From positions 1 through 64,000 of the forward strand of contig NC_009712.1 in the NCBI RefSeq assembly GCF_000017625.1: DNA of 64,000 bases, read 5' to 3'. The notes beneath the pieces were generated by a model, which worked only from the letters and a program-made list of their open reading frames with translations, was not told the origin of the DNA and did no database searches. This DNA is from Methanoregula boonei 6A8. Lineage in GTDB: Archaea; Halobacteriota; Methanomicrobia; Methanomicrobiales; Methanospirillaceae. This document shows positions 1 to 64,000 of this stretch, piece by piece (position 1 is the first letter of the stretch; each line of letters opens with the position of its first letter). The position numbers and the translations under genes are program-made.

Positions 1-91
1 TTTTTCGAATTGTTTAAATACAATTAAACACATATTAGAGATGACTATTTTTATTACATATTGAAAATATCTTAAGGTATTTTCTTTCAGA

Positions 92-112
92 TTCCACAAG
101 AAACAAAGGGGT
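92..112 (+). promoter_or_regulatory. ORB-like initiator binding repeat 1
   Basis: TTCCACAAGAAACAA followed by AGGGGT; a CCCCC run follows. Archaeal ORB elements combine a short dyad (TTCCA..GGAAAC type) with a downstream G-string, and this site has both parts. It matches the second repeat in sequence and orientation. Confidence 0.65.
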
Positions 113-257
113 CCCCCATGAAATCAGTTTCTCAGAAGAAACAGAATTGTTTTCCCGCAAATGTGCCTTATTTGGAGGATTATGAAAATTAAAAATAAAA
201 AATGTTCGATTTTGATAATTATGTCTGATTTGGGAAATCTGCGGTTTAAAACATCCT

Positions 258-278
258 TTCCACAGGAAGCAATGGGGT
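258..278 (+). promoter_or_regulatory. ORB-like initiator binding repeat 2
   Basis: TTCCACAGGAAGCAA followed by TGGGGT; differs from repeat 1 at only three positions. It abuts the cdc6 TATA-like element at 278-287, so initiator bound here could also repress its own gene. Confidence 0.65.
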
Positions 279-287
279 TTATAAAAG
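278..287 (+). promoter_or_regulatory. TATA-like box of cdc6
   Basis: TTTATAAAAG is the best archaeal TATA match upstream of cdc6, 59 bases before the ATG. It begins where ORB-like repeat 2 ends. Confidence 0.45.
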
Positions 288-345
288 GAACAAAGTACGT
301 ACTTTTTTAATCTCTCCCCACTAAGACTCAGCTCCACGTGTCATT

Positions 346-1638
346 ATGCCTGAAACAGAAGATCCTGCAACCGGTTTATTTATAAAATATCTCTCCAATA
401 ACCGGATATTCCGGGACCGGGAAGTGCTCCGGCACTCATACCGGCCCCAGATCCTACCCCACCGTCAACCTCAGATTGATACTATTGCCTCCATTCTTGC
501 CCCCTCACTCAGGAATGAAACCCCGTCCAATATTCTTATTTACGGGAAGACGGGGACTGGAAAAACCGCGAGCGTCCGGTACGTCGGCTCGGAGCTTGAG
601 AAGGCCAGCAGTACCATGGGGACCACCTGCAGAATAGTCCATCTCAACTGTGAAGTGATCGATACGCAGTACCGGGTACTTGCGCAGATTGCCAAATGTA
701 TTGATGACGTTGATGAGGCTTCCAGCGATAAGGCAAAAATCCACATCCCCATGACCGGGTGGCCAACGGACCAGGTCTATTCAGAACTCAAAAACCAGCT
801 CGACACCGGAGGAGGTGTTCTCGTGATCGTACTTGACGAGATCGACAAGCTGGTAAAAAAGAGCGGGGATGACACGCTCTATAACCTGACCCGGATCAAT
901 TCTGACCTGAAGAACTCCAAGGTCAGTATTATCGGGATCTCCAATGATCTCAGTTTTAAGGACTTCCTTGACCCCCGGGTACTCTCCTCCCTTTCGGAAG
1001 AAGAGATCGTCTTTCCCCCGTACAATGCCCCCCAGCTAGTGGATATCCTGACCCAGCGTGCTGCAGGAGCGTTCCTTGATGGAGCGATTGCCGATGGTGT
1101 GATTCCCCTTTGTTCCGCTCTTGCCGCCCAGGAGCATGGCGACGCCCGCCGAGCCTTGGACCTGCTTCGGATATCCGGTGAACTTGCCGACCGGGACGAA
1201 TCAAAACAGGTAACTGATGTTCACGTCAAACAAGCGCAGGCAAAGATTGAAACAGACAGCATGATCGAATGCATTGCCACGCTCCCCACCCAGAGCAAGT
1301 TGATCCTCTTTTCCATGCTGACGCTTGAGCAGCTGGGCCAGAACATCTTTACAAGCGGGGAGGTATCGCGGGTATACCAGGATATTGCCCCGGAGATCCA
1401 GCTGGATATCCTCACTCACCGCAGGATCACCGATCTGATCTCGGAGCTTAACATGCTCGGGGTCATCAATACCCGAGTCGTGAGCAGGGGAAGGTACGGT
1501 CGTACAAAAGAGATGTGGTTCGATGCCAATACCGGGAAGATCCGCGAGGTTGTCCTCAAGGATCCCCGGCTTAATGGTCTTAAAGATCTTGATATAAATC
1601 AGATGGAAACCAAATGGTTAAAAACGTGGTTCAGGTGA
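346..1638 (+). CDS. cdc6: Orc1/Cdc6 replication initiator
   Basis: AAA+ ATPase that binds origin repeats and loads the MCM helicase. The 430-aa protein has Walker A GKTGTGKT at residues 67-74, Walker B DEID at 164-167, a sensor 1 segment IGISND, and a sensor 2/arginine region (GDARRALDLLR) before a C-terminal winged helix at about 320-410. Length is normal for archaeal Orc1/Cdc6. The ATG at 346 is the first in frame after the origin-like region and its TATA box. The gene is followed within a few bases by an Lrp-type regulator, probably co-transcribed. Its adjacency to ORB-like repeats makes it the likely initiator for this origin. Confidence 0.95.
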   Translation: MPETEDPATGLFIKYLSNNRIFRDREVLRHSYRPQILPHRQPQIDTIASILAPSLRNETPSNILIYGKTGTGKTASVRYVGSELEKASSTMGTTCRIVHLNCEVIDTQYRVLAQIAKCIDDVDEASSDKAKIHIPMTGWPTDQVYSELKNQLDTGGGVLVIVLDEIDKLVKKSGDDTLYNLTRINSDLKNSKVSIIGISNDLSFKDFLDPRVLSSLSEEEIVFPPYNAPQLVDILTQRAAGAFLDGAIADGVIPLCSALAAQEHGDARRALDLLRISGELADRDESKQVTDVHVKQAQAKIETDSMIECIATLPTQSKLILFSMLTLEQLGQNIFTSGEVSRVYQDIAPEIQLDILTHRRITDLISELNMLGVINTRVVSRGRYGRTKEMWFDANTGKIREVVLKDPRLNGLKDLDINQMETKWLKTWFR

Positions 1639-1641
1639 CGT

Positions 1642-2136
1642 GTGATGGATGACAAGGATCTTGAACTCCTCCGGATTCTTGAGGAGAACAGCCGGCTTTC
1701 GGCCCAGGAAATTGGATCAATGACCAACCTTATCCCGGCTGAGGTGGAAGCACGGATCCATGCCCTTGAAGAGAGCCGGATCATCCGGAAGTACACCACG
1801 GTCATTAACTGGGAAAAGGCAGGAAACGGTGAAGTCTCCGCAATTATTGAGCTTAAAGTGAGCCCTGAGCGGGACTTTGGGTACGACCGGATTGCCGAGA
1901 GGCTCTCCCGGTTCCGCCAGGTGCGCACCCTGCGCCTGATCACTGGTACTTACGATCTCCAGCTCATGGTAAGCGGGAAGAATGTCCAGGAGGTATCGCG
2001 TTTTGTCTCCGAGCATGTTGCCCCTATGGACCGGATCCGTGAGACTGCGACACACATTGTCATGAAGTCCTATAAGGAGAACGGCAACACGCTCTTTGAG
2101 CAACAGGAAGCCGAACGCCTTCCTTATTCATTCTGA
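1642..2136 (+). CDS. Lrp/AsnC family transcriptional regulator
   Basis: A 164-aa feast/famine regulator. The N-terminal winged helix (about residues 5-60, DLELLRILEENSRLSAQEIG) is followed by an AsnC ligand-binding domain (about 70-145) in which effector amino acids usually bind. The annotated start is GTG at 1642; an ATG one codon later (1645) is equally likely. Only 3 bases separate it from cdc6, and 9 bases from the following aminotransferase. An Lrp gene paired with a class I aminotransferase suggests local control of amino-acid metabolism; the effector cannot be read from the sequence. Confidence 0.9.
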   Translation: MMDDKDLELLRILEENSRLSAQEIGSMTNLIPAEVEARIHALEESRIIRKYTTVINWEKAGNGEVSAIIELKVSPERDFGYDRIAERLSRFRQVRTLRLITGTYDLQLMVSGKNVQEVSRFVSEHVAPMDRIRETATHIVMKSYKENGNTLFEQQEAERLPYSF

Positions 2137-2145
2137 GGTGGCCGG

Positions 2146-3303
2146 ATGCGAAACTTTGTCTCCGACCGCGCCCGGGATATCCCGCCCTCAGGAATACGGA
2201 AATTCTTTGACCTTGCCCTCACGATGAGTGATGTCATCTCGCTGGGTGTCGGCGAACCCGATTTCCGGACCCCTTGGAACATTTGCGAAGCCGGCATCTA
2301 TTCGGTTGAACAGGGTGCAACCTCGTATACCCCGAACCGTGGGCTTCAGACCCTTCGCAGGGCACTTGCCATACACCTCGCAAACCGGTACCAGCTCCGG
2401 TACTCCCCGGACGATGAGATGATCATCACCACCGGGGTTTCGGAGGGGCTTGATATCGCCATCCGGGCCATTGTCAACCCCGGCGATGAAGTGCTGATTG
2501 CTGAACCCAGCTATGTCTCCTATGCCCCATGCGTAGCCCTTGCCGGCGGGATTCCGGTTCCGGTCGAATGCACCGAACAGGATCACTTCCGTCTCAACCC
2601 GGATAAGCTTCAGGAAAAGATTACCCCTAAGTCGAAGGCCCTCATCGTCAATTTCCCCAACAATCCGACCGGCGCGATCATGAGAAAGGAGGATCTGGAA
2701 CCGATTGCCGATATCGTTACTGACCGGGATCTGATGCTTATCAGCGACGAAGTCTACTCGGAGCTCACGTACGAATCCCCCCATGTTGCTGCGGCAACAG
2801 TAAAAGACCTCCGGGAACGGACGATCACGCTTAACGGGTTCTCCAAGGCCTATGCAATGACCGGCTGGCGTATCGGGTATCTCTGTGCACCAAAAGAGAT
2901 CTGCGATGCCGCGCTCAAGATCCACCAGTATGTCATGCTCTGCGCTCCGGCGATGGGGCAGATCGGAGCGCTTGAGGCACTCCGCTCCGCAGAAGATGAG
3001 AAGACAAGTATGATCAGCGAGTACCGCCTCCGGCGTAACTCGTTTGTGGCCGGCCTCAACCGGATCGGCCTCTCCTGCCACGTGCCCGAGGGTGCGTTTT
3101 ATGCCTTCCCCTCGGTTAAAGGTACTGGGCTTTCCGATGTAGAATTTGCAGAACGGTTGCTCCGGGAACAGCGTGTTGCCGTAGTGCCGGGCAGCGTGTT
3201 TGGGGCCGGCGGGGAATACCACCTCCGCTGTGCGTATGCAGTCTCACGAGATGAGCTCACAGAAGCCTTGGGACGGATGGAGTCCTTCATCAACGGTCTC
3301 TAA
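2146..3303 (+). CDS. Class I PLP-dependent aminotransferase
   Basis: 385-aa fold-type I aminotransferase of the aspartate/aromatic class. Visible are the PNNPTG substrate-loop motif near 171-176, the SDEVY motif at 200-204 with the PLP-ring aspartate, the Schiff-base lysine in [13 protein letters not shown] (K234), and a C-terminal arginine motif (LRCAYA). It overlaps nothing and follows the Lrp gene closely (GAGGTGGCCGG-type Shine-Dalgarno before the ATG). A paralogue with the same layout lies at 48875-50014. Exact amino donor specificity is not determinable here. Confidence 0.9.
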   Translation: MRNFVSDRARDIPPSGIRKFFDLALTMSDVISLGVGEPDFRTPWNICEAGIYSVEQGATSYTPNRGLQTLRRALAIHLANRYQLRYSPDDEMIITTGVSEGLDIAIRAIVNPGDEVLIAEPSYVSYAPCVALAGGIPVPVECTEQDHFRLNPDKLQEKITPKSKALIVNFPNNPTGAIMRKEDLEPIADIVTDRDLMLISDEVYSELTYESPHVAAATVKDLRERTITLNGFSKAYAMTGWRIGYLCAPKEICDAALKIHQYVMLCAPAMGQIGALEALRSAEDEKTSMISEYRLRRNSFVAGLNRIGLSCHVPEGAFYAFPSVKGTGLSDVEFAERLLREQRVAVVPGSVFGAGGEYHLRCAYAVSRDELTEALGRMESFINGL

Positions 3304-3421
3304 AGCCGCCGTCCCGCCCCGGGTGACCCTGCCCTATACAACAATAAAACATCCCGACTCTCCTTTTCTTCTTCAGGGCAGAATTTATTGCCCAACCCGG
3401 CATACACTACATGATATTCCA

Positions 3422-4435
3422 ATGAGCTGTTCAATTATCGTAGGTGGCTTTTTTGGGGATGAGGGGAAGGGCAAGATTGTTGCCCACATCGCACATGCGG
3501 ATGAACCCGTTATCATCTCCCGCGGTGGTGTAGGCCCCAACGCCGGGCACACAGTGCAGATCGGCGATCGTGAATACGGAGTAAGGATGGTACCGTCCGG
3601 GTTTGTTTATAAAAAGGCAAAACTCTGTATTGGGAGCGGTGTGCTGGTCGATCCACGGGTCCTCAAACACGAGGTCGAGACGCTGGGCGTCAAGGGCCGT
3701 GTTTTCGTAGACAAGCGTTGCGGTATTATCACCGAGGACCACATTGCCCGGGACAAGGGCAGCGCCCACCTCTCAAAGAAGATCGGGAGCACCGGGTCCG
3801 GCTGCGGCCCGGCCAATTCCGACCGGGTCATGAGGATTTCGCCGCAGGCAAAGGATGTCCCGGAGCTTAAGGAGTACTTACTGGATGTCCCCAAGGCAAT
3901 CGATGATGCCTTAAAGGCCGGAAACGAGGTCCTTCTCGAAGGTACACAGGGTTTTGGGATCTCGCTGTATTACGGGACGTACCCGTTTGTGACCAGTAAA
4001 GACACCTCGGCCTCACAGATCGCCGCTGACAATGGGGTCGGCCCGACAAAGATCGATGATGTGATTGTGGTCTTCAAGGCCTATCCTACCCGGGTGGGTG
4101 AAGGCCCCTTCTCCACCGAGATGTCTGCGGAGAAATCCGATGCCATGGGGATCCAGGAATTTGGAACAGTCACCCACCGCAAGCGCCGCATCGGTGGCTG
4201 GGATGGGGAAATGGCCCGGTACTCGGCCATGATCAACGGCTGTACCCAAGCCGCGATCACCGGCATCGACCGGGTGGACAAGGATTGCTTCGGGATTACC
4301 GAGTACAGCAAGCTCACCAGGAAGGCACGGGAGTTCCTCAAGACCGCCGAGGATGACATCGGCAGTCCAGTCACCCTCATCTCCACTGGTCCCGAGATGT
4401 CCCAGATCATCGATATCAGGAAAGAGTACGCATGA
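3422..4435 (+). CDS. purA: Adenylosuccinate synthetase
   Basis: Catalyses GTP-dependent condensation of IMP with aspartate, the first committed step to AMP. The start is ATG 3422, giving MSCSIIVGGFFGDEGKGK with the GDEGKGK phosphate loop at residues 12-18 and the catalytic NAGHT motif near 41-45. An in-frame extension upstream to 3200 overlaps the aminotransferase and has no family similarity. The 337-aa length matches the short archaeal form rather than the roughly 430-aa bacterial form. TGG/VGEGPF and HRKRRIGGWD motifs are present. Its stop overlaps the next small gene by ATGA. Confidence 0.95.
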   Translation: MSCSIIVGGFFGDEGKGKIVAHIAHADEPVIISRGGVGPNAGHTVQIGDREYGVRMVPSGFVYKKAKLCIGSGVLVDPRVLKHEVETLGVKGRVFVDKRCGIITEDHIARDKGSAHLSKKIGSTGSGCGPANSDRVMRISPQAKDVPELKEYLLDVPKAIDDALKAGNEVLLEGTQGFGISLYYGTYPFVTSKDTSASQIAADNGVGPTKIDDVIVVFKAYPTRVGEGPFSTEMSAEKSDAMGIQEFGTVTHRKRRIGGWDGEMARYSAMINGCTQAAITGIDRVDKDCFGITEYSKLTRKAREFLKTAEDDIGSPVTLISTGPEMSQIIDIRKEYA

Positions 4436-4611
4436 AGCGTTCGCTCATGGATATCCTCTGCTGCCCGGTTTGCAAGGGCGATCTCGCGCTCCGGGTCGAT
4501 AAGGAAGACCCTCAGGAGATCCTTGAGGGAAACCTGCACTGCGCTGCCTGCAGTGCAGACTATCCGATCACCGGGGGAATCCCCGACCTCCTTCCGCCAT
4601 CCACGCGATAA
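4432..4611 (+). CDS. Trm112-like small zinc protein
   Basis: 59-aa protein starting ATG 4432, which overlaps the purA stop (ATGA). It has two CxxC pairs (CCPVC at 10-14 and CAAC at 37-40) and the YPITGGIPDLLP ending typical of the Trm112/UPF0434 family. Such proteins stabilise and activate methyltransferases for tRNA and translation factors in eukaryotes and some archaea. The partner here is unknown. Four cysteines in place support zinc binding. Confidence 0.85.
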   Translation: MKRSLMDILCCPVCKGDLALRVDKEDPQEILEGNLHCAACSADYPITGGIPDLLPPSTR

Positions 4612-4622
4612 CGGGTGAGATA

Positions 4623-5198
4623 ATGCTTCCCTCCCTGCCCCTCGGGATTCTCGTTGCTGCGGGTAGTCCTGATGCGGAAGGGGTAACAACCGAGATCAAT
4701 CTCAACCGGTCGGGCATCAATACAATTGATCTTCCCCGTGAAAATGCCCAGGTCGAATGCGGGGGTGCCCTTAGGGTCCGGTTCAGGAACCGCGGCGCCC
4801 CTATTCACATCACCGCAACGACCTCCAATGCCGGGATGTTCACTGATTTTTTCCATGAGAACATGTATGTAATTGACGAGGTGGTGCTGGGTATACCTCT
4901 TAGGAAAGAGTGTGCCCCGGGGTTTTTCGATATCGAAATTATTGCCGGCTACGGGGCGATGAAGGCAACAATGCGGGTCGAGGTAATGGTCAGGCCGTCC
5001 CGGGAAGAGGAGCAGCGGGAAAAGGAACCTCCCATCCAGCCTGAAGCGCACGGCCGCCCCCATCTCCTGATGGTGGCAATGGCGATCGGCCTGATCCTCT
5101 ACTGCGCATGGTATTACACGAAGATTGAAGTCCTCAACCTTGGTGCATTTATTGCGCTGATTGTCGGCATTCTGTACGTATGGTACCGACAGATCTGA
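4623..5198 (+). CDS. Membrane-anchored protein of unknown function
   Basis: 191 aa, not assigned to a named family. Residues about 15-125 form a predicted beta-rich, Ig-like domain ending in a conserved-looking MKATMRVEVMV strand. A charged linker (EEEQREKEPP) leads to two closely spaced hydrophobic helices at about 145-162 and 168-188, so the N-terminal domain probably sits on one face of the membrane. There is no clear cleavable signal peptide. It lies 11 bases after the Trm112-like gene, and its last 19 bases overlap cbiB, so translation is probably coupled. It may belong to a small euryarchaeal membrane protein family, but I cannot name it safely. Confidence 0.75.
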   Translation: MLPSLPLGILVAAGSPDAEGVTTEINLNRSGINTIDLPRENAQVECGGALRVRFRNRGAPIHITATTSNAGMFTDFFHENMYVIDEVVLGIPLRKECAPGFFDIEIIAGYGAMKATMRVEVMVRPSREEEQREKEPPIQPEAHGRPHLLMVAMAIGLILYCAWYYTKIEVLNLGAFIALIVGILYVWYRQI

Positions 5199-6124
5199 TC
5201 CTTGCCGGCGCAACCCTTGTCCTTGCGCTTGCGATCGACCGGGCAATCGGCGATCCGCATTCCCCGTACCACCCGGTGGCCCTGCTTGGGCGATTTATCA
5301 GCTTGTGGGGACGGCCTTCGCGGTACCCTCCTGTTTTTCAGCGGGCTGCCGGCATCTTTTTCTGGCTGGTAACAGTCTGTTTCTTTGCCCTTCCGTTTTT
5401 CCTCTTTGGCCGATATGTCCCGTGGCTCGTGTACCTTATCGACGCTCCTTTTCTCCTCAAATGCTGTTTTGCATGGCGCTCGCTGGAGGAGCATGCACAA
5501 GAGGTCGTCGCAGCGTTGAAGAACGGCATTGATGCCGGCCGGGAACAGGTAGGCCTGATGGTCTCGCGTGACACGGCCTGTCTGGATCCAGAGCATATCC
5601 GCTCGGCTGCATATGAGTCTGTTGCCGAGAACCTTACCGACAGCATCATCTCACCGCTCTTCTATTTCTCCCTTCTCTCGCCGTTTGGTTTCGGGCTTGC
5701 CGGCGCAGCAGGTTTCCGGGCGGCAAATACGATGGATGCGATGCTCGGGTACCGGGATGAGCGGGCCCGGATCGGCTGGTGCCCGGCAAGAATGGACGAT
5801 ATTCTCAACTATCTCCCGGCCCGGATCACAACACTGTACCTGCTTGCCTGGTTTGCGACCCAGGGAACGTTCGGGGCTGCGTGGCGTACAATGCGCAGGG
5901 ACGGTAAGAAACGCCCGGGGTTCAATGGTGGGATCGTGATGGCTGCGATGGCGGGAGGGTGCGGTATCCGTTTTGAGAAGCCGGGAGTCTACTCCCTGGG
6001 CGATGGCGGGAGGTCGCTTGAAGAGGGGGGACCGGCAATCATCCGGGCGGTCAGGGTGGTGACGCTTGCGTTTGCGGCAACTGCTGCCAGCACACTTATT
6101 TTATTGGCATGGCTGATCCAATAG
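5180..6124 (+). CDS. cbiB: Adenosylcobinamide-phosphate synthase CbiB
   Basis: 314-aa integral membrane enzyme that attaches aminopropanol (or its phosphate) to adenosylcobyric acid in corrinoid synthesis. The family hallmarks are RAIGDPHSPYHPVALLGRFI near the N-terminus, ESVAENLTDSIISPLFYF in the middle, ANTMDAMLGYRDERA and FNGGIVMAAMAGG near the end. Several hydrophobic helices are visible. Start ATG 5180 overlaps the upstream gene. The product feeds the B12-dependent ribonucleotide reductase found downstream and the corrinoid of the methanogenic methyltransferase. Confidence 0.93.
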   Translation: MVPTDLILAGATLVLALAIDRAIGDPHSPYHPVALLGRFISLWGRPSRYPPVFQRAAGIFFWLVTVCFFALPFFLFGRYVPWLVYLIDAPFLLKCCFAWRSLEEHAQEVVAALKNGIDAGREQVGLMVSRDTACLDPEHIRSAAYESVAENLTDSIISPLFYFSLLSPFGFGLAGAAGFRAANTMDAMLGYRDERARIGWCPARMDDILNYLPARITTLYLLAWFATQGTFGAAWRTMRRDGKKRPGFNGGIVMAAMAGGCGIRFEKPGVYSLGDGGRSLEEGGPAIIRAVRVVTLAFAATAASTLILLAWLIQ

Positions 6125-6133
6125 TACTGGTAT

Positions 6134-7030
6134 ATGAAGCTTGAAGAACTGAGATTTGGCACTGAGCTGCTCAAACGCGGCTTTGCATCCATGCAGAAAG
6201 GGGGCGTGATCATGGATGTCGTCAATGCCGAGCAGGCAAAGATTGCCGAGGCAGCCGGGGCCGTCGCAGTCATGTCGCTTGAGCGGGTGCCGTCCGATAT
6301 CAGGAAAGCGGGCGGTGTCGCACGGATGGCAGACCCCGAGAAGGTCACTGAGATCATTGAAGCAGTTTCGATCCCGGTTATGGGTAAAGTCAGGATCGGC
6401 CACTTTGTCGAGGCACAGGTGCTCGAGGTGCTTGGCGTCGACATGATCGATGAGAGCGAAGTCCTCACTCCCGCAGACGAGGAATACCATATCGATAAGA
6501 AACAGTTCAAGGTCCCGTTTGTCTGCGGGGCACGGAACCTGGGCGAGGCACTGCGCCGGGTAAATGAGGGGGCAGCGATGATCCGCACGAAGGGCGAGGC
6601 CGGGACCGGAAATGTCGTCGAGGCCGTGCGCCACATGCGGGCGATCACGGGAGAGATCCGGAAGATCCAGGGAATGGACGATCAGGAGCGGATCGCCTAT
6701 GCACGGAGCATCGAGGCCCCGGCGGAGCTTGTTGTTGAGAGCGCAAAGCGAGGCCGGCTCCCAGTGGTCAACTTCTCTGCCGGAGGCATTGCCACCCCCT
6801 CGGACGCTGCCCTGATGATGCAGCTTGGTGCTGATGGAGTCTTTGTCGGATCGGGGATCTTTAAATCCTCGAACCCCGAGAAGATGGCAAAAGCGATCGT
6901 GGAAGCGGTCAACCACTACAACGATCCCACCGTTATCGCCAGAATCAGCAAGGGCCTTGGCGATGCGATGCCCGGCCTTGATGTCCATACGCTCAGGCCC
7001 GATGAGGTGTTGCAGACCCGTGGGCGATAA
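6134..7030 (+). CDS. pdxS: Pyridoxal 5'-phosphate synthase lyase subunit PdxS
   Basis: 298-aa (beta/alpha)8 subunit that builds PLP from ribose 5-phosphate, glyceraldehyde 3-phosphate and ammonia. Conserved segments are [29 protein letters not shown] (with a catalytic lysine), [16 protein letters not shown] (the second lysine and phosphate loop) and [13 protein letters not shown] 6134 follows cbiB by 9 bases. Its last codons overlap the pdxT GTG start, as expected for a stoichiometric glutaminase-synthase complex. Confidence 0.97.
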
Positions 7031-7619
7031 GACCGTAAAAGTCGGTGTGCTCGCACTTCAGGGTGATGTGAGCGAACATATCGATGCCTTTACTGCTGCG
7101 CTGCGCAAGCGGGGATACACGGAAGATTCCCCGGTTATAGAGGTCAGGAACCCTGAGGATCTTGCCGGCTGTGCAGCCCTTGCTATCCCGGGTGGGGAAT
7201 CGACCACCATCTCCCGGCTGGTTGACAAGAACGGGCTGTACAAACCAATCCGTGATTTCAAAGGCGGGATTTTTGCCACCTGCGCCGGTATGATCCTCAT
7301 GGCAACCGATGTCGGCGACCCCCGTGTGCACAGCCTTGGCCTTCTGGATATGACTGTGGACCGGAACGCGTTCGGGCGCCAGCGGGAGTCTTTTGAAGCC
7401 GATATCCGGGTGCAGGGTCTTGATGGTGGATCGTTCCATGCGGTTTTTATCCGGGGTCCTGTAGTAACCGAGGCCCGGGACGGGGTCGTTGTCCTTGCCC
7501 GGACCGACAAGGGTATCGTTGCCGTGGAAAAAGGCCGGCATATGGCCCTTGCCTTCCACCCGGAGCTTGGCGGGGACCTCCGGCTCCACGAGCGGTTTTT
7601 AAAGAACCTGGGTGTCTGA
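7020..7619 (+). CDS. pdxT: Pyridoxal 5'-phosphate synthase glutaminase subunit PdxT
   Basis: 199-aa class I-type glutaminase that delivers ammonia to PdxS. I choose GTG 7020, inside the pdxS end, because [15 protein letters not shown] begins the family a few residues later; longer in-frame extensions run deep into pdxS. Nucleophile Cys88 lies in FATCAGM, the oxyanion motif GGESTT is near 58-63, and the His-Glu pair is in AFHPEL near the C-terminus. All catalytic residues are present. Confidence 0.95.
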
Positions 7620-7659
7620 TCCCATCCATTCATTATTTTTCCTGCCAACATTTTCCGGC

Positions 7660-8340
7660 ATGATTTCGGAAAGCTCGCATTTCAGGGAGATGGCCCGCAG
7701 CCTCGGTGCCGATTTTGTCGGGATTGCCGATCCCGAAGGATTCAACAATCCCGAGTACAGGGGGAACAGGCCTCAGGATTTTGCGCCATGGATTCGATCC
7801 ATCATGGTGCTTGGGGTGATCATCCCCAAGGGTTGTGTCGACCCCCTCCCGAAGGGCCGGGCCGAGTACACCAATACCCTGATGGCTGGCACGGTAACCC
7901 TCCGGGTGATGGGGTTTGCCCTGGTGCGCGAGCTTGAGAAACAGGGATACCGTGCAATGCTCGTCCCCTCGGAAGGAAGCGAGTTTGGAACCTGGTATGC
8001 CAATAAAGAGACGCTCAAAGCCGATCTCTCGCTCAAATATGCCGCATGGCTTGCCGGCCTTGGCGAGTACGGCCTCAACCAGCTGCTCATCACCCGGGAG
8101 ACCGGCCCCCGGATCAGGATGACTGCGATCCTCACAGATGCGCCAATCGAGCCGGACCACCCCTCGGGGAAATCCTTTGTCCGGCCCGAGTGCGCCTCCT
8201 GCCAGAAGTGCGTGAAGATCTGCCCGGTCAAAGCGCTCTCGGCAGACGGGACCATCCAGCCGCACCTCTGCCGGGACTACCTCTTCTCCACCCTTGGCGG
8301 CCTGCGGTGCGGCATGTGCATCCGGGTTTGCCCGCTGTAA
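7660..8340 (+). CDS. 4Fe-4S double-cluster protein (epoxyqueuosine reductase-like)
   Basis: 226 aa from ATG 7660; an in-frame GTG at 7612 would extend it but lies inside pdxT. The N-terminal 150 residues resemble the QueG-like corrinoid-binding region of reductive-dehalogenase relatives, without the full queuosine enzyme. The C-terminus has two ferredoxin cluster motifs, CASCQKCVKICPVKAL and CRDYLF...CGMCIRVCP. The protein stops right after the last cluster cysteine and two residues. Probably a cytoplasmic electron carrier or reductase with unknown substrate; true tRNA epoxyqueuosine reductase is unlikely because the HEAT repeat tail is missing. Confidence 0.75.
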   Translation: MISESSHFREMARSLGADFVGIADPEGFNNPEYRGNRPQDFAPWIRSIMVLGVIIPKGCVDPLPKGRAEYTNTLMAGTVTLRVMGFALVRELEKQGYRAMLVPSEGSEFGTWYANKETLKADLSLKYAAWLAGLGEYGLNQLLITRETGPRIRMTAILTDAPIEPDHPSGKSFVRPECASCQKCVKICPVKALSADGTIQPHLCRDYLFSTLGGLRCGMCIRVCPL

Positions 8341-8373
8341 TCCTTTTAAAGCGCCGGATTCACGCCCAAATGC

Positions 8374-8380
8374 GTATAAA
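8374..8380 (+). promoter_or_regulatory. TATA box of the aquaporin gene
   Basis: GTATAAA sits 58 bases before the ATG at 8438 in an AT-richer gap after the Fe-S gene. This predicts a transcript with a leader of about 30 nt that carries a GGAGG-like site (CCGGAGGAAAA). Confidence 0.5.
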
Positions 8381-8437
8381 TCCTGCCGTTGACAACTCTT
8401 TCTGCCGGAGGAAAAACCGGAACCGGGTGGTATTTTC

Positions 8438-9136
8438 ATGTGCGATTATAAAAAATATCTTGCTGAATTCATCGGAACTTTTGTCCTTGTTTTCATCGGA
8501 ACCGGAAGTGCTGTTGTCGCCGGGAAAGAGATCGGATTTCTCGGTATCGCTCTTGCCTTTGGCCTGTCGGTCCTTGTCATGGTCTATGCAATCGGGCAGA
8601 TCTCCGGGTGTCATATCAACCCGGCAATCACGATTGCGATGCTTGCCAACGGGAAGATCGGGTCTAAGGATGCTGCGATGTATATAATTGCACAGTGCAT
8701 CGGCGCCATTATCGCATCACTTGTCCTGCTTTCTATCATGACCGGCCTGCCGGGATATAGTCTCGCCATAAACGGCCTTGGCCAAGACGGGTACGGTATT
8801 GCCTCCCCGGGAGGATTCCCACTCATGTCAGGCTTTATTGCGGAGGTTGTCCTGACATTTATCTTCCTGATGGTGGTCTTTGGTGCAACCTGTAAGAAGG
8901 CCCCGGCCGGCTTTGCCGGGATTGCCATCGGTCTTTCCCTTGCCATGATCCACATGGTCGGAATCCCGATCACCGGTACATCCGTGAACCCCGCCCGGAG
9001 CCTGGGCCCGGCACTGGTGGTCGGTGGGACCGCCCTTGCCCAGCTCTGGATGTTTATCCTTGCACCGATCATCGGGGCGCTCGTGGCGGCAATAGTCTGG
9101 AAATATCTCTTTGAGGAAACAATGTCCCCGGCATAA
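8438..9136 (+). CDS. aqpM: MIP family aquaporin (AqpM-like)
   Basis: 232-aa channel with six hydrophobic helices and both half-helix NPA motifs: HINPAIT (about residue 66-72) and SVNPARS (about 184-190). The arginine after the second NPA, part of the selectivity filter, is present. Archaeal AqpM channels carry water and some glycerol or dissolved gas. The gene has its own TATA box, and its stop lies 9 bases from the converging AlkD gene. Confidence 0.93.
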   Translation: MCDYKKYLAEFIGTFVLVFIGTGSAVVAGKEIGFLGIALAFGLSVLVMVYAIGQISGCHINPAITIAMLANGKIGSKDAAMYIIAQCIGAIIASLVLLSIMTGLPGYSLAINGLGQDGYGIASPGGFPLMSGFIAEVVLTFIFLMVVFGATCKKAPAGFAGIAIGLSLAMIHMVGIPITGTSVNPARSLGPALVVGGTALAQLWMFILAPIIGALVAAIVWKYLFEETMSPA

Positions 9137-9145
9137 CCCCGGGGT

Positions 9146-9871
9146 TCACTTTTTTGTCCGCAGGTCCTTTTTCATTGCCTCTTTTCTTTGCTCTTCGGGC
9201 ATCAGTTCGATCGCATACCGCAGGGCTGTCCGGGGCATCACCTCCCGGTTTTTTACTATATAGGAGAAGACTTCGTCCCGGTGTTTCCGGCTTGCCTCTT
9301 TTAAGAGCCAGCCATAGCCCTTCTGCACCATATCATCGCTGTCGGTAAGGAGAAGATCGGCTATCACGATCGCTTCAGGGAGAAACTTCCCGTGTTTTGC
9401 CGGGACAATCAGGGAGACTGCCGCAGCCCGGCGCATCCAGCGGTTCTCCGATTTTGCCCAAACCCTGAGTTCCCCGGTGCATTCCGGGTAGCGTTCGAAA
9501 AACGCCCCCAGCGCATGGTTGCAGAATCCGTCGCACGAGGCCCAGTTTTGGATGTAGGTATCGATCCACCGCCGGAAGACCAAGAGATCCTTTTTTTCGA
9601 ACCGGTCGTCGAGGGCATATGCCCATGTGGAGACAACAAAGGACTCCTCAAGTTTTCCCGAACGATACAGTTCCTCGCAGAGGGCAAAGATCGCTTCCTT
9701 TTCCTGGTTTTTGATCTCTTTCCAGTACTTCTTTGCAAGGGCCGTAACCACCGGGGTCTTGATTCCGTAACAGGAGATCTCTTCCTTAAAGAACCGCTGC
9801 GATGTTGTGCGGGTCTGTTTGTCTGCAAGTCCTTCGAGTTCCTGTCGGATGCGTGCGATCACCGGGTCCAT
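9146..9871 (-). CDS. DNA alkylation repair protein (AlkD-like)
   Basis: 241-aa all-helical HEAT-like protein of the AlkD family, which removes N3- and N7-alkylated purines. Family features seen are the N-terminal YGIKTPVVTALAKKYWKEI segment, WAYALDDRFEKKDLLVFRRW, an NWASCDGFCNHALGAF patch (aspartate of the active groove) and RWMRRAAAVSLIVPAK. The protein is convergent with aqpM and lies downstream of, and probably co-oriented with, the HxlR regulator. Start is ATG at 9871. Confidence 0.88.
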   Translation of the reverse strand: MDPVIARIRQELEGLADKQTRTTSQRFFKEEISCYGIKTPVVTALAKKYWKEIKNQEKEAIFALCEELYRSGKLEESFVVSTWAYALDDRFEKKDLLVFRRWIDTYIQNWASCDGFCNHALGAFFERYPECTGELRVWAKSENRWMRRAAAVSLIVPAKHGKFLPEAIVIADLLLTDSDDMVQKGYGWLLKEASRKHRDEVFSYIVKNREVMPRTALRYAIELMPEEQRKEAMKKDLRTKK

Positions 9872-9961
9872 GGAAGAACGTAAGGAAAGGGGGAATAAGA
9901 ACCCATGTGTAGGAAGGCGAAAATGGCGGGGGCCTGGGCCCGGGGGTAAAAACAGGGTTTT

Positions 9962-10342
9962 TCAGGCTTTCATACCCTTTTCTGCCTTGGCAGTACACTC
10001 CGGGACCGGACTGTTCCCATTTTCGAGATAAGTCGCCCCCCATGTGCAGAGTGCCTCAAGGATCGGGATGAGCGTCCTGCCAAAATCGGTGATGGAATAT
10101 TCCACCCGGGGCGGCACCTCGGGATAAAGGGTCCTTTTTATCACGCCATCGTTTTCGAGCTCGCGCAGCTGCTTGGTGAGCATCTTCGCGTTGACCCCGG
10201 GGAGGGATCGCTGCAGTTCGCCAAAACGCATGACATTGTCGCCCAGGCGCCAGAGGATAAGGGGTTTCCACTTGCCCCCGATTACATCCAGGGCCGCCTC
10301 GACAGAGCAATGGTATACTTTCCCGTTCTTGGAAGTTATCAT
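9962..10342 (-). CDS. HxlR family transcriptional regulator
   Basis: 126-aa winged-helix regulator. The N-terminal HCSVEAALDVIGGKWKPLIL signature has a cysteine at residue 12, the position used by redox- or electrophile-sensing members such as YodB and HypR. Residues 30-100 contain the helix-turn-helix (LPGVNAKMLTKQLRELENDG) and wing (PRVEYSITDFG). It is divergent from a flavin reductase gene, and the shared 166-base gap contains an inverted repeat (10402-10419) that could be its operator. A role in controlling the adjacent redox cluster is inference. Confidence 0.92.
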   Translation of the reverse strand: MITSKNGKVYHCSVEAALDVIGGKWKPLILWRLGDNVMRFGELQRSLPGVNAKMLTKQLRELENDGVIKRTLYPEVPPRVEYSITDFGRTLIPILEALCTWGATYLENGNSPVPECTAKAEKGMKA

Positions 10343-10401
10343 AGTTACACCAATGAAAGTCCCTTACAATATTATCTGTATTTCCTATTTAATCTGTTGA
10401 G

Positions 10402-10419
10402 CCTTAATTCATCATAAGG
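10402..10419. promoter_or_regulatory. Inverted repeat between HxlR and flavin reductase genes
   Basis: CCTTA and TAAGG arms separated by 8 bases, about 20 bases upstream of a TATA-like CCTATAAAG at about 10439-10447. It lies in the divergent control region, so it could be an HxlR operator acting on both promoters. Weight is limited because the arms are short. Confidence 0.35.
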
Positions 10420-10508
10420 GTTCAGATTGCCATATCTGCCTATAAAGATTGCGGGTTACCGGCCGTTTGGCCACAATCCACCCTTTTCGCAGGATACGAG
10501 GAATATTC

Positions 10509-11078
10509 ATGGAAAAGATTGAGATCCCGAAGAATTTTTTTATCCCGATGCCGGTTGTTCTGGTCGGGACAATGGTGAACGGACGTGCGAACTTCATGGC
10601 CGTGGGATGGTGTGCCCGCGTCAATGGCAATCCGCCGATGATCGCCTGCGGGATCAGCAACAGCCACGCCACGCCGGGGGGGATCACAGCGACAAAAAAC
10701 TTTTCGGTCAACATTCCCTCGTCTGCCCTCTTGGAAAAGACCGATTACTGCGGTATGGTTTCCGGTAAGACGGCAGACAAGTCCGGCGTGTTCGACGTTT
10801 TCTATGGGACCTTAAAGACAGCTCCCATGATCCGGGAATGCCCGGTTACCCTCGAGTGCCAGCTCGTTCAGGTGGTAGCGCTCCCCACTCACACGCTCTT
10901 TATCGGTGAGATTGCAGGAGCGTACGCGGACAGCAGGGTGATTAAAGACGGGAAACCGGATTTCCCGGCAATAGACCCGCTCTTTTTGACCATGCCCGAT
11001 AACCGCTATTGGGCACTCGGGACGTATGCCGGGGACGCATGGAGCGCCGGAAAGCACCTGAAATCTTCAACAGGCTAA
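10509..11078 (+). CDS. Flavin reductase-like FMN-binding protein
   Basis: 189 aa from ATG 10509; a longer in-frame frame from 10449 begins near the TATA box and is unlikely. The split-barrel FMN domain has PMPVVLVGTMVNGRANFMAVG at the N-terminus, then NPPMIACGISNSHATPGGIT, and LTMPDNRYWALG near the end. These proteins use FMN and a nicotinamide or F420-type donor; substrate unknown. It is divergent from HxlR and followed after 23 bases by a ferredoxin-nitroreductase gene. Confidence 0.88.
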   Translation: MEKIEIPKNFFIPMPVVLVGTMVNGRANFMAVGWCARVNGNPPMIACGISNSHATPGGITATKNFSVNIPSSALLEKTDYCGMVSGKTADKSGVFDVFYGTLKTAPMIRECPVTLECQLVQVVALPTHTLFIGEIAGAYADSRVIKDGKPDFPAIDPLFLTMPDNRYWALGTYAGDAWSAGKHLKSSTG

Positions 11079-11101
11079 ATGCATCAGGAAAAGAAACTGC
11101 C

Positions 11102-11920
11102 ATGACAACCATCCTTGTTAACCAGGATCTCTGCACCCGGTGCGGGATCTGTGCCATTGTCTGCCCGATGGGGATTGTCTCCCCCGCTGGTGAGAATACC
11201 CTGCCAAAAGTCCCGGACGAAAAGGCCGGAGCCTGTATCCGCTGCGGTCACTGCGAAATCCATTGCCCGTCGCAGGCACTTTTGCTGAACTGCCTCATCG
11301 ATGAGAAGGGTACCCTCCCGGCGGGTGCCGGAGCGATCTCAAAAGAAGATCTCGGCCCCTACCTCAAAAAACGCCGTTCCGTGCGCCACTTCACCAAAGA
11401 GCTCGTACCGCAAGAGACGGTTGCCGGGATCCTTGATGTGGCCCGGTACGCCGCCTCCGGAGGGAATGGCCAGCCGGTAGGATGGCTGGTTATACTGGAC
11501 CCAAAAAAAGTTCATCGGCTTGCCGGGCTGGTTGTCGACTGGATGCGTACGCTTGAAAACAGCAGCCACCCGATGAGCGGGTATGTCCCCGGCCTCATCG
11601 CCGCGTGGGATGCCGGGATGGATCCGGTCTGCCGCGGGGCCCCCCATCTCGTGGTTGCTCATATCCCGGAGGGTAACCCGATCGCCCCGGTGGACGCCAT
11701 CATTGCGCTTACCCATTTCGACATTGCCGCGCCGGCATTCGGCGTGGGAGCCTGCTGGGCCGGTTTCTTCTCAATGGCAGCACGATCCTATGAGCCGCTT
11801 AAAGAAGCCCTCGCGCTCCCCCCGGGGCGTGAGTACTCGTACAGCCTCTTCTTTGGTTACCCGCAGTACAAGACCTATGGTATCCCGCGCCGGAACCCGG
11901 TGCTGGTGGAATGGAGATAG
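11102..11920 (+). CDS. Ferredoxin-nitroreductase fusion protein
   Basis: 272 aa from ATG 11102. Residues 1-65 carry two 4Fe-4S motifs (CTRCGICAIVCP and CIRCGHCEIHCP); residues about 80-270 are a nitroreductase-type FMN domain starting KKRRSVRHFTKE and containing ARYAASGGNGQPVGW and AFGVGACWAGFF. Electrons likely pass from a reduced donor through the clusters to FMN and a small-molecule acceptor. Such fusions are common in anaerobes. It belongs to the same forward run as the flavin reductase. Confidence 0.9.
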   Translation: MTTILVNQDLCTRCGICAIVCPMGIVSPAGENTLPKVPDEKAGACIRCGHCEIHCPSQALLLNCLIDEKGTLPAGAGAISKEDLGPYLKKRRSVRHFTKELVPQETVAGILDVARYAASGGNGQPVGWLVILDPKKVHRLAGLVVDWMRTLENSSHPMSGYVPGLIAAWDAGMDPVCRGAPHLVVAHIPEGNPIAPVDAIIALTHFDIAAPAFGVGACWAGFFSMAARSYEPLKEALALPPGREYSYSLFFGYPQYKTYGIPRRNPVLVEWR

Positions 11921-11998
11921 GAACGGGAGGACCCGGGGAAGGCAGGGTATGCCCGTTCCGGGAAGGATAGTATACCCGGACAGCACACGTCGGTTACG

Positions 11999-12793
11999 GT
12001 GATACGATTGACAGATTATGCTACAATAGGAAGGAAAAAACTCGAGGAGATCGATGGCAAGGCAGGCGTTGCGGTTGAAGAACGACTCAATGCCATCTGC
12101 CCCGATCTTGCACGGTACCTTATCGAGTATTCGTTTGGCGAGATCTACGCCCGCGAGGGATTGGATAACCGGACAAAAGAGCAGGCTGTTGTCGCTGCCC
12201 TCACCGCCATGGGCACGGCAGCTCCCCAGCTCAAAGTCCATATCCACGCGGCGCTCCACGTCGGATGCACTCCCGAGGAGATCCGGGAGATTATCATCCA
12301 GATGGTCGGGTATGCCGGGTTCCCGGCCACCCTGAATGCCATGGGAACTCTCATGGTGGTTCTTTCCGAAACCGGGCAGAACCTCCCGAAGGATTCTGTC
12401 CACGCAGGATCCACGGGTCGGTATAATCGAGGGAGGGAACTGCTCGCGCGGATCGCTCCCGATCAGGAGCGGGTGTTAAAGGAGACCTTCGACCCGATCA
12501 ACCCCGATATAACCCGGTATGTTGTCGAGTTCGGGTACGGAGACATCTATGCCCGGGGCATCCTGCCGATCCGGAACCGGCAGGTGGCAACCATTGCGGC
12601 GCTTGCCGCAAAGGGAACGGCCCCTTCGCAGCTCCGGTTCCATATCGGCGGCGGGCTCCGGGCCGGTCTCTCCGAAGCGGAGATCGTGGAGATTATGCTG
12701 CTGGTTTCAATCTATGCGGGCTTCCCGGCGGCGTTAAACGGCATCCTTGCCACCCGCGATGTGGCAGAGGCCCTTAAAGACGAACAACGGTGA
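11999..12793 (+). CDS. Tandem carboxymuconolactone decarboxylase-like protein
   Basis: 264 aa made of two homologous halves (about residues 15-125 and 140-255), each with the pattern YGDIYAR/FGEIYAR, AALAAKGT/AALTAMGT and YAGFPAALN/YAGFPATLN. This is an internal duplication of the CMD/AhpD fold. The CxxC peroxidase pair of AhpD is missing; the first half keeps HIHAALHVGC and the second HIGGGLRAGL. Start is GTG 11999 or TTG 12008. A detoxification or hydrolase-like role is plausible but unproven. Confidence 0.85.
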   Translation: MIRLTDYATIGRKKLEEIDGKAGVAVEERLNAICPDLARYLIEYSFGEIYAREGLDNRTKEQAVVAALTAMGTAAPQLKVHIHAALHVGCTPEEIREIIIQMVGYAGFPATLNAMGTLMVVLSETGQNLPKDSVHAGSTGRYNRGRELLARIAPDQERVLKETFDPINPDITRYVVEFGYGDIYARGILPIRNRQVATIAALAAKGTAPSQLRFHIGGGLRAGLSEAEIVEIMLLVSIYAGFPAALNGILATRDVAEALKDEQR

Positions 12794-12824
12794 GAAGGAA
12801 AACAAAAAATTCAGGTAATTGAAC

Positions 12825-13409
12825 ATGGCAAAAGTCGTTGCATTCAACGGGAGCCCGAGAAAGGACGGGAACACGTCGATCCTTATCGGGCATATATTTG
12901 CGGAACTGGAGACCGAAGGGATCACGACCGAGCTTGTGCAGGTCGGCAAAAAGAAAATCCGGGGCTGCACCGCCTGTATGAAGTGTTTCGAGAAAAAAGA
13001 CGGGCACTGTGTATTTGATGATGATATCGTCAACACCTGCATCGACAAGATGGTAGATGCAGACGGGGTCATCCTCGGATCGCCGGTGTACTTTCTGGAC
13101 GTGACCGCGGAGATGAAGGGACTCATCGACCGGGCAGGGTTTGTGTCCATGGCAAATGGCGGCCTGTACCGCCGCCGGGTGGGCATGGCTGTTGCGGCAG
13201 TCCGGCGGTCGGGAGGCAGCCGCACGATTGACACCCTGCTCCACTTCCTGCTCGCCGGCGGCATGGTTGTTCCGGGATTCCCGGTCATTGGTGTGGGAAG
13301 GGAGATCGGGGACGTGAACAGGGACGAGGAAGGCATAGGCCGCGCCCGGGATGCCGGGAAGAACATGGCGTGGTTGATCAAGACGATGGAAAAGGCAAAG
13401 GAATCCTGA
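12825..13409 (+). CDS. Flavodoxin-fold iron-sulfur flavoprotein
   Basis: 194 aa from ATG 12825. It opens with VVAFNGSPRKDGNTSIL, the FMN phosphate loop of the NADPH-dependent FMN reductase family, followed by the compact cysteine cluster GCTACMKCFEKKDGHC that in Isf proteins binds a 4Fe-4S cluster. ILGSPVYFLDVTAEMKGLIDR forms the flavin ring loop. Isf proteins in methanogens take electrons from ferredoxin and reduce O2 or peroxide. It sits in the redox cluster, in the same direction as its neighbours. Confidence 0.9.
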   Translation: MAKVVAFNGSPRKDGNTSILIGHIFAELETEGITTELVQVGKKKIRGCTACMKCFEKKDGHCVFDDDIVNTCIDKMVDADGVILGSPVYFLDVTAEMKGLIDRAGFVSMANGGLYRRRVGMAVAAVRRSGGSRTIDTLLHFLLAGGMVVPGFPVIGVGREIGDVNRDEEGIGRARDAGKNMAWLIKTMEKAKES

Positions 13410-13487
13410 GATAAGCACCGGCGCACTTACCGGGACCATTATGCAACACAAAAATCCCGTACAAAAACTTCACAAAACGGTGAACCC

Positions 13488-14174
13488 ATGACAAACGTTA
13501 TAGCAGTCAACGGAAGTCCGCGAAAAAAATGGAACACGGCAACGCTGCTCGAACACACGCTTGAAGGCGCGAAATCGCTGGGGGCACAGACCGAGCTCGT
13601 GCACCTGTACGACCTGGAATACAAGGGGTGTACTAGCTGTTTTGCCTGCAAACTCAAAGGAGGAAAGAGCTACGGGGAGTGCGCGATGAAGGATGATCTT
13701 TCCCCAGTGCTGGACCGGATCCAGGACGCGGACGTCCTGATCCTTGGCTCTCCGATCTATTTCGGGCTCGTTACCGGGGAGATGCGCTCCTTTATGGAAC
13801 GCCTGCTTTTCCCGAATCTCACCTACACCCGTCCCCCGCAGTCCCTTGCCAGGAAAAACCTTCCCACCGCATTCGTGTACACCATGAACGTCTCCGAACA
13901 GATCATGAAGGAGCAGTACTGTGGGCATATCGGGGCAAACGCTGCGGTCTTAAAGATGATATTCGGGCAGTCCGAAACCCTTTTCTGCAACGAGACGCTC
14001 CAGTTCGAGGATTACGACAAGGTGGTCTTCAACTACTTCGACCCGGAGGAACGACGGGAACGGCACCGGACCATCTTCCCGCAGGACTGCAAGAGGGCCT
14101 ACGATCTCGGCATACGGCTGGTGCAGACAGCAAAATCCCATAGCCTGACAACGATTCCTGAGAAGGGGGCGTGA
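13488..14174 (+). CDS. Flavodoxin family protein with cysteine cluster
   Basis: 228 aa, paralogue of the preceding gene. It has IAVNGSPRKKWNTATLL (FMN loop), GCTSCFACKLKGGKSYGEC (Isf-like cysteine cluster with a longer spacer) and ILGSPIYFGLVTGEMRSFMER (flavin ring loop). The C-terminal 60 residues contain FNYFDPEERRERHRTIFPQDC, often seen in long Isf-like flavoproteins. The gene is 6 bases from the following nitroreductase, so they are likely co-translated. Confidence 0.88.
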   Translation: MTNVIAVNGSPRKKWNTATLLEHTLEGAKSLGAQTELVHLYDLEYKGCTSCFACKLKGGKSYGECAMKDDLSPVLDRIQDADVLILGSPIYFGLVTGEMRSFMERLLFPNLTYTRPPQSLARKNLPTAFVYTMNVSEQIMKEQYCGHIGANAAVLKMIFGQSETLFCNETLQFEDYDKVVFNYFDPEERRERHRTIFPQDCKRAYDLGIRLVQTAKSHSLTTIPEKGA

Positions 14175-14180
14175 ACAGAT

Positions 14181-14771
14181 ATGGAAGTCTTCGAAGCCAT
14201 CCATGCCCGCAGAGCCGTAAGGAAGTACCTGCCGGATCCGGTACCAAAGCTGGAGATCCTCAGGATCCTCGATGCGGCCAACTGGGCCCCCTCTGCCATG
14301 AACCGCCAGCAGTGGGAGTTTGTGGTGGTGACTTCCCGGGACACGATCCGGGAGATGGGGGAAAACTACCGGGCGATTGTCGAGGAGTTCACGCGGAACT
14401 GGGACCCCTCCCCGCTCCGTGGTTCTCTCTCCCGAGAGGAGTTCATCCGGTATGCGGAATCGTATGGTAATGCCCCGGTGGTGATCGTGATCCTGACCGA
14501 TGCGGCCGACTCCGATGATCTCCGCAAGGCGAACCTTGAGAGTGCGAGCGCTGCCATGGAGAATCTGCTTCTTGCCGCAACCGCCAGAGGGTTTGGCACC
14601 TGCTGGATGACCGGCCCCCTGAGGGGCGAGAAGACCCTGCGCAGGATCCTTTCCATTCCTGACACCAAAGAGATCGTGGCCGTCACACCGCTCGGGTTTC
14701 CCGCAGGGGATCCGGCGATTCAGCCGCGTCTGGACCCGGAGCTCATGCAGAAGGTCCGGTGGGTAGGGTAA
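14181..14771 (+). CDS. Nitroreductase family protein
   Basis: 196-aa FMN enzyme with AIHARRAVRKYLPDPV at the start, ANWAPSAMNRQQWEFVVV (flavin contacts), and ARGFGTCWMTGPL near 135. It lacks the ferredoxin domain of the homologue at 11102. It closes the run of flavoenzymes that begins at 10509. Physiological acceptor unknown. Confidence 0.9.
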   Translation: MEVFEAIHARRAVRKYLPDPVPKLEILRILDAANWAPSAMNRQQWEFVVVTSRDTIREMGENYRAIVEEFTRNWDPSPLRGSLSREEFIRYAESYGNAPVVIVILTDAADSDDLRKANLESASAAMENLLLAATARGFGTCWMTGPLRGEKTLRRILSIPDTKEIVAVTPLGFPAGDPAIQPRLDPELMQKVRWVG

Positions 14772-14838
14772 GCATCCACAACCACACCTTTATCTGACTG
14801 ACCGGCAAGATCGTGTGATACCCCAAAGGAGGACAATC

Positions 14839-15018
14839 ATGGCCACTGACCCGGTCTGTTACATGGTAGTAGATGAAGAGGATGCCCAGTATAAAAGCAC
14901 GTATCGGGATGCGGAGTATTACTTCTGCTGCGCCTATTGCAAGAAGCAGTTCGATGCCGACCCGAAGCGGTACAGTCGCATTGTACCCGACATGAACATA
15001 GATTCGGTGTCCTGCTGA
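14839..15018 (+). CDS. Small YHS domain protein
   Basis: 59 aa from ATG 14839, preceded by a good AAAGGAGGACAATC Shine-Dalgarno. It is almost entirely one YHS domain: DPVCYMVVDEEDAQYKSTY then YYFCCAYCKKQFDADPKRY. YHS domains are thought to bind metal through these cysteines, and are found beside metal-transport and oxidoreductase proteins. Its TGA overlaps the next ATG by one base, coupling it to the fasciclin gene. Confidence 0.88.
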   Translation: MATDPVCYMVVDEEDAQYKSTYRDAEYYFCCAYCKKQFDADPKRYSRIVPDMNIDSVSC

Positions 15019-15443
15019 TGCCATCGGCCACGGGTTCTGCCACAATTGCAGAGACGCTTGAGGCCGACGGCCGGTTTTCCCACTTTATCCAGAGCATCAG
15101 GGCCGCCGGTCTTTATCCGGTGCTTGCCGGGAAAGGGCCGCTGACTGTCTGTGCGCCAACCGACGCGGCCTTCGGTCTGCTGCCCCGGGAGACCCTTGCG
15201 GCGCTCACGGGCGATCCACAAGGGCGGCTCCTCCGGGTGCTCCAGTACCATATCCTGTACGGGAATCTCCCGTGCAGCACGATCAAGAAACTGAACTTCC
15301 CCAAGACGCGCCTCGGGATCACCGTCGAGATCACGGAAAAGGACGGGGTGGTACTCTTCGGGGGAGCTCCTGTGAACGTCCCGAACATTGCCTGCACCAA
15401 CGGGATGATCCACGGCATCGGCCGCGTGGTGATCCCCCGGTGA
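15018..15443 (+). CDS. Fasciclin (FAS1) domain protein
   Basis: 141 aa from ATG 15018, overlapping the YHS stop. FAS1 signatures are TIAETLEADGRFSHFIQSIR, the GKGPLTVCAPTDAAFGLLP core, LQYHILYGNLPC and the final NIACTNGMIHGIGRVVIP. There is no signal peptide or membrane anchor, so this single domain is probably cytoplasmic, unlike most adhesive fasciclins. The tight coupling to a YHS protein suggests a joint, unknown role. Confidence 0.9.
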   Translation: MPSATGSATIAETLEADGRFSHFIQSIRAAGLYPVLAGKGPLTVCAPTDAAFGLLPRETLAALTGDPQGRLLRVLQYHILYGNLPCSTIKKLNFPKTRLGITVEITEKDGVVLFGGAPVNVPNIACTNGMIHGIGRVVIPR

Positions 15444-15481
15444 GCCATGAGCCCCTGGGCAAGGCGAACAACAACCTATAA

Positions 15482-15527
15482 CTCATTTCGTGAGCAATAT
15501 TTCATTCGTTGAATAATCCTTTTTATA
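15482..15527 (+). promoter_or_regulatory. Promoter with paired repeats upstream of the ribonucleotide reductase
   Basis: TATA-like TTTTTATAG at 15519-15527 lies about 33 bases before ATG 15560. Just upstream are two dyads, CTCA-N5-TGAG (15482-15494) and TTCA-N5-TGAA (15501-15513), sharing the core TCATT(T)CGT(T)GA and starting 19 bases apart. They are positioned to bind a dimeric regulator next to the TATA box. Confidence 0.45.
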
Positions 15528-15559
15528 GTCGTCATATCCTCAAAAGTAAAGGTCCAGCC

Positions 15560-17785
15560 ATGAACCCACCATCAGTCGTCGACAGCATCCTCTCCGCACG
15601 CTACCTGCGCAAAGGAGAGAAGGATTTTACCGATATCTGCCGCCGCGTTGCCTCGGCCCTGGCAGACGATGAGAACGAACGCGCCCGTTTTTATGAAGCG
15701 ATGATCTCGCTGCGCTTTTTGCCCAACTCTCCTACGCTCATGAACGCGGGAACCGAGATTGGGCAGCTTTCGGCCTGCTTTACACTTCCCGTCCCGGACA
15801 CAATCGATGGGATCTTCGATGCAATGAAAGAAGGGGCGATCATCCACAAGACCGGCGGTGGGACGGGCTACAACTTCTCGCACATCAGGCCGGAAGGCTC
15901 CCCTGTCCAGTCCACTGATGGCGTGGCCTCGGGCCCGATCTCGTTCATGCGGGTATTTAACGCCGCAACCGATGTGATCAAACAGGGCGGGCGGCGACGC
16001 GGGGCAAACATGGGGATCCTCAATGTCTGGCACCCCGACATCCTTGCCTTTATCTCCGCAAAGAAAAAAGAAGGTGAATTCTCCAACTTCAACATCTCGG
16101 TGATGGTCAACGACAAGTTCATGGACCTCGTTGCGGCCAAGTCGTTTGAAACCGTCTGGCTCACCAAGGGGGGCACGGGAGAGAAGATCACGGTCGGGCA
16201 GATCTGGAACGGGATTGTTGAGGGGATCTGGAAAAACGGGGAGCCGGGGATCCTCTTCTATGATGAGATCAACCGCCACAACCCCACGCCCCAGCTTGGG
16301 GAGATCGATACTACGAACCCCTGCGGGGAACAGCCCCTCCTGCCCTACGAGAGCTGCGTACTGGGGAGCATCAACCTTGCCGCCTGCGTCCGCGAAGGAG
16401 CCTTTGATGAGGACCTGTTGCGAGACACGTCGAGAATGGCAACCCGGTTCCTGGATCTTGTGATCGAGAAGAACGTCTTTCCTATCCCGCAGATCGCTGA
16501 GGCCACGAGAAAGACGCGCAAGATCGGCCTTGGGGTCATGGGCGTGCACGATGCGATGCTCATGCTCGGTCTCTCCTACGATTCTGAGAAAGGGCGGGCC
16601 TGGTGCGAGTGGGTCATGAAGGTGATCACCGAGACCGCCATCGAGGAATCCCACCGGCTTGCAGAGAAACTGGGAACATTCCCGGCCTGGCAGGGCAGCA
16701 TCTGGAAGGATTACGAGGTCAGGAACGCCGCCATGACCACAGTGGCCCCTACGGGGACGATCTCGCTTCTGGCCGGATGTTCGAGCGGGATCGAACCGAT
16801 CTTCTCGTTTGCCTATACGCGGAAGAACACGGTGGGCAAAGTCTTTGTGATCGTCAATCCGGTTTTCAAGGAAGCCCTTCTCCATACCCTGACCGGCATG
16901 GGTTATGCCGGGGACGAGCGGGAGAAGAAGGCCGGCGAGGTGATTTCCCACGTCCACGAGACCGGATCGATGCAGGATGTTGCCTGGCTCTCAGCGGAGT
17001 TCCGGGGGCTCTTCAAGACAGCACTCGATATCCCGTGGCGGGAGCACATTCTGATGCAGGCCTGCTTCCAGAAGTACGTGCATGCATCGATCAGCAAGAC
17101 CATCAACATGCCCGGATCGGCAACAAAGGACGACTGTGCCGAGGCGCTCCTGATGGCCTGGAAGCTGGGCCTTAAAGGGATCACCATCTACCGAACGGGC
17201 AGCAGGGAGGACGTGGTTCTTGCCTTAAAGGAAAAAGAGAAGGCGCCTGCTTCAGCCCCTGCTCCTGCCACCGTGGCCGCATCTCCCATGCGGACGGTGC
17301 CGGAGAAGATCCCAAGTTTATCTATCGACCGGCCAAAGGAGCTTGCCGGGCGGACCTATCTCTGCCAGTCCGGGTGCTGCCGGCTGTATGTGACGGTCAA
17401 CCTGCTGGACAGCAAGCCCATGGAGGTCTTTATCCGTACTGTCGGGAATGGCGGCTGCGATGCCAACAGCAGCGCCCTCGGCCGTGCGATCAGCACCGGC
17501 CTCCAGAACGGAGTACCATACGGGAAGTTCGTCAAGCAGTTTGCAAAGGTGAACTGCATCTCCGCGATCAAGAACCCGTCGTCCGAAGGACATTCCTGTG
17601 CAGACGTTGTCGGGCGCTGCATCGAGCTCTCGGCAAAGAACCAGAGCGTGGCAACTTTGAGCGACTGGAATATCACCAAGACCAGCGAAAAGAGACTCTG
17701 CCCTGAGTGCCACGAGCCGCTTGACTTTGGCGAGGGCTGCAACCAGGGGATCTGCAAGCACTGCGGCTGGTCCGGGTGCAGCTGA
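15560..17785 (+). CDS. nrdJ: Adenosylcobalamin-dependent (class II) ribonucleotide reductase
   Basis: 741 aa from ATG 15560; an upstream in-frame start at 15509 lies before the TATA box and is unlikely. Residues about 10-560 are the reductase barrel with FLPNSPTLMNAG, GGGTGYNFSHIRP, the thiyl-radical finger region TNPCGEQPLLPYESC (from about residue 252), and TVAPTGTISLLAGCSSGIEP. A proline/alanine linker (about 555-575) leads to a TSCPD-like domain (CQSGCCRLYVTVN) and a C-terminal zinc ribbon (CPECHEPL...CKHCGWSGC). Uses B12 to make deoxynucleotides without oxygen. Confidence 0.95.
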   Translation: MNPPSVVDSILSARYLRKGEKDFTDICRRVASALADDENERARFYEAMISLRFLPNSPTLMNAGTEIGQLSACFTLPVPDTIDGIFDAMKEGAIIHKTGGGTGYNFSHIRPEGSPVQSTDGVASGPISFMRVFNAATDVIKQGGRRRGANMGILNVWHPDILAFISAKKKEGEFSNFNISVMVNDKFMDLVAAKSFETVWLTKGGTGEKITVGQIWNGIVEGIWKNGEPGILFYDEINRHNPTPQLGEIDTTNPCGEQPLLPYESCVLGSINLAACVREGAFDEDLLRDTSRMATRFLDLVIEKNVFPIPQIAEATRKTRKIGLGVMGVHDAMLMLGLSYDSEKGRAWCEWVMKVITETAIEESHRLAEKLGTFPAWQGSIWKDYEVRNAAMTTVAPTGTISLLAGCSSGIEPIFSFAYTRKNTVGKVFVIVNPVFKEALLHTLTGMGYAGDEREKKAGEVISHVHETGSMQDVAWLSAEFRGLFKTALDIPWREHILMQACFQKYVHASISKTINMPGSATKDDCAEALLMAWKLGLKGITIYRTGSREDVVLALKEKEKAPASAPAPATVAASPMRTVPEKIPSLSIDRPKELAGRTYLCQSGCCRLYVTVNLLDSKPMEVFIRTVGNGGCDANSSALGRAISTGLQNGVPYGKFVKQFAKVNCISAIKNPSSEGHSCADVVGRCIELSAKNQSVATLSDWNITKTSEKRLCPECHEPLDFGEGCNQGICKHCGWSGCS

Positions 17786-17996
17786 TCCGGCCCTTTCCCT
17801 CTCTTATTCCCGTTTTTCATTTCATGGTGTCCGAGCCCGGCACCTGTTTTTTAGTCAGCGAGTTCTCCTCCTGCTCCGGTACTATACCCCGTTCCATAGC
17901 AGTGCAGCTGTTTTAACTGGATGGCAAATTCTTGCGGCCCTGTGGACAACACTTGAACAAACGTTCGGATAAAAAAGGATTTGACGGGTATTTTTT

Positions 17997-20057
17997 TTAG
18001 ATAAAGAGCGGTGCAAGCACGAGCGAGAGGGTCGCCAGGAGCTTGATAAGCACGTGGAGCGAGGGACCTGCCGTGTCCTTGAACGGGTCGCCCAGCGTGT
18101 CGCCGATAACGGCTGCCTTGTGGGCTTCACTCTTCTTGCCGCCGTGGGCACCGGACTCGATAAATTTCTTGGCATTGTCCCATGCCCCGCCGCTGTTGTT
18201 GAGGATCAGAGCGAGGAGAATGCCGGTGATGGTCGCGACCATGAGGAAGCCGGCAAGGGCCTCGTGCCTCATGGTGACGCCGATGAAGATCGGGAACCCG
18301 ATCACGAGGACTCCCGGGAGGACCATGTTCCTGAGTGCGCCCTGGGTCGTGATATCGATGACTGCTGCATAGTCGGGCTTCTGGGTGCCTGCCATGATAC
18401 CCGGGTTCTTGAACTGGATGCGGACTGCTTCGATGACCGACTGGGCGGTCTTGGAGACCGCGCGGATGGCAAAGCTTGCAAAGAGGAAGACGAGCATCGC
18501 ACCGAGAAGTGCCCCGACAAAGACCGGAACGCTTGCAAGGTTGACGACATCGAAAGCCTTGGCCGTCAGCTTGGAAATATCGGCCATATACGCGTTGAAG
18601 AGCAGGAATACCGCGAGGGATGCACTCCCGATAGCATATCCCTTGGTGAGAGCTTTCGTGGTGTTACCGGCTGCATCAAGGCTGTCCATGCGCTTCCTGA
18701 CTTCCTCGGGGGCGCCACTCATCTCGACGATACCGCCGGCATTGTCGGCGATAGGCCCGAAGGTATCCATGGCAAGGACGTACGCACAGACCATCAGCAT
18801 ACCCACGGTTGCAACGGCCGTGCCGTAGAGGCCGCCGCTCTCGATTCCGGTCATGGAACCGAACCAGTAGGAAAGCAGGAGGGAGATGGCGATAAGGATG
18901 GCGGGAATTGCGGTGGTCTCAAGACCGACCGAGAACCCGGTGATGATGTTTGTCGCGGCTCCGGTCTCGGATGCGTCAGCGATCTCCTTTACCGGCCGGT
19001 AGTGGTGGTCGGTGTAGTAGAGAGTGACCCGGAGGAAACAGACCGAGAGTACGATCCCCACGAGACCTGCGTAGAAGAAGTACAACCAGCCGGTAGCCGC
19101 TCCAAGGAGCCACTGGACTCCGAAGAAGAGGAAGACCGCGGAGATGATCGCGGTGATGTAGTACCCGCGGTTCAGTGCATCCATCGGGTCGGCTCCGTCC
19201 TTACCTTTGACGGTGAGAATACCGATCATGCTGGCCAGAAGACCAAGTGAGCACATGACAATCGGGAAGAGGACACCGTTCACACCGAAAACCGGGAAGA
19301 GCGCAACACCGAGGATCATCGCACCGATGTTTTCGGCTGCGGTGGACTCGAAGAGGTCGGCGCCACGGCCGGCACAGTCCCCGACATTGTCGCCGACAAG
19401 GTCAGCGATGGTGGCCGGGTTCCGGACATCGTCTTCGGGAATACCTGCCTCGACTTTACCGACAAGGTCTGCACCCACATCGGCGGCTTTGGTGTAGATA
19501 CCACCGCCGAGCTGGGCGAAGAGTGCGACAAAGGAGGCACCAAAGCCAAAGCCGAGAATGACAAAGGGCGTGGTCTGCGGGTTTGCCCCGAGCGCGATAT
19601 ACGTCAGGGAGACACCCAGGAGCGACATCGAGGTGATGATAAGGCCTGAGATCGCTCCGCCGCGGAACGAATAGTCAAGCGCCTTACCGTCACTGTGCTG
19701 GGCTGCTGCTGCCGTGCGGATATTGGTCCTGACCGCAATGGACATGGCGACAACGCCGGCAACTGCACTGCATGTGGCACCAATGATGTAGGAGACTGCC
19801 GTGTACACTGCAAGCGACTGCTGCCCGGTGAAGTAATAGACGACAAAGATCACCACGGCAAGTATGATGGCAATGATGGCGATGGTCGAGTACTGGCGCT
19901 TGATGAATGCTTCCGCACCCACCTTGATTGCATCGGAAACCTCGCGCATCTTGGGCGTTCCCTCGTCCTGAGAGAGGAGATTACGCGCCAGGAGGGCGGC
20001 AAGGATCAATGCGATAAGACATATCACAATGACAACGACTAATGCTGTTTCGATCAT
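17997..20057 (-). CDS. hppA: Membrane-bound ion-translocating pyrophosphatase
   Basis: 686-aa polytopic enzyme coupling PPi hydrolysis to H+ or Na+ pumping. It has about 15-16 hydrophobic helices and the acidic active-site motifs DVGADLVGKVE, DNVGDCAGRGADLFE and DNAGGIVEM, plus a C-terminal GDTLGDPFKDTAGPSLH. GNTTKA carries Lys where K+-dependent enzymes have Ala, which marks the K+-independent class. The start follows a GGAGGT site about 10 bases upstream. It converges on the reductase gene, with a T-run on the minus strand near 17970-17978 as a likely terminator. Confidence 0.96.
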   Translation of the reverse strand: MIETALVVVIVICLIALILAALLARNLLSQDEGTPKMREVSDAIKVGAEAFIKRQYSTIAIIAIILAVVIFVVYYFTGQQSLAVYTAVSYIIGATCSAVAGVVAMSIAVRTNIRTAAAAQHSDGKALDYSFRGGAISGLIITSMSLLGVSLTYIALGANPQTTPFVILGFGFGASFVALFAQLGGGIYTKAADVGADLVGKVEAGIPEDDVRNPATIADLVGDNVGDCAGRGADLFESTAAENIGAMILGVALFPVFGVNGVLFPIVMCSLGLLASMIGILTVKGKDGADPMDALNRGYYITAIISAVFLFFGVQWLLGAATGWLYFFYAGLVGIVLSVCFLRVTLYYTDHHYRPVKEIADASETGAATNIITGFSVGLETTAIPAILIAISLLLSYWFGSMTGIESGGLYGTAVATVGMLMVCAYVLAMDTFGPIADNAGGIVEMSGAPEEVRKRMDSLDAAGNTTKALTKGYAIGSASLAVFLLFNAYMADISKLTAKAFDVVNLASVPVFVGALLGAMLVFLFASFAIRAVSKTAQSVIEAVRIQFKNPGIMAGTQKPDYAAVIDITTQGALRNMVLPGVLVIGFPIFIGVTMRHEALAGFLMVATITGILLALILNNSGGAWDNAKKFIESGAHGGKKSEAHKAAVIGDTLGDPFKDTAGPSLHVLIKLLATLSLVLAPLFI

Positions 20058-20552
20058 TCCATGACCTCCCTGCTATGGTATGGTATACCCCGGACTCCTG
20101 CATGCGGGTACAGAAATGTACCGCACACCGCCTCTCCAGAAAAGCCGGTTGTGGAGCGCTGGGCCATAACACATCAGGTTTGACGAATCCCCGGGCCGTT
20201 CCGGCAAAGCCGAAGCCTTTTTGCCCGCGGATATGATTTTCCCCTTCAGGATGGTGCCATGAACTTTTGCGGGACGGATTCCCGTCCCTGCCACGCCGGC
20301 CACCCGCCATCAGGACAGTATTACTGCATTTTTGTTACATTAAACATTTATCATCGGTAATTGGTGCGGTGGCAGGTCAGGGGTGAGACCGGGAACCCGT
20401 TGTGTGTACGTATTTTGTAGAAGATCAGGCAATGGCAAAAACCATAGATCTCAGGCACGATCTTAGATCTATGGCGAAGTTAATACCCAGTGGCCGGCCT
20501 GTCGTGACTAATTCAATACGATTAATAATGAAAAATTCCCATACTCCTGCGG
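20058..20552. other. Divergent intergenic region between hppA and ech
   Basis: 495 bases with no convincing gene; minus-strand frames here lack domains and starts. It holds the hppA control region (GGTATACC palindrome near 20088-20095), an AT-rich patch around 20312-20360, the inverted repeat at 20442-20474, and a TATA-like ATTAATAAT at about 20519-20528 that would give an almost leaderless ech transcript. Confidence 0.6.
20442..20474. promoter_or_regulatory. Perfect 10-bp inverted repeat upstream of ech
   Basis: Arms CCATAGATCT (20442-20451) and AGATCTATGG (20465-20474) separated by 13 bases. It lies about 45 bases upstream of the TATA-like element and 79 before the echA start. It could be an operator or activator site, or an RNA hairpin if transcribed. 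Confidence 0.55.
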
Positions 20553-22469
20553 GTGGATAGCGTGCAGTTTCTTCTCTTTCTGATCCTGTTCCCGCTGATC
20601 TCGGCACTCTTTATGCTTGCGGTGCGCCGGGATACGGAGCGGGTCTGGATCGTTAAACTCTCTGCCCTGGCCATTGGTGTGGTGACCGTTCTTCTTCTTG
20701 TCACCCAGGTGGGCCAGGGAACCCTGTATTTCGGGTTCAATGCGGAGCCGGTCAGCCTGCTGATGTTTGTCCTTGAGATGGTGATCTCGGTTATCATCCT
20801 CTGGTATGCCGTGCAGTTCCGCAATTACCTGGTCATCGCTTTAACGCTCGTCGAGACTGCGCTCATTATCTGGTTTGAATCCGCTGCCACTCCGGCAGTG
20901 GTGGTGAAAAGCCCCCTCTTCCTTGACCCGTTCTCGATCATCATGGCTCTGATCATCGGGATTATCGGGAGCCTGATCTGTGTCTATTCCCTTGGGTACA
21001 TGCGGCATTTTTACCAGCACCATACCGAGATTCCCGACCGGACCAATACTTTTTTTATCATCATCTTTGTCTTCCTCTCGGCGATGTTCGGGCTGGTCTT
21101 CTCTAACAGCCTCATCTGGGTCTTCTTCTTCTGGGAAGTGACCACGCTCTGCTCGTTCCTGCTCATCGGGTTTACCAGGACCGAGGAGGCAACCAAGAAC
21201 GCGTTCACCGCCCTGTGGATGAACCTCTTGGGCGGAATCGCGTTTGCCGGGGCAATTGTGTACCTTACCTACCAGCCGGCTGGCATGCTTGGCCTTGACC
21301 AGGTGCTTGTATCAGGAAAGGCCCTGGTCCTCATCCCGGCGGCGCTTATCGGGTTTGCCGGCCTCACGAAGGCCGCCCAGATGCCGTTTTCATCGTGGCT
21401 TGTCGGGGCGATGGTGGCCCCCACGCCGGTCTCAGCACTGCTCCATTCGAGCACGATGGTAAAAGCCGGTGTCTATATCCTGGTCCGGTTCGCGCCGGTC
21501 TTTACAGGAACTGCCGTTGGCTATACCCTTGCCTTTGTCGGGGGGTTCACCTTCCTCATCGCATCGGGAATTGCGATCTCCCAGACCAATGCAAAGCGGG
21601 TGCTTGCCTACTCCACAATCGCAAACCTCGGGCTTGTGGTGGCCTGCGCCGGGATCGGGACGTACGAGGCGATCTGGGCAGCGATCCTGTTGATCGTCTT
21701 CCACGCGATCTCCAAGTCGCTCATGTTCCTCTCAGTGGGGACTGTCGAGCACCGGATCCGGAGCCGGGAGATCGAGGATATGAACGGCCTGATCGTCCGG
21801 ATGCCCCGGATCGCCGCCATGATGACGATCGGGATCGCCGGCATGTTCCTTGCGCCGTTTGGTATGCTGATCTCCAAGTGGGCGGCGATCCAGGCCTTCA
21901 TCGACGCCCCGTTCGGGCTGGTCTTTGTCGTGATTCTCGCATTTGGCAGCGCACTCACCTTGTTTTTCTGGGCAAAATGGATGGGCCGGCTGCTTGCAAT
22001 AACGCCGGATGCGGAGAACGTCGAAGGGCTGGTGGACAAAAACGAATGGATTGCGCTTGTCTCACTTGCCGGTCTTACGGTGGTCACCTGTTTCATCTTC
22101 CCGCTCATCTCGGCATACCTTATCGAGCCCTTCCTGCTTGCCAATTACGGGACGGTGGCCGGCCTTGCGCAGGACAACATCATCATCATGATCATGATGC
22201 TGTTTTTGATCGTCCTCTTACCACTTTCCATCCTGCTCCCTCACAAAAAGGCGCGGACCCTCCCGCCCTACATGGGAGGAGTGGAGACGACCCACGACAT
22301 GCATTTCCAGAATGCTCTCGGCGCACGCACCGAGATGAAACTGTCCAACTATTACGTTGGTTCGTGGTTTGGTGAGGCACGTCTTGCCATGACCGGGATC
22401 TGCCTGTGCTCGGTCTTTATCGTGCTCATGTTTGCTGCAGCATTTATCGGGGGAGGTGCGTTCCTGTGA
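20553..22469 (+). CDS. echA: Ech hydrogenase membrane subunit A (NuoL/MrpA-like antiporter)
   Basis: 638 aa with about 14-16 hydrophobic helices; homologous to NuoL/HyfB-type antiporter subunits that move H+ or Na+. The proton_antipo core contains FFWEVTTLCSFLLIGFTR, the MPFSSWLVGAMVAPTPVSALLHSSTMVKAG lysine/histidine helix region (about residues 270-300) and SKSLMFLSVGTVEHR. Start is GTG 20553 (or GTG 20562). It begins a six-gene run in which every junction overlaps or nearly touches. Assignment to Ech rather than another group 4 hydrogenase rests on the exact A-F order. Confidence 0.93.
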   Translation: MDSVQFLLFLILFPLISALFMLAVRRDTERVWIVKLSALAIGVVTVLLLVTQVGQGTLYFGFNAEPVSLLMFVLEMVISVIILWYAVQFRNYLVIALTLVETALIIWFESAATPAVVVKSPLFLDPFSIIMALIIGIIGSLICVYSLGYMRHFYQHHTEIPDRTNTFFIIIFVFLSAMFGLVFSNSLIWVFFFWEVTTLCSFLLIGFTRTEEATKNAFTALWMNLLGGIAFAGAIVYLTYQPAGMLGLDQVLVSGKALVLIPAALIGFAGLTKAAQMPFSSWLVGAMVAPTPVSALLHSSTMVKAGVYILVRFAPVFTGTAVGYTLAFVGGFTFLIASGIAISQTNAKRVLAYSTIANLGLVVACAGIGTYEAIWAAILLIVFHAISKSLMFLSVGTVEHRIRSREIEDMNGLIVRMPRIAAMMTIGIAGMFLAPFGMLISKWAAIQAFIDAPFGLVFVVILAFGSALTLFFWAKWMGRLLAITPDAENVEGLVDKNEWIALVSLAGLTVVTCFIFPLISAYLIEPFLLANYGTVAGLAQDNIIIMIMMLFLIVLLPLSILLPHKKARTLPPYMGGVETTHDMHFQNALGARTEMKLSNYYVGSWFGEARLAMTGICLCSVFIVLMFAAAFIGGGAFL

Positions 22470-23323
22470 TCTCCCTTGCCTGGGCTGCTGCCTTTATCCT
22501 GCTTGCGCCGGCCATCGGCGGCCTTATCGCGGGTATCGACCGCAAGGTAACCGCCCATATGCAGGGCCGTGTCGGCCCGTCCATATTCCAGCCGTTCTAC
22601 GACGTGGGCAAGCTCTTCGAGAAGGAGGGTGCAATGGTGAATGAGACCCAGCGCTTCTACGTGCTGAGCTACTTTGTCTTTGCCGTCTTTGCCGGGGCCA
22701 TCTTCTTTGCGGGTGGCAACCTGCTGCTCGTGATCTTCGGGCTCACGCTTGCCGAAATATTCCTGGTGCTCGGGGCTTATTCGGCAAACTCCCCGTACAG
22801 CCACGTGGGTGCGGAACGGGAACTCATCCAGATTATGGCCTACGAGCCCATGCTTCTCCTTACCGCTGTCGGGATGTACGTGGTGACCCGCTCCTTTGAT
22901 GCGATCGATATCGCCGGGTTCCCGACGCTCCTTGTCCTTCTCCTTCCAGGGGTATTCCTGGGCTTTGTATATATCCTGACCATCAAGCTGCGCAAGTCGC
23001 CCTTTGATATCTCGACCTCGCACCATGCCCACCAGGAGATCGTCAAAGGTGTGACCACCGAGTTCTCGGGCCCCAACCTCGGCTTTATAGAGGTGGCGCA
23101 CTGGTACGAGGTGGTCCTGATGCTCGCCTTTGTCTTCCTGTTCTTTGCAGCGAACTGGATCCTTGGTATCATCGCAATAATCATCGTGTACCTGCTCGAA
23201 CTTGCCATAGACAACACCAACGCGAGGGTGAAGTGGCAGCTTGCCGTGAAAAGCTCGTGGACTATCGCCCTTGTACTTGGGGCGCTTAACATTGCGGTGC
23301 TCTATCTCATCGGGAGGGCCTGA
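22466..23323 (+). CDS. echB: Ech hydrogenase membrane subunit B (NuoH-like)
   Basis: 285 aa from GTG 22466, overlapping the echA stop (GTGA). The family motifs are GIDRKVTAHMQGRVGPSIFQPFYDVGKLFEKE at the start, GAYSANSPYSHVGAERELIQIMAYEP, and KSPFDISTSHHAHQEIVKGVTTEFSG near residue 180-205. About eight hydrophobic helices. NuoH-type subunits join the hydrogenase arm to the ion-pumping membrane part. The longer upstream frame (from 22406) lies wholly within echA and was not used. Confidence 0.95.
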   Translation: MISLAWAAAFILLAPAIGGLIAGIDRKVTAHMQGRVGPSIFQPFYDVGKLFEKEGAMVNETQRFYVLSYFVFAVFAGAIFFAGGNLLLVIFGLTLAEIFLVLGAYSANSPYSHVGAERELIQIMAYEPMLLLTAVGMYVVTRSFDAIDIAGFPTLLVLLLPGVFLGFVYILTIKLRKSPFDISTSHHAHQEIVKGVTTEFSGPNLGFIEVAHWYEVVLMLAFVFLFFAANWILGIIAIIIVYLLELAIDNTNARVKWQLAVKSSWTIALVLGALNIAVLYLIGRA

Positions 23324-23327
23324 CATC

Positions 23328-23819
23328 ATGGCATACTTACAGAAATCCCCGTGGATCATCCACTACGATGCATCGAGCTGCAATGGCTGCGATATCGAGA
23401 TCCTTGCCTGCCTCACTCCCATGTATGATGTGGAGCGCTTTGGGATCATCAACACCGGCAACCCCAAGCACGCGGATATCTTTGTGGTGACGGGCTCAGT
23501 CAATGAGCAGAACAAGTACGTTATCAGGAACATCTACGACCAGATGCCGGATCCAAAAGTGGTCGTGGCGATCGGGATCTGCGCCACCTCGGGCGGGATC
23601 TTCCGGGAGTGCTACAATGTGGCCGGCGGGATCGATACGATTATCCCGGTGGACGTATATGTGCCCGGCTGCGCAGCCCGGCCCGAGTCGATCATCGACG
23701 GGATTGTAAAAGCGCTTGGAGTTCTTGAAGCAAAGAAGGCCGCGATGGCTACCGGAGCGCCGGCCAAGGTTCCGGCTTCCGCTGTGGCCGCGGAGAAACA
23801 ACCCGCAGGAGGTACATAA
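23328..23819 (+). CDS. echC: Ech hydrogenase small subunit C (NuoB-like)
   Basis: 163 aa from ATG 23328. Binds the proximal 4Fe-4S cluster through CNGCDIE (C18, C21), the cysteine in AIGICATSGGIF and the PGCAARPE cysteine. This is the short small-subunit form of group 4 hydrogenases, lacking a Tat signal, so it is cytoplasmic. A 30-residue alanine/lysine-rich tail (about 130-163) lies beyond the conserved core. It ends just before the echD ATG. Confidence 0.95.
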   Translation: MAYLQKSPWIIHYDASSCNGCDIEILACLTPMYDVERFGIINTGNPKHADIFVVTGSVNEQNKYVIRNIYDQMPDPKVVVAIGICATSGGIFRECYNVAGGIDTIIPVDVYVPGCAARPESIIDGIVKALGVLEAKKAAMATGAPAKVPASAVAAEKQPAGGT

Positions 23820-24188
23820 ATGGTACTTGACCAGCAGACCACCATCCCGATCAGTATCGACGAGCTCGTGGCCCGGACCGCGCAGCTCAAAAACGACGGC
23901 TGCCGGCTCGTGCAGATCGGTTGTACGCAGGTGGGCGACGACTTCGAGATCAACTACGTGTTCGACAAGGACTTTGTGCTTACCAACCTGCGCATTACGG
24001 TAAAGCAGGACACAATCATCCCCAGCGTGAGCGGTGTGTTCTTCGGTGCATTCGTGTACGAGAATGAGATCCACGACCTGTACGGTATAACGGTCAAGGG
24101 CATGAACATCGATTTTAACGGGCACTTCTACCGGACCACGGTCAAACATCCGTTCACGGTGACCGTTACCAAAGGAGGGGAAGAGTAA
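23820..24188 (+). CDS. echD: Ech hydrogenase subunit D (NuoC-like)
   Basis: 122 aa. The C-terminal half has SGVFFGAFVYENEIHDLYGITVKG, the NuoC/30-kDa family hallmark, with FYRTTVKHPF at the end. It contains no cysteine cluster. The ATG follows the echC stop directly and its own stop overlaps the echE start. Confidence 0.93.
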   Translation: MVLDQQTTIPISIDELVARTAQLKNDGCRLVQIGCTQVGDDFEINYVFDKDFVLTNLRITVKQDTIIPSVSGVFFGAFVYENEIHDLYGITVKGMNIDFNGHFYRTTVKHPFTVTVTKGGEE

Positions 24189-25267
24189 TGTCAAAACAGA
24201 TAACCGTCCCGTTCGGTCCCCAGCACCCGGTGCTCCCGGAGCCGATCCACCTCGACCTTGTGCTTGAAGACGAGCGGGTGGTGGACGTTATCCCTTCAAT
24301 CGGGTACGTGCACCGGGGCCTTGAAAAATTGGTGGAGAAGCGCGAGTACCCCGAGTACATCTATGTTGCAGAACGCATCTGCGGGATCTGCAGTTATATC
24401 CACAGCAATACGTATGCGGAGTGCGTCGAGCATATCATGAAGATCGAGGTGCCCGAGCGTGCGCAGTACCTCAGGACCATCTGGACGGAGTACTCACGGC
24501 TGCACTCCCACCTCCTCTGGCTCGGGCTTTTTGCCGACGGAATGGGCTTTGAGAGCGTGTTTATGAACGCGTGGAAACTCCGCGAGCACATCCTTGACGA
24601 CCTTGAAGCCACCACGGGCGGCCGGGTGATCCAGGGTGTCTGCAAGATCGGTGGTGTCCGGCGGGATATTGCGCCTGAAAAACTCGACGAAATGGTAAAG
24701 GGGCTCAGGGCCATGGAGCCTGCGATCCGCGATCTCACGAACGTATTCTTAAACGACGCTTCGGTGAGCCACCGGCTTAAGGGCGTCGGGATCCTCCAGA
24801 AGGGGGATGCCTATACCCTCGGGGCAGTTGGCCCTACGGCCCGGGGAAGCGGGATCGGGATCGATCTCCGCCAGACCGGCTATGCGGCCTTCGGGAAGAT
24901 CAATTTCAAACCGGTCGTGGAGCAGTCCGGTGACTGCTACGCACGGTGCGCGGTCCGGGCAAAGGAGCTCTTCACCTCGATCGATATCGTCGAGCAGTGC
25001 GTGAAAAAGATCCCCGAAGGCCCGGTCGAGGTCAAGGTGACCGGTGCTCCCGACGGCGAGTACTTCGCCCGGGCAGAGCAGCCCCGGGGTGAGGTTGTCC
25101 ACTACATCAAGGGGAATGGCAAGCGCAACCTTGTCCGCCACCGGGTGAGGACCCCGACGTTCACGAACATCCCGCCGCTCGTGACCCTGCTCAAGGGGTG
25201 CGAACTCGCGGACGTACCTATGATCGTGCTTTCGATCGACCCCTGCGTGGGCTGTGCGGAGAGGTGA
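24188..25267 (+). CDS. echE: Ech hydrogenase large subunit E ([NiFe] site, NuoD-like)
   Basis: 359 aa carrying the nickel-iron site. N-terminal ligand motif RICGIC has C65 and C68; the C-terminal motif DPCVGC has C353 and C356. All four cysteines expected for [NiFe] catalysis are present, which separates it from NuoD of complex I. The protein ends three residues after the last cysteine, so there is no cleavable maturation tail. It oxidises or produces H2 with ferredoxin while driving ion transport. Confidence 0.96.
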   Translation: MSKQITVPFGPQHPVLPEPIHLDLVLEDERVVDVIPSIGYVHRGLEKLVEKREYPEYIYVAERICGICSYIHSNTYAECVEHIMKIEVPERAQYLRTIWTEYSRLHSHLLWLGLFADGMGFESVFMNAWKLREHILDDLEATTGGRVIQGVCKIGGVRRDIAPEKLDEMVKGLRAMEPAIRDLTNVFLNDASVSHRLKGVGILQKGDAYTLGAVGPTARGSGIGIDLRQTGYAAFGKINFKPVVEQSGDCYARCAVRAKELFTSIDIVEQCVKKIPEGPVEVKVTGAPDGEYFARAEQPRGEVVHYIKGNGKRNLVRHRVRTPTFTNIPPLVTLLKGCELADVPMIVLSIDPCVGCAER

Positions 25268-25273
25268 GCAGGC

Positions 25274-25672
25274 ATGAGCTACTTTGAGAATACCAAAACC
25301 GTGCTCAAAAGCCTGTTCTCCCGCCCGGCAACCCTGATGTACCCGGCAAAACCAGCAAAGAAGGCCGCCCTCACCCGGGGCCACGTGACCATTGTCCCGG
25401 AGAAGTGCATTGCCTGTCGCACCTGCCAGCGCAAGTGCCCGACGCAGGCGATCATTGTCGATGTCAAAGAAAAGACCTGGCAGATCGACCGGCTCCGCTG
25501 CATTGTCTGCAACTGCTGTGTCGAAACCTGCCCCACCAAGTGCCTCGCGATGGATACCCAGTACTATGAGTCCATGACGGCCCGGGGCGGGATCATGAAG
25601 GTGACGGTGGCCGGGCCAAAGAAAAAGGAACCGGCGCCGGAAGGGGCAAAGCCGCCGGAAAAGAAGGAATAA
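25274..25672 (+). CDS. echF: Ech hydrogenase ferredoxin-like subunit F
   Basis: 132 aa with two 4Fe-4S motifs: CIACRTCQRKCP and CIVCNCCVETCP. It links reduced ferredoxin to the EchC cluster chain. The tail after residue 110 is lysine/proline/glutamate-rich (KKKEPAPEGAKPPEKKE), as in EchC, and may be flexible. The gene closes the operon and is followed by a run of nine T at 25673-25681. Confidence 0.95.
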   Translation: MSYFENTKTVLKSLFSRPATLMYPAKPAKKAALTRGHVTIVPEKCIACRTCQRKCPTQAIIVDVKEKTWQIDRLRCIVCNCCVETCPTKCLAMDTQYYESMTARGGIMKVTVAGPKKKEPAPEGAKPPEKKE

Positions 25673-25681
25673 TTTTTTTTT
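25673..25681 (+). terminator. T-run terminator after echF
   Basis: Nine consecutive T directly after the echF stop (GGAATAA then T9), followed by AT-rich sequence. Archaeal RNA polymerase commonly stops at such T-tracts without a stem-loop. Confidence 0.55.
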
Positions 25682-25696
25682 AAATTTTATACTCGA

Positions 25697-26248
25697 CTAC
25701 CACCGCAACTGAAATTTTTTGTTTTTTAGTGTATACCAGAAGAAGTTATAGCACCGTATCAAAAAAATTCTCAGTTTTGTTGTGTCAGTGATGATGAATA
25801 CCTCAATATTTACATTGTCTGATCCGCATTTTGAAAAATATTCGAAGAACGCGACAGCACTGTGATTGCCATCATAAATGAAAAGTTCATTATTTTTTTC
25901 AAAAAAAGTGATCGTATATTTGAAATTATTTGTAGGGATCTCCTGCATGAGTTCTTGGATTCTATCCCGATGCGCAACGTCATTGCATTGGGGATTTTTT
26001 AGCATCGTCATCACTTGATCTATACGAAAAAATTTAGATCCATATTCCCTTCTGCTTCGGACACCACCGAGATTATACCATTCGGTATTCGTTTTCGCTA
26101 ACATTTCACGTGAGGTAATAAGACCTTTTGATACAACTGCGCCAGCTTCAATAAATTGAACTAATTGCGGAGCACGAGGTTCTAAAAATTGTTTGAGTGT
26201 ATTGATTTCTTCAGACGAGCAATCTTTGCGATTAGTAATTTCTGCCAT
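25697..26248 (-). CDS. AT-rich orphan protein of unknown function
   Basis: 183 aa, unlike its neighbours in base and codon use: the gene is strongly AT-rich in a GC-rich window, so it is probably acquired. No family is certain. The segment YDGNHSAVAFFEYF (about residues 120-133) resembles the DGNHR-type loop of ParB/sulfiredoxin-like nucleases, and REYGSKFFRIDQVMTML precedes it. The C-terminus is basic and aromatic (RCYNFFWYTLKNKK). It could be a ParB-like fold protein, possibly of mobile or defence origin. The reading frame is intact. Confidence 0.6.
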   Translation of the reverse strand: MAEITNRKDCSSEEINTLKQFLEPRAPQLVQFIEAGAVVSKGLITSREMLAKTNTEWYNLGGVRSRREYGSKFFRIDQVMTMLKNPQCNDVAHRDRIQELMQEIPTNNFKYTITFFEKNNELFIYDGNHSAVAFFEYFSKCGSDNVNIEVFIITDTTKLRIFLIRCYNFFWYTLKNKKFQLRW

Positions 26249-26984
26249 GATTAACTATGTATAGTATATCGTACTTTTTGTGATATAAACACTCCTATTT
26301 ATACGGTTTTTATTACAATGTCCTGACTGGATTACAGGGGAATCAAGTTTTCGGGTAAATACCTTCCCGATATTCTCCATTTTCTTCTGTCATACCGAGT
26401 TTTCTTATGTGGCACATTATTCATTCTCGCCACCTCCTTCATCCAGAGTTTGATGCTGTTATCATAATCGGAGCGTTGATACAAAACCCCGTTATCATTA
26501 CATAAATGGGAAGGTATCCCCACTCCGTCGCTGGGAGATAGTCACCTGTCCAGAATTTTTGGCATCCCCTCCTCCCGACCATTTTTTTTCGGGCCGGGGG
26601 ATGACCCCCATTTATGCGGACAAAGGGGGAGGGGGTGGGGGCCACCCCCCCACCACCGGATCCGGGATGTCTGCCGTTTCTGCACAGGAATTGCAGGCGC
26701 GCTCGCATGGAGACTCCGACGAAAGATTTCTGGTCGCGGGCCGGACCGGGCTTGGGGGGGGGGGGTGAGGGGTACCCCCCCCACGTGCCCGGACACAAGG
26801 GGGGGAGGGTGATCCTCCCTGAGCAAAAAGAAGTGAGGGGGGTGGGCCACCCCATCGGTTTTTCCCGGGCGAACTCGGGCCGGGCCCGTGCAGAAGGTTG
26901 CGGTTTTATGTGGCCTGCCGTCCCGGTCAACATAAGAGCGGGTGCCGGGCGCAGGCCATGGACCCCCGTTACCGGAGACAGGCC
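26249..26984. other. Non-coding islet between orphan gene and mscL
   Basis: 736 bases without a supported gene. 26249-26330 is AT-rich and upstream of the orphan gene. A 63-codon minus frame at 26332-26523 has no recognisable domain and may be a remnant. 26560-26850 is a low-complexity G/C-homopolymer repeat. Longer frames through it (for example 26439-26996 minus) are Pro/Gly artefacts of that repeat. Confidence 0.6.
26590..26850. repeat. Degenerate G/C-tract repeat with hairpins
   Basis: Contains G5AG5TG5 at 26625-26641 followed by CCAC7ACC, a 12-G run at 26754-26765 followed by TGAGGGGTA and eight C, and G6TGGGCCACCCC near 26837-26852. Two degenerate direct copies of a (C-tract)...GGACA(CA)AA-(G-tract) unit lie about 170 bases apart (about 26595-26640 and 26766-26812). 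The tracts can form strong stem-loops or G-quadruplexes. Confidence 0.6.
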
Positions 26985-27362
26985 ATGGACCGGCAAAAGA
27001 TCGAAAAGGAAGAAAAGATCCTTAAAGACGATATTGCGCTAGCGGAAAAAGATGCGATGGGGTTTAAGGAAGAGTTCCTGCTCTTTTTAAAACAGTACCA
27101 GGTAATCGGGCTTGCCGTTGCCTTTGTGATCGGCACAGCGGCGACCGCCATGGTCAACGCGCTCGTCAAGGATATCATCATGCCCGTGGTGAGTGTGCTC
27201 ACGCCCGGCGGGCAGTGGCAGACCGCGGTGCTGGCAGTCGGGCCCATCAACCTCCTTGCCGGCGATTTCCTCAGCGCCGTGCTGGATTTCCTGATCATCG
27301 CGCTCGTGGTCTTCTTCCTTGTGAAGTACGTCATGAAAGGCGATGTGACCAAAAAGGTATGA
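26985..27362 (+). CDS. mscL: Large-conductance mechanosensitive channel MscL-like
   Basis: 125 aa from ATG 26985, with a GGAG about 8 bases upstream; another ATG at 26958 is less well placed. The MscL pattern is EFLLFLKQYQVIGLAVAFVIG (first helix), MVNALVKDIIMPVV (pore region), an extracellular loop and a second helix LDFLIIALVVFFLVKY ending in basic MKGDVTKK. A charged 25-residue N-terminal helix precedes the first membrane span. Releases solutes in osmotic downshock. Confidence 0.88.
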   Translation: MDRQKIEKEEKILKDDIALAEKDAMGFKEEFLLFLKQYQVIGLAVAFVIGTAATAMVNALVKDIIMPVVSVLTPGGQWQTAVLAVGPINLLAGDFLSAVLDFLIIALVVFFLVKYVMKGDVTKKV

Positions 27363-27387
27363 GGGGGGGGCCGGGCCTTGAGCCTCT

Positions 27388-27843
27388 TTAGCGGTGCAGG
27401 CCCTTATCGCCGCGCCGGACTTCCATTTTCATGGTGCCGTCGGGCTGCATGATCCGGACCATCTCCGGCTCCGGTGGCGCTGCGGGGACCTCGGGTTTTG
27501 ATGAACTGTGCTGGATGATCACCGTGTGGGTCTCTCCAGAATCTCCACTGTCCGTATCCGGAGTTTCCGGTGTTGCATGGATGGTGCCCTGCACGATGTG
27601 TCCGCGTGCCGGCTCCTGCCGGGCCTGTGCGTCATTCTGCTGGGCAAGCTTCATGGCGATTGCCTTGAAGTCGAGCATCTCTGCCATCAGGCCCTTGAGG
27701 AGCGCTTCCATCTCGTCGGTTTTCTGTTCAAGCGCCGCTACCCGGTCTCCCGGCTTTGTGTTCTCTGAAATCTCCATAAACCTGATCAGCGTCTCCTGCC
27801 GTTCCGGCCTCTCGTTTGAAAATTCGTTCTTTCCATGGGGCAT
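27388..27843 (-). CDS. Coiled-coil protein of unknown function
   Basis: 151 aa without a recognised family. Residues about 25-75 (KPGDRVAALEQKTDEMEALL...) predict a coiled coil; residues about 85-130 are low-complexity Glu/Thr/Pro/Ser-rich, and the C-terminus is MVRIMQPDGTMKMEVRRGDK. No signal peptide or membrane segment. Convergent with mscL, 25 bases away. Likely a methanogen-specific cytosolic scaffold, but function is unknown. Confidence 0.65.
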   Translation of the reverse strand: MPHGKNEFSNERPERQETLIRFMEISENTKPGDRVAALEQKTDEMEALLKGLMAEMLDFKAIAMKLAQQNDAQARQEPARGHIVQGTIHATPETPDTDSGDSGETHTVIIQHSSSKPEVPAAPPEPEMVRIMQPDGTMKMEVRRGDKGLHR

Positions 27844-28157
27844 CGCATACTAAAACATTACTCTTCCCCCGGACATGTTAAAGGGAGGTGTAAGATTCCG
27901 GTAAGGATCATTCCCAAAAGAAGGGTGCGGGGCGGTTGCCGCCCCGGCCTCCCGAGCCGGAAAAATACCCGCGGATTTGCCCCCGATTCCCCGGGACGGG
28001 ATGCCCGGTATAAAGGCCAAAAACCCGGTTCAGGGCGGAGGAGCCACAACGCCGGCGCCGTGGTACAGGGTATAAAAAAGCTATGGGCCGGTGCAGATGT
28101 ATATATACTGACGGGAAGATGAATGTGCGCAGATATCATCCTGCATGAGTTAATTCA
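27844..28157. other. Intergenic region with a GC hairpin and a TATA box
   Basis: 314 bases with no tRNA or clear gene. At 27928-27946 there is an 8-bp stem (CGGGGCGG/CCGCCCCG) with a TTG loop. At 28099-28108 the palindrome GTATATATAC is a good TATA box for the small zinc protein gene 50 bases downstream. The rest is GC-rich and could encode a small RNA, but nothing proves it. Confidence 0.5.
28099..28108 (+). promoter_or_regulatory. TATA box of the small zinc protein gene
   Basis: GTATATATAC 50 bases before ATG 28158, the usual distance for a transcript with a leader of about 25 nt. Confidence 0.5.
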
Positions 28158-28325
28158 ATGGAAAGAAGAGGATTTGGCGGCCCGAGAAATTTCGGACCCA
28201 GAGAAATGACAAAAGCTGTCTGTTCAGACTGTGGAAAAGAGTGCGAAGTTCCGTTCAAGCCCACCGAGGGTAGGCCGGTTTATTGCAGGGACTGCCTGCC
28301 CAAGCACCAGAAGCCCCGCTTCTGA
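28158..28325 (+). CDS. Small CxxC zinc-ribbon-like protein
   Basis: 55 aa starting ATG 28158, MERRGFGGPRNFGPREMTKA. Cysteines are arranged as CSDC (22-25), C29 in GKEC, and CRDC (43-46) after the segment EVPFKPTEGRPVYC. The four outer cysteines suit zinc binding. The N-terminal Arg/Gly/Phe tail suggests nucleic-acid contact. Similar CxxCG...KPTEGRPVYC proteins are, to my memory, common and highly expressed in euryarchaea and bacteria such as Planctomycetes and CPR, but no function is known. It has its own TATA box and is followed by a T-rich run after the stop. Confidence 0.85.
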   Translation: MERRGFGGPRNFGPREMTKAVCSDCGKECEVPFKPTEGRPVYCRDCLPKHQKPRF

Positions 28326-28485
28326 AGTAACCACAATTATTTTTTCTTTTTTTGTATTCATTCCCCGTTACGGGATAGCATCAGGACTCTTCCGTGAGCC
28401 GGCGCTGTAGTAATTTAAAAAAAAATTCGTTTCAAAAACTGGCTTGAACGCTAACATATATCAGACTCCGGTCGGAGACTCTGGT

Positions 28486-30906
28486 ATGAGCGGCGCAAAA
28501 TACATTCGCTGGTTTGAGGAGATCAGGAACGAGGATGTTGCCAGTGTCGGGGGCAAAAATGCCTCGCTTGGAGAGATGTACCAGGACCTGACAAAGGTGG
28601 GAGTAAAGATCCCCAACGGGTTTGCCATCACCGCCGACGCATACTGGCGTGTCGTGAAAACAGGGAATGTCCTTGGCCAGCTCAAAACCACTCTCGCCGA
28701 TCTCGATAAGACCAGCGTCACCAATCTCGAAGGCCGGGGGAAACAGGCACGAGATCTGATCCTTGGTGCAGGCATCCCGGACGATATCTGGAACGAGATA
28801 AGCGCGGCCTACGATACACTCTGTGAGGAATACGGGCCCGATACCGATGTTGCAGTCAGGAGCTCCGCAACAGCCGAAGATCTTCCCACCGCCTCGTTTG
28901 CCGGCCAGCAGGAGACCTATCTTAATATCCGGGGATATCCTGCGCTCAGGGAGGCCTGCAGCAAATGTTTTGCCTCCCTCTTTACCGACCGGGCAATATC
29001 CTACCGGATCGACCAGAACTTCGATCATTTCAGGGTCGCGCTCTCGATCGGGGTCATGAAGATGGTCCGCTCCGACCTGGCGTCAAGCGGGGTGATTTTC
29101 ACTCTCGATACCGAGACCGGGTTCCGGGAGGTTGTCTTTATTACCGGTTCGTACGGCCTTGGCGAGAACATCGTGCAGGGCGCTGTCAACCCGGACGAGT
29201 TCTACGTCTTCAAACCCACGGTGCGGACCGGGCACCGGGCCATTATCCGGAAAAACCTTGGCGACAAGAAGATCAAGATGATCTACGGGCAGGGCACCTC
29301 CAAGGTCCTGACACGGAATGTGGAAGTCCCCGAATCAGATGGACGGCGGTTCTGTATCACGGATGACGAGATCCTCGAACTGGCACAGTTCGCGATAAAG
29401 ATTGAGGATCACTACTCAGGGAAAGCACGCCAGACCGTTCCGATGGATATCGAATGGGCAAAGGATGGGATCACCGGGGAGCTCTTCATTGTGCAGGCCC
29501 GGCCCGAGACCGTCCACTCCCAGGAGGCAATGGATATCCTGGTGACCTATCACCTGGAGAAGCGGGGGCCGGTCCTTGCGACGGGAAAGGGTGTGGGTGA
29601 AAAGATCGCGACCGGCAGGGTGCGGGTGATCGCCGATGTGAGCCGGCTTGGCGAGTTCCGGCCCGGGGAGATCCTTGTTGCCGATACAACAAACCCCGAC
29701 TGGGAACCGGTCATGAAGACCGCTGCGGCTATCATCACCAACCGTGGAGGGCGGACCTGTCATGCTGCGATCGTCAGCCGTGAGCTTGGCGTTGCAGCGG
29801 TGGTCGGGACAAACGATGCTACGGAGAAGATCAAAACCGGTCAGAACGTAACGGTCAACTGTTCGGAGGGGGACGAGGGGGTGGTATACGACGGGATCCT
29901 GCAGTTCCATGTCGAAAAGGTATCCCTAAAGGATCTCAGGCGCCCGAAAACAAAGATTATGATGAACCTTGGGGAGCCTGACCAGGCCTTTGCCCTTTCG
30001 ATGATCCCAAACGACGGCATCGGGCTTGCCCGGATGGAGTTTGTCATCAACAATTATATCAAAATCCACCCGATGGCACTCGTCCACCCGGAAAAAGTCA
30101 CCGATGAGACCGTAAAGGCAAAGATCGCCGGCCTCACGTACGGGTACGCAAGCCCGGAAGATTATTTTGTCGGAAAACTGTCGCAGGGCATCGGGACGAT
30201 TGCGGCCGCTTTTTATCCCAAACCGGTGGTGGTCCGGATGAGCGATTTCAAGACCAACGAGTATGCCGATCTTCTCGGGGGGAAATCTTTCGAGCCCGAA
30301 GAGTCAAACCCCATGCTCGGCTTCCGCGGGGCCTCCCGGTACTATGATGAGAAGTACCGCGAAGGTTTTGCCCTTGAATGCCGTGCGATGAAACAGGTAC
30401 TCGAAGAGATGGGTCTCACTAACCTGGTCATCATGATCCCATTCTGCCGGACGGTCGATGAGGGGGAAAAGGTGCTTGCCGAGATGGCAAAGAACGGGCT
30501 TGTGCGGGGTAAGAACGGGCTGTCGGTCTATGTGATGTGCGAGATCCCCAACAACATCCTCCTTATCGATGAATTCAGCCGGCTGTTCGATGGTTTCTCA
30601 ATCGGTTCAAACGACCTGACTCAGCTGACCCTCGGGGTTGACCGCGACTCGGTGGTGGTGGCCCACGATTTCGATGAACGGGATCCCGGTGTGATGAAAT
30701 TTATATCCCTGGCGGTACAGGGTGCGAAACGGAACGGACGCCATTCCGGCCTGTGCGGGCAGGCGCCCAGCGACTACCCGGAGTTCGCCGAGTTCCTGGT
30801 CAGGGAAGGCATCGAATCCATATCCCTCAACCCGGACTCGGTGATGAAGATCACCCAGAAAGTGGTTGCACTGGAGGAGCGTCTGGCGGGCAGGAAAACA
30901 ACGTAA
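28486..30906 (+). CDS. ppsA: Phosphoenolpyruvate synthase
   Basis: 806 aa from ATG 28486, with GGAG 9 bases upstream. Makes PEP from pyruvate, ATP and water, the entry into gluconeogenesis from acetyl-CoA. Domains in order: ATP-binding (SVGGKNASLGEMYQDL, VRSSATAEDLPTASFAGQQET), phosphohistidine (GGRTCHAAIVSRELG, about residue 424) and TIM-barrel (GFSIGSNDLTQLTLGVDRDS, with the CGQAPSDYP catalytic cysteine). The full set of active residues is present. Confidence 0.96.
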   Translation: MSGAKYIRWFEEIRNEDVASVGGKNASLGEMYQDLTKVGVKIPNGFAITADAYWRVVKTGNVLGQLKTTLADLDKTSVTNLEGRGKQARDLILGAGIPDDIWNEISAAYDTLCEEYGPDTDVAVRSSATAEDLPTASFAGQQETYLNIRGYPALREACSKCFASLFTDRAISYRIDQNFDHFRVALSIGVMKMVRSDLASSGVIFTLDTETGFREVVFITGSYGLGENIVQGAVNPDEFYVFKPTVRTGHRAIIRKNLGDKKIKMIYGQGTSKVLTRNVEVPESDGRRFCITDDEILELAQFAIKIEDHYSGKARQTVPMDIEWAKDGITGELFIVQARPETVHSQEAMDILVTYHLEKRGPVLATGKGVGEKIATGRVRVIADVSRLGEFRPGEILVADTTNPDWEPVMKTAAAIITNRGGRTCHAAIVSRELGVAAVVGTNDATEKIKTGQNVTVNCSEGDEGVVYDGILQFHVEKVSLKDLRRPKTKIMMNLGEPDQAFALSMIPNDGIGLARMEFVINNYIKIHPMALVHPEKVTDETVKAKIAGLTYGYASPEDYFVGKLSQGIGTIAAAFYPKPVVVRMSDFKTNEYADLLGGKSFEPEESNPMLGFRGASRYYDEKYREGFALECRAMKQVLEEMGLTNLVIMIPFCRTVDEGEKVLAEMAKNGLVRGKNGLSVYVMCEIPNNILLIDEFSRLFDGFSIGSNDLTQLTLGVDRDSVVVAHDFDERDPGVMKFISLAVQGAKRNGRHSGLCGQAPSDYPEFAEFLVREGIESISLNPDSVMKITQKVVALEERLAGRKTT

Positions 30907-30950
30907 AAGAGGCCCTCATGTTTTATGAGCCGTTATCACCCGGTTCCCGC

Positions 30951-32348
30951 TTACAAAAATGTAAACGTCTCGGGCACGAGCGTCTGGAGGTCCACCATCA
31001 CGGCCTGCGCCGGAGTGGGGTTCACATTCATCTGCTTCTGGAACGCGGTCTGCGACTGCCAGGTGCCCGCATTAATGCCCAGCACCCCGCGGTACTGGGT
31101 GAGCCCCGTGATATGGACATGACCCGTATGCAGGATCTCAGGCAGCGGATCGATAATCAAGTGGTCGGACTTTCCCGCGGCAATCGGGGTGCGCCGCCCG
31201 TATGCCGGGGCCAGGTGCCGGCGCTGGAGCATCTCCTCCATCATTTTACCGCTCTGCTCGTAGGAGGCCCCGGGAATAAGGCCGATCATATCATCGATCG
31301 ACCTGCCATGGTACATCAGCACCCGCACACCCTGCAGGTTCACGAGCGCCGGGTTCTCGACAAGCATACAGTTTTCGGGGAACTTTCTGGTGAACTGCTC
31401 CGGGATCACCGGCTGGGGCTCGGCCCCCCGGACCACATCGTGGTTGCCGGGCGCAACAATGATCTTGATCCGGTGGGGGATCCCGCTGATCATTTCGCCG
31501 AAGGCATCGTACTGCTCGTAGATGTTTTTTATCGTCAGTTCCTGGTCCTGTCCCGGGAAGACGCCAATTCCGTCTACGAGGTCGCCGGCAATGAGGAGGT
31601 AAGATGCCCCGGATTCGCCAATCCAGTCCACGAACCGGAGCCAGCTGTCCTCAAGGAACGTGTTACTCCCCACGTGGACATCGGAGATAAAGACCGCCTT
31701 TCCGGGTTTATCGCTCAGGTAGGGTTTGTTATCAATCCGGATATCAGGCCGGAACATCTGCTCGGCAAAGAAAAGCCGGCCGTCGGTGGAGAGTTTGCCC
31801 TTTACCCCGATCACTTCGTCCGGAATCAGGCGCTCGGCGTCGGCAAAGACCGGGCGGTCCTTTCTGAAGAGCACCGAGAGATTGGCTGTCGAGTCTTCGA
31901 TCTCGGCGATCCGGTGGCCGTTTGTCGTGGTCTTGACTTCGGATACCATCCCGATCACCGTGCACTCCTCCTGGCGGTACCGGGGCGAGCGGGTAAGCCC
32001 CTCGATTGGCATCGAGCTGCACCGGTTCCGGATCATCCCGCCAAGCTTGCTGTACCGGTCCCGGAAATAATGGAGGTAGTCGGCGGAGCTGTTGATGCTT
32101 CCCGAAGTCCCGGGGCCGCCCGAAACAATCTCGACGGTCGGGTCAGTCAGAAAACGCATTCCGTCCCGGGTCGCGTTCATGCCCGGGATGTGCTTTGCCG
32201 AGACCACCACAGTATCTGCAGGTACGCCGGCGATGATGCGCTCGATCAGGTCCGGGTTGTCCTGCTCCTGGATATACCGCACCACATCGGGGTGCACCTG
32301 GAGCCGGGTATCGAGGAACCGGATTGCGATCTCCTGCGCATCAAGCAT
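30951..32348 (-). CDS. polB: DNA polymerase D small (exonuclease) subunit DP1
   Basis: 465 aa, the proofreading subunit of archaeal PolD. The calcineurin-like phosphoesterase motifs DVHVGS (about 244), GDLVDG (about 275), GNHD (about 322) and HTGHVH (about 417) are all intact, so 3'-5' exonuclease activity is expected. An OB-like domain (about 150-225) precedes. The large subunit is not in the window. It converges on ppsA and is divergent from the LysE-type gene. Its location about 31 kb from the origin is noted only. Confidence 0.95.
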   Translation of the reverse strand: MLDAQEIAIRFLDTRLQVHPDVVRYIQEQDNPDLIERIIAGVPADTVVVSAKHIPGMNATRDGMRFLTDPTVEIVSGGPGTSGSINSSADYLHYFRDRYSKLGGMIRNRCSSMPIEGLTRSPRYRQEECTVIGMVSEVKTTTNGHRIAEIEDSTANLSVLFRKDRPVFADAERLIPDEVIGVKGKLSTDGRLFFAEQMFRPDIRIDNKPYLSDKPGKAVFISDVHVGSNTFLEDSWLRFVDWIGESGASYLLIAGDLVDGIGVFPGQDQELTIKNIYEQYDAFGEMISGIPHRIKIIVAPGNHDVVRGAEPQPVIPEQFTRKFPENCMLVENPALVNLQGVRVLMYHGRSIDDMIGLIPGASYEQSGKMMEEMLQRRHLAPAYGRRTPIAAGKSDHLIIDPLPEILHTGHVHITGLTQYRGVLGINAGTWQSQTAFQKQMNVNPTPAQAVMVDLQTLVPETFTFL

Positions 32349-32458
32349 ACTATCATACTGAGCTGTACCGGGAAAAAAGATGTGCTATCCTGCACTGGGC
32401 CGGAAGTATTCTTGATATCGTCCCCGGCCAAACTCTCTTTAATTTCCGGGATCCCGCC

Positions 32459-33088
32459 ATGCTCGATACGCTCCAGATGTTCCTTTTTGCCTTTGTCGTA
32501 GGTCTCACCGGCGCCCTTGCCCCGGGCCCGACGCTTGTGGCCACCATCAACGCCTCGGTGGCCGGCGGCTGGACGGTTGGGCCCCGGGTCACGTTCGGCC
32601 ACATGCTCTCCGAGCTCATCATTGTCATACTGATTATCTCCGGCCTTTCAACGGTTGCCCTGCGGTACACGACCGCGGTGGCGGTCATCGGGGGCGTCGC
32701 GCTGATCGCCTTTGGCCTCCTCACCCTTGCCGGGAGCCGGCATGTCTCCCTTGCGGGCAACAGGAGCACTGAGGCAACGGTCACATCAAGCCCGTTCTTT
32801 GCCGGTTTTGTCACAAGCGTTGCCAACCCTCATTTCTGGATCTGGTGGCTGACGGTAGGAGGTGCGATGGTGATCGCGGGCCTCGCCGGCGGGATCTTCC
32901 TTGCCTGTGTATTCATGGCCGGCCACTGGTGTGCTGACCTCGGGTGGTACACGGTGGTCTCCACCGGCATTGCCAAGGGCAGGACAATCCTCACGGATAC
33001 CGCGTACCGCTGGATCATGACAGCCTGCGGGATATTCCTGGTTATCTTCGGAGCATACTATCTCGTGCACCTGGTCATTCCTGCATAA
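32459..33088 (+). CDS. LysE family amino-acid exporter
   Basis: 209 aa from ATG 32459. LysE/RhtB features: GLTGALAPGPTLVATINASV near the N-terminus and FVTSVANPHFWIWWLTVGGAMV in the middle, with six hydrophobic helices. Substrate cannot be told from the sequence. The longer frame upstream overlaps polB and was rejected. Divergent from polB; the gap carries a TTTAAT promoter-like patch. Confidence 0.88.
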   Translation: MLDTLQMFLFAFVVGLTGALAPGPTLVATINASVAGGWTVGPRVTFGHMLSELIIVILIISGLSTVALRYTTAVAVIGGVALIAFGLLTLAGSRHVSLAGNRSTEATVTSSPFFAGFVTSVANPHFWIWWLTVGGAMVIAGLAGGIFLACVFMAGHWCADLGWYTVVSTGIAKGRTILTDTAYRWIMTACGIFLVIFGAYYLVHLVIPA

Positions 33089-33145
33089 CGGGACAAAAAA
33101 GGGATGCGCTATATTAACGAACAACACCAATAAAAAGCGCTAAGT

Positions 33146-34111
33146 ATGGCAGACAACCAGGACCCGCAGGGTATCCGCGCACAGATCCAGGCCTTCCGGA
33201 CGAGCGATCACTGGGCAGTCTCCCTTGCCCGGGATATCCTCTGGGTCGTGGCAGTGGTCGGGTGCATTGCGCTTGCCCTGTACCTGATCTGCGGGACCTG
33301 GCCTGCAGTCGTCACCGTGGAATCAGGGAGCATGGAGCCCCATATGAACATCGGGGACCTGGTCGTGGTGGTTGCCCCCGATCGGTTCGGTCCCCTCCAG
33401 ACATGGGACGAGGCCCATGCCACCGGGTACCAGAAGTTCGGTGATTACGGGGACGTGATCATCTACCGCCCCAACGGCCAGACTGATTTCTGGGCCCAGA
33501 TCGGCCTCTTGCCGCTCTCCAGCCAGCATCCGATCATCCACCGGGCCATGACCTGGGTGGATGCCGGTTCGCCCGAACCTACGTACATCAACCCGTACGG
33601 CGGGGAGGCTACACCCCTCAGATATACCCCGATTACAGTAAGCAACACGACAACATACGGCTACTACATCCTCTATCCGCAGGATAATGCCACGGCCCTG
33701 CAGAACCTCTCTGCCTCGGCTCAGGGCATGGGCTTTGGTGATGCGGCCGGAACAAAGTACTTCCTCCCCCAACAGTACATCACGAACGGCTCCGGATTTG
33801 TCATGTATGGTGACGCCACGACCCACGGCGGCTACATCACCAAAGGAGATAACAACCCGGTCAGCGATGAAGGCTACATTACGGTGGACAACCAGGCGAT
33901 CGAGCCGGTGGAGAAGCAGTGGGTGGTGGGAAAGGCTCTCTTCACGGTCCCCTATGTAGGCCTCCTGCCGCTCCATATCTGGTGGGTAATTATCATCGTG
34001 ATCATCGGGATGGTTGCCTGGGACTGGTACGCGAAGAAGAAGGAAGAGGGCCCTGCAAAGAAAGGCGGGAAGCAGAAGGCAGCGGGCAAAGGCTCCCGGA
34101 AGAATAAATAA
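33146..34111 (+). CDS. Archaeal signal peptidase I (S26) with a large insertion
   Basis: 321 aa. Residues 31-50 are a membrane helix; the nucleophile Ser62 lies in VESGSMEPHM and box D HPIIHRAM has His132 in place of the bacterial lysine, as in Sec11-type enzymes. Box E GDNNPVSDE is at 234-242. About 100 residues separate boxes D and E, far more than the usual archaeal enzyme, with a Thr/Asn-rich segment. A second hydrophobic helix (about 270-292) and basic KKKEE...KKGGKQK tail follow. It cleaves signal peptides outside the membrane. Confidence 0.88.
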   Translation: MADNQDPQGIRAQIQAFRTSDHWAVSLARDILWVVAVVGCIALALYLICGTWPAVVTVESGSMEPHMNIGDLVVVVAPDRFGPLQTWDEAHATGYQKFGDYGDVIIYRPNGQTDFWAQIGLLPLSSQHPIIHRAMTWVDAGSPEPTYINPYGGEATPLRYTPITVSNTTTYGYYILYPQDNATALQNLSASAQGMGFGDAAGTKYFLPQQYITNGSGFVMYGDATTHGGYITKGDNNPVSDEGYITVDNQAIEPVEKQWVVGKALFTVPYVGLLPLHIWWVIIIVIIGMVAWDWYAKKKEEGPAKKGGKQKAAGKGSRKNK

Positions 34112-34138
34112 GACTGCCTGCCTTTGGTGGTACTGATC

Positions 34139-35227
34139 ATGGCACCTGCACTGATCCCCCTGTTAAACGATTGTCTGGCCGGCCACCGCCTTACCCCGGA
34201 AGAGGGCGAGATCCTCATGAAGGCCACCGGCCGGGACATCTTCCGGATCACCGCGGCCGCTGACGAGCTGCGCGAGAAGAAAGTCGGCGATATCGTCACG
34301 TATGTGCGCAACCAGAACCTGCATGTGACCAACATCTGCAAGAACCTCTGCGGATTCTGCGGATTTGGCAAGAAGGCAACTGACCCCGGTGCCTACTGCC
34401 TTGACCGGGATACAATCCAGGCAGGTGTCCGGCTGGCAGAGAAACGAAAGGTCACCGAGATCTGTTTCCTCTCCGGGGTCCACCCGGGGTTTGGCCTGGA
34501 AAACTACACGGACCTTATCGCTGCAGTGCACGAGATCGCCCCGGAGATCCATATCCATGCCTTCAGCCCGGACGAGGTGGCCCACGCGGCAAAGCGGGGC
34601 AAACTAACGACAGCCGAGGTGCTTGCCGCGCTCAGGGACGCAGGTCTTGGCTCCCTGCAGGGAACGGCTGCGGAGATCCTCATCGAGCCGGTCCGAAAAG
34701 TCATCTGCCCGCGGAAGGTCTCCGGGCAGGAATGGGCACGGATTATCAAGGAGGCTCATAAACTGGGCATCCGCTCCTCTGCCACCATTATGTACGGCTC
34801 GTACGAATCGGCCCGGGACCAGGTGGACCACCTGGCGATCATCCGGGAGATCCAGGACGAAACCCACGGGTTTACCGAGTTTATCCCAATGTCCTACATC
34901 CACCCCAACACCCCGCTCTTTACCGAAGGGATCGCCCGGGCCGGGGCAACGGGCAGGGAAGACCTCCTCATGATCGCGGTCTCGCGACTCTTTCTGGACA
35001 ACTTCGACAATGTCCAGGTCTCGTGGGGCAAGCTCGGCCTCAAGATGACGCAGCTTGCGCTCCTCTGCGGTGGAAACGACCTTGCGGGTACGATGTTCAC
35101 GGACGAGGTCTCCGTGGATGCGGGAGCCGGGGATGCCAGTTACCTTGCCCCTGAAACCATGGAGCGGATGACCTCCGATCTTGGCCGGACCCTCAGGCAG
35201 CGGACAACGCTCTACGAACTCGTGTAA
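34139..35227 (+). CDS. cofH: F420 biosynthesis radical SAM enzyme CofH (copy 1)
   Basis: 362 aa from ATG 34139. Radical SAM cluster CKNLCGFC (C67, C71, C74). CofH transfers the 4-hydroxybenzyl group of tyrosine to 5-amino-6-ribitylaminouracil, making the FO precursor. Family segments include EICFLSGVHPGF, LQGTAAEILIEPVRKVICPRK and ATIMYGSYE. It follows the signal peptidase closely. A paralogue (35710-36798) with an identical Cys layout lies 0.5 kb downstream. CofG is not in the window. Confidence 0.92.
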   Translation: MAPALIPLLNDCLAGHRLTPEEGEILMKATGRDIFRITAAADELREKKVGDIVTYVRNQNLHVTNICKNLCGFCGFGKKATDPGAYCLDRDTIQAGVRLAEKRKVTEICFLSGVHPGFGLENYTDLIAAVHEIAPEIHIHAFSPDEVAHAAKRGKLTTAEVLAALRDAGLGSLQGTAAEILIEPVRKVICPRKVSGQEWARIIKEAHKLGIRSSATIMYGSYESARDQVDHLAIIREIQDETHGFTEFIPMSYIHPNTPLFTEGIARAGATGREDLLMIAVSRLFLDNFDNVQVSWGKLGLKMTQLALLCGGNDLAGTMFTDEVSVDAGAGDASYLAPETMERMTSDLGRTLRQRTTLYELV

Positions 35228-35294
35228 AGCGTAATGGAAAGCGGCGCAGAAAAAATAAAATCAGTTTTTTTGTAAAGCTGGGGCAGATCCCCGT

Positions 35295-35594
35295 TTACAG
35301 CTGTTCCAGTGCCTGCCGGCCGGTCATACCGTTCTTGATTCCCCGGCTCATGGCTGCCCGGTTGGTCTCTTTTACGATCCCGGTCAGGATATCGGTCGTG
35401 TTCACAATGGACGGGCCGGTGGCGGGCCGGACTTTTGCAGCGGGATAACTAAACGAGTCCAGCGCAGCCACATCGAAAGCGCCGCACCCGACAAGCCCAA
35501 CGTCGGTGATAATGGCCACGAGGTTGGCCGGTCCCAGCGGGATAACGTACCCTTCGGCAACCTTGTGAGCCAGCTGAACGGTGACTTTTTCCAT
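35295..35594 (-). CDS. DUF1805 domain protein
   Basis: 99 aa of the DUF1805 (YunC-like) family: VIPLGPANLVAIITDVGLVGCGAFDVAALDSF is the core. The family occurs in methanogens and bacilli without a known role. Encoded on the opposite strand between the two cofH genes. Promoter-like TTATAAGG to its right is shared with cofH copy 2. Confidence 0.85.
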   Translation of the reverse strand: MEKVTVQLAHKVAEGYVIPLGPANLVAIITDVGLVGCGAFDVAALDSFSYPAAKVRPATGPSIVNTTDILTGIVKETNRAAMSRGIKNGMTGRQALEQL

Positions 35595-35667
35595 AACACT
35601 CCTGAATGGACATTGGTGCCACGGTGTTATAAGGACTGCGGGACAGGCAATCCGATAGGTTTACGTT

Positions 35668-35687
35668 CAGTGTGACACAGTGTGACA
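35668..35687. promoter_or_regulatory. Tandem 10-bp repeat upstream of cofH copy 2
   Basis: CAGTGTGACA occurs twice head-to-tail (35668-35677 and 35678-35687), with AGTGTG/CACACT arms bounding the whole. It lies 22 bases before the ATG and about 35 downstream of a TTATAAGG TATA box near 35628, so it is probably just after the transcription start, suited to a repressor. Confidence 0.5.
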
Positions 35688-35709
35688 CACTAAGACGAAG
35701 GGTGATCGT

Positions 35710-36798
35710 ATGGACAGGGATCGTGCCACACTCCTCTCCGGTGCAGTGGAAGGGGACCGGATTAGCGAAAAGGACGCACTGCGCCTCTTTTCAACACGCG
35801 ACCGCGACGTCTGGAAGATCGCGGCTGCCGCGGATGAGAAACGGGAGCAGGTTGTCGGTGATGCAGTTACCTATGTCAGGAACCAGAATATCAACGTGAC
35901 CAACCTATGCGTCAACGCTTGCGGGTTCTGCGGTTTTGGAAAAAAGCCCGGCGATGAGGGCATCTATTTCCATGATGAGGCGGTTATCCGGGAGAAGGCT
36001 GCGCTTGCAAAATCGCGGAATGTTACCGAGATCTGTACGGTAAGCGGCCTGCACCCGGCCTTTACCGCACAATCCTATATCGATGTGTACCGCTGGATCG
36101 GGGAGGCCGCCCCGGGGGTACACCTGCACGCGAGTAACCCGATGGAGGTGGCATATGCGGCGCGGAAAAGCGGCATGAGCACAAAAGAGGTGCTCGCGGC
36201 GATGAAGGACGCCGGCCTTGCCTCCATGTGCGGGACAGCGTCCGAGATCCTCGTTGATTCCGTCCGGGAGAAAATCTGCGCTCAGAAGATCCCGACCGCG
36301 GAATGGGTACGTATTATCAGAGAGGCGCACCAGCTCGCGATTCCCACCACTGCCACTATTATGTACGGCCATTGCGAGACCGATGCAGACCGGGTGCGCC
36401 ACCTTGCCATACTCCGGGAGATCCAGGACGAAACCAAAGGATTTACGGAATTTGTCCCGCTCTCGTTTATCCACATGAACACACCCATCTTCCGGAACGG
36501 GACCGCCCGGGCAGGGGCCACCGGCCGGGAAGATCTCCTGATGGTTGCAGTTGCCCGGCTCTTCCTTGACAATTTCGCAAACATCCAGGTCTCGTGGGTC
36601 AAGGAAGGGATCAAGATGGCGCAGCTTGGCCTCCTTGCCGGGGCAAACGATCTCGGGGGCACGATGTTTGAAGAGAGCATCTCCAAGGGTGCCGGCGCTA
36701 CAAATACCGATTACCTGGACCCGGCCGAGATGCAGCGGGTAGCAGAAGACCTGGGCCGGACGCTTTGCCGGCGCACAACCCTCTATAAACCGGTCTGA
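35710..36798 (+). CDS. cofH: F420 biosynthesis radical SAM enzyme CofH (copy 2)
   Basis: 362 aa from ATG 35710, preceded by GGTGAT. Cluster CVNACGFC (C67, C71, C74), the same positions as in copy 1; ATGREDLLMVAVARLFLDNF is near-identical in both. Copies share length and most motifs but differ at many other positions, so they are old duplicates. Both may work in FO synthesis, or one may act on a related substrate. Confidence 0.92.
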   Translation: MDRDRATLLSGAVEGDRISEKDALRLFSTRDRDVWKIAAAADEKREQVVGDAVTYVRNQNINVTNLCVNACGFCGFGKKPGDEGIYFHDEAVIREKAALAKSRNVTEICTVSGLHPAFTAQSYIDVYRWIGEAAPGVHLHASNPMEVAYAARKSGMSTKEVLAAMKDAGLASMCGTASEILVDSVREKICAQKIPTAEWVRIIREAHQLAIPTTATIMYGHCETDADRVRHLAILREIQDETKGFTEFVPLSFIHMNTPIFRNGTARAGATGREDLLMVAVARLFLDNFANIQVSWVKEGIKMAQLGLLAGANDLGGTMFEESISKGAGATNTDYLDPAEMQRVAEDLGRTLCRRTTLYKPV

Positions 36799-36863
36799 CC
36801 CTCCCTTTTTGCCCCGGCCTTACAGCCTTTTATCCTTCATGATCCAACGGTGTGATCGGTACT

Positions 36864-37322
36864 ATGCGAAGGAAAGACCGGGAGATCACGGACCGGGGTG
36901 CGATGGAAGCGATCCTCACCAGCGCAGAGGTGTGCAGGATCGGGCTGGCCGACGGCGGCGAGCCGTACGTGGTGCCGGTCTGCTTTGCCTACCGGGACAA
37001 CGCGATCTATTTCCATTCGGCTCAAGCGGGAAAGAAGATGGAGATGCTCCTAAAGAACCCCCGCTGCTGCGTTGAAGTGGACCACTCCACCGGGCCGATC
37101 CCGGACAAGAATCCCTGTTCCTGGGAGATGCGGTACCGGAGCGTCATTTGCACCGGCACCGCAAAGAACCTGACTTGGTACGAGGAGAAGCGCGAGGCAA
37201 TGAACGCCATCCTGCGGCACTACGGCATCCCGGATCACCCTTTTACCGAAAAAGAACTGGAGAAGGTCTGCCTGGTAAAAATTTCCCTTGATGGGATGAC
37301 CGCAAAACAACATGGATACTAA
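36864..37322 (+). CDS. Pyridoxamine 5'-phosphate oxidase-like FMN-binding protein
   Basis: 152 aa from ATG 36864 (GTG 36852 also in frame). The split-barrel begins MRRKDREITDRGAMEAIL, then CRIGLADGGEPYVVPVCFAY and IYFHSAQAGKKMEML, the Nim/FMN-binding subfamily. CWEMRYRSVICTGTAK is typical of this family. Members bind FMN, heme or F420-type cofactors; the true PNPOx reaction is unlikely. Confidence 0.85.
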   Translation: MRRKDREITDRGAMEAILTSAEVCRIGLADGGEPYVVPVCFAYRDNAIYFHSAQAGKKMEMLLKNPRCCVEVDHSTGPIPDKNPCSWEMRYRSVICTGTAKNLTWYEEKREAMNAILRHYGIPDHPFTEKELEKVCLVKISLDGMTAKQHGY

Positions 37323-37348
37323 TCAGCCGGTCTTTTCCGTCACTGCAC

Positions 37349-37789
37349 TTAGGTATCACGCGTTCTGGTACCGGGTGTAAGTCCGAGGCTGGAGAACGCA
37401 GCAATAATCTCTTTTTTTGGGTCCCGGTGCCAGTGCAGGAGATGGGAGGGGCAGTCACAGTCGCTGCACCCGAACCGGTCTACCCCTGTCCCACCTTGGG
37501 CAAGGAGGGCAGCGAGTCTGCATTCGAGCCGTTCGGCAGTCGGGGCGCTCATCGCATATGCAACCGAAAAGCGGAGATCGGAGAGGAGGTAGTCGATATG
37601 CCATTTCGGCCGCTTGTCCCGGTGCTCAGCGAGCCGGAGATGACGTTCGAGCCGCACAAGCCCCCCGGGACCAAGGGCAGAACCAATGTATCCGTGCCAG
37701 CCGGCCGCAAACGAGACCGGGCCAAGCGCCCCAACCTCAACGGTGCAGGCCGGGTTTTTTACCACAAGACAGTATATGCCCTTATCCAT
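37349..37789 (-). CDS. GIY-YIG family nuclease-like protein (DUF123)
   Basis: 146 aa. GWHGYIGSALG gives the GIY-YIG-like core, followed by KRPKWHIDYLL; GCSDCDCPSHLLHW has closely spaced cysteines and histidines that may bind metal. DUF123 proteins are often fused or adjacent to endonuclease III. Here it overlaps the MBL gene by 8 bases, so they form an operon. Confidence 0.88.
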   Translation of the reverse strand: MDKGIYCLVVKNPACTVEVGALGPVSFAAGWHGYIGSALGPGGLVRLERHLRLAEHRDKRPKWHIDYLLSDLRFSVAYAMSAPTAERLECRLAALLAQGGTGVDRFGCSDCDCPSHLLHWHRDPKKEIIAAFSSLGLTPGTRTRDT

Positions 37790-38384
37790 ACCCGCCCTTC
37801 ATGAGTTGCCGTGCCGCAGCAATGTGGCGTTTCCCGCCGCAGTCCACCGGCTCGCCGTGGCCCGGGTACAGCCCCTCCACATCGAGGGCAGAAAGCCGGT
37901 CAAGGGACTCTTCCAGCGCCTGCCGGCTCCCGCCGGGGAAATCGTAGCGTCCAAACGCACCGTCGGTAAATACGGTATCGCCGCTGATGAGCACCTTGTC
38001 TGCCTCTGACCAGAGACAGATGCTTCCCGGGGTATGGCCCGGCGTGTGGATGACGGTCAGGCCGCCTATGGTGTCACCGTCATTGAGTTTGATATCCGGT
38101 GCAATACCGGGAGAACGGGCGCCAAAATGCATGGAGAGGCTCTGTGCATCCTCGAAAAGACCCATGGCATCCGCCCGATGGATCGCGACCTTGGCCTTGC
38201 ACATATGGGCGATCTCTTTTACATGGGCGGTATGGTCGAAGTGACAGTGGGTAAGGACTATTGTATCGATCGTGTCCTTGAACGGCTGGATTGCCATAGG
38301 GAGGAGACCGGCGTCCACGAGGACCGTGCCGAAGATATACGAGTTTGCGAGCGCCCCCTGCTCGGGGATCCACCTGACCTGCAT
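37782..38384 (-). CDS. MBL-fold metallohydrolase (glyoxalase II-like)
   Basis: 200 aa from ATG 38384 (a longer frame runs into thiC). Metal ligands HCHFDH (46-51), HTPGHTPG (about 113-120), SGDTVF with D136, and GHGEP (about 175) are complete. Typical thiolesterase or lactonase of the glyoxalase II-like group. Divergent from thiC with only 34 bases between starts, and overlaps the DUF123 gene. Confidence 0.88.
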   Translation of the reverse strand: MQVRWIPEQGALANSYIFGTVLVDAGLLPMAIQPFKDTIDTIVLTHCHFDHTAHVKEIAHMCKAKVAIHRADAMGLFEDAQSLSMHFGARSPGIAPDIKLNDGDTIGGLTVIHTPGHTPGSICLWSEADKVLISGDTVFTDGAFGRYDFPGGSRQALEESLDRLSALDVEGLYPGHGEPVDCGGKRHIAAARQLMKGGYG

Positions 38385-38418
38385 GCACAATAATAAAGCA
38401 TCCCAACAGATGTTTGTT

Positions 38419-39702
38419 ATGGATATGCTTATCCGCAGCTGCTCCTCTGGTATTCCTGCTGTTGTCGCAGAAGCGGCACGGGCAGAGGGCATGGATGCGG
38501 AACGGATGGCCCGGCGCATTGCAGCCGGGCGGATTGTGATCCCGGCAAACCCCGCACGCCGGCACCGCCCCTGCGCCATCGGGCAGGGCTGCACGGTTAA
38601 GGTGAACGTGAACGTCGGGACCTCCGGCTCCCGGTGTGAGTATGCCCTTGAGGAAAAGAAGGCAAAAGCGGCGCTCGATAACGGCGCCGATGCCATCATG
38701 GACCTTTCCACCGGGGGGGACCTTGTTGCGATCCGCAAAAAAATGCTTGCCCTTGATACCACGGTCGGGACGGTGCCGGTGTACGAGGCGGTGCGCCGGG
38801 CGGGAAACGCTGCCGATGTGGATGCCGACCTGCTCTTTAAGGTCATCCGGGAGCACTGCAAACAGGGCGTGGATTTCCTCACCCTCCACTGCGGGGTGAA
38901 CCGGCAGGCGCTCGATGCCCTGAAGCTCGACCCGCGCCTGATGGGGGTGGTGAGCCGGGGCGGGACATTCCATTGTGCAATGATGATGCTCCGGGACGAG
39001 GAGAACCCGCTTTTTTCGGAGTTCGACTACCTGCTGGAGATCCTCGCAGAACACGATGTCACCATCAGCCTCGGGGACGGGATGCGGCCCGGCTGCCTGC
39101 AGGACGCGGGAAAACTTGCCAAATCCGTGGAGTACGTGACGCTCGGGACGCTTGCACAGCGTGCCCTTGCCGCGGGCGTCCAGCGGATGATCGAGGGACC
39201 GGGGCACATGCCCTATGACCAGGTGGGCTACAACGTGCGGATGATAAAAGAGATCACCGCCCATGCGCCGCTCTACCTGCTCGGCCCCATCGTCACCGAC
39301 ATCGCGCCAGGCTACGACCACGTTGTCGCGGCCATCGGCGGGGCGGAGGCCTGCCGGAACGGGGCTGACTTCCTCTGCATGGTCTCTCCCAGCGAACACC
39401 TCGCTCTTCCGGACGTTGAGGATATCATCGAAGGAACCCGGATCGCAAAGATCGCGGCGCATGTAGGCGATACCGTCCGGCGGCACGAAGGATACCGGAT
39501 GGAACGCGAGGTGCAGATGGCAGAGGCCCGGCACGATCTTGACTGGGACGCCCAGTTCCGGCTGGCACTCTATGGCGATCACGCAAAGGCGATCCATGTC
39601 CGGGACGGGGACACGGACACCTGCTCGATGTGCGGGGACCTCTGTGCGATCAAGATGGTGCGGGAACTCTTCGAAGGTGCAGCCTCAAAGAAGAAAGAAT
39701 AA
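38419..39702 (+). CDS. thiC: ThiC-family radical SAM enzyme
   Basis: 427 aa from ATG 38419 (ATG 38410 also in frame; no Shine-Dalgarno; AATAATAAA at about 38388-38396 is about 25 bases upstream, so leaderless). It has the core of phosphomethylpyrimidine synthase: LTLHCGVN, GDGMRPGC, MIEGPGHMP and the terminal cluster TCSMCGDLC. The cluster spacing is CX2CX3C, one shorter than the CX2CX4C of E. coli ThiC. It could make the thiamin pyrimidine or, as BzaF-type paralogues do, hydroxybenzimidazole for methanogen corrinoid. Confidence 0.9.
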   Translation: MDMLIRSCSSGIPAVVAEAARAEGMDAERMARRIAAGRIVIPANPARRHRPCAIGQGCTVKVNVNVGTSGSRCEYALEEKKAKAALDNGADAIMDLSTGGDLVAIRKKMLALDTTVGTVPVYEAVRRAGNAADVDADLLFKVIREHCKQGVDFLTLHCGVNRQALDALKLDPRLMGVVSRGGTFHCAMMMLRDEENPLFSEFDYLLEILAEHDVTISLGDGMRPGCLQDAGKLAKSVEYVTLGTLAQRALAAGVQRMIEGPGHMPYDQVGYNVRMIKEITAHAPLYLLGPIVTDIAPGYDHVVAAIGGAEACRNGADFLCMVSPSEHLALPDVEDIIEGTRIAKIAAHVGDTVRRHEGYRMEREVQMAEARHDLDWDAQFRLALYGDHAKAIHVRDGDTDTCSMCGDLCAIKMVRELFEGAASKKKE

Positions 39703-39751
39703 GCCGATTTTTTTCGCGTCCGGAAGGTACGCCGGACACATTTTTTACCGG

Positions 39752-41386
39752 TCAGAGGAATATAAGCGGGTGGAGCTCGGACTCCTGCCCGCAGCCGGAT
39801 TTTATCCGCTGTATGATTGCCAGTTCGTTCCTGAGCCCGAGCTCGCGGCTGAACCGCTCGGCCTGTTCGAGCTTGTCAGCTGTGGACGCGTACCTGTCCG
39901 GGAAGGAGTCCGGCGCTGCATGGAAGAGGAGCGCTTCTGAGAGGAATGTCTGGACAATGCCCCAGTGCGAGGAGATCTGGCAATAGATCTCAAACGCATT
40001 CTGGAATTTTGTGTCAAGGTCCCGGGGGAACGGTTTTTTGCACTTTTGGAATGCCACGCGTGCACATTCGCATTCCCCGATAAGGCAGTGGGCAAACCAG
40101 TTGACACTCCGCACCCTCTGGGCCACGGTCTTTGCCTCATCGTATGCTGCCGCCGCTTGTGCGCACGCTTTTTCTGCCTCCGCCGGGCCGGAAAGGAACG
40201 CCCGGGCCCGGAACAGCTCGGCCCGTTCGGGCAGGAGCATGACCAGGCCCCGCATCATCCCGTTGCGATAGATCTCTTCTGCCGTGTCGTAGTACCCGGA
40301 GGCCTCGTCAGACTTCCCGGAAAGGCGGCATGCCGTCCCGGTCCTCCGCAGGATATCGGCCCGCAGCTCGGCGACATCCGGGTTGGTCCTGGCCGGGTCC
40401 GCTTTTCCGCAGAGCTCGAGCGCCTGGACAAACCGGGCCGGTGAGGACGTGGGTGCATAATCCCCGCAGAGCAGCTCGACCTCGCCGGCGCCAAGGAGCC
40501 CTTTTGCCCTGAGGAGGGGATCGGCATCCCGGATCCGGAGAAGTTCAAGATATGCCTCTTTTGCCCCGGTAAGGTCATTGAGGTGGAGCAGGATACGGCC
40601 TTTGGTGATCCGGGATTCCGACAAAAGGGCCGGAAGAGCCAGGCCCTGCTGTTCTGCCAGGGCCACACCCCGGACAAATGCCTCGTATGCCTCCTGGTAC
40701 TGGTTGAGTATCGTGAAAAAATCCGCGTACCACAGAAAAAACCGGGCCTCCCGCTCTTCGACCGGCCCGGTGGCTACAAACCGCAGGAAGTTCCGGGCCA
40801 CCATGCTGTCAATGTCGCTCTCCGGGATCTTTCCTGCATAGATGTCATCGTAGATCCCTTCGAGGTAGTCGCCGATCGCATTGCTGTTCCCGAGGATCTT
40901 CTGGAATGCCGAGTACGCGGCTTCGATCTGGTGGCTCCGCTCTGTCCGTTCCCCTACCGCGGAGATAAATCTCGGGTGGGGAAGGGCGGCGTTCTCCCCA
41001 TCACCCATACGGCTGAGTTCGTGGAGCAGAACAGTCAGGTCAAGAAGGCCCTCGTGGGGCTTGTCCCGGCACTTGATAAGGATGTACTTGTTGAAGATCC
41101 ACGGGCGGCGGATGTAATAGTAGGGATTAGTCCGCTCGCTTCCCGCCCGGGCAAGGATCCCCCGCCCGATCAGGAGTTCCAGCCTTTTCCTGAGGGCCGA
41201 TTCGGTGATGGCCCGGTCTTTGTGGCCCTCCTGTTCCCCCGCGGCCTCCGGTAAATTTACCCGCTCAAGGATCTGCCGGAGGTGCAGGGGACCATCGTAC
41301 AGGGTGAGGAGGGTCTCTTTTGCAGCCCCCGAGAGATCAGGCTCTTCCTCTACCATCCTCCGGAATGTTGCCTGATCGGGATACAT
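39752..41386 (-). CDS. Putative HTH plus TPR-like repeat protein
   Basis: 544 aa, unnamed. Residues about 20-110 fit a winged-helix domain (KETLLTLYDGPLHLRQILERV... LRKRLELLIGRGILAR), and from about 180 to the end there are many helix pairs with TPR-like spacing (EAYEAFVRGVALAEQQG, GAKEAYLELLRIRDADP, EAEKACAQAAAAYDEAK). No NTPase domain is visible, unlike MalT/STAND proteins. Perhaps a transcription factor sensing through protein partners. It stands alone on the minus strand. Confidence 0.7.
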   Translation of the reverse strand: MYPDQATFRRMVEEEPDLSGAAKETLLTLYDGPLHLRQILERVNLPEAAGEQEGHKDRAITESALRKRLELLIGRGILARAGSERTNPYYYIRRPWIFNKYILIKCRDKPHEGLLDLTVLLHELSRMGDGENAALPHPRFISAVGERTERSHQIEAAYSAFQKILGNSNAIGDYLEGIYDDIYAGKIPESDIDSMVARNFLRFVATGPVEEREARFFLWYADFFTILNQYQEAYEAFVRGVALAEQQGLALPALLSESRITKGRILLHLNDLTGAKEAYLELLRIRDADPLLRAKGLLGAGEVELLCGDYAPTSSPARFVQALELCGKADPARTNPDVAELRADILRRTGTACRLSGKSDEASGYYDTAEEIYRNGMMRGLVMLLPERAELFRARAFLSGPAEAEKACAQAAAAYDEAKTVAQRVRSVNWFAHCLIGECECARVAFQKCKKPFPRDLDTKFQNAFEIYCQISSHWGIVQTFLSEALLFHAAPDSFPDRYASTADKLEQAERFSRELGLRNELAIIQRIKSGCGQESELHPLIFL

Positions 41387-41499
41387 AGCACTAGTACCTG
41401 ATTACGCAGAGGTTGTATAAAGCGCCATCCCGACCCTGGAAGTCCTGAATTTATAAGGGCGGACGGAAAAGATCCCGCATTTTCTTTCCAAACCACCCT

Positions 41500-41556
41500 C
41501 GTTTTTATATATTCACCTGCAAAATGCCTCCTTACTCAATCGCAGAGGTAAAGAAG
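41500..41556 (+). promoter_or_regulatory. Promoter and leader of STAS copy 1 (duplicated)
   Basis: TTTTTATATATTCACCTG at about 41509-41526 and an ATG-containing leader. A matching ATTTTATATTCACCGG element sits at about 42058-42075 before STAS copy 2, both preceded by C/T-rich tracts with a TTCCAA.. segment. This shows the copied unit includes its TATA box. Confidence 0.5.
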
Positions 41557-41910
41557 ATGGAGATCTCTCAAACAGTATCACAGGGAATCATCATCGTAAC
41601 TCCCGCAGGATGGCTCGACACCGCCTCATCAGAGGAGTTTTTGAAGTACTGCACAGCCCTGCCGAAAGCCCCGGTTATTCTCGATCTTTCGGGTCTCAGC
41701 TACGTGAGCAGTATTGGTCTCCGGGCATTGCTCCAGTTCGGGAAGGAACAAAGACAACGGGGAGCAGATGTGGTTATTGCAGGAAGCAAAGGATTTGTCC
41801 ATTCAGTGCTCCGGATGAGCGGATTTGATCAGCTCTTCCTGATGTACTCTTCCGCGGCCGATGCAATTCAGGCGATTGCAGGGCCGGCAACCAAAGTGCC
41901 CGATGCATGA
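41557..41910 (+). CDS. STAS domain protein, copy 1
   Basis: 117 aa from ATG 41557 with GAGGT upstream. One STAS domain (anti-sigma factor antagonist fold): MEISQTVSQGIIIVTPAGWLD, then LDLSGLSYVSSIGLRALLQF. Ser52 matches the phosphorylated serine of SpoIIAA by position relative to the conserved glycine. Archaea lack sigma factors, so it probably works with a histidine kinase-like switch kinase elsewhere. Tandem with copy 2. Confidence 0.9.
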   Translation: MEISQTVSQGIIIVTPAGWLDTASSEEFLKYCTALPKAPVILDLSGLSYVSSIGLRALLQFGKEQRQRGADVVIAGSKGFVHSVLRMSGFDQLFLMYSSAADAIQAIAGPATKVPDA

Positions 41911-42109
41911 CCGTGGAGGGTGACCTCTTCCTCCACTTCAACTCTTTTGGCGACAACACCCCTATTCACGCCTTTTGGCCCGTCATCCCAATGTTGTTTT
42001 CCGGGACATTTTTAGACAACTGGAAAAGATCTCCCTTTTTTTTTCCAACTTCCCCGCCATTTTATATTCACCGGTAAGATGTTCCCTCGCAATAGTTCAG
42101 GTGATAGAA

Positions 42110-42478
42110 ATGGAGATCCACCACGAAATATCCCGGGGAATCGTCATCGTAACGTTCTCCGGGTGGCTCGATACAACCTCGGCCGGGAAATTTTTGGAGT
42201 ACTGTGTACTCCTGCCGCCGGCTACCCCGATCATTTTTGATCTTTCGAGACTCTCCTTTCTGAGCAGGACCGGCCTTCGTGCGCTGCTCCGGTTCAGGAA
42301 TATGAGGGCTTCGACGGGATCTGTTGTGGTTATTGCGGGTAGCAGGGGTTTTGTCGATACTGCGCTGAAAATGAACCGGTTTAACCGGCTCTTTCCGATG
42401 TATCTCTCTGTTGCCGATGCAATCCCGGCTATTGCAACGGCTGCGGCCCCGATTCCCCGTGTGTGGGGAGGTGCATGA
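42110..42478 (+). CDS. STAS domain protein, copy 2
   Basis: 122 aa from ATG 42110, upstream GGTGAT. Parallel to copy 1 (MEIHHEISRGIVIVTFSGWLD, DLSRLSFLSRTGLRALLRF), but the phosphoserine position is Arg53 here. It may be a non-phosphorylatable variant. The 3' end overlaps the acetyltransferase start by ATGA. Copies 1 and 2 also share their promoter and leader pattern, showing a duplication of the whole unit. Confidence 0.88.
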   Translation: MEIHHEISRGIVIVTFSGWLDTTSAGKFLEYCVLLPPATPIIFDLSRLSFLSRTGLRALLRFRNMRASTGSVVVIAGSRGFVDTALKMNRFNRLFPMYLSVADAIPAIATAAAPIPRVWGGA

Positions 42479-43509
42479 CCATGGATCATGACTTTCACGT
42501 CTCCGCCGGTGCCATTGGCGACAACACCCACATTCATCCCCTGGAGGCCGATGAGGCACAGGGGGTTTCCCAGCTGATGCACGAAGCATACCGCGACACG
42601 TATCCTGAAAAATTCCTCTACAGTCCGTCAGATCTCCTGAACAAGACGGAAAACGGGGAACTGTTTTCCGCTGTGGCAACCGACCCGGAAGGGCGGGTGA
42701 TCGGACATGGGACACTGCGTGCTTATCCCGGTTTCCCGGAGATCGGGCTCCTTGGATCCCTTGTTGTCACACCGGCCTGCCGCAACCGCCATCTGGGGAG
42801 AGCCCTGGCGCGGTACCTGACAGCCTACGGTGAGAAGAGAGGTTTTTTTGCACTCACGGCAGGTGTCTTCCTGTCAAGCCCTCCCTCCCGGAAAACGTTT
42901 GGAGGACTGGGCTATACCCCGAGTGCCATTATACTTGGGGCATATCCTCAGGAGATATCGCTTGTGGGAATCGCAGAGCGCCTCAGCCAGCGTGAGAGCC
43001 TGGGTTTCTGCACCAAGCTGCGCTCTTCCGTGCAGTACGGGCCGCAGTATCTCCCGGAACGCTATCGGGAAATGGTAGATGAGCTCTGCCGGGGTCTTGG
43101 GATCCGGTATATCCCGGGTGCAGAGGAGGACTCCGGCCCGGGTCCAACGATCCTCGAGGAAGGCTTCAGTGATGAGAGCCGGGTCGGCCGGATCCTTGTA
43201 CGGGGCAGCGGGTACAATTTCCGCCAGGCTGTTGCACAGACCCTCTGGAATCTCCGGGCCCGGGGTGCGCAGAGTATTTGGATGCATCTTGATGCAGGTG
43301 ACCCCCGCACTCCTGCTGCAGCTATGGCAGCAGAAGATTCCGGCTTTGTCTTCTCCGGGATTCTTCCCGGGAAAAAAGGCCTGATCCTTCTCCACGAGTT
43401 CTCGCGGGAGAAGATCAGCTGCGATCAGATCCATCTGTCCGACCCGGCGGGATCGCGCCTCCTTGCCTACATAGGCTCGCAGAGAAAACCGGATCTCCAG
43501 AAACGCTGA
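42475..43509 (+). CDS. GNAT-family acetyltransferase
   Basis: 344 aa from ATG 42475 (overlaps the STAS stop; GGAGGTGC upstream). N-terminal GNAT domain to about residue 160: ACRNRHLGRALARYL is the acetyl-CoA binding motif and LLGSLVVTP the preceding strand. The C-terminal half (about 190-340) looks like a second, weakened GNAT-like domain, with TPAAAMAAEDSGFVFSGILPG. Substrate unknown. Its overlap with STAS copy 2 indicates a shared pathway. Confidence 0.85.
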   Translation: MTMDHDFHVSAGAIGDNTHIHPLEADEAQGVSQLMHEAYRDTYPEKFLYSPSDLLNKTENGELFSAVATDPEGRVIGHGTLRAYPGFPEIGLLGSLVVTPACRNRHLGRALARYLTAYGEKRGFFALTAGVFLSSPPSRKTFGGLGYTPSAIILGAYPQEISLVGIAERLSQRESLGFCTKLRSSVQYGPQYLPERYREMVDELCRGLGIRYIPGAEEDSGPGPTILEEGFSDESRVGRILVRGSGYNFRQAVAQTLWNLRARGAQSIWMHLDAGDPRTPAAAMAAEDSGFVFSGILPGKKGLILLHEFSREKISCDQIHLSDPAGSRLLAYIGSQRKPDLQKR

Positions 43510-43522
43510 AACCCGATTGGAT

Positions 43523-44047
43523 TTACATCCCATCCTTTTCACCCGCGAGACCGGCAAGATTCGTGAGCGTGGTGATGTTCCGCATCGTCCCGGTTTTCAA
43601 TAAAGGCGGCCATTTAAGTTTCGAGCGGCCCATGCCGTCAGGGTAGTAAACGTAGACTTCCCGTTTCCCGGCAGCAGCAATCTCCCGTCCCGGGATGACA
43701 AATTCTGCAAGAATATCCTTTCCAACAGGCACGGTAACGAGCATGACCCCCACTTGTGACGGAATTGCGTCCGGGAACGGGTTACTCCTGACGATTCCGT
43801 CAAGCTCCTCTGCGCTGCGGATGACAACCCGGATCTCCTTTCCGGTTGTTCCTGCCAGCACCTTTTCAAGCGCTGCCGCGAGTTCCTCTTCGGAGCGGTT
43901 GCTGGTAAAAAGAATATTTCCACTGTTAATATAGGTGCAGATTCCCGCGAGGCCGGCCCGCTCACCAATAACTGCCAACTCTTTTTTGGGAATAAGATTA
44001 TTCCCGCCAACATTGATACCACGGAGGAATGCAACAAAAGTGGTCAT
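43523..44047 (-). CDS. DUF1697 family protein
   Basis: 174 aa with the family start TTFVAFLRGINVGGNNLIPKK, SGNILFTSNRSEEEL and PDGMGRSKLKWP. Members (COG3797) are widespread, short and of unknown function, often called cytosolic stress proteins without proof. Convergent with the acetyltransferase, 13 bases apart. Confidence 0.9.
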   Translation of the reverse strand: MTTFVAFLRGINVGGNNLIPKKELAVIGERAGLAGICTYINSGNILFTSNRSEEELAAALEKVLAGTTGKEIRVVIRSAEELDGIVRSNPFPDAIPSQVGVMLVTVPVGKDILAEFVIPGREIAAAGKREVYVYYPDGMGRSKLKWPPLLKTGTMRNITTLTNLAGLAGEKDGM

Positions 44048-44078
44048 GGTTTTCCGCCACTAATTCTCGTTGTTGGTC

Positions 44079-44095
44079 CCGGTAGGATATACCGG
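44079..44095. repeat. CCGGTA/TACCGG inverted repeat
   Basis: CCGGTA (44079-44084) and TACCGG (44090-44095) with a 5-base loop, in the gap between DUF1697 and LEA14-like genes. A similar CCCGGT/ACCGGG hairpin occurs at 44598-44616. Confidence 0.4.
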
Positions 44096-44103
44096 TCTCC
44101 TGA

Positions 44104-44541
44104 TCACTCCTTTTTGTTCTGCCCGGTCACAATGTCGGCGATCTCGCCTATGCTTACAGACATGGTGCGGGAGAAGGGCACCGGTTTTGTAATCATCAGG
44201 AATTTTAGGACGGCTGTTCCCTTGATGGTCAGTTCAATTCCCCCGTGTGTGACAAAGGCAGCAAGTGCCCCGATAAGTGCAGCATTGTCCGAGCTGACCG
44301 GGACCCTGAGCACCGCGGATCCCCGTGCGGGAATCTTTGCGCCCCCGGTATTTCCTGTTGCGATCCGGTTGTCTGCCCCTCCATTCGGATAGATAACCGT
44401 GAACAGGCACTCCTGGAGATCAGCTCCCAGAGGATTGGGGTTCTCCACCCGGATCGCCACTTCAAGCCCGATGCTTGAGAGGGAAACGTTCCGGAGCGAT
44501 ACGCCTTCAAGGGTCACCACCGGATCGGACAGGACAGGCAT
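44104..44541 (-). CDS. LEA14-like (LEA type 2) protein
   Basis: 145 aa. A single WHy/LEA2 beta-sandwich: VTLEGVSLRNVSLSSIGLEVAIRVENPNPLG is the family hallmark, then KIPARGSAVLRVPVSS and ELTIKGTAVLKFLM. No signal peptide, so cytosolic. Such proteins occur widely in archaea and plants, linked to desiccation or stress. Divergent from the surface lipoprotein gene. Confidence 0.88.
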   Translation of the reverse strand: MPVLSDPVVTLEGVSLRNVSLSSIGLEVAIRVENPNPLGADLQECLFTVIYPNGGADNRIATGNTGGAKIPARGSAVLRVPVSSDNAALIGALAAFVTHGGIELTIKGTAVLKFLMITKPVPFSRTMSVSIGEIADIVTGQNKKE

Positions 44542-44597
44542 GAAAGGGATCTGTGGTGCGGGAGGGGATAATCCTGCCCGTGAGATTATGATCTGGT

Positions 44598-44616
44598 CCC
44601 GGTATGGTACACCGGG
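44598..44616. repeat. CCCGGT/ACCGGG inverted repeat
   Basis: Arms CCCGGT (44598-44603) and ACCGGG (44611-44616), 7-base spacer, inside the divergent gap. Resembles the element at 44079-44095 including the flanking GGT before the left arm. Confidence 0.4.
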
Positions 44617-44723
44617 AGGTTCAACTATTCCCTGCCCGGGTCCGGTATTTCACCGCTACCATCTGTCCAATATTATAGGTTCCCGGTGCTAACCATCACC
44701 GAAACCAACAAACCGTGATCACT

Positions 44724-46250
44724 ATGAACTACAGATTTTTCACGATCGCTTCCGTTATGCTGCTGCTTGCCGTTGTCATTCTTGCCGGATGCACCTCGAC
44801 AACGGGGGCAACGCAGGCTGGCGGAACCAGTACATCCTCCGGTAATCCAGGCCCCGGTGGAGGCAATGTGACCTCGATGCAGAACGGACCTCCATCAGGT
44901 ATGTCCTTTAACGGCACTGCGCCCGGTGGTGCAGGTCCGGGGGGTCAGCCCGGTCCCGGAGGCAACAGCACAACGATGGGTAATGCCCCATCAGGCAGTG
45001 CTCCATCAGGAGGCATGGGCGCCGGTGGATCCGGTGGGCCGGGCAGTAACTCCGGCGCATCCGCGTACACCTTTAATGGTACCTACACGTTGAATGGCGG
45101 GACAGCGACAAAGACCGGCCAGACATACACATCCGCCACCAAAGATGTGTCCGGGGTCTATGTCACCAACAGCGGTGTCCTCACCCTGATCAATCCGACA
45201 ATCACAACAAGCGGCGATTCATCATCCAACGATGCCAGCAGTTTCTATGGCCTTAATGCCGCGGTCCTGGTCAACCAGGGCAGCACCATGACAATTAAGG
45301 GTGGCACGATCGCATCGACCGGATCGGGTGCAAACGGCGTGATCTCTACAGGTACCGGCTCCTCGGCCACGCTTTCGGATGTCACCATCACGGCGTCCGG
45401 TGGCGGGGCACACGGGGTCATGGCAACTCTGGGAGGAAACATCACCCTTACTGATGTCAATATCGCGACCACAGGTGAAAGCGGAGCCCCTCTCGCCACT
45501 GATCGGGGCGGCGGCGTGATCACGGTTACCCGGGGAACATTTGAGAGCACCGGTCTGCGTTCACCGGGCATCTACTCGACCGGCATCATTTCGGTTAAGG
45601 ATGCAACCATTGACGCTGAACCCGGAGCAGCCGTCATTGAAGGATTTAATTCCATCAGCCTCGATAACACGTCCCTTAGCGGAGGGAGCAGCACGTCCGA
45701 TTGCGTGATGATCTACCAGAGCATGTCCGGCGATGCGTCTGAGGGTACCGGGACCTTTACAATGAACGGTGGCTCACTGACCGCGACCGGAGGGCCGCTC
45801 TTCTTTGTCACCAACACCCACGGAGTCGTCAACCTCAAAGGTGCAACGGTCACCACATCGGGATCGCTTATCCGGGCCGCAGCGTCCCAGTGGGGCACCA
45901 CCGGTGAGAACGGGGGCATCGTCACATTTTCCGCTGACGGCGAAACCCTAGCCGGGAACGTGACCGCCGACAGTATCAGCTCGATTGATGTCAACCTGGA
46001 AAACGGATCCACGCTGACCGGTGCGATCAACCCGGCAGCCCTGACACTCGATGCGACAAGCACGTGGACAGTTACCGGGGACTCGGTACTGACAAGTCTC
46101 TCAGATGCGGGCGGGATCTCCGGGACAAATATCACGAACATCAACGGGAACGGCCACATGGTGACCTATGATGCGAGCCTTGCCGCAAACAGTGCGCTTG
46201 ACGGGAAGACGTACACGCTTTCAGGTAGCGGAATGCTCAAGCCGGCATAA
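44724..46250 (+). CDS. Surface lipoprotein with low-complexity linker and beta-helix
   Basis: 508 aa from ATG 44724. A hydrophobic signal (about residues 5-22) ends in the lipobox LAGC, so it is lipid-anchored outside. Residues about 30-115 are a Gly/Pro/Ser/Asn-rich linker; residues about 115-500 are Thr/Ser/Gly/Val-rich with regularly spaced short strands (TITTSGDSSSND, TIASTGSGANG, TITASGGGAHG), typical of a parallel right-handed beta-helix. Large extracellular adhesin-like or carbohydrate-binding protein. A TATTATAGG box lies near 44671. Confidence 0.82.
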   Translation: MNYRFFTIASVMLLLAVVILAGCTSTTGATQAGGTSTSSGNPGPGGGNVTSMQNGPPSGMSFNGTAPGGAGPGGQPGPGGNSTTMGNAPSGSAPSGGMGAGGSGGPGSNSGASAYTFNGTYTLNGGTATKTGQTYTSATKDVSGVYVTNSGVLTLINPTITTSGDSSSNDASSFYGLNAAVLVNQGSTMTIKGGTIASTGSGANGVISTGTGSSATLSDVTITASGGGAHGVMATLGGNITLTDVNIATTGESGAPLATDRGGGVITVTRGTFESTGLRSPGIYSTGIISVKDATIDAEPGAAVIEGFNSISLDNTSLSGGSSTSDCVMIYQSMSGDASEGTGTFTMNGGSLTATGGPLFFVTNTHGVVNLKGATVTTSGSLIRAAASQWGTTGENGGIVTFSADGETLAGNVTADSISSIDVNLENGSTLTGAINPAALTLDATSTWTVTGDSVLTSLSDAGGISGTNITNINGNGHMVTYDASLAANSALDGKTYTLSGSGMLKPA

Positions 46251-46376
46251 AATAAAAAACTCTAAACTTTTTTTGCAAGATCAGTCGAGGGGCTTACCGG
46301 TGAAAATAAGACCTGATCTCTCATAAAAAGTTTTAAAAAACAGAAAAAAATCTGAAATCTGAAAAAAAGAGCAGAT

Positions 46377-46769
46377 CTAATTCTTTGCGAGTTTCAGGAT
46401 CCGGATCGCAAGGTGTGCCGCGTTATCCCCGTTATCAACACCCACGCAAGCTACTGGCACACCTTTGGGCATCTGGACGATCGAGAGCAGGGCATCAAGG
46501 CCGTTCAAGGTCCCGCTGACCGGAACCCCAATCACCGGCTTGTCGGTCTTTGAAGCGATGACCCCCGGCAGCGCGGCCGAGAGGCCGGCTATAGCGATAT
46601 AGATCCCGCTCGGGCAATTTTTGATATAGGCATCCAGTTTGTCCGGGTCCCGGTGGGCAGAGATGACCTGGTAGTCCCAGGTGATCTTGTGCTCGTCAAG
46701 AATCTTCTTTGCCTTGTCGGCAATTGCGGCATCGGATGCAGATCCGCAGATGATACTTACGTCTGCCAT
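46377..46769 (-). CDS. purE: PurE, N5-CAIR mutase/AIR carboxylase
   Basis: 130 aa, a short archaeal Pur[35 protein letters not shown] (the substrate loop, with HRDP rather than the commoner HRTP) and [15 protein letters not shown] are present. Acts in de novo purine synthesis. Isolated from the other pur genes here except purA. Divergent from the aminotransferase operon; a T-run near 46268-46274 follows the converging lipoprotein gene. Confidence 0.92.
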
Positions 46770-46825
46770 ATTAAGCCATCCAAACTTATATCCCGTCTAT
46801 ATAAATATACTATTGGCAGATCCAC

Positions 46826-48414
<1,589 letters not shown>

Positions 48415-48458
48415 GGACCATTGACAGGTTTATGAACATTAAAACGAGATGATCAGGT

Positions 48459-48878
48459 ATGTGCGATACCAAGCCGATAAAACTGGGATTCGTGGTCGCG
48501 GAGTTTAACCGTGACATCACCTACATGATGGAGATCGAAGCACGGGAGCATGCAGCGTTTTTGGGCGCTGAAGTAACCGAGTGTCTGTACGTGCCGGGTG
48601 CCTTTGACATGCCCCTTGCAATCAAGAAGATGCTTGCCGCAGGAAAAGTCGATGCAGTCGTCACCGTCGGCTGCGTGATCGAGGGAGCAACCCAGCATGA
48701 CGAGATTGTCGTGCAACACGCGGCCCGCAAAATTATAGACCTCTCCCTGGAGTTCGGGAAGCCGGTCACGCTTGGCATCTCCGGGCCCGGCATGAGCCGT
48801 CTCGAAGCAAACGAGAGGATTGATTATGCAAAGCGCGCTGTTGAATCTGCAGTAAAGCTTGTCAAAAGATTGCAATGA
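48459..48878 (+). CDS. ribH: 6,7-dimethyl-8-ribityllumazine synthase
   Basis: 139 aa. Condenses the ribitylaminouracil with dihydroxybutanone phosphate. Motifs: [52 protein letters not shown] (catalytic histidine) and [13 protein letters not shown]. Same ribitylaminouracil also feeds CofH. Its stop overlaps the next ATG. Confidence 0.96.
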
Positions 48879-50014
48879 AGCAGCTCTCGGAGAAGGTCGC
48901 GGCGATTGCCCCCTCCGCGACGATTGAGATCTCCAACAAGGCAAAGAAGATGCAGAGGGAGGGCATCGATGTCATCAGCCTCTCGATCGGTGAGCCCGAT
49001 TTCGATACTCCAAAACACATCACGGACGCCTGCATCGACGCCCTCAAAAGGGGCGAAACGCATTATGCGCCAAGCGACGGCATCCCCGAACTGCTTTCTG
49101 CGATCAGCGAAAAGATCGCAAAAGAGAACCGGTTTGCCTGTGCGCCCGACCAGGTGATTGTCACCTGCGGCGCCAAGGACGCCATCTACGAAGGGATGGA
49201 AGCGGTGTTGAACCCCGGCGACGAAGTCCTGCTCCTCACGCCGGCCTGGGTCTCGTACGAGCCCTGCGTCCAGATGGCCGGTGGGAAGATCGTCAAGCAT
49301 GCGGTCAACCAGGAGTCCTTCCAGCTCGACGATTCTCTTCTTGAAAAGGTCAATAAAAAGACCAAAATGATCGTGGTAAACTCGCCCTCGAACCCATCAG
49401 GTGCGGTGTTTGACAAGAAATCCATGAAACTTGCGGCCGATCTCTGCGAGGATCACGATCTCTATGCGATGTCTGATGAGATCTATGAGAAGCTGATCTA
49501 TGGGAAAGAACACATCTCGCTTGCATCCCTTGGTGACATGGCGCAGAGGACGATCACGATTAACGGCTTCTCCAAGGCCTACGCAATGACCGGCTGGCGG
49601 CTCGGGTACGCGATCGCCCCAAAACCGATCATAAAAGCGATGTCCAAGGTGCAGCAGCACTCGGTCTCTCAGGCAACAACCTTTTCGATGTGGGGTGCGG
49701 TTGCGGCGCTCAAAGGTGACCAGCGCTGTGTCGAAGAGATGCGCACCGAGTTCGATAAGCGGCGCCAGTATATCATCAAGGAATTGGGACATATGGGCTA
49801 CATCTGTGCTCCGGCCGACGGCGCTTTCTACGCGTTTATAAAGGTAGCCGGTGACGATATGAAGATCGCAACAGACTGGCTCGAAAAGGCGCACGTGGCA
49901 GCAACCCCGGGCAGCTCGTTTGATGCGCCCGGCTGGATCCGGCTCTCGTATGCGGCATCGCTGGACCGGCTCAAAGAGGCAATGGGCCGGATCAAAAAGT
50001 TTGGCGGGAACTAG
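48875..50014 (+). CDS. Class I aspartate-type aminotransferase
   Basis: 379 aa, starting ATG 48875 with ATGA overlap. [10 protein letters not shown] (38-47), PSNPSGAVF (171-179), SDEIYEKL and the Schiff-base lysine K234 in [16 protein letters not shown]. Paralogue of the gene at 2146-3303, with the lysine at the same number. Being co-transcribed with riboflavin genes is unusual. Ends before a T-rich run at about 50033-50043. Confidence 0.93.
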
Positions 50015-50210
50015 GATCCCGGCCAGCTGAAATATTTTTTTTTATTCGGTAGCATTCGGGTAATTTTTCCCGTTTTCAAAACTATTTTCGGACATTTCTT
50101 AATAAAGAAAAATTCCGTACTGTTTTACCAGAAACAGCTCCTTTCATGCCAACTCCGCCCTCTTCGACAGGTAGATTAACTGATCACGTAAAACTTACCT
50201 CAGAGTGCGC

Positions 50211-51647
50211 ATGGACACGAAGCAGAAGATCATCATCGCCATTCTCATGCTCGGCACACTCATGGGATCGCTTGACTCGACCATCGTCATCCTTGCCTTT
50301 CCCACCATCTCTGATTCGCTTCATGCCGAATTTGTCACTACGCTCTGGATCATCCTGATCTATCTGCTGGTCGTAGCGATTTGTACCACCCAGCTTGGGC
50401 GGATCGGAGACATCTATGGCAGGAGCCGGATGTTCAATGCCGGTTTTGGCATTTTCACGGTCGGATCGCTTTTCTGCGGCCTCTCGCCGGGCATCTCATG
50501 GCTGATTGCCTCCCGGGGTGTTCAGGCTGTCGGGGGTGCGCTGATGCAGGCAAACAGCGGGGCGATTGTCGCAGATACGTTTCCGCCCAATGTCCGGGGG
50601 ACGGCTTTCGGATACATCTCCCTTGGCTGGACGAGCGGAGCGATGCTGGGGATCGTGCTGGGTGGCATCATCACGACCTTTGTCGGGTGGGAGTACATCT
50701 TTTTTGTCAACATCCCTATCGGCATCATTGCAACAATCCTCGGATTCCGCTACCTGACCGACAACTCCCGTGTCCATGCAGAACTGGATCTTGTGGGCAT
50801 GCTGCTCCTTGGTGCAGCGCTCACCTTCATCTCCTATGCCGGGGTGGATTTTGCAACTGAGGGCACCGCGTTTGCCAACATAGCCTCGTTGTGTATCGGC
50901 TTTGTCATCCTCCTTCTCTTTATCGTCTTCGAACGGCGGACTTCACATCCCATCATCGATTTTTCCGCACTGCGCAACCGGATTCTCCGGTATTCCATCA
51001 TGGCAACGTTCTTTTTAAGCCTCGGGTACCTCTCCGTAGTCTTTTTGATCACCATGTATCTGCAGGGCATCCGTGCCTTATCCCCGCTGGATGCAGCGCT
51101 CCTTCTCACGCCGGGGTATGTGGTGGGAAGCCTGCTCTCCCCTCGCATGGGCAGGCTCTCCGACAAGTACGGGGCCCGGGTACTTGCGACCGCCGGTACC
51201 GCTGTGCTGATTGTCGCCACGCTCATCTACCTGGTATGCGGGATTGATACCCCGCTCTGGGAAGTACTGGTGGCATCCGGCGTATCCGGTCTTGGCACTG
51301 CGATGTTTTTCCCGTCCAACAACAGTGCGGTCATGGCAAATGCCCCCCAAGGATCCTATGGCGGGATCTCGGGCATCCTGCGGACCATGCAGAATATCGG
51401 AATCCTGGGAAGTTTTGTGATCGCCATCACGGTCTCAGCTGCATCCATCCCCCGGGACGTGGCATTCGAGGTCTTTATCGGTACCACAAACCTTGTTGGC
51501 GGGGTTTCCGAGGCATTCATCAAGGGGATTGATGCCGCTTTATGGGTCTCGATCATGCTCATTGGTATTGCCGGGGCATTATCCTGGATGCGGGGCCGCG
51601 AGACCCGGGGATCGGCGCCTAGGCCGGAGGAGAAGCAGGATACCTGA
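50211..51647 (+). CDS. MFS transporter, DHA2 (14-helix) family
   Basis: 478 aa from ATG 50211 (GTG 50205 possible). About 14 hydrophobic helices. DHA2 signatures are GSLDSTIVILAFPTI in helix 1, the loop motif LGRIGDIYGRSRMF and GGALMQANSGAIVADTF. Probably a proton-coupled drug or metabolite exporter. A TATA-like TTAATAAAG lies at about 50099-50107, so the leader would be about 80 nt. Confidence 0.92.
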   Translation: MDTKQKIIIAILMLGTLMGSLDSTIVILAFPTISDSLHAEFVTTLWIILIYLLVVAICTTQLGRIGDIYGRSRMFNAGFGIFTVGSLFCGLSPGISWLIASRGVQAVGGALMQANSGAIVADTFPPNVRGTAFGYISLGWTSGAMLGIVLGGIITTFVGWEYIFFVNIPIGIIATILGFRYLTDNSRVHAELDLVGMLLLGAALTFISYAGVDFATEGTAFANIASLCIGFVILLLFIVFERRTSHPIIDFSALRNRILRYSIMATFFLSLGYLSVVFLITMYLQGIRALSPLDAALLLTPGYVVGSLLSPRMGRLSDKYGARVLATAGTAVLIVATLIYLVCGIDTPLWEVLVASGVSGLGTAMFFPSNNSAVMANAPQGSYGGISGILRTMQNIGILGSFVIAITVSAASIPRDVAFEVFIGTTNLVGGVSEAFIKGIDAALWVSIMLIGIAGALSWMRGRETRGSAPRPEEKQDT

Positions 51648-51668
51648 AGAACAGAGATTTTTTCGATT

Positions 51669-52532
51669 TTAGCTCTTCTTTTTCCACCGGATTTTTGCAA
51701 ATGTTGACGTGCCGGAGATAACAACGTCATTTCCCTCAGTGCGGGCAAGTCCCGAGAGATAATTTTCCAGCACCCGTTCCTGTGCCGGTGTAGTCACCCC
51801 AAACCGTTTTTTGAAAAACGCTGACATCTCCTCCCGGAAAGAAAACCGGTACTCCTTGTCCAGCGGGAGCATATTGACGTCCGCATAGATTCCCTCTTGG
51901 TACAGCACGTTCCAGAGGCAGTCTGCTTTTGGCCCGGAATAATAGGGCCTCCCGTGGAGTGGGATCATGAGGTCGGCATACATCCGCTCCCAGAAGGGGA
52001 GGTCCACGAACCAGTAGAGACAGATCTCGCCGCGTGAGACCGCATCCATCTTCCGGATCGCTTCCCGTATATCATGCATGGTAAGCGAAAGGGAAGCGAT
52101 TACGAGATCGTACGGGCCTTCGATATCCCGGGTGGGATCAACCTCTTCCCAGGTCTTCCGGACACAGGTAATGTTGTTGATCCCCTCTTTTCCGGCTCGC
52201 TCCTCAAGCGCGATAATCATTCCCGCCCCGGGTTCCACCGCGGTGATCTCCTTTACCTTAGGAGCGAGCGGGATTGCGAGTGTGCCCGGCCCGGCGCCGA
52301 TATCCAGTACCCGGGTTGAGGAATTGACTACAAGATCGTCCAGGGTCATTCGGATACGCGTTTCAAATTCCCCAACGGACTGGGCCGCGTACCGGGTTGC
52401 ATTCTCTTTTTTGTCCCAGTCGTGCGAGGTATCCAGAGCGATCCTTGCAGTTTCGTGCTGATCCTGCCGGGCCTTCCATACCTCGTTCCAGTCAATATCG
52501 CCATACTCGCAACTGAGGGCAGGTTCTGCCAT
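51669..52532 (-). CDS. SAM-dependent methyltransferase
   Basis: 287 aa, class I Rossmann methyltransferase. Motif I VLDIGAGPGTLAIPLA (about 95-110), motif II EPGAG, and the post-I DLVIASLSLTMHDI (about 165-178). An N-terminal 60-residue helical region precedes, and the C-terminal 90 residues are variable with FKKRFGVTTPAQER. Substrate unknown. Convergent with the MFS gene. Confidence 0.88.
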   Translation of the reverse strand: MAEPALSCEYGDIDWNEVWKARQDQHETARIALDTSHDWDKKENATRYAAQSVGEFETRIRMTLDDLVVNSSTRVLDIGAGPGTLAIPLAPKVKEITAVEPGAGMIIALEERAGKEGINNITCVRKTWEEVDPTRDIEGPYDLVIASLSLTMHDIREAIRKMDAVSRGEICLYWFVDLPFWERMYADLMIPLHGRPYYSGPKADCLWNVLYQEGIYADVNMLPLDKEYRFSFREEMSAFFKKRFGVTTPAQERVLENYLSGLARTEGNDVVISGTSTFAKIRWKKKS

Positions 52533-52586
52533 AAATACAAAGGGTACACCCTGCCGGTATTAGAAGTACGCACCGCAAAAAGAGGG

Positions 52587-53780
52587 CTATTCATGCCTCA
52601 GTGCATCGATCGGGTTGAGGTTTGCCGCCTGCCATGCCGGGTACAGGCCGCAGAGAATGCAGATGATGATCCCAAAGCCAACTCCCTCCACCACGGAGAA
52701 CACCGTGGGGAGCGTGAAGAGATACTGGGTGGTCTTGAGCATCAGCGCACTGATGGCATATCCCCCAAGAAGGCTGAGCGCCCCGCCGATCAGGCTGCCG
52801 GTCACACCAATGATTGCCGCCTCGTAGATGAACATGCTCATCACCTCCCGTTTCTGGGTGCCGATACTACGCATAATCCCGATCTCCTTGATCCGCTCGT
52901 TTACCGACATCATCATGATATTGAAGATGGAGACCCCGGCCACAAGCATGGAGATGCCGCCGATGGCCGTGACAAAGGTGGTCACCATGCCAAAGGTATC
53001 CATGATGGTGGCAAGCGTTGCCTTACTGTCGATCACGGTCACTGACTTCTCCCTTGTATTCCGGTTAAGCTGGTTTTCGATCGTGGTCTTGACATCCGCA
53101 GTATCTCCGTTGGCGACCTTCACGACCACTTCGTTGTATTGGTACTGATCGTTGTACGTGCTCTCGAACCAGTCCTGCGTTACCACAATGGAGTTATCGG
53201 TACTGATATCAAAGCTCATGCCCCGCTCCTTGATTATGCCGGTGACCCGGAGCGTGCCGTACTGGCCATCATTCCCGACGGAAATTCGGGAACCGACCTT
53301 GACATTATGATCCGTTGCAAAGGTTGCCCCCACAAGGCATCCCGAGTTCCCGTTGCTGTAATCGCCAGCGGTGAGATCAGGAAGAAGATCTTTTGTCTGG
53401 TCGGGCGGGAGCCCGTAGATGGTAGCAACGATATCATCGCTTCCGACACCCATCGTCATATATTCGGAAGTTGAATGGACGGGAATTGCTATATTCGGGG
53501 CAACTGCCCGTTTGATCTGCTGGTATTCCTGTTCGGTCAGCATCAGGTTTGCCGAACTTGCACCTCCGCCAAAACCACTTCCTCCTGCATAGGGCATCAC
53601 GATCACGCTGTCCCCAACTGAAGAGAGGCTCGAAGATACCGCTTGTACTATACTGTTCCCGAGGATTCCCATGGACGCAATCGCGACGACCCCGATGATG
53701 ATCCCGAGCATGGCAAGGCTCGACCGGAGCATGTGGATCCGGATATTCCTTTTCGAGATCTCCCAGAAGATGGTGCTCAC
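52587..53780 (-). CDS. MacB-type ABC transporter permease
   Basis: 397 aa. One N-terminal helix (about 20-40), a large extracytoplasmic MacB-type domain (about 60-260, with SEYMTMGVGSDDI), and three C-terminal helices with the FtsX fold and NIMMMSVNERIKEIGIMRSIG. GTG start (53778-53780) overlaps the ATPase stop. Part of the Yip1/COG1361/ABC operon. Likely mechanotransmission-type, acting on extracytoplasmic substrates. Confidence 0.92.
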   Translation of the reverse strand: MSTIFWEISKRNIRIHMLRSSLAMLGIIIGVVAIASMGILGNSIVQAVSSSLSSVGDSVIVMPYAGGSGFGGGASSANLMLTEQEYQQIKRAVAPNIAIPVHSTSEYMTMGVGSDDIVATIYGLPPDQTKDLLPDLTAGDYSNGNSGCLVGATFATDHNVKVGSRISVGNDGQYGTLRVTGIIKERGMSFDISTDNSIVVTQDWFESTYNDQYQYNEVVVKVANGDTADVKTTIENQLNRNTREKSVTVIDSKATLATIMDTFGMVTTFVTAIGGISMLVAGVSIFNIMMMSVNERIKEIGIMRSIGTQKREVMSMFIYEAAIIGVTGSLIGGALSLLGGYAISALMLKTTQYLFTLPTVFSVVEGVGFGIIICILCGLYPAWQAANLNPIDALRHE

Positions 53781-54475
53781 GATTCAATCCTCCCATCTAC
53801 GATCTGTATCGTCCGGTTCGTATAGCTGGCCACCCGGGGGTCATGCGTCACAACGATAATGGTAGTGCCGTTACGGTTGAGCTCTGCCATAAGCTCCATA
53901 ATGCTTGCCCCGGTCTTTGAATCAAGGTTACCGGTAGGTTCATCGCATAAGAGAATATCCGGGTCATTAATGAGTGCCCGGGCGACAGCTACCCGCTGCT
54001 GCTGTCCCCCGGAGAGTTCAAGGGGAGTATGGACATAGAGGTGCTCGTCGAGCTTGACGGCCCGTAGCACGGCAACCGCTTTCTTCTCATCAACCTTTGC
54101 CCGGGATTTGAGCATCTGGGGAAAATTCACGTTTTCGATGACATTTAAGAGCGGAAAGAGGTTGAAGTACTGGAAGATGAAGCCGATGTGATCCCGCCTG
54201 AGGTTGGTGAGTTCGACATCGGACATATCTCCGATTCGGATCCCCCCGATAAAGATATCTCCCGACGTCGGAGTATCGAGACAGCCCATCAGGTTGAGGA
54301 GGGTGGATTTTCCGGAGCCTGATGGCCCCATGATGGAAATGAATTCGCCCCGGTTTACCGCAAACGAGATATGGTTAAGGGCGGTAACATCCCCCGCTTT
54401 CAGGGGGTAGACCTTGACCACATCGTGGAATACAAGGACCGGCTGGTCCTCTCCGGGTAACGCCTCCGGTGTCAC
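53777..54475 (-). CDS. MacB/LolD-type ABC transporter ATPase
   Basis: 232 aa with Walker A GPSGSGKST (about 52-60), signature LSGGQQQRVAVARAL, and Walker B ILLCDEPTGNLD. GTG start (54473-54475), 4 bases from the COG1361 gene stop. Partner of the permease at 52587. The MacB subfamily signature TGNLDSKTG is clear. Confidence 0.95.
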   Translation of the reverse strand: MTPEALPGEDQPVLVFHDVVKVYPLKAGDVTALNHISFAVNRGEFISIMGPSGSGKSTLLNLMGCLDTPTSGDIFIGGIRIGDMSDVELTNLRRDHIGFIFQYFNLFPLLNVIENVNFPQMLKSRAKVDEKKAVAVLRAVKLDEHLYVHTPLELSGGQQQRVAVARALINDPDILLCDEPTGNLDSKTGASIMELMAELNRNGTTIIVVTHDPRVASYTNRTIQIVDGRIES

Positions 54476-54479
54476 TGTG

Positions 54480-55640
54480 TCACTCTTTGTGCCTTCTCAG
54501 GTACACATACCATCCGCCCACAAAGATCACAGCGATAATGACGACCACCAGTACCGGGAGCATGCTTGGCTGTGAGTTAGGTTGTGCAGTGGTCTGGGTG
54601 AGATCGATATTCTGGACTGAGGAGAGGATATTACCGTCACTGTCTTTGTATGATAACTGGAGGGGCACGCTTGTCGTGCCGTCCGGTACAGTAAAGGTGA
54701 TCTCGAAACTGCCAAAGTCATCCGGCTTGAGTGTACCGATGACATAATTTCTGTCAGGTTCCTGTGGTATGGCAGGCGAAAGTGATGTAACGGTAACACC
54801 ATTTGCGTTCGAGAGGCCGGCATTGGTTATATCTCCGGTAACGTCACAGGTTCCATTGGTGAGTGCAATAACAATATTGCTCATCACCGGGTCGGCCTGC
54901 ATTTTATCCGTGGTAAATGCCACCGGGATCTTCAGATCTACCGAATGATGATTGTCCCCGTTGTCGTACTTCACGGTTACATTAAGGGTGGTCTCGACGT
55001 TCGGTGTTACCGTGAAATTCACTACGGTACTCGCGCCGGAGGAAAGCACCCCGATATATTGCGTGGCGGGGAGGATGTCTGCCCCGCTTCCCCCATCTAC
55101 ATCAACGATGACGTTTTTCACATCATCCTCGCGGGGATTGGCAAGCTGGAGCGAGAGCGTGTTCTTGGTGGCCGGGGTGAATGCATCCGGCTTATCGATC
55201 AGGGTTGCAACAATGGGAGTATTATCCACCTTTACAAGTCCCCGGTAGTAAATACTGGTGGCATCACCGATATTAAGAGAAAACGTCGGGTAGTAGCTGC
55301 CATCGGCGGACTGGGTAATTACCGAGAACGTGTATGTCCGTGTCTGGAGCGGGCCGACGGTCGATGAGGTGTCGTAGGACCCGCTGGTGAGCTGGAAATT
55401 ATTATCGAAACCGAATGTAGCATGGTTGGCTACGATGCTCTGATTGGCGTTCCCGTTGGTGACTGCAACTGTTACGGTCCCGGCATCCCCGGTAAAAAAG
55501 GAACCGGGATCATAGGTCACGTTGGAGACGTAGACATTGTTGGCGGCGTTAATCTCTGCGGAAGTAGCCAGCGCTGTGGCCTCCCCCGTCAGAGCAAGCA
55601 GGGCAAGGGTGAGAAGGATAAGTCTGATCAGAATTTTCAT
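54480..55640 (-). CDS. Extracellular COG1361-type repeat protein, membrane-anchored
   Basis: 386 aa. Signal-like segment at about 5-22 (LILLTLALLALTGEATA), then repeated Ig-like/CARDB-type strands (YDPGSFFTGDAGTVTVAVTN; ANPREDDVKNVIVDVDG; VIALTNGTCDVTGDITNAG), and a C-terminal membrane helix (about 362-380) followed by RRHKE. It is an extracytoplasmic binding or scaffold partner of the adjacent ABC system, by analogy to other archaeal ABC-COG1361 operons. Confidence 0.85.
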   Translation of the reverse strand: MKILIRLILLTLALLALTGEATALATSAEINAANNVYVSNVTYDPGSFFTGDAGTVTVAVTNGNANQSIVANHATFGFDNNFQLTSGSYDTSSTVGPLQTRTYTFSVITQSADGSYYPTFSLNIGDATSIYYRGLVKVDNTPIVATLIDKPDAFTPATKNTLSLQLANPREDDVKNVIVDVDGGSGADILPATQYIGVLSSGASTVVNFTVTPNVETTLNVTVKYDNGDNHHSVDLKIPVAFTTDKMQADPVMSNIVIALTNGTCDVTGDITNAGLSNANGVTVTSLSPAIPQEPDRNYVIGTLKPDDFGSFEITFTVPDGTTSVPLQLSYKDSDGNILSSVQNIDLTQTTAQPNSQPSMLPVLVVVIIAVIFVGGWYVYLRRHKE

Positions 55641-56309
55641 TCAGGCACCTGCCAGGGAGTAGGCTTGGAAAACGATGAACAGGATTACCGGAATCATCAC
55701 GCAGATCGCCGCATTCTTCAGTGACAGGTTCCGGGCCTGTTTCAGGCCGAAGATCCAGATGGATGCGCTCCAGAGCAGGAAAATAATCGAGACCACTGCA
55801 GTGATTTCGGTAAATGCCATCATCGCGGGATCGTGCATGAGTGCTGATGTGGCCTCCTTGATTACCTGCGGGTCCTGCATGGCGGCAGAAGTGAGGGGGG
55901 GGACGATCACTTTAGGGAGGTAGACCAGTGCTGCAATAACCGTTACCAGCATCCCGATAATCTGGGGGACAAACCCATATCCGACTACTTCGAGGCACCG
56001 GGAGAAACTGCCCGATCCTTTAAATGCCCGGGAAAGGAGGTAAAGAACTCCTGCCCATATCACCCAGGCAACAAATGTGCCGAAAAATGCTGCAATAACT
56101 GCGACTGCCATGATGAAAGGAGTCATTCCCTGCAGGACCGGCTCCATCATGCGGGCCGAAAGACTGCCTGCCAGGTAACCGGATACCGCCGCTATCGCGG
56201 CTCCCAGGAAAATAATAAGGCCCGGGAGCCTGAGTTCCTCTTTTTCACCAAGCGCCTGCCGGAAAAACCGTTCAGGATTTATCATCAGATCTTTTATGTT
56301 AATCCCCAT
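55641..56309 (-). CDS. Yip1-family membrane protein
   Basis: 222 aa. Yip1 domain: MINPERFFRQALGEKEELRLP start, then five hydrophobic helices and FGTFVAWVIWAGVLYLLSRAF, the usual Yip1 pattern. Its stop abuts the COG1361 start. First gene of the operon Yip1-COG1361-ATPase-permease. Function of archaeal Yip1 proteins is not established. Confidence 0.88.
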   Translation of the reverse strand: MGINIKDLMINPERFFRQALGEKEELRLPGLIIFLGAAIAAVSGYLAGSLSARMMEPVLQGMTPFIMAVAVIAAFFGTFVAWVIWAGVLYLLSRAFKGSGSFSRCLEVVGYGFVPQIIGMLVTVIAALVYLPKVIVPPLTSAAMQDPQVIKEATSALMHDPAMMAFTEITAVVSIIFLLWSASIWIFGLKQARNLSLKNAAICVMIPVILFIVFQAYSLAGA

Positions 56310-56544
56310 CTTTCACATCCATAAACGAAGTATAAAATCAGGAACCCGTCCGCTCTTTGATCAGTACAGATCTATCGGCGAAATTTAATAGCCTTCTCCG
56401 GATAGTCCGGTAACTCACAGATCGGATATTCGTTATTTGGGCTATTGATCCTTTCTGTCTCAGGAAACCAGCTTTATTCTGGACTCCCGTTTTGACTGAT
56501 AAAAAGTATATTTTAAAACATCGTACAACAAAAACATTCCACAA

Positions 56545-56560
56545 TGTATATATTTATACA
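56545..56560 (+). promoter_or_regulatory. TGTATA/TATACA palindrome overlapping the trpB2 TATA box
   Basis: TGTATA-N4-TATACA, spanning the TATA-like element TATATTTATA, 18 bases before ATG 56578. Repressor binding here would block TBP. Confidence 0.5.
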
Positions 56561-56577
56561 AAACAGAACAACCCGGC

Positions 56578-57936
56578 ATGCAGACCAAGATCCTCCTTGA
56601 CGAGGAGCAGATCCCCAAAAAGTGGTATAATGTCCAGGCCGACCTGCCCTCGCCGCTCGATCCCCCGCTCCACCCACAGACCCATAAACCGGTTGGGCCA
56701 GCGGACCTCTCCGCGATCTTTCCCATGGAACTGATCCGGCAGGAAGTGACGACCGATCGGTACGTGGATATTCCTGAAGAGGTGCGGGAAGTGTTCCGGC
56801 TCTACCGGCCAAGCCCGCTCTATCGTGCTCACCGGCTTGAGAAGGCCCTGAAAACCCCGGCAAAGATCTACTACAAGTGGGAGGGCGTGAGTCCGGCCGG
56901 GAGCCACAAGACCAACACATCGATCCCGCAGGCCTACTACAACATGAAGGCTGGCATCGAACGGATCGCGACAGAGACCGGTGCCGGACAGTGGGGTTCT
57001 GCCATGTCCTTTGCCACAATGCTCTACGATCTCGAGTGCACCGTGTACATGGTCCGGTCGAGTTACACACAGAAGCCGTACCGGAAATCCATGATGCAGG
57101 TCTGGGGTGCGGAGTGCATCCCGAGCCCGAGCACAAAGACAAAGTCCGGGCAGGCAGTTCTTGCAAAAGATCCCGACACTCCCGGTGCGCTTGGGATTGC
57201 GATCTCGGAAGCGGTCGAGGATGCGGCAAGCCACAGCAACACGAACTATGCGCTCGGCTCGGTCTTAAACCACGTCTGCCTCCACCAGACCGTGATCGGC
57301 CTTGAGTGCCGTGAGCAGCTGGCAAGTGTCGATGCCTACCCTGACGTGGTGATCGGGTGCGTGGGTGGCGGCTCGAACTTTGCCGGCATCTCGTTCCCGT
57401 TTGCCGGGGACAAGCTTGTCGGGAAGCACAAGGACGTTGACATCCTCGGTGTTGAGCCGGCATCGTGCCCCAGCCTCACCAAGGGGCTGTACACCTACGA
57501 CTTCGGCGACGAGGCGGGCTACACCCCGCTCATGAAGATGTTCACGCTCGGCCACGACTTTGTCCCGCCATCAATGCACGCCGGGGGCCTGCGCTACCAC
57601 GGGGATTCGCCCATTGTGTCGAGGCTCGTCCATGACGGCGTGATGCGGGCTGTCGCCTATCACCAGAGCGAAGTATTCGAAGCAGCCCAGACCTTTGCCC
57701 GGGCCGAGGGCATCATCGTTGCCCCGGAGACCTCTCATGCAGTAAAGGGCGCGATCGATGAAGCGCTTGCCTGCAAAAAGACCGGTGAGGAAAAGACAAT
57801 CCTCTTCAACTGCACCGGCCACGGCAACTTCGATATGAGCGCCTACGATGCATTCTACAGCGGGAATCTTGTGGACTACGAATACCCGGACAGACTGATC
57901 AAAGAGGCCCTCGGGCGGATCCCGAAGATCGCATAA
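56578..57936 (+). CDS. trpB2: TrpB2-type tryptophan synthase beta-like protein
   Basis: 452 aa, starts ATG 56578; nearly leaderless. PLP lysine motif [28 protein letters not shown] and [16 protein letters not shown], plus a 60-residue N-terminal extension that separates TrpB2 from TrpB1. TrpB2 makes tryptophan from indole and serine without a strict TrpA partner, and may use phosphoserine. Next gene (57953) is 16 bases downstream. Confidence 0.94.
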
Positions 57937-57952
57937 ATACATCTTTTTTCCT

Positions 57953-59050
57953 ATGCCCGTCATCGGTTTTCTCGTAAACCCCGTCGCCGGTATGGGCGGG
58001 TCCGTAGGCCTCAAGGGCACGGATGGGAAGGCCAATGAGGCGCGGCTTCTTGGTGCAGTGCCTCGCGCAAAGAACCGGGCAGGGATTACTCTTGCACTCC
58101 TCAAAAATATCCCGGATCTCACGTTTCTTTCCAGTGGAGGGGAGATGGGCAAAGCCGTACTCGAACAGTGCGGGATCTCCCGCTACCGTGTTGTTTATGC
58201 CGCCCGGAGCGAGAGCACAGCAGAGGATACGCAGGAAGCCGTCCGTGCATTTATCGCACAAGGGGCGGACCTGATCCTCTTCTGCGGGGGAGACGGGACG
58301 GCACGGGATGTTTTTGCTGCTGCCGGCCGGGAGGTTCCGATCCTCGGGATCCCGGCGGGGGTGAAGATGTACTCCGCGGTCTTTGCAGTAGACCCGGCTG
58401 CGGCGGCGGGGGTTCTCGCGGGGCCGTACGGGATTACGGACGGAGAAGTAGTTGACGTGGACGAGACAGCGTACCGGGCCGGCACGCTCGCGACCCGGCT
58501 GTACGGTATTGCCCGGGTCCCGGCCCGGGCCGGTATGACCCAGCCGGCAAAGCAGGTTTTTGAAGAGGCAGACGAGGAGCGGGCAAAAGAGGAGATCGCC
58601 CGGTTCATAGTAGAAGTGATGCTGCCGGATACAATTTATATCCTTGGCGCGGGGACGACCACGGAGGCAATTGCCCGCCGGCTCGGGATAAAAAAGACGC
58701 TCCTGGGTGTGGATGCAGTACTGGACGGCAAAATTGTTGCCGCGGATGCGGATGAGAAAACACTCCTTTCCCTCACAGGAAAATACCCCGGTGCCCGGAT
58801 CATCGTGAGTCCCATAGGAGCACAAGGGTTTATTCTCGGCCGGGGCAGCCAGCAGATCAGCCCTGCGGTTGTGCAAAATGTCGGGGTGTCCCAGGTAATC
58901 GTGATCGCAACGCCGCACAAACTGCGGGAAACCCCGGAACTTTACGTTGATTCGGGGGACCCAAAAATCGATACCGGTTTTGATGCATCTGTCCAGGTTA
59001 TCTCCGGGTACCGGATCGCCCAGAGAAAGAAGATCCACCGGGCACTGTAA
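57953..59050 (+). CDS. ATP-NAD kinase-like protein (COG3199)
   Basis: 365 aa. Starts VIGFLVNPVAGMGGSVGLKG; GGDGTARDVF is the diacylglycerol-kinase-like NAD kinase motif, and GIPAGVKMYSAVFAVDP follows. The C-terminal half (about 210-360) includes YILGAGTTTEAIARRLG. COG3199 members are long NAD kinase relatives with unclear substrate. Likely co-transcribed with trpB2. Confidence 0.88.
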   Translation: MPVIGFLVNPVAGMGGSVGLKGTDGKANEARLLGAVPRAKNRAGITLALLKNIPDLTFLSSGGEMGKAVLEQCGISRYRVVYAARSESTAEDTQEAVRAFIAQGADLILFCGGDGTARDVFAAAGREVPILGIPAGVKMYSAVFAVDPAAAAGVLAGPYGITDGEVVDVDETAYRAGTLATRLYGIARVPARAGMTQPAKQVFEEADEERAKEEIARFIVEVMLPDTIYILGAGTTTEAIARRLGIKKTLLGVDAVLDGKIVAADADEKTLLSLTGKYPGARIIVSPIGAQGFILGRGSQQISPAVVQNVGVSQVIVIATPHKLRETPELYVDSGDPKIDTGFDASVQVISGYRIAQRKKIHRAL

Positions 59051-59085
59051 CCAGGGCAGCCGGCTAAAAAAAAGCGAAGTATTTT

Positions 59086-59676
59086 TTACAGTGGCGCGAC
59101 GGTCTTTTTGTACATCTCGTTTAAGACCTGTGCGAGGCCCGCGTAGATCGCAAGGAACCCACAGAGGATCCCCTCGTACCCCGCGACCACCGTGATTGTG
59201 CTGCTCCCTGTAGCCTCTCCTATGGCAAGCAGGAAGAACAGGACTGTCAGGGTTCCAAAGACCAGCTGGAGCGCCCGGTTTGCCTTTAGGCTCCCCACGA
59301 ACATGACCAGCGTGAAGATCCCCCACATGGCGAGGTAGGCAGCCATTGAGGCTCCATCAGGTGCTGCGGCCAGCCCCAGTTTCGGGAGCACAAGCAGGGC
59401 AACGAGCGTCAGCCAGAAGAACCCGTATGAGGTGAACGCAGTTGCCCCAAACGTGTTGTTCTTCTTCCACTCTTCGATACCCGCGATCACCTGCGCGAGG
59501 CCGCCATAGAAGATCCCCATCGCGAGGATCATGGAGCCGAGTGCGAAGAAACCTGCATTGTGCAGGTTTAAAAGCACCGTGGTCATACCAAAGCCCAGTA
59601 GGCCGAGGGGCGCCGGGTTCGCGGTCATATCCAGGTTTTTCACGGCTGTTGCCGTTTGTGTCGTTTCCGTCTGCAT
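59086..59676 (-). CDS. GPR1/FUN34/YaaH acetate transporter
   Basis: 196 aa with six helices. [23 protein letters not shown] is the family start; [30 protein letters not shown] the succinate-acetate signature. Imports acetate, matching the acetyl-CoA synthetase encoded just upstream on the same strand, so the two likely form an assimilation unit. Confidence 0.95.
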
Positions 59677-59743
59677 AATTCATTCATCCTTTTTTTTTAA
59701 CTCGTTTCTGTGATCCTTCTGTATTACCCGATTTTTCCGGTTT

Positions 59744-61642
59744 TTATTCCTCGAGAGTCGAGATATCCCCGGGATCCATCCCGAGCTCCTTTGCTTTTAA
59801 GACCCGGCGCATGATCTTGCCGCTGCGGGTCTTGGGCAGTTTGTCGACAAATTCGATCTCATGGGGTACAGCGACGGGCCCCAGAGTCATGCGTACATGG
59901 TAGATCAGGTCCTGTGTCAGCTTCTCGCTCGGTGTGTTTCCCACCCGGAGGATGACAAAGGCCTTGATGGCGTTCCCCTTGATGGCATCGGGTTTCCCGA
60001 TCACCGCAGCCTCGGCCACCGCGTGATGGGAGACAAGCGCGCTCTCGACTTCTGCCGTCCCGATGTTGTGGCCTGAGACGATGATGATATCATCAGCCCT
60101 GCCGATCACCATGATGTACCCGTCAGATCCCTTGACCGCCAGATCGCCAGCTGCGTACACGCCGCTGATGGTCTCCCAGTACTGCCGGTACCGGGCATCA
60201 TTCTTGTATACGGTGCGGAGCATGGACGGCCATGGTCTTTTGATTACGAGGAAACCACCGGTCCCCGGGGGTACCGGGTTTCCGTTCTTGTCGGTAACAT
60301 CCACCTCAACGCCCGGGATGGGTTTTCCCACAAAGCCCGGTCGCATCGGTTCTCCGACCATGGTGGTGATCATCTGCATTCCGGTCTCAGTCTGCCACCA
60401 AGTGTCCACGATTGGGCAGCGGCTTTTTCCTATCACCCGGTAATACCATTCGAATGCCTCGGGGTTGAGCGGTTCTCCCACCGATCCGATGATGCGCAGC
60501 GAGCTGAGGTTGTACCGGTTGGGCCAGTCCTCCCCCACTTTCATGAACGTCCGGATTGCCGTCGGGGCTGTGTAGAAGACCGAGATCTGCTGCTCCTGGA
60601 TGAGCTTCCACCAGCTGCCGGGATCCGGATAATCCGGGGTGATCTCGGTGATAAACACCGTGGCGCCGACTGCGAGCGGGCCGTACACGATATAGGTGTG
60701 GCCGGTGATCCAGCCGGGATCCGCCGTGCACCAGTAGATGTCCCGCTCCTTGAGATCAAAGACCGTTTTGGTGGAGTAGTACGCCCCGACCATGTAGCCA
60801 CCGCAGGTGTGAACCACTCCTTTGGGTGTGCCGGTCGATCCACTCGTGTAGAGGACAAAGAGCGGGTCTTCCGCGTCCATGGTCTCACAGGGACATTCTG
60901 CTGGTACATCCTCCATGATCCCGTAGAAGTCATGCTCCCGTCCCGGGTGGAGCTCGACCGGAGGTTCCTTGCGCCTCCGGTAGATGACTACGTGTTCCAC
61001 TGACGGTGCATGGACGATCGCCTCCTGGACAATGGTGATCAGGGGGATTGCCTTGCCGCGCCGGATCGAGATATCTGCGGTGATCACGACTTTGGCCTCG
61101 GCATCATTGATCCGCAGGTTCAGGGCACTTGTCCCGAAACCGGCAAAGACAACGCTGTGCACGGCACCGATCCGGGCGCAGGCGAGCATGGCTATCAGCT
61201 GTTCGGGTACCATGGGCATGTAGATACAGACCCGGTCGCCTTTTTTCACACCGAGTTTTTTGAGGCCGTTTGCAAATCGCGAAACTTCCCCGAGCAGCCG
61301 CTGGTAGGAATACACCCGCTCCTTGCCGTCTTCGCCCCGCCAGATAAGGGCAACCTTGTTTCTCCGGTCACCAGCCACATGGCGATCAAGGCAGTTTGCG
61401 GTAATGTTGAGCTGTGCATTCACAAACCACCGGGCATAGGGATATGTCCACTCGCAGACCCGGTCCCAGGGCCGGATCCATTCGAGCTCCCGTGCGATTG
61501 TCTCCCAGAATGCATCCGGATCGGCAAGAAACCGCCGGTATGCTTCCTGGTAGTCTCCTATCCACGATGAACGCTTGTACTCCGCATCTGGTGTGTAGTA
61601 CTTCGCGTTCTCCACGAGTTTGACATCGAAGTTCTCTTTCAT
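59744..61642 (-). CDS. acs: Acetyl-CoA synthetase (AMP-forming)
   Basis: 632 aa from ATG 61642, chosen for the GGGGGGAG site upstream. [14 protein letters not shown] (AMP-binding P-loop), the DTWWQTETG substrate pocket (tryptophan defines acetate), and [10 protein letters not shown] with the catalytic lysine that deacetylases control. Forms acetyl-CoA from imported acetate. TATA-like ATTTATATAGG (61683-61693) precedes it. Confidence 0.96.
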
Positions 61643-61729
61643 GTCTCCCCCCAATATTTTACATAATTAATCATGTTAAATTCCTATATAAATTTTGGCG
61701 CTCAGGCAAAAACTCCGGCGAAAAATTCA

Positions 61730-61743
61730 TGTATCCGGATACA
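61730..61743. promoter_or_regulatory. Perfect 14-bp palindrome between acs and glycohydrolase genes
   Basis: TGTATCCGGATACA, fully self-complementary, about 37 bases upstream of the acs TATA box (minus strand) and about 70 bases upstream of the GTATAAG box for the plus-strand gene. Likely operator for one or both. Confidence 0.55.
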
Positions 61744-61858
61744 ATTCCCTGCGGGTTTGCGATGCGAACTTGAGCTCCCGTAAAGGTTCTGCCGCGACTT
61801 TCGCGAAAAGAATAGTATAAGAATTCTTTATCTAGCGGTGTCTTTCAATACTGTATCA

Positions 61859-62770
61859 ATGCTGGAGAGAATCAAGGGCTGTATGCTTGGGGCCGCAGTG
61901 GGTGATGCCTTGGGCATGCCAAATGAGAGTACCATGCCCGGCCTCACCAAGATGCGGTACGGCTTCCGCAAGGCGTACAAGGGACATCCCAACGATGGCC
62001 TCTCCCCCGGCCAGTATACTGATGATACTCAGATCATGATCCTTGTGGCCACGCTCCTTGCCGACGGGAAATACAATGACGAGCGGTACGGCCTCGCATT
62101 AAAAGAACTCTACGCACGGGAGGTTCTCCGGTTCCCGGATGGCTCGATCTCGGCTGCCTGCGATCATATGATCAGCGGGCAGGCAACATCCTGCGGGGTG
62201 AAATCAACAACAGCCGGCTGTCTCCCCGCCTCACTCCCGTTTGCCCTTGTGTATCCCGATATTCACGAAGCCACCGGGCGTGCCGTGCGTGCCTGCTCGA
62301 TCACCCACACCCACCCGGCGGCCCATGCCGCGGTTTCCACCTTTGTTACGCTGGTATACAGCGCCATCCATGGGCACGCAGACCCGGTGGAAAAGGCCCT
62401 GGCCCAGGCACAGAATGAGGACGAGGTCCTGGGAGGCAAGATCCACAACGCGATCGAACTTGAAAAAGAGGGCATTGAGACGGATACCGCGATTCTCAAG
62501 ATAGGTAACGACGTCTCCCTGTACCAGACACTTCCGATCTCGTTTTTCCTCATCAGGAGGTACCAGCGCCCTGCCGATCTTTTGACTGTTGCTGCCTACG
62601 TAGGAGGCAACACCGATACGATCGGGTTCCTCTGTGGGGCATATCTTGGGGCAAGCAAAGGTGCCGGTGCCATTCCGGCGGATCTTCTGGAGGGCCTTGA
62701 AGACCGCCAGCGTATCGAGATCCTGGGCCAGCGGATTTTTGACATCTACACCCGGAAGCTGGAACGATAA
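61859..62770 (+). CDS. ADP-ribosylglycohydrolase family protein
   Basis: 303 aa from ATG 61859 (GTG 61838 possible; GTATAAG box near 61815). GAAVGDALGMPNES, YTDDTQIM with the metal aspartates, HTHPAAHAA and GGNTDTIGFLCGAYLG are the DraG/ARH metal-binding motifs. It removes ADP-ribose from protein, or acts on small ADP-ribosyl compounds; no DraT is in this window. Confidence 0.9.
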   Translation: MLERIKGCMLGAAVGDALGMPNESTMPGLTKMRYGFRKAYKGHPNDGLSPGQYTDDTQIMILVATLLADGKYNDERYGLALKELYAREVLRFPDGSISAACDHMISGQATSCGVKSTTAGCLPASLPFALVYPDIHEATGRAVRACSITHTHPAAHAAVSTFVTLVYSAIHGHADPVEKALAQAQNEDEVLGGKIHNAIELEKEGIETDTAILKIGNDVSLYQTLPISFFLIRRYQRPADLLTVAAYVGGNTDTIGFLCGAYLGASKGAGAIPADLLEGLEDRQRIEILGQRIFDIYTRKLER

Positions 62771-62878
62771 ATCTTTTTTTCTAGAATTCCCTGCCTTCGT
62801 TTTGCCTTCCTGCGCCGCCGGTACCTTTGCCGCTTCTCCCGCAAAAGGTTAAGATTTCAGGAAGGAAAAGATCCTAGT

Positions 62879-63865
62879 ATGAAAGTTGCGATTGTCGGCG
62901 CGTCCGGGTACGCCGGCGGCGAACTGGTCCGCCTGTTGTACCACCATTCTTCTGCAGAGGTAACCTGCGTTACGTCACGCAGCCTTGCAGGAATACCGCT
63001 TTCTGAGGTCCATCCCCAGCTTACGGGATTTTCTGATCTCAGGTTCGAGAACCCGGCGCCCGATGCCATCGATGCTGACGTGGCTTTCCTTGCGGTTCCG
63101 CACACGGCAGCCATGACGATCGCAGGAAAGCTGCTCTCGCGGGGGATCAAGGTTGTGGACCTCAGCGCCGACTACCGGTTGCCAAAGGATACCTTCGAGA
63201 AGGTATATGGCGTAACCCATACGGATTATTTCCCCGCCCCGTACGGTATCCCCGAGTTGCACCGGAAGGAGTGCATCAACGCAAAGTTCGTGGCAAACCC
63301 CGGTTGTTTCCCCACGGGAGCAACGCTTGCCGCAGCGCCCATTGCCTCCCGCGCACATACCATTATCTTTGATTCAAAGACCGGGGTGAGCGGGGCCGGG
63401 GACAATCCCTCGGCAACTACCCACTATCCCAATGTCGGGGACAATGTCAGCCCCTATAAATGGACCAGCCACCGCCATCTTGCGGAGATGAAACAGGAAC
63501 TCTCAAAGCTTGGCTCAAAAGCCGCCTGCTACTTCACCCCCCATCTCGTGCCGGTCAACCGCGGGATCCTCACCACCGCCCATATCCTCTTAAACGAACC
63601 CCTGGAGACAAAAGAGGTGGAAAAACTCTACCGTGAATATTACAAGGACGAATTCTTTGTCCGGTACCAGAAGCCTATGCTCTCAGCAGTCCGGGGCAGC
63701 AACTTCTGCGATATCATGGTCGAGAGCGAGGGCAAAAGGGTCGTGGTGGTCTCGGCGATCGATAACCTTGTCAAGGGCGCAAGCGGCCAGGCCATCCAGA
63801 ACATGAACCTCATGTGCGGATTTAAAGAGACTGATGGTCTCGATGCACCCGGGCTGCTGCCCTAA
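62879..63865 (+). CDS. argC: N-acetyl-gamma-glutamyl-phosphate reductase
   Basis: 328 aa, third step of arginine synthesis. N-terminal NADPH fold [10 protein letters not shown] (7-16); the active-site cysteine is C143 in [23 protein letters not shown] and [11 protein letters not shown] match ArgC. Starts ATG 62879 with AAAAGAT upstream. Ends 17 bases before the CBS gene. Confidence 0.96.
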
Positions 63866-63882
63866 AAGAACTGGTGATTTCA

Positions 63883-64000
63883 ATGCTTGTTTCAGAAGCC
63901 ATGACTAAAAACCCCCTGACCTGTACGGTCAACACCCCCCTCCGCGACGCGGTTGCAATCCTGCGAGAACACCATATCGGGGGACTCCCGGTGCTTGACG
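63883..64000 (+). CDS. CBS-domain protein (partial, runs off the end)
   Basis: First 39 codons only, from ATG 63883: VSEAMTKNPLTCTVNTPLRDAVAILREHHIGGLPVLD is the start of a CBS domain, truncated by the window end. Full domain content unknown. Such proteins bind adenine nucleotides as energy sensors; why it follows argC is not clear. Confidence 0.75.
   Translation, partial: MLVSEAMTKNPLTCTVNTPLRDAVAILREHHIGGLPVLD

Follow-up and report, generated by a model that had tools for sequence, protein, structure and literature searches.

The genome of Methanoregula boonei 6A8 consists of one contig of 2,542,943 bp, and the window analyzed here, a stretch of 64,000 nucleotides, covers its bases 1–64000. 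Two STAS-domain genes, each preceded by a leader with a TATA-like box, were found in front of a gene encoding a two-lobed acetyltransferase of the GNAT family (Table 1). Downstream of GNAT lie a DUF1697 gene and a LEA_2 gene (Pfam). The divergent neighbor P0004 adjoins STAS in all six sister loci described below and also occurs in genomes without a STAS–GNAT pair; it was present in 19 of 108 family genomes, where it often adjoins a methyltransferase gene.

Table 1. Features of the STAS–GNAT locus (positions within the window)
Feature	Position	Strand	Basis
Divergent neighbor P0004, 544 aa, weak TPR matches only	39752..41386	-	ORF and Pfam
Palindrome-like leader element, copy 1 (GGAAAA..TTTCTTTCC)	41465..41491	.	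Leader alignment
TATA-box-like TTTATATA, copy 1	41504..41511	+	Read from sequence, alignment
STAS copy 1 (P0001), 117 aa, Ser52 in phosphosite column	41557..41910	+	Pfam, TIGR00377, PDB alignments
GNAT 5′-end relic behind copy 1; right end of duplicated unit	41907..41975	+	Copy-to-copy alignment
Palindrome-like leader element, copy 2 (GGAAAA..TTTTCCAA)	42022..42048	.	Leader alignment
TATA-box-like TTTTATAT, copy 2	42060..42067	+	Read from sequence, alignment
STAS copy 2 (P0002), 122 aa, Arg53 in phosphosite column	42110..42478	+	Pfam, alignment
Two-lobed GNAT, 344 aa, ATGA overlap with STAS copy 2	42475..43509	+	Pfam, predicted structure

Both copies matched the Pfam STAS domain (66.2 bits for copy 1 and 46.9 bits for copy 2; cut-off 22.6), and copy 1 alone passed the model of anti-sigma factor antagonists of the SpoIIAA/RsbV type (TIGR00377; 58.3 and 38.1 bits for copies 1 and 2, respectively; cut-off 53.45). 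In alignments with PDB structures, Ser52 of copy 1 fell into the conserved serine column (e.g., SYVSSIGLR versus SYMDSAGLG of TM1442), which we take to be the phosphoserine site, and copy 2 has Arg53 in this column. The two genes and the residues assigned to them in the original prediction were thereby confirmed, and so was the finding that copy 2 overlaps the acetyltransferase gene (ATGA, 42475–42478). The description of copy 2 as lacking the phosphoserine holds for the canonical position only because hydroxyl residues (Ser52 and Thr54) stand on either side of Arg53.

The GNAT protein matched Pfam Acetyltransf_1 (43.4 bits; cut-off 20.7) and was modeled using AlphaFold2 with a pLDDT of 85.9 and a pTM of 0.84. 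Residues 17–189 form a full GNAT lobe (best Z of 14.9 against PDB GNATs, with an rmsd of 2.1 Å over 158 aligned residues), and its structural neighbors are small-molecule and N-terminal acetyltransferases. The C-lobe alone (pLDDT 89) retrieved mostly GNATs as top Foldseek matches; at a best E of only 1.2e-3 and a TM of ~0.4, the modeled C-lobe appears weakly GNAT-like. At the acetyl-CoA motif of GNATs, presumably Q/R-x-x-G-x-G/A, the protein reads RNRHLG, while five aligned sister proteins read RxxGxG or RxxGxA; the histidine is also found in the kinase-fused relatives at loci L034 and L035.

Duplication of the STAS gene and divergence of the copies

Homology between the copies was traced from 41465/42022 through the leader, the TATA-like box, and the STAS gene to near 41975/42543. 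As had been predicted, promoter, leader, and protein are common to both: the leaders match in a stretch of 46 nt (76%) and another of 22 nt (82%), TATA box included, and the two protein sequences agree in 63 of 111 aligned residues. On the right, the homology takes in the first ~23 codons of GNAT. As the repeat reaches into GNAT codons, copy 1 is also trailed by an overlapping ATG, as in copy 2, and by a relic of the first GNAT codons, the frame of which is open to 42077 (56 codons). Given this relic, the duplicated unit comprised the leader, the STAS gene, and the 5′ end of GNAT, and a tandem duplication of that unit accounts for the whole repeat.

In a tree with seven single-copy STAS proteins (from the six STAS–GNAT sister genomes and G067), copies 1 and 2 were sisters with 99% bootstrap, and the duplication therefore postdates the split from these relatives. 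A duplicated STAS was seen in this genome only, the relatives being single-copy. Copy 1 and each of the seven single-copy proteins have serine in the phosphosite column, and in this sequence comparison serine is the ancestral state and the arginine of copy 2 is derived.

A palindrome-like element precedes the TATA-like box in both copies and in the leaders of four other genomes (G040, G061, G034, and G048); it was not visible in the leaders of G064, G052, and G067. The element may be an operator. A genome-wide search for the strict pattern GGAAAA-N6-14-TTTTCC, which the copy 1 element fails, gave 22 sites versus 3 in a reversed control. When 15 of these sites were inspected, only copy 2, L142, and possibly L131 had a TATA-like sequence no more than 40 nt away on one side. 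On this account, no regulon is claimed.

At the 35 positions invariant in the seven single-copy STAS proteins, copy 1 differs at 6 and copy 2 at 12, and the changes in copy 2 include the phosphosite and the Ser-Gly of the conserved 'SGFE' stretch. The branch dN/dS of STAS was ~0.22 for the background, 0.25–0.32 for copy 1, and 0.53–0.55 for copy 2. The relaxation of copy 2 relative to the background was not significant (2ΔlnL 3.24, p ~0.07), and ω = 1 was not rejected for this copy (2ΔlnL 0.98).

The original prediction had cast copy 2 as a working constitutive partner in a two-partner switch, in which copy 1 is phospho-controllable and copy 2 is constitutively active on the same target. Two proteins that share a leader and are otherwise similar, one with Ser52 and the other with Arg53, fit such a pair; however, Arg53 could equally abolish kinase binding, and together with the lost Ser-Gly and the other changed invariant positions it fits a loss of kinase docking just as well. 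With 12 of 35 invariant positions changed and a dN/dS of 0.55 that differs significantly from neither the background nor 1, a constitutive partner is one option for copy 2 that the data do not favor, and the two-partner switch is improbable. A better, if still less than probable, account takes copy 2 to be a decaying duplicate that now only carries translation into the GNAT start through the ATGA overlap, while copy 1 switches alone. The changed invariant positions, the unrejected ω = 1, the TIGR00377 score below the cut-off for copy 2 only, and the occurrence of the overlap (GTGCATGA) in G064 and G052 speak for this account; against it, the 122-codon frame has stayed intact despite ~0.7–0.9 substitutions per codon on the copy 2 branch, and its score against the STAS domain still clears the Pfam cut-off by a wide margin. 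We consider copy 1 likely to be the switch; copy 2 could be either a variant independent of phosphorylation or a decaying gene whose only service is coupling.

Sister operons and kinase–GNAT fusions

Relatives of GNAT were searched in 108 family genomes (E ≤ 0.001), 16 of which gave matches. Six same-genus genomes matched over the full length with 42–45% identity, and all six have a single STAS gene directly before GNAT, a divergent P0004, and an ATP-grasp ligase and an MFS transporter behind GNAT. Because the seven STAS–GNAT genomes form one lineage, these six arrangements do not represent six independent events. Two sister ligases that were scanned matched Pfam ATP-grasp families. In comparison with dapdiamide A synthase DdaF and ATP-grasp dipeptide ligases, one sister ligase passed the NCBIfam subfamily model NF005543 (365 bits; cut-off 302) and stayed below the equivalog cut-off of the DdaF model (219 bits; cut-off 840). 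The sister MFS protein resembles drug-efflux families (NCBIfam). By gene order, the ancestral operon is reconstructed as STAS, two-lobed GNAT, ATP-grasp ligase, and MFS exporter.

The ligase query that was positive in 9 of the 108 family genomes found no relative in this genome, and there is no MFS gene at this locus. On this branch, the ω of GNAT was 0.28, and ω = 1 was rejected (2ΔlnL 19.8); GNAT is thus under purifying selection here even without its former ligase and exporter partners. In G067 (L112), STAS is present and no GNAT match was found; its STAS gene is followed by one for a 576-aa protein whose match to B12-binding is weak (18.9 bits, under the cut-off; L112 4821–7300).

Four more distant relatives of GNAT in the family are open frames of ~500 aa. 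The N-terminal part of the three that were scanned is a HATPase_c_2 domain (Pfam 61–83 bits; cut-off 27.4), and the nearest NCBIfam models for one fusion were SpoIIAB and RsbW, both below their cut-offs; in the remaining fusion loci, the HATPase was called using our own HMM. Across the order, the GNAT profile matched 22 of 232 genomes, comprising seven STAS-linked (this one included), twelve kinase-fused, one with a broken fusion (G006), and two with neither. The broken fusion (L056) contains stop codons; the frame of its kinase part is still open. The rule that a HATPase-less GNAT always adjoins STAS was rejected, as GNAT was found without HATPase or STAS within ~1.5 kb in two genomes of another family (G479, L156; G491, L155).

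One scan of bacteria and archaea at large retrieved 25 loci (Deltaproteobacteria, Ignavibacteria, an actinobacterium, Alphaproteobacteria, and others); the scan patterns lay in the GNAT part and so did not select for the kinase domain. The GNATs of these bacteria and of the archaea of the order are homologous to the two-lobed GNAT described here. A fusion protein used as the query matched nothing in a plasmid collection, and a phylum-wide GNAT search beyond the order gave one weak partial match (G277).

The N-box asparagine, which we take to be a kinase motif residue in the fused HATPase domain, was kept in 19 of 29 judgeable fused rows and lost in 10, eight of which are archaea of the order; this count left out L078 (start trimmed) and L035 (same genome as L060). 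Within the order, one group of archaea (L052–L055, L079, and L081–L083) has lost both this asparagine and the G-box stretch, and its fused kinase domain is likely a pseudokinase. Alignment A4 omits the incomplete loci L062, L069, L079, and L084, and the C-lobe alignment A7 also omits L067 and L080.

The flanks (~1.5–6 kb) of 32 fusion-type loci were searched using our own HMMs, which identified STAS at two loci and SpoIIE domains at three (L045, L072, and L075). L075 (Theseobacter) carries in a row a STAS, a lipoprotein-like, and a nitronate monooxygenase gene, a stand-alone HATPase, GNAT, a second STAS, a dCache sensor, a HAMP-SpoIIE protein, and a HATPase. L072 (an actinobacterium) has a STAS gene, a HATPase gene, a dCache-HAMP-SpoIIE protein, and two HATPase-GNAT genes. 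At L060, L061, and L070, an MFS transporter gene starts within ~10 bp of the kinase–GNAT fusion, which parallels the MFS gene at the end of the sister STAS–GNAT operons. A phospholipase-B-like gene (PF04916) adjoins the fusion in two unrelated genomes (L063 2311–3738 and L064 1861–3291).

Candidate partners and a proposed switch

Profile searches of this genome identified seven STAS domains, 22 HATPase_c_2 matches, and SpoIIE domains of 195, 170, and 49 bits. The partner kinase and phosphatase that the original prediction had suggested looking for have candidates in two short stand-alone RsbW-like proteins (96.5 and 81.7 bits) and in the two stronger SpoIIE domains. The genes of these two RsbW-like proteins occupy genome positions 1162016–1162393 and 1002081–1002431. 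No HATPase_c_2 match lies near 41–43 kb, and the nearest is ~400 kb away. The stronger stand-alone kinase sits between two other STAS genes and may therefore have its own partners. A second switch cluster in the genome, reminiscent of a stressosome module, has two STAS, a HATPase, a HATPase-SpoIIE, and a HATPase-PAS gene in a row (L021 3341–9784; genome ~1548840–1555283).

A functional link between STAS and GNAT, as originally proposed, is supported by the pairing in all six GNAT-bearing sister genomes, by the fusion of GNAT relatives to an RsbW-like kinase domain, and by two bacterial loci that combine STAS, kinase, SpoIIE, and GNAT. The fusions and the latter two loci make GNAT a candidate output of archaeal partner switching. 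In the proposed scheme, GNAT would be the output of a switch of the SpoIIAA/SpoIIAB/SpoIIE type. Unphosphorylated STAS would engage an RsbW-like kinase, by which GNAT activity would be altered; the kinase would phosphorylate Ser52, releasing STAS, and a SpoIIE-type phosphatase would reset it. The kinase domain lies within the GNAT polypeptide in other lineages, and here a kinase would act in trans, or STAS might contact GNAT directly. After the leader, STAS, and the GNAT start were duplicated in tandem in this lineage, copy 1 kept the switch residues, and copy 2, which is nearest to GNAT and overlaps it, lost them and is at best a phospho-independent or binding-impaired variant.

Another reading is that STAS does not switch GNAT and instead travels as a passenger, a free anti-anti-sigma-like protein, in an operon for a small molecule (GNAT, ligase, and exporter). 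The operon of the relatives does look metabolic, with its ATP-grasp ligase and efflux-like MFS, and GNAT occurs without STAS in L155 and L156 and STAS without GNAT in G067. However, hitchhiking leaves unexplained that most members of the GNAT family carry a fused RsbW-like kinase domain, and the split HATPase-GNAT-STAS row in L075 also argues against it; we regard this reading as unlikely.

In view of the fusion, operon, and neighborhood links, the best explanation is a switch-controlled acetyltransferase, with the locus as a remodeled remnant of a four-gene operon; we hold it at about even chances, and every interaction, the direction of control, and the enzyme substrate are inferred. Several observations count against the switch model: no kinase adjoins the pair, STAS was found by only two of the 32 fusion loci, L155 and L156 have neither HATPase nor STAS within ~1.5 kb, and G067 has STAS with no GNAT match. 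A wider proposal is that a SpoIIAA/SpoIIAB/SpoIIE-type switch of Methanomicrobiales controls an enzyme, the two-lobed GNAT, and not transcription, that the kinase–GNAT fusion was the original effector, and that Methanoregula swapped the fused kinase for an operon STAS, which in this lineage then became two paralogues unequal in phospho-competence. This proposal is tentative, and we place it a little below even.

Relation to known switches

As in the SpoIIAA/SpoIIAB/SpoIIE and RsbV/RsbW/RsbU switches of Bacillus, the genome contains STAS with the conserved serine, RsbW-like kinases, and SpoIIE phosphatases; unlike in those switches, no kinase lies beside STAS, an acetyltransferase is linked, and a second STAS is without the serine. 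The HATPase_c_2-GNAT fusions of Deltaproteobacteria, actinobacteria, Methanomicrobiales, and others contain a homologous two-lobed GNAT, whereas the locus here has no kinase domain and has STAS genes before GNAT. SypA, BtrV, and RbaV are described as non-canonical STAS-only regulators with targets other than a known sigma factor (PMC8256260); they differ from the locus here in being bacterial, in having mostly unknown targets, and in having no GNAT link. Among CC-licensed PMC papers, none was found on a kinase–GNAT fusion or a STAS–GNAT pair.

Archaea are known to be without sigma factors, as is also stated by Anderson et al. (2009; PMC2686161). Their account of SpoII-type proteins, in the order to which M. 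boonei belongs, notes homologues of anti-sigma factors, anti-anti-sigma factors, and serine phosphatases in Methanomicrobiales, the targets of which could not be identified. What such proteins act on in this order, which has no sigma factors, has been in question since at least 2009, and the GNAT family is a candidate target for the switches noted there. The duplicated locus additionally offers two naturally occurring STAS proteins, one of which has the phosphosite and one of which lacks it. If GNAT is the target, the switch would control metabolism directly. The gene arrangements in relatives suggest that GNAT, rather than a sigma factor, may be what such archaeal switches control.
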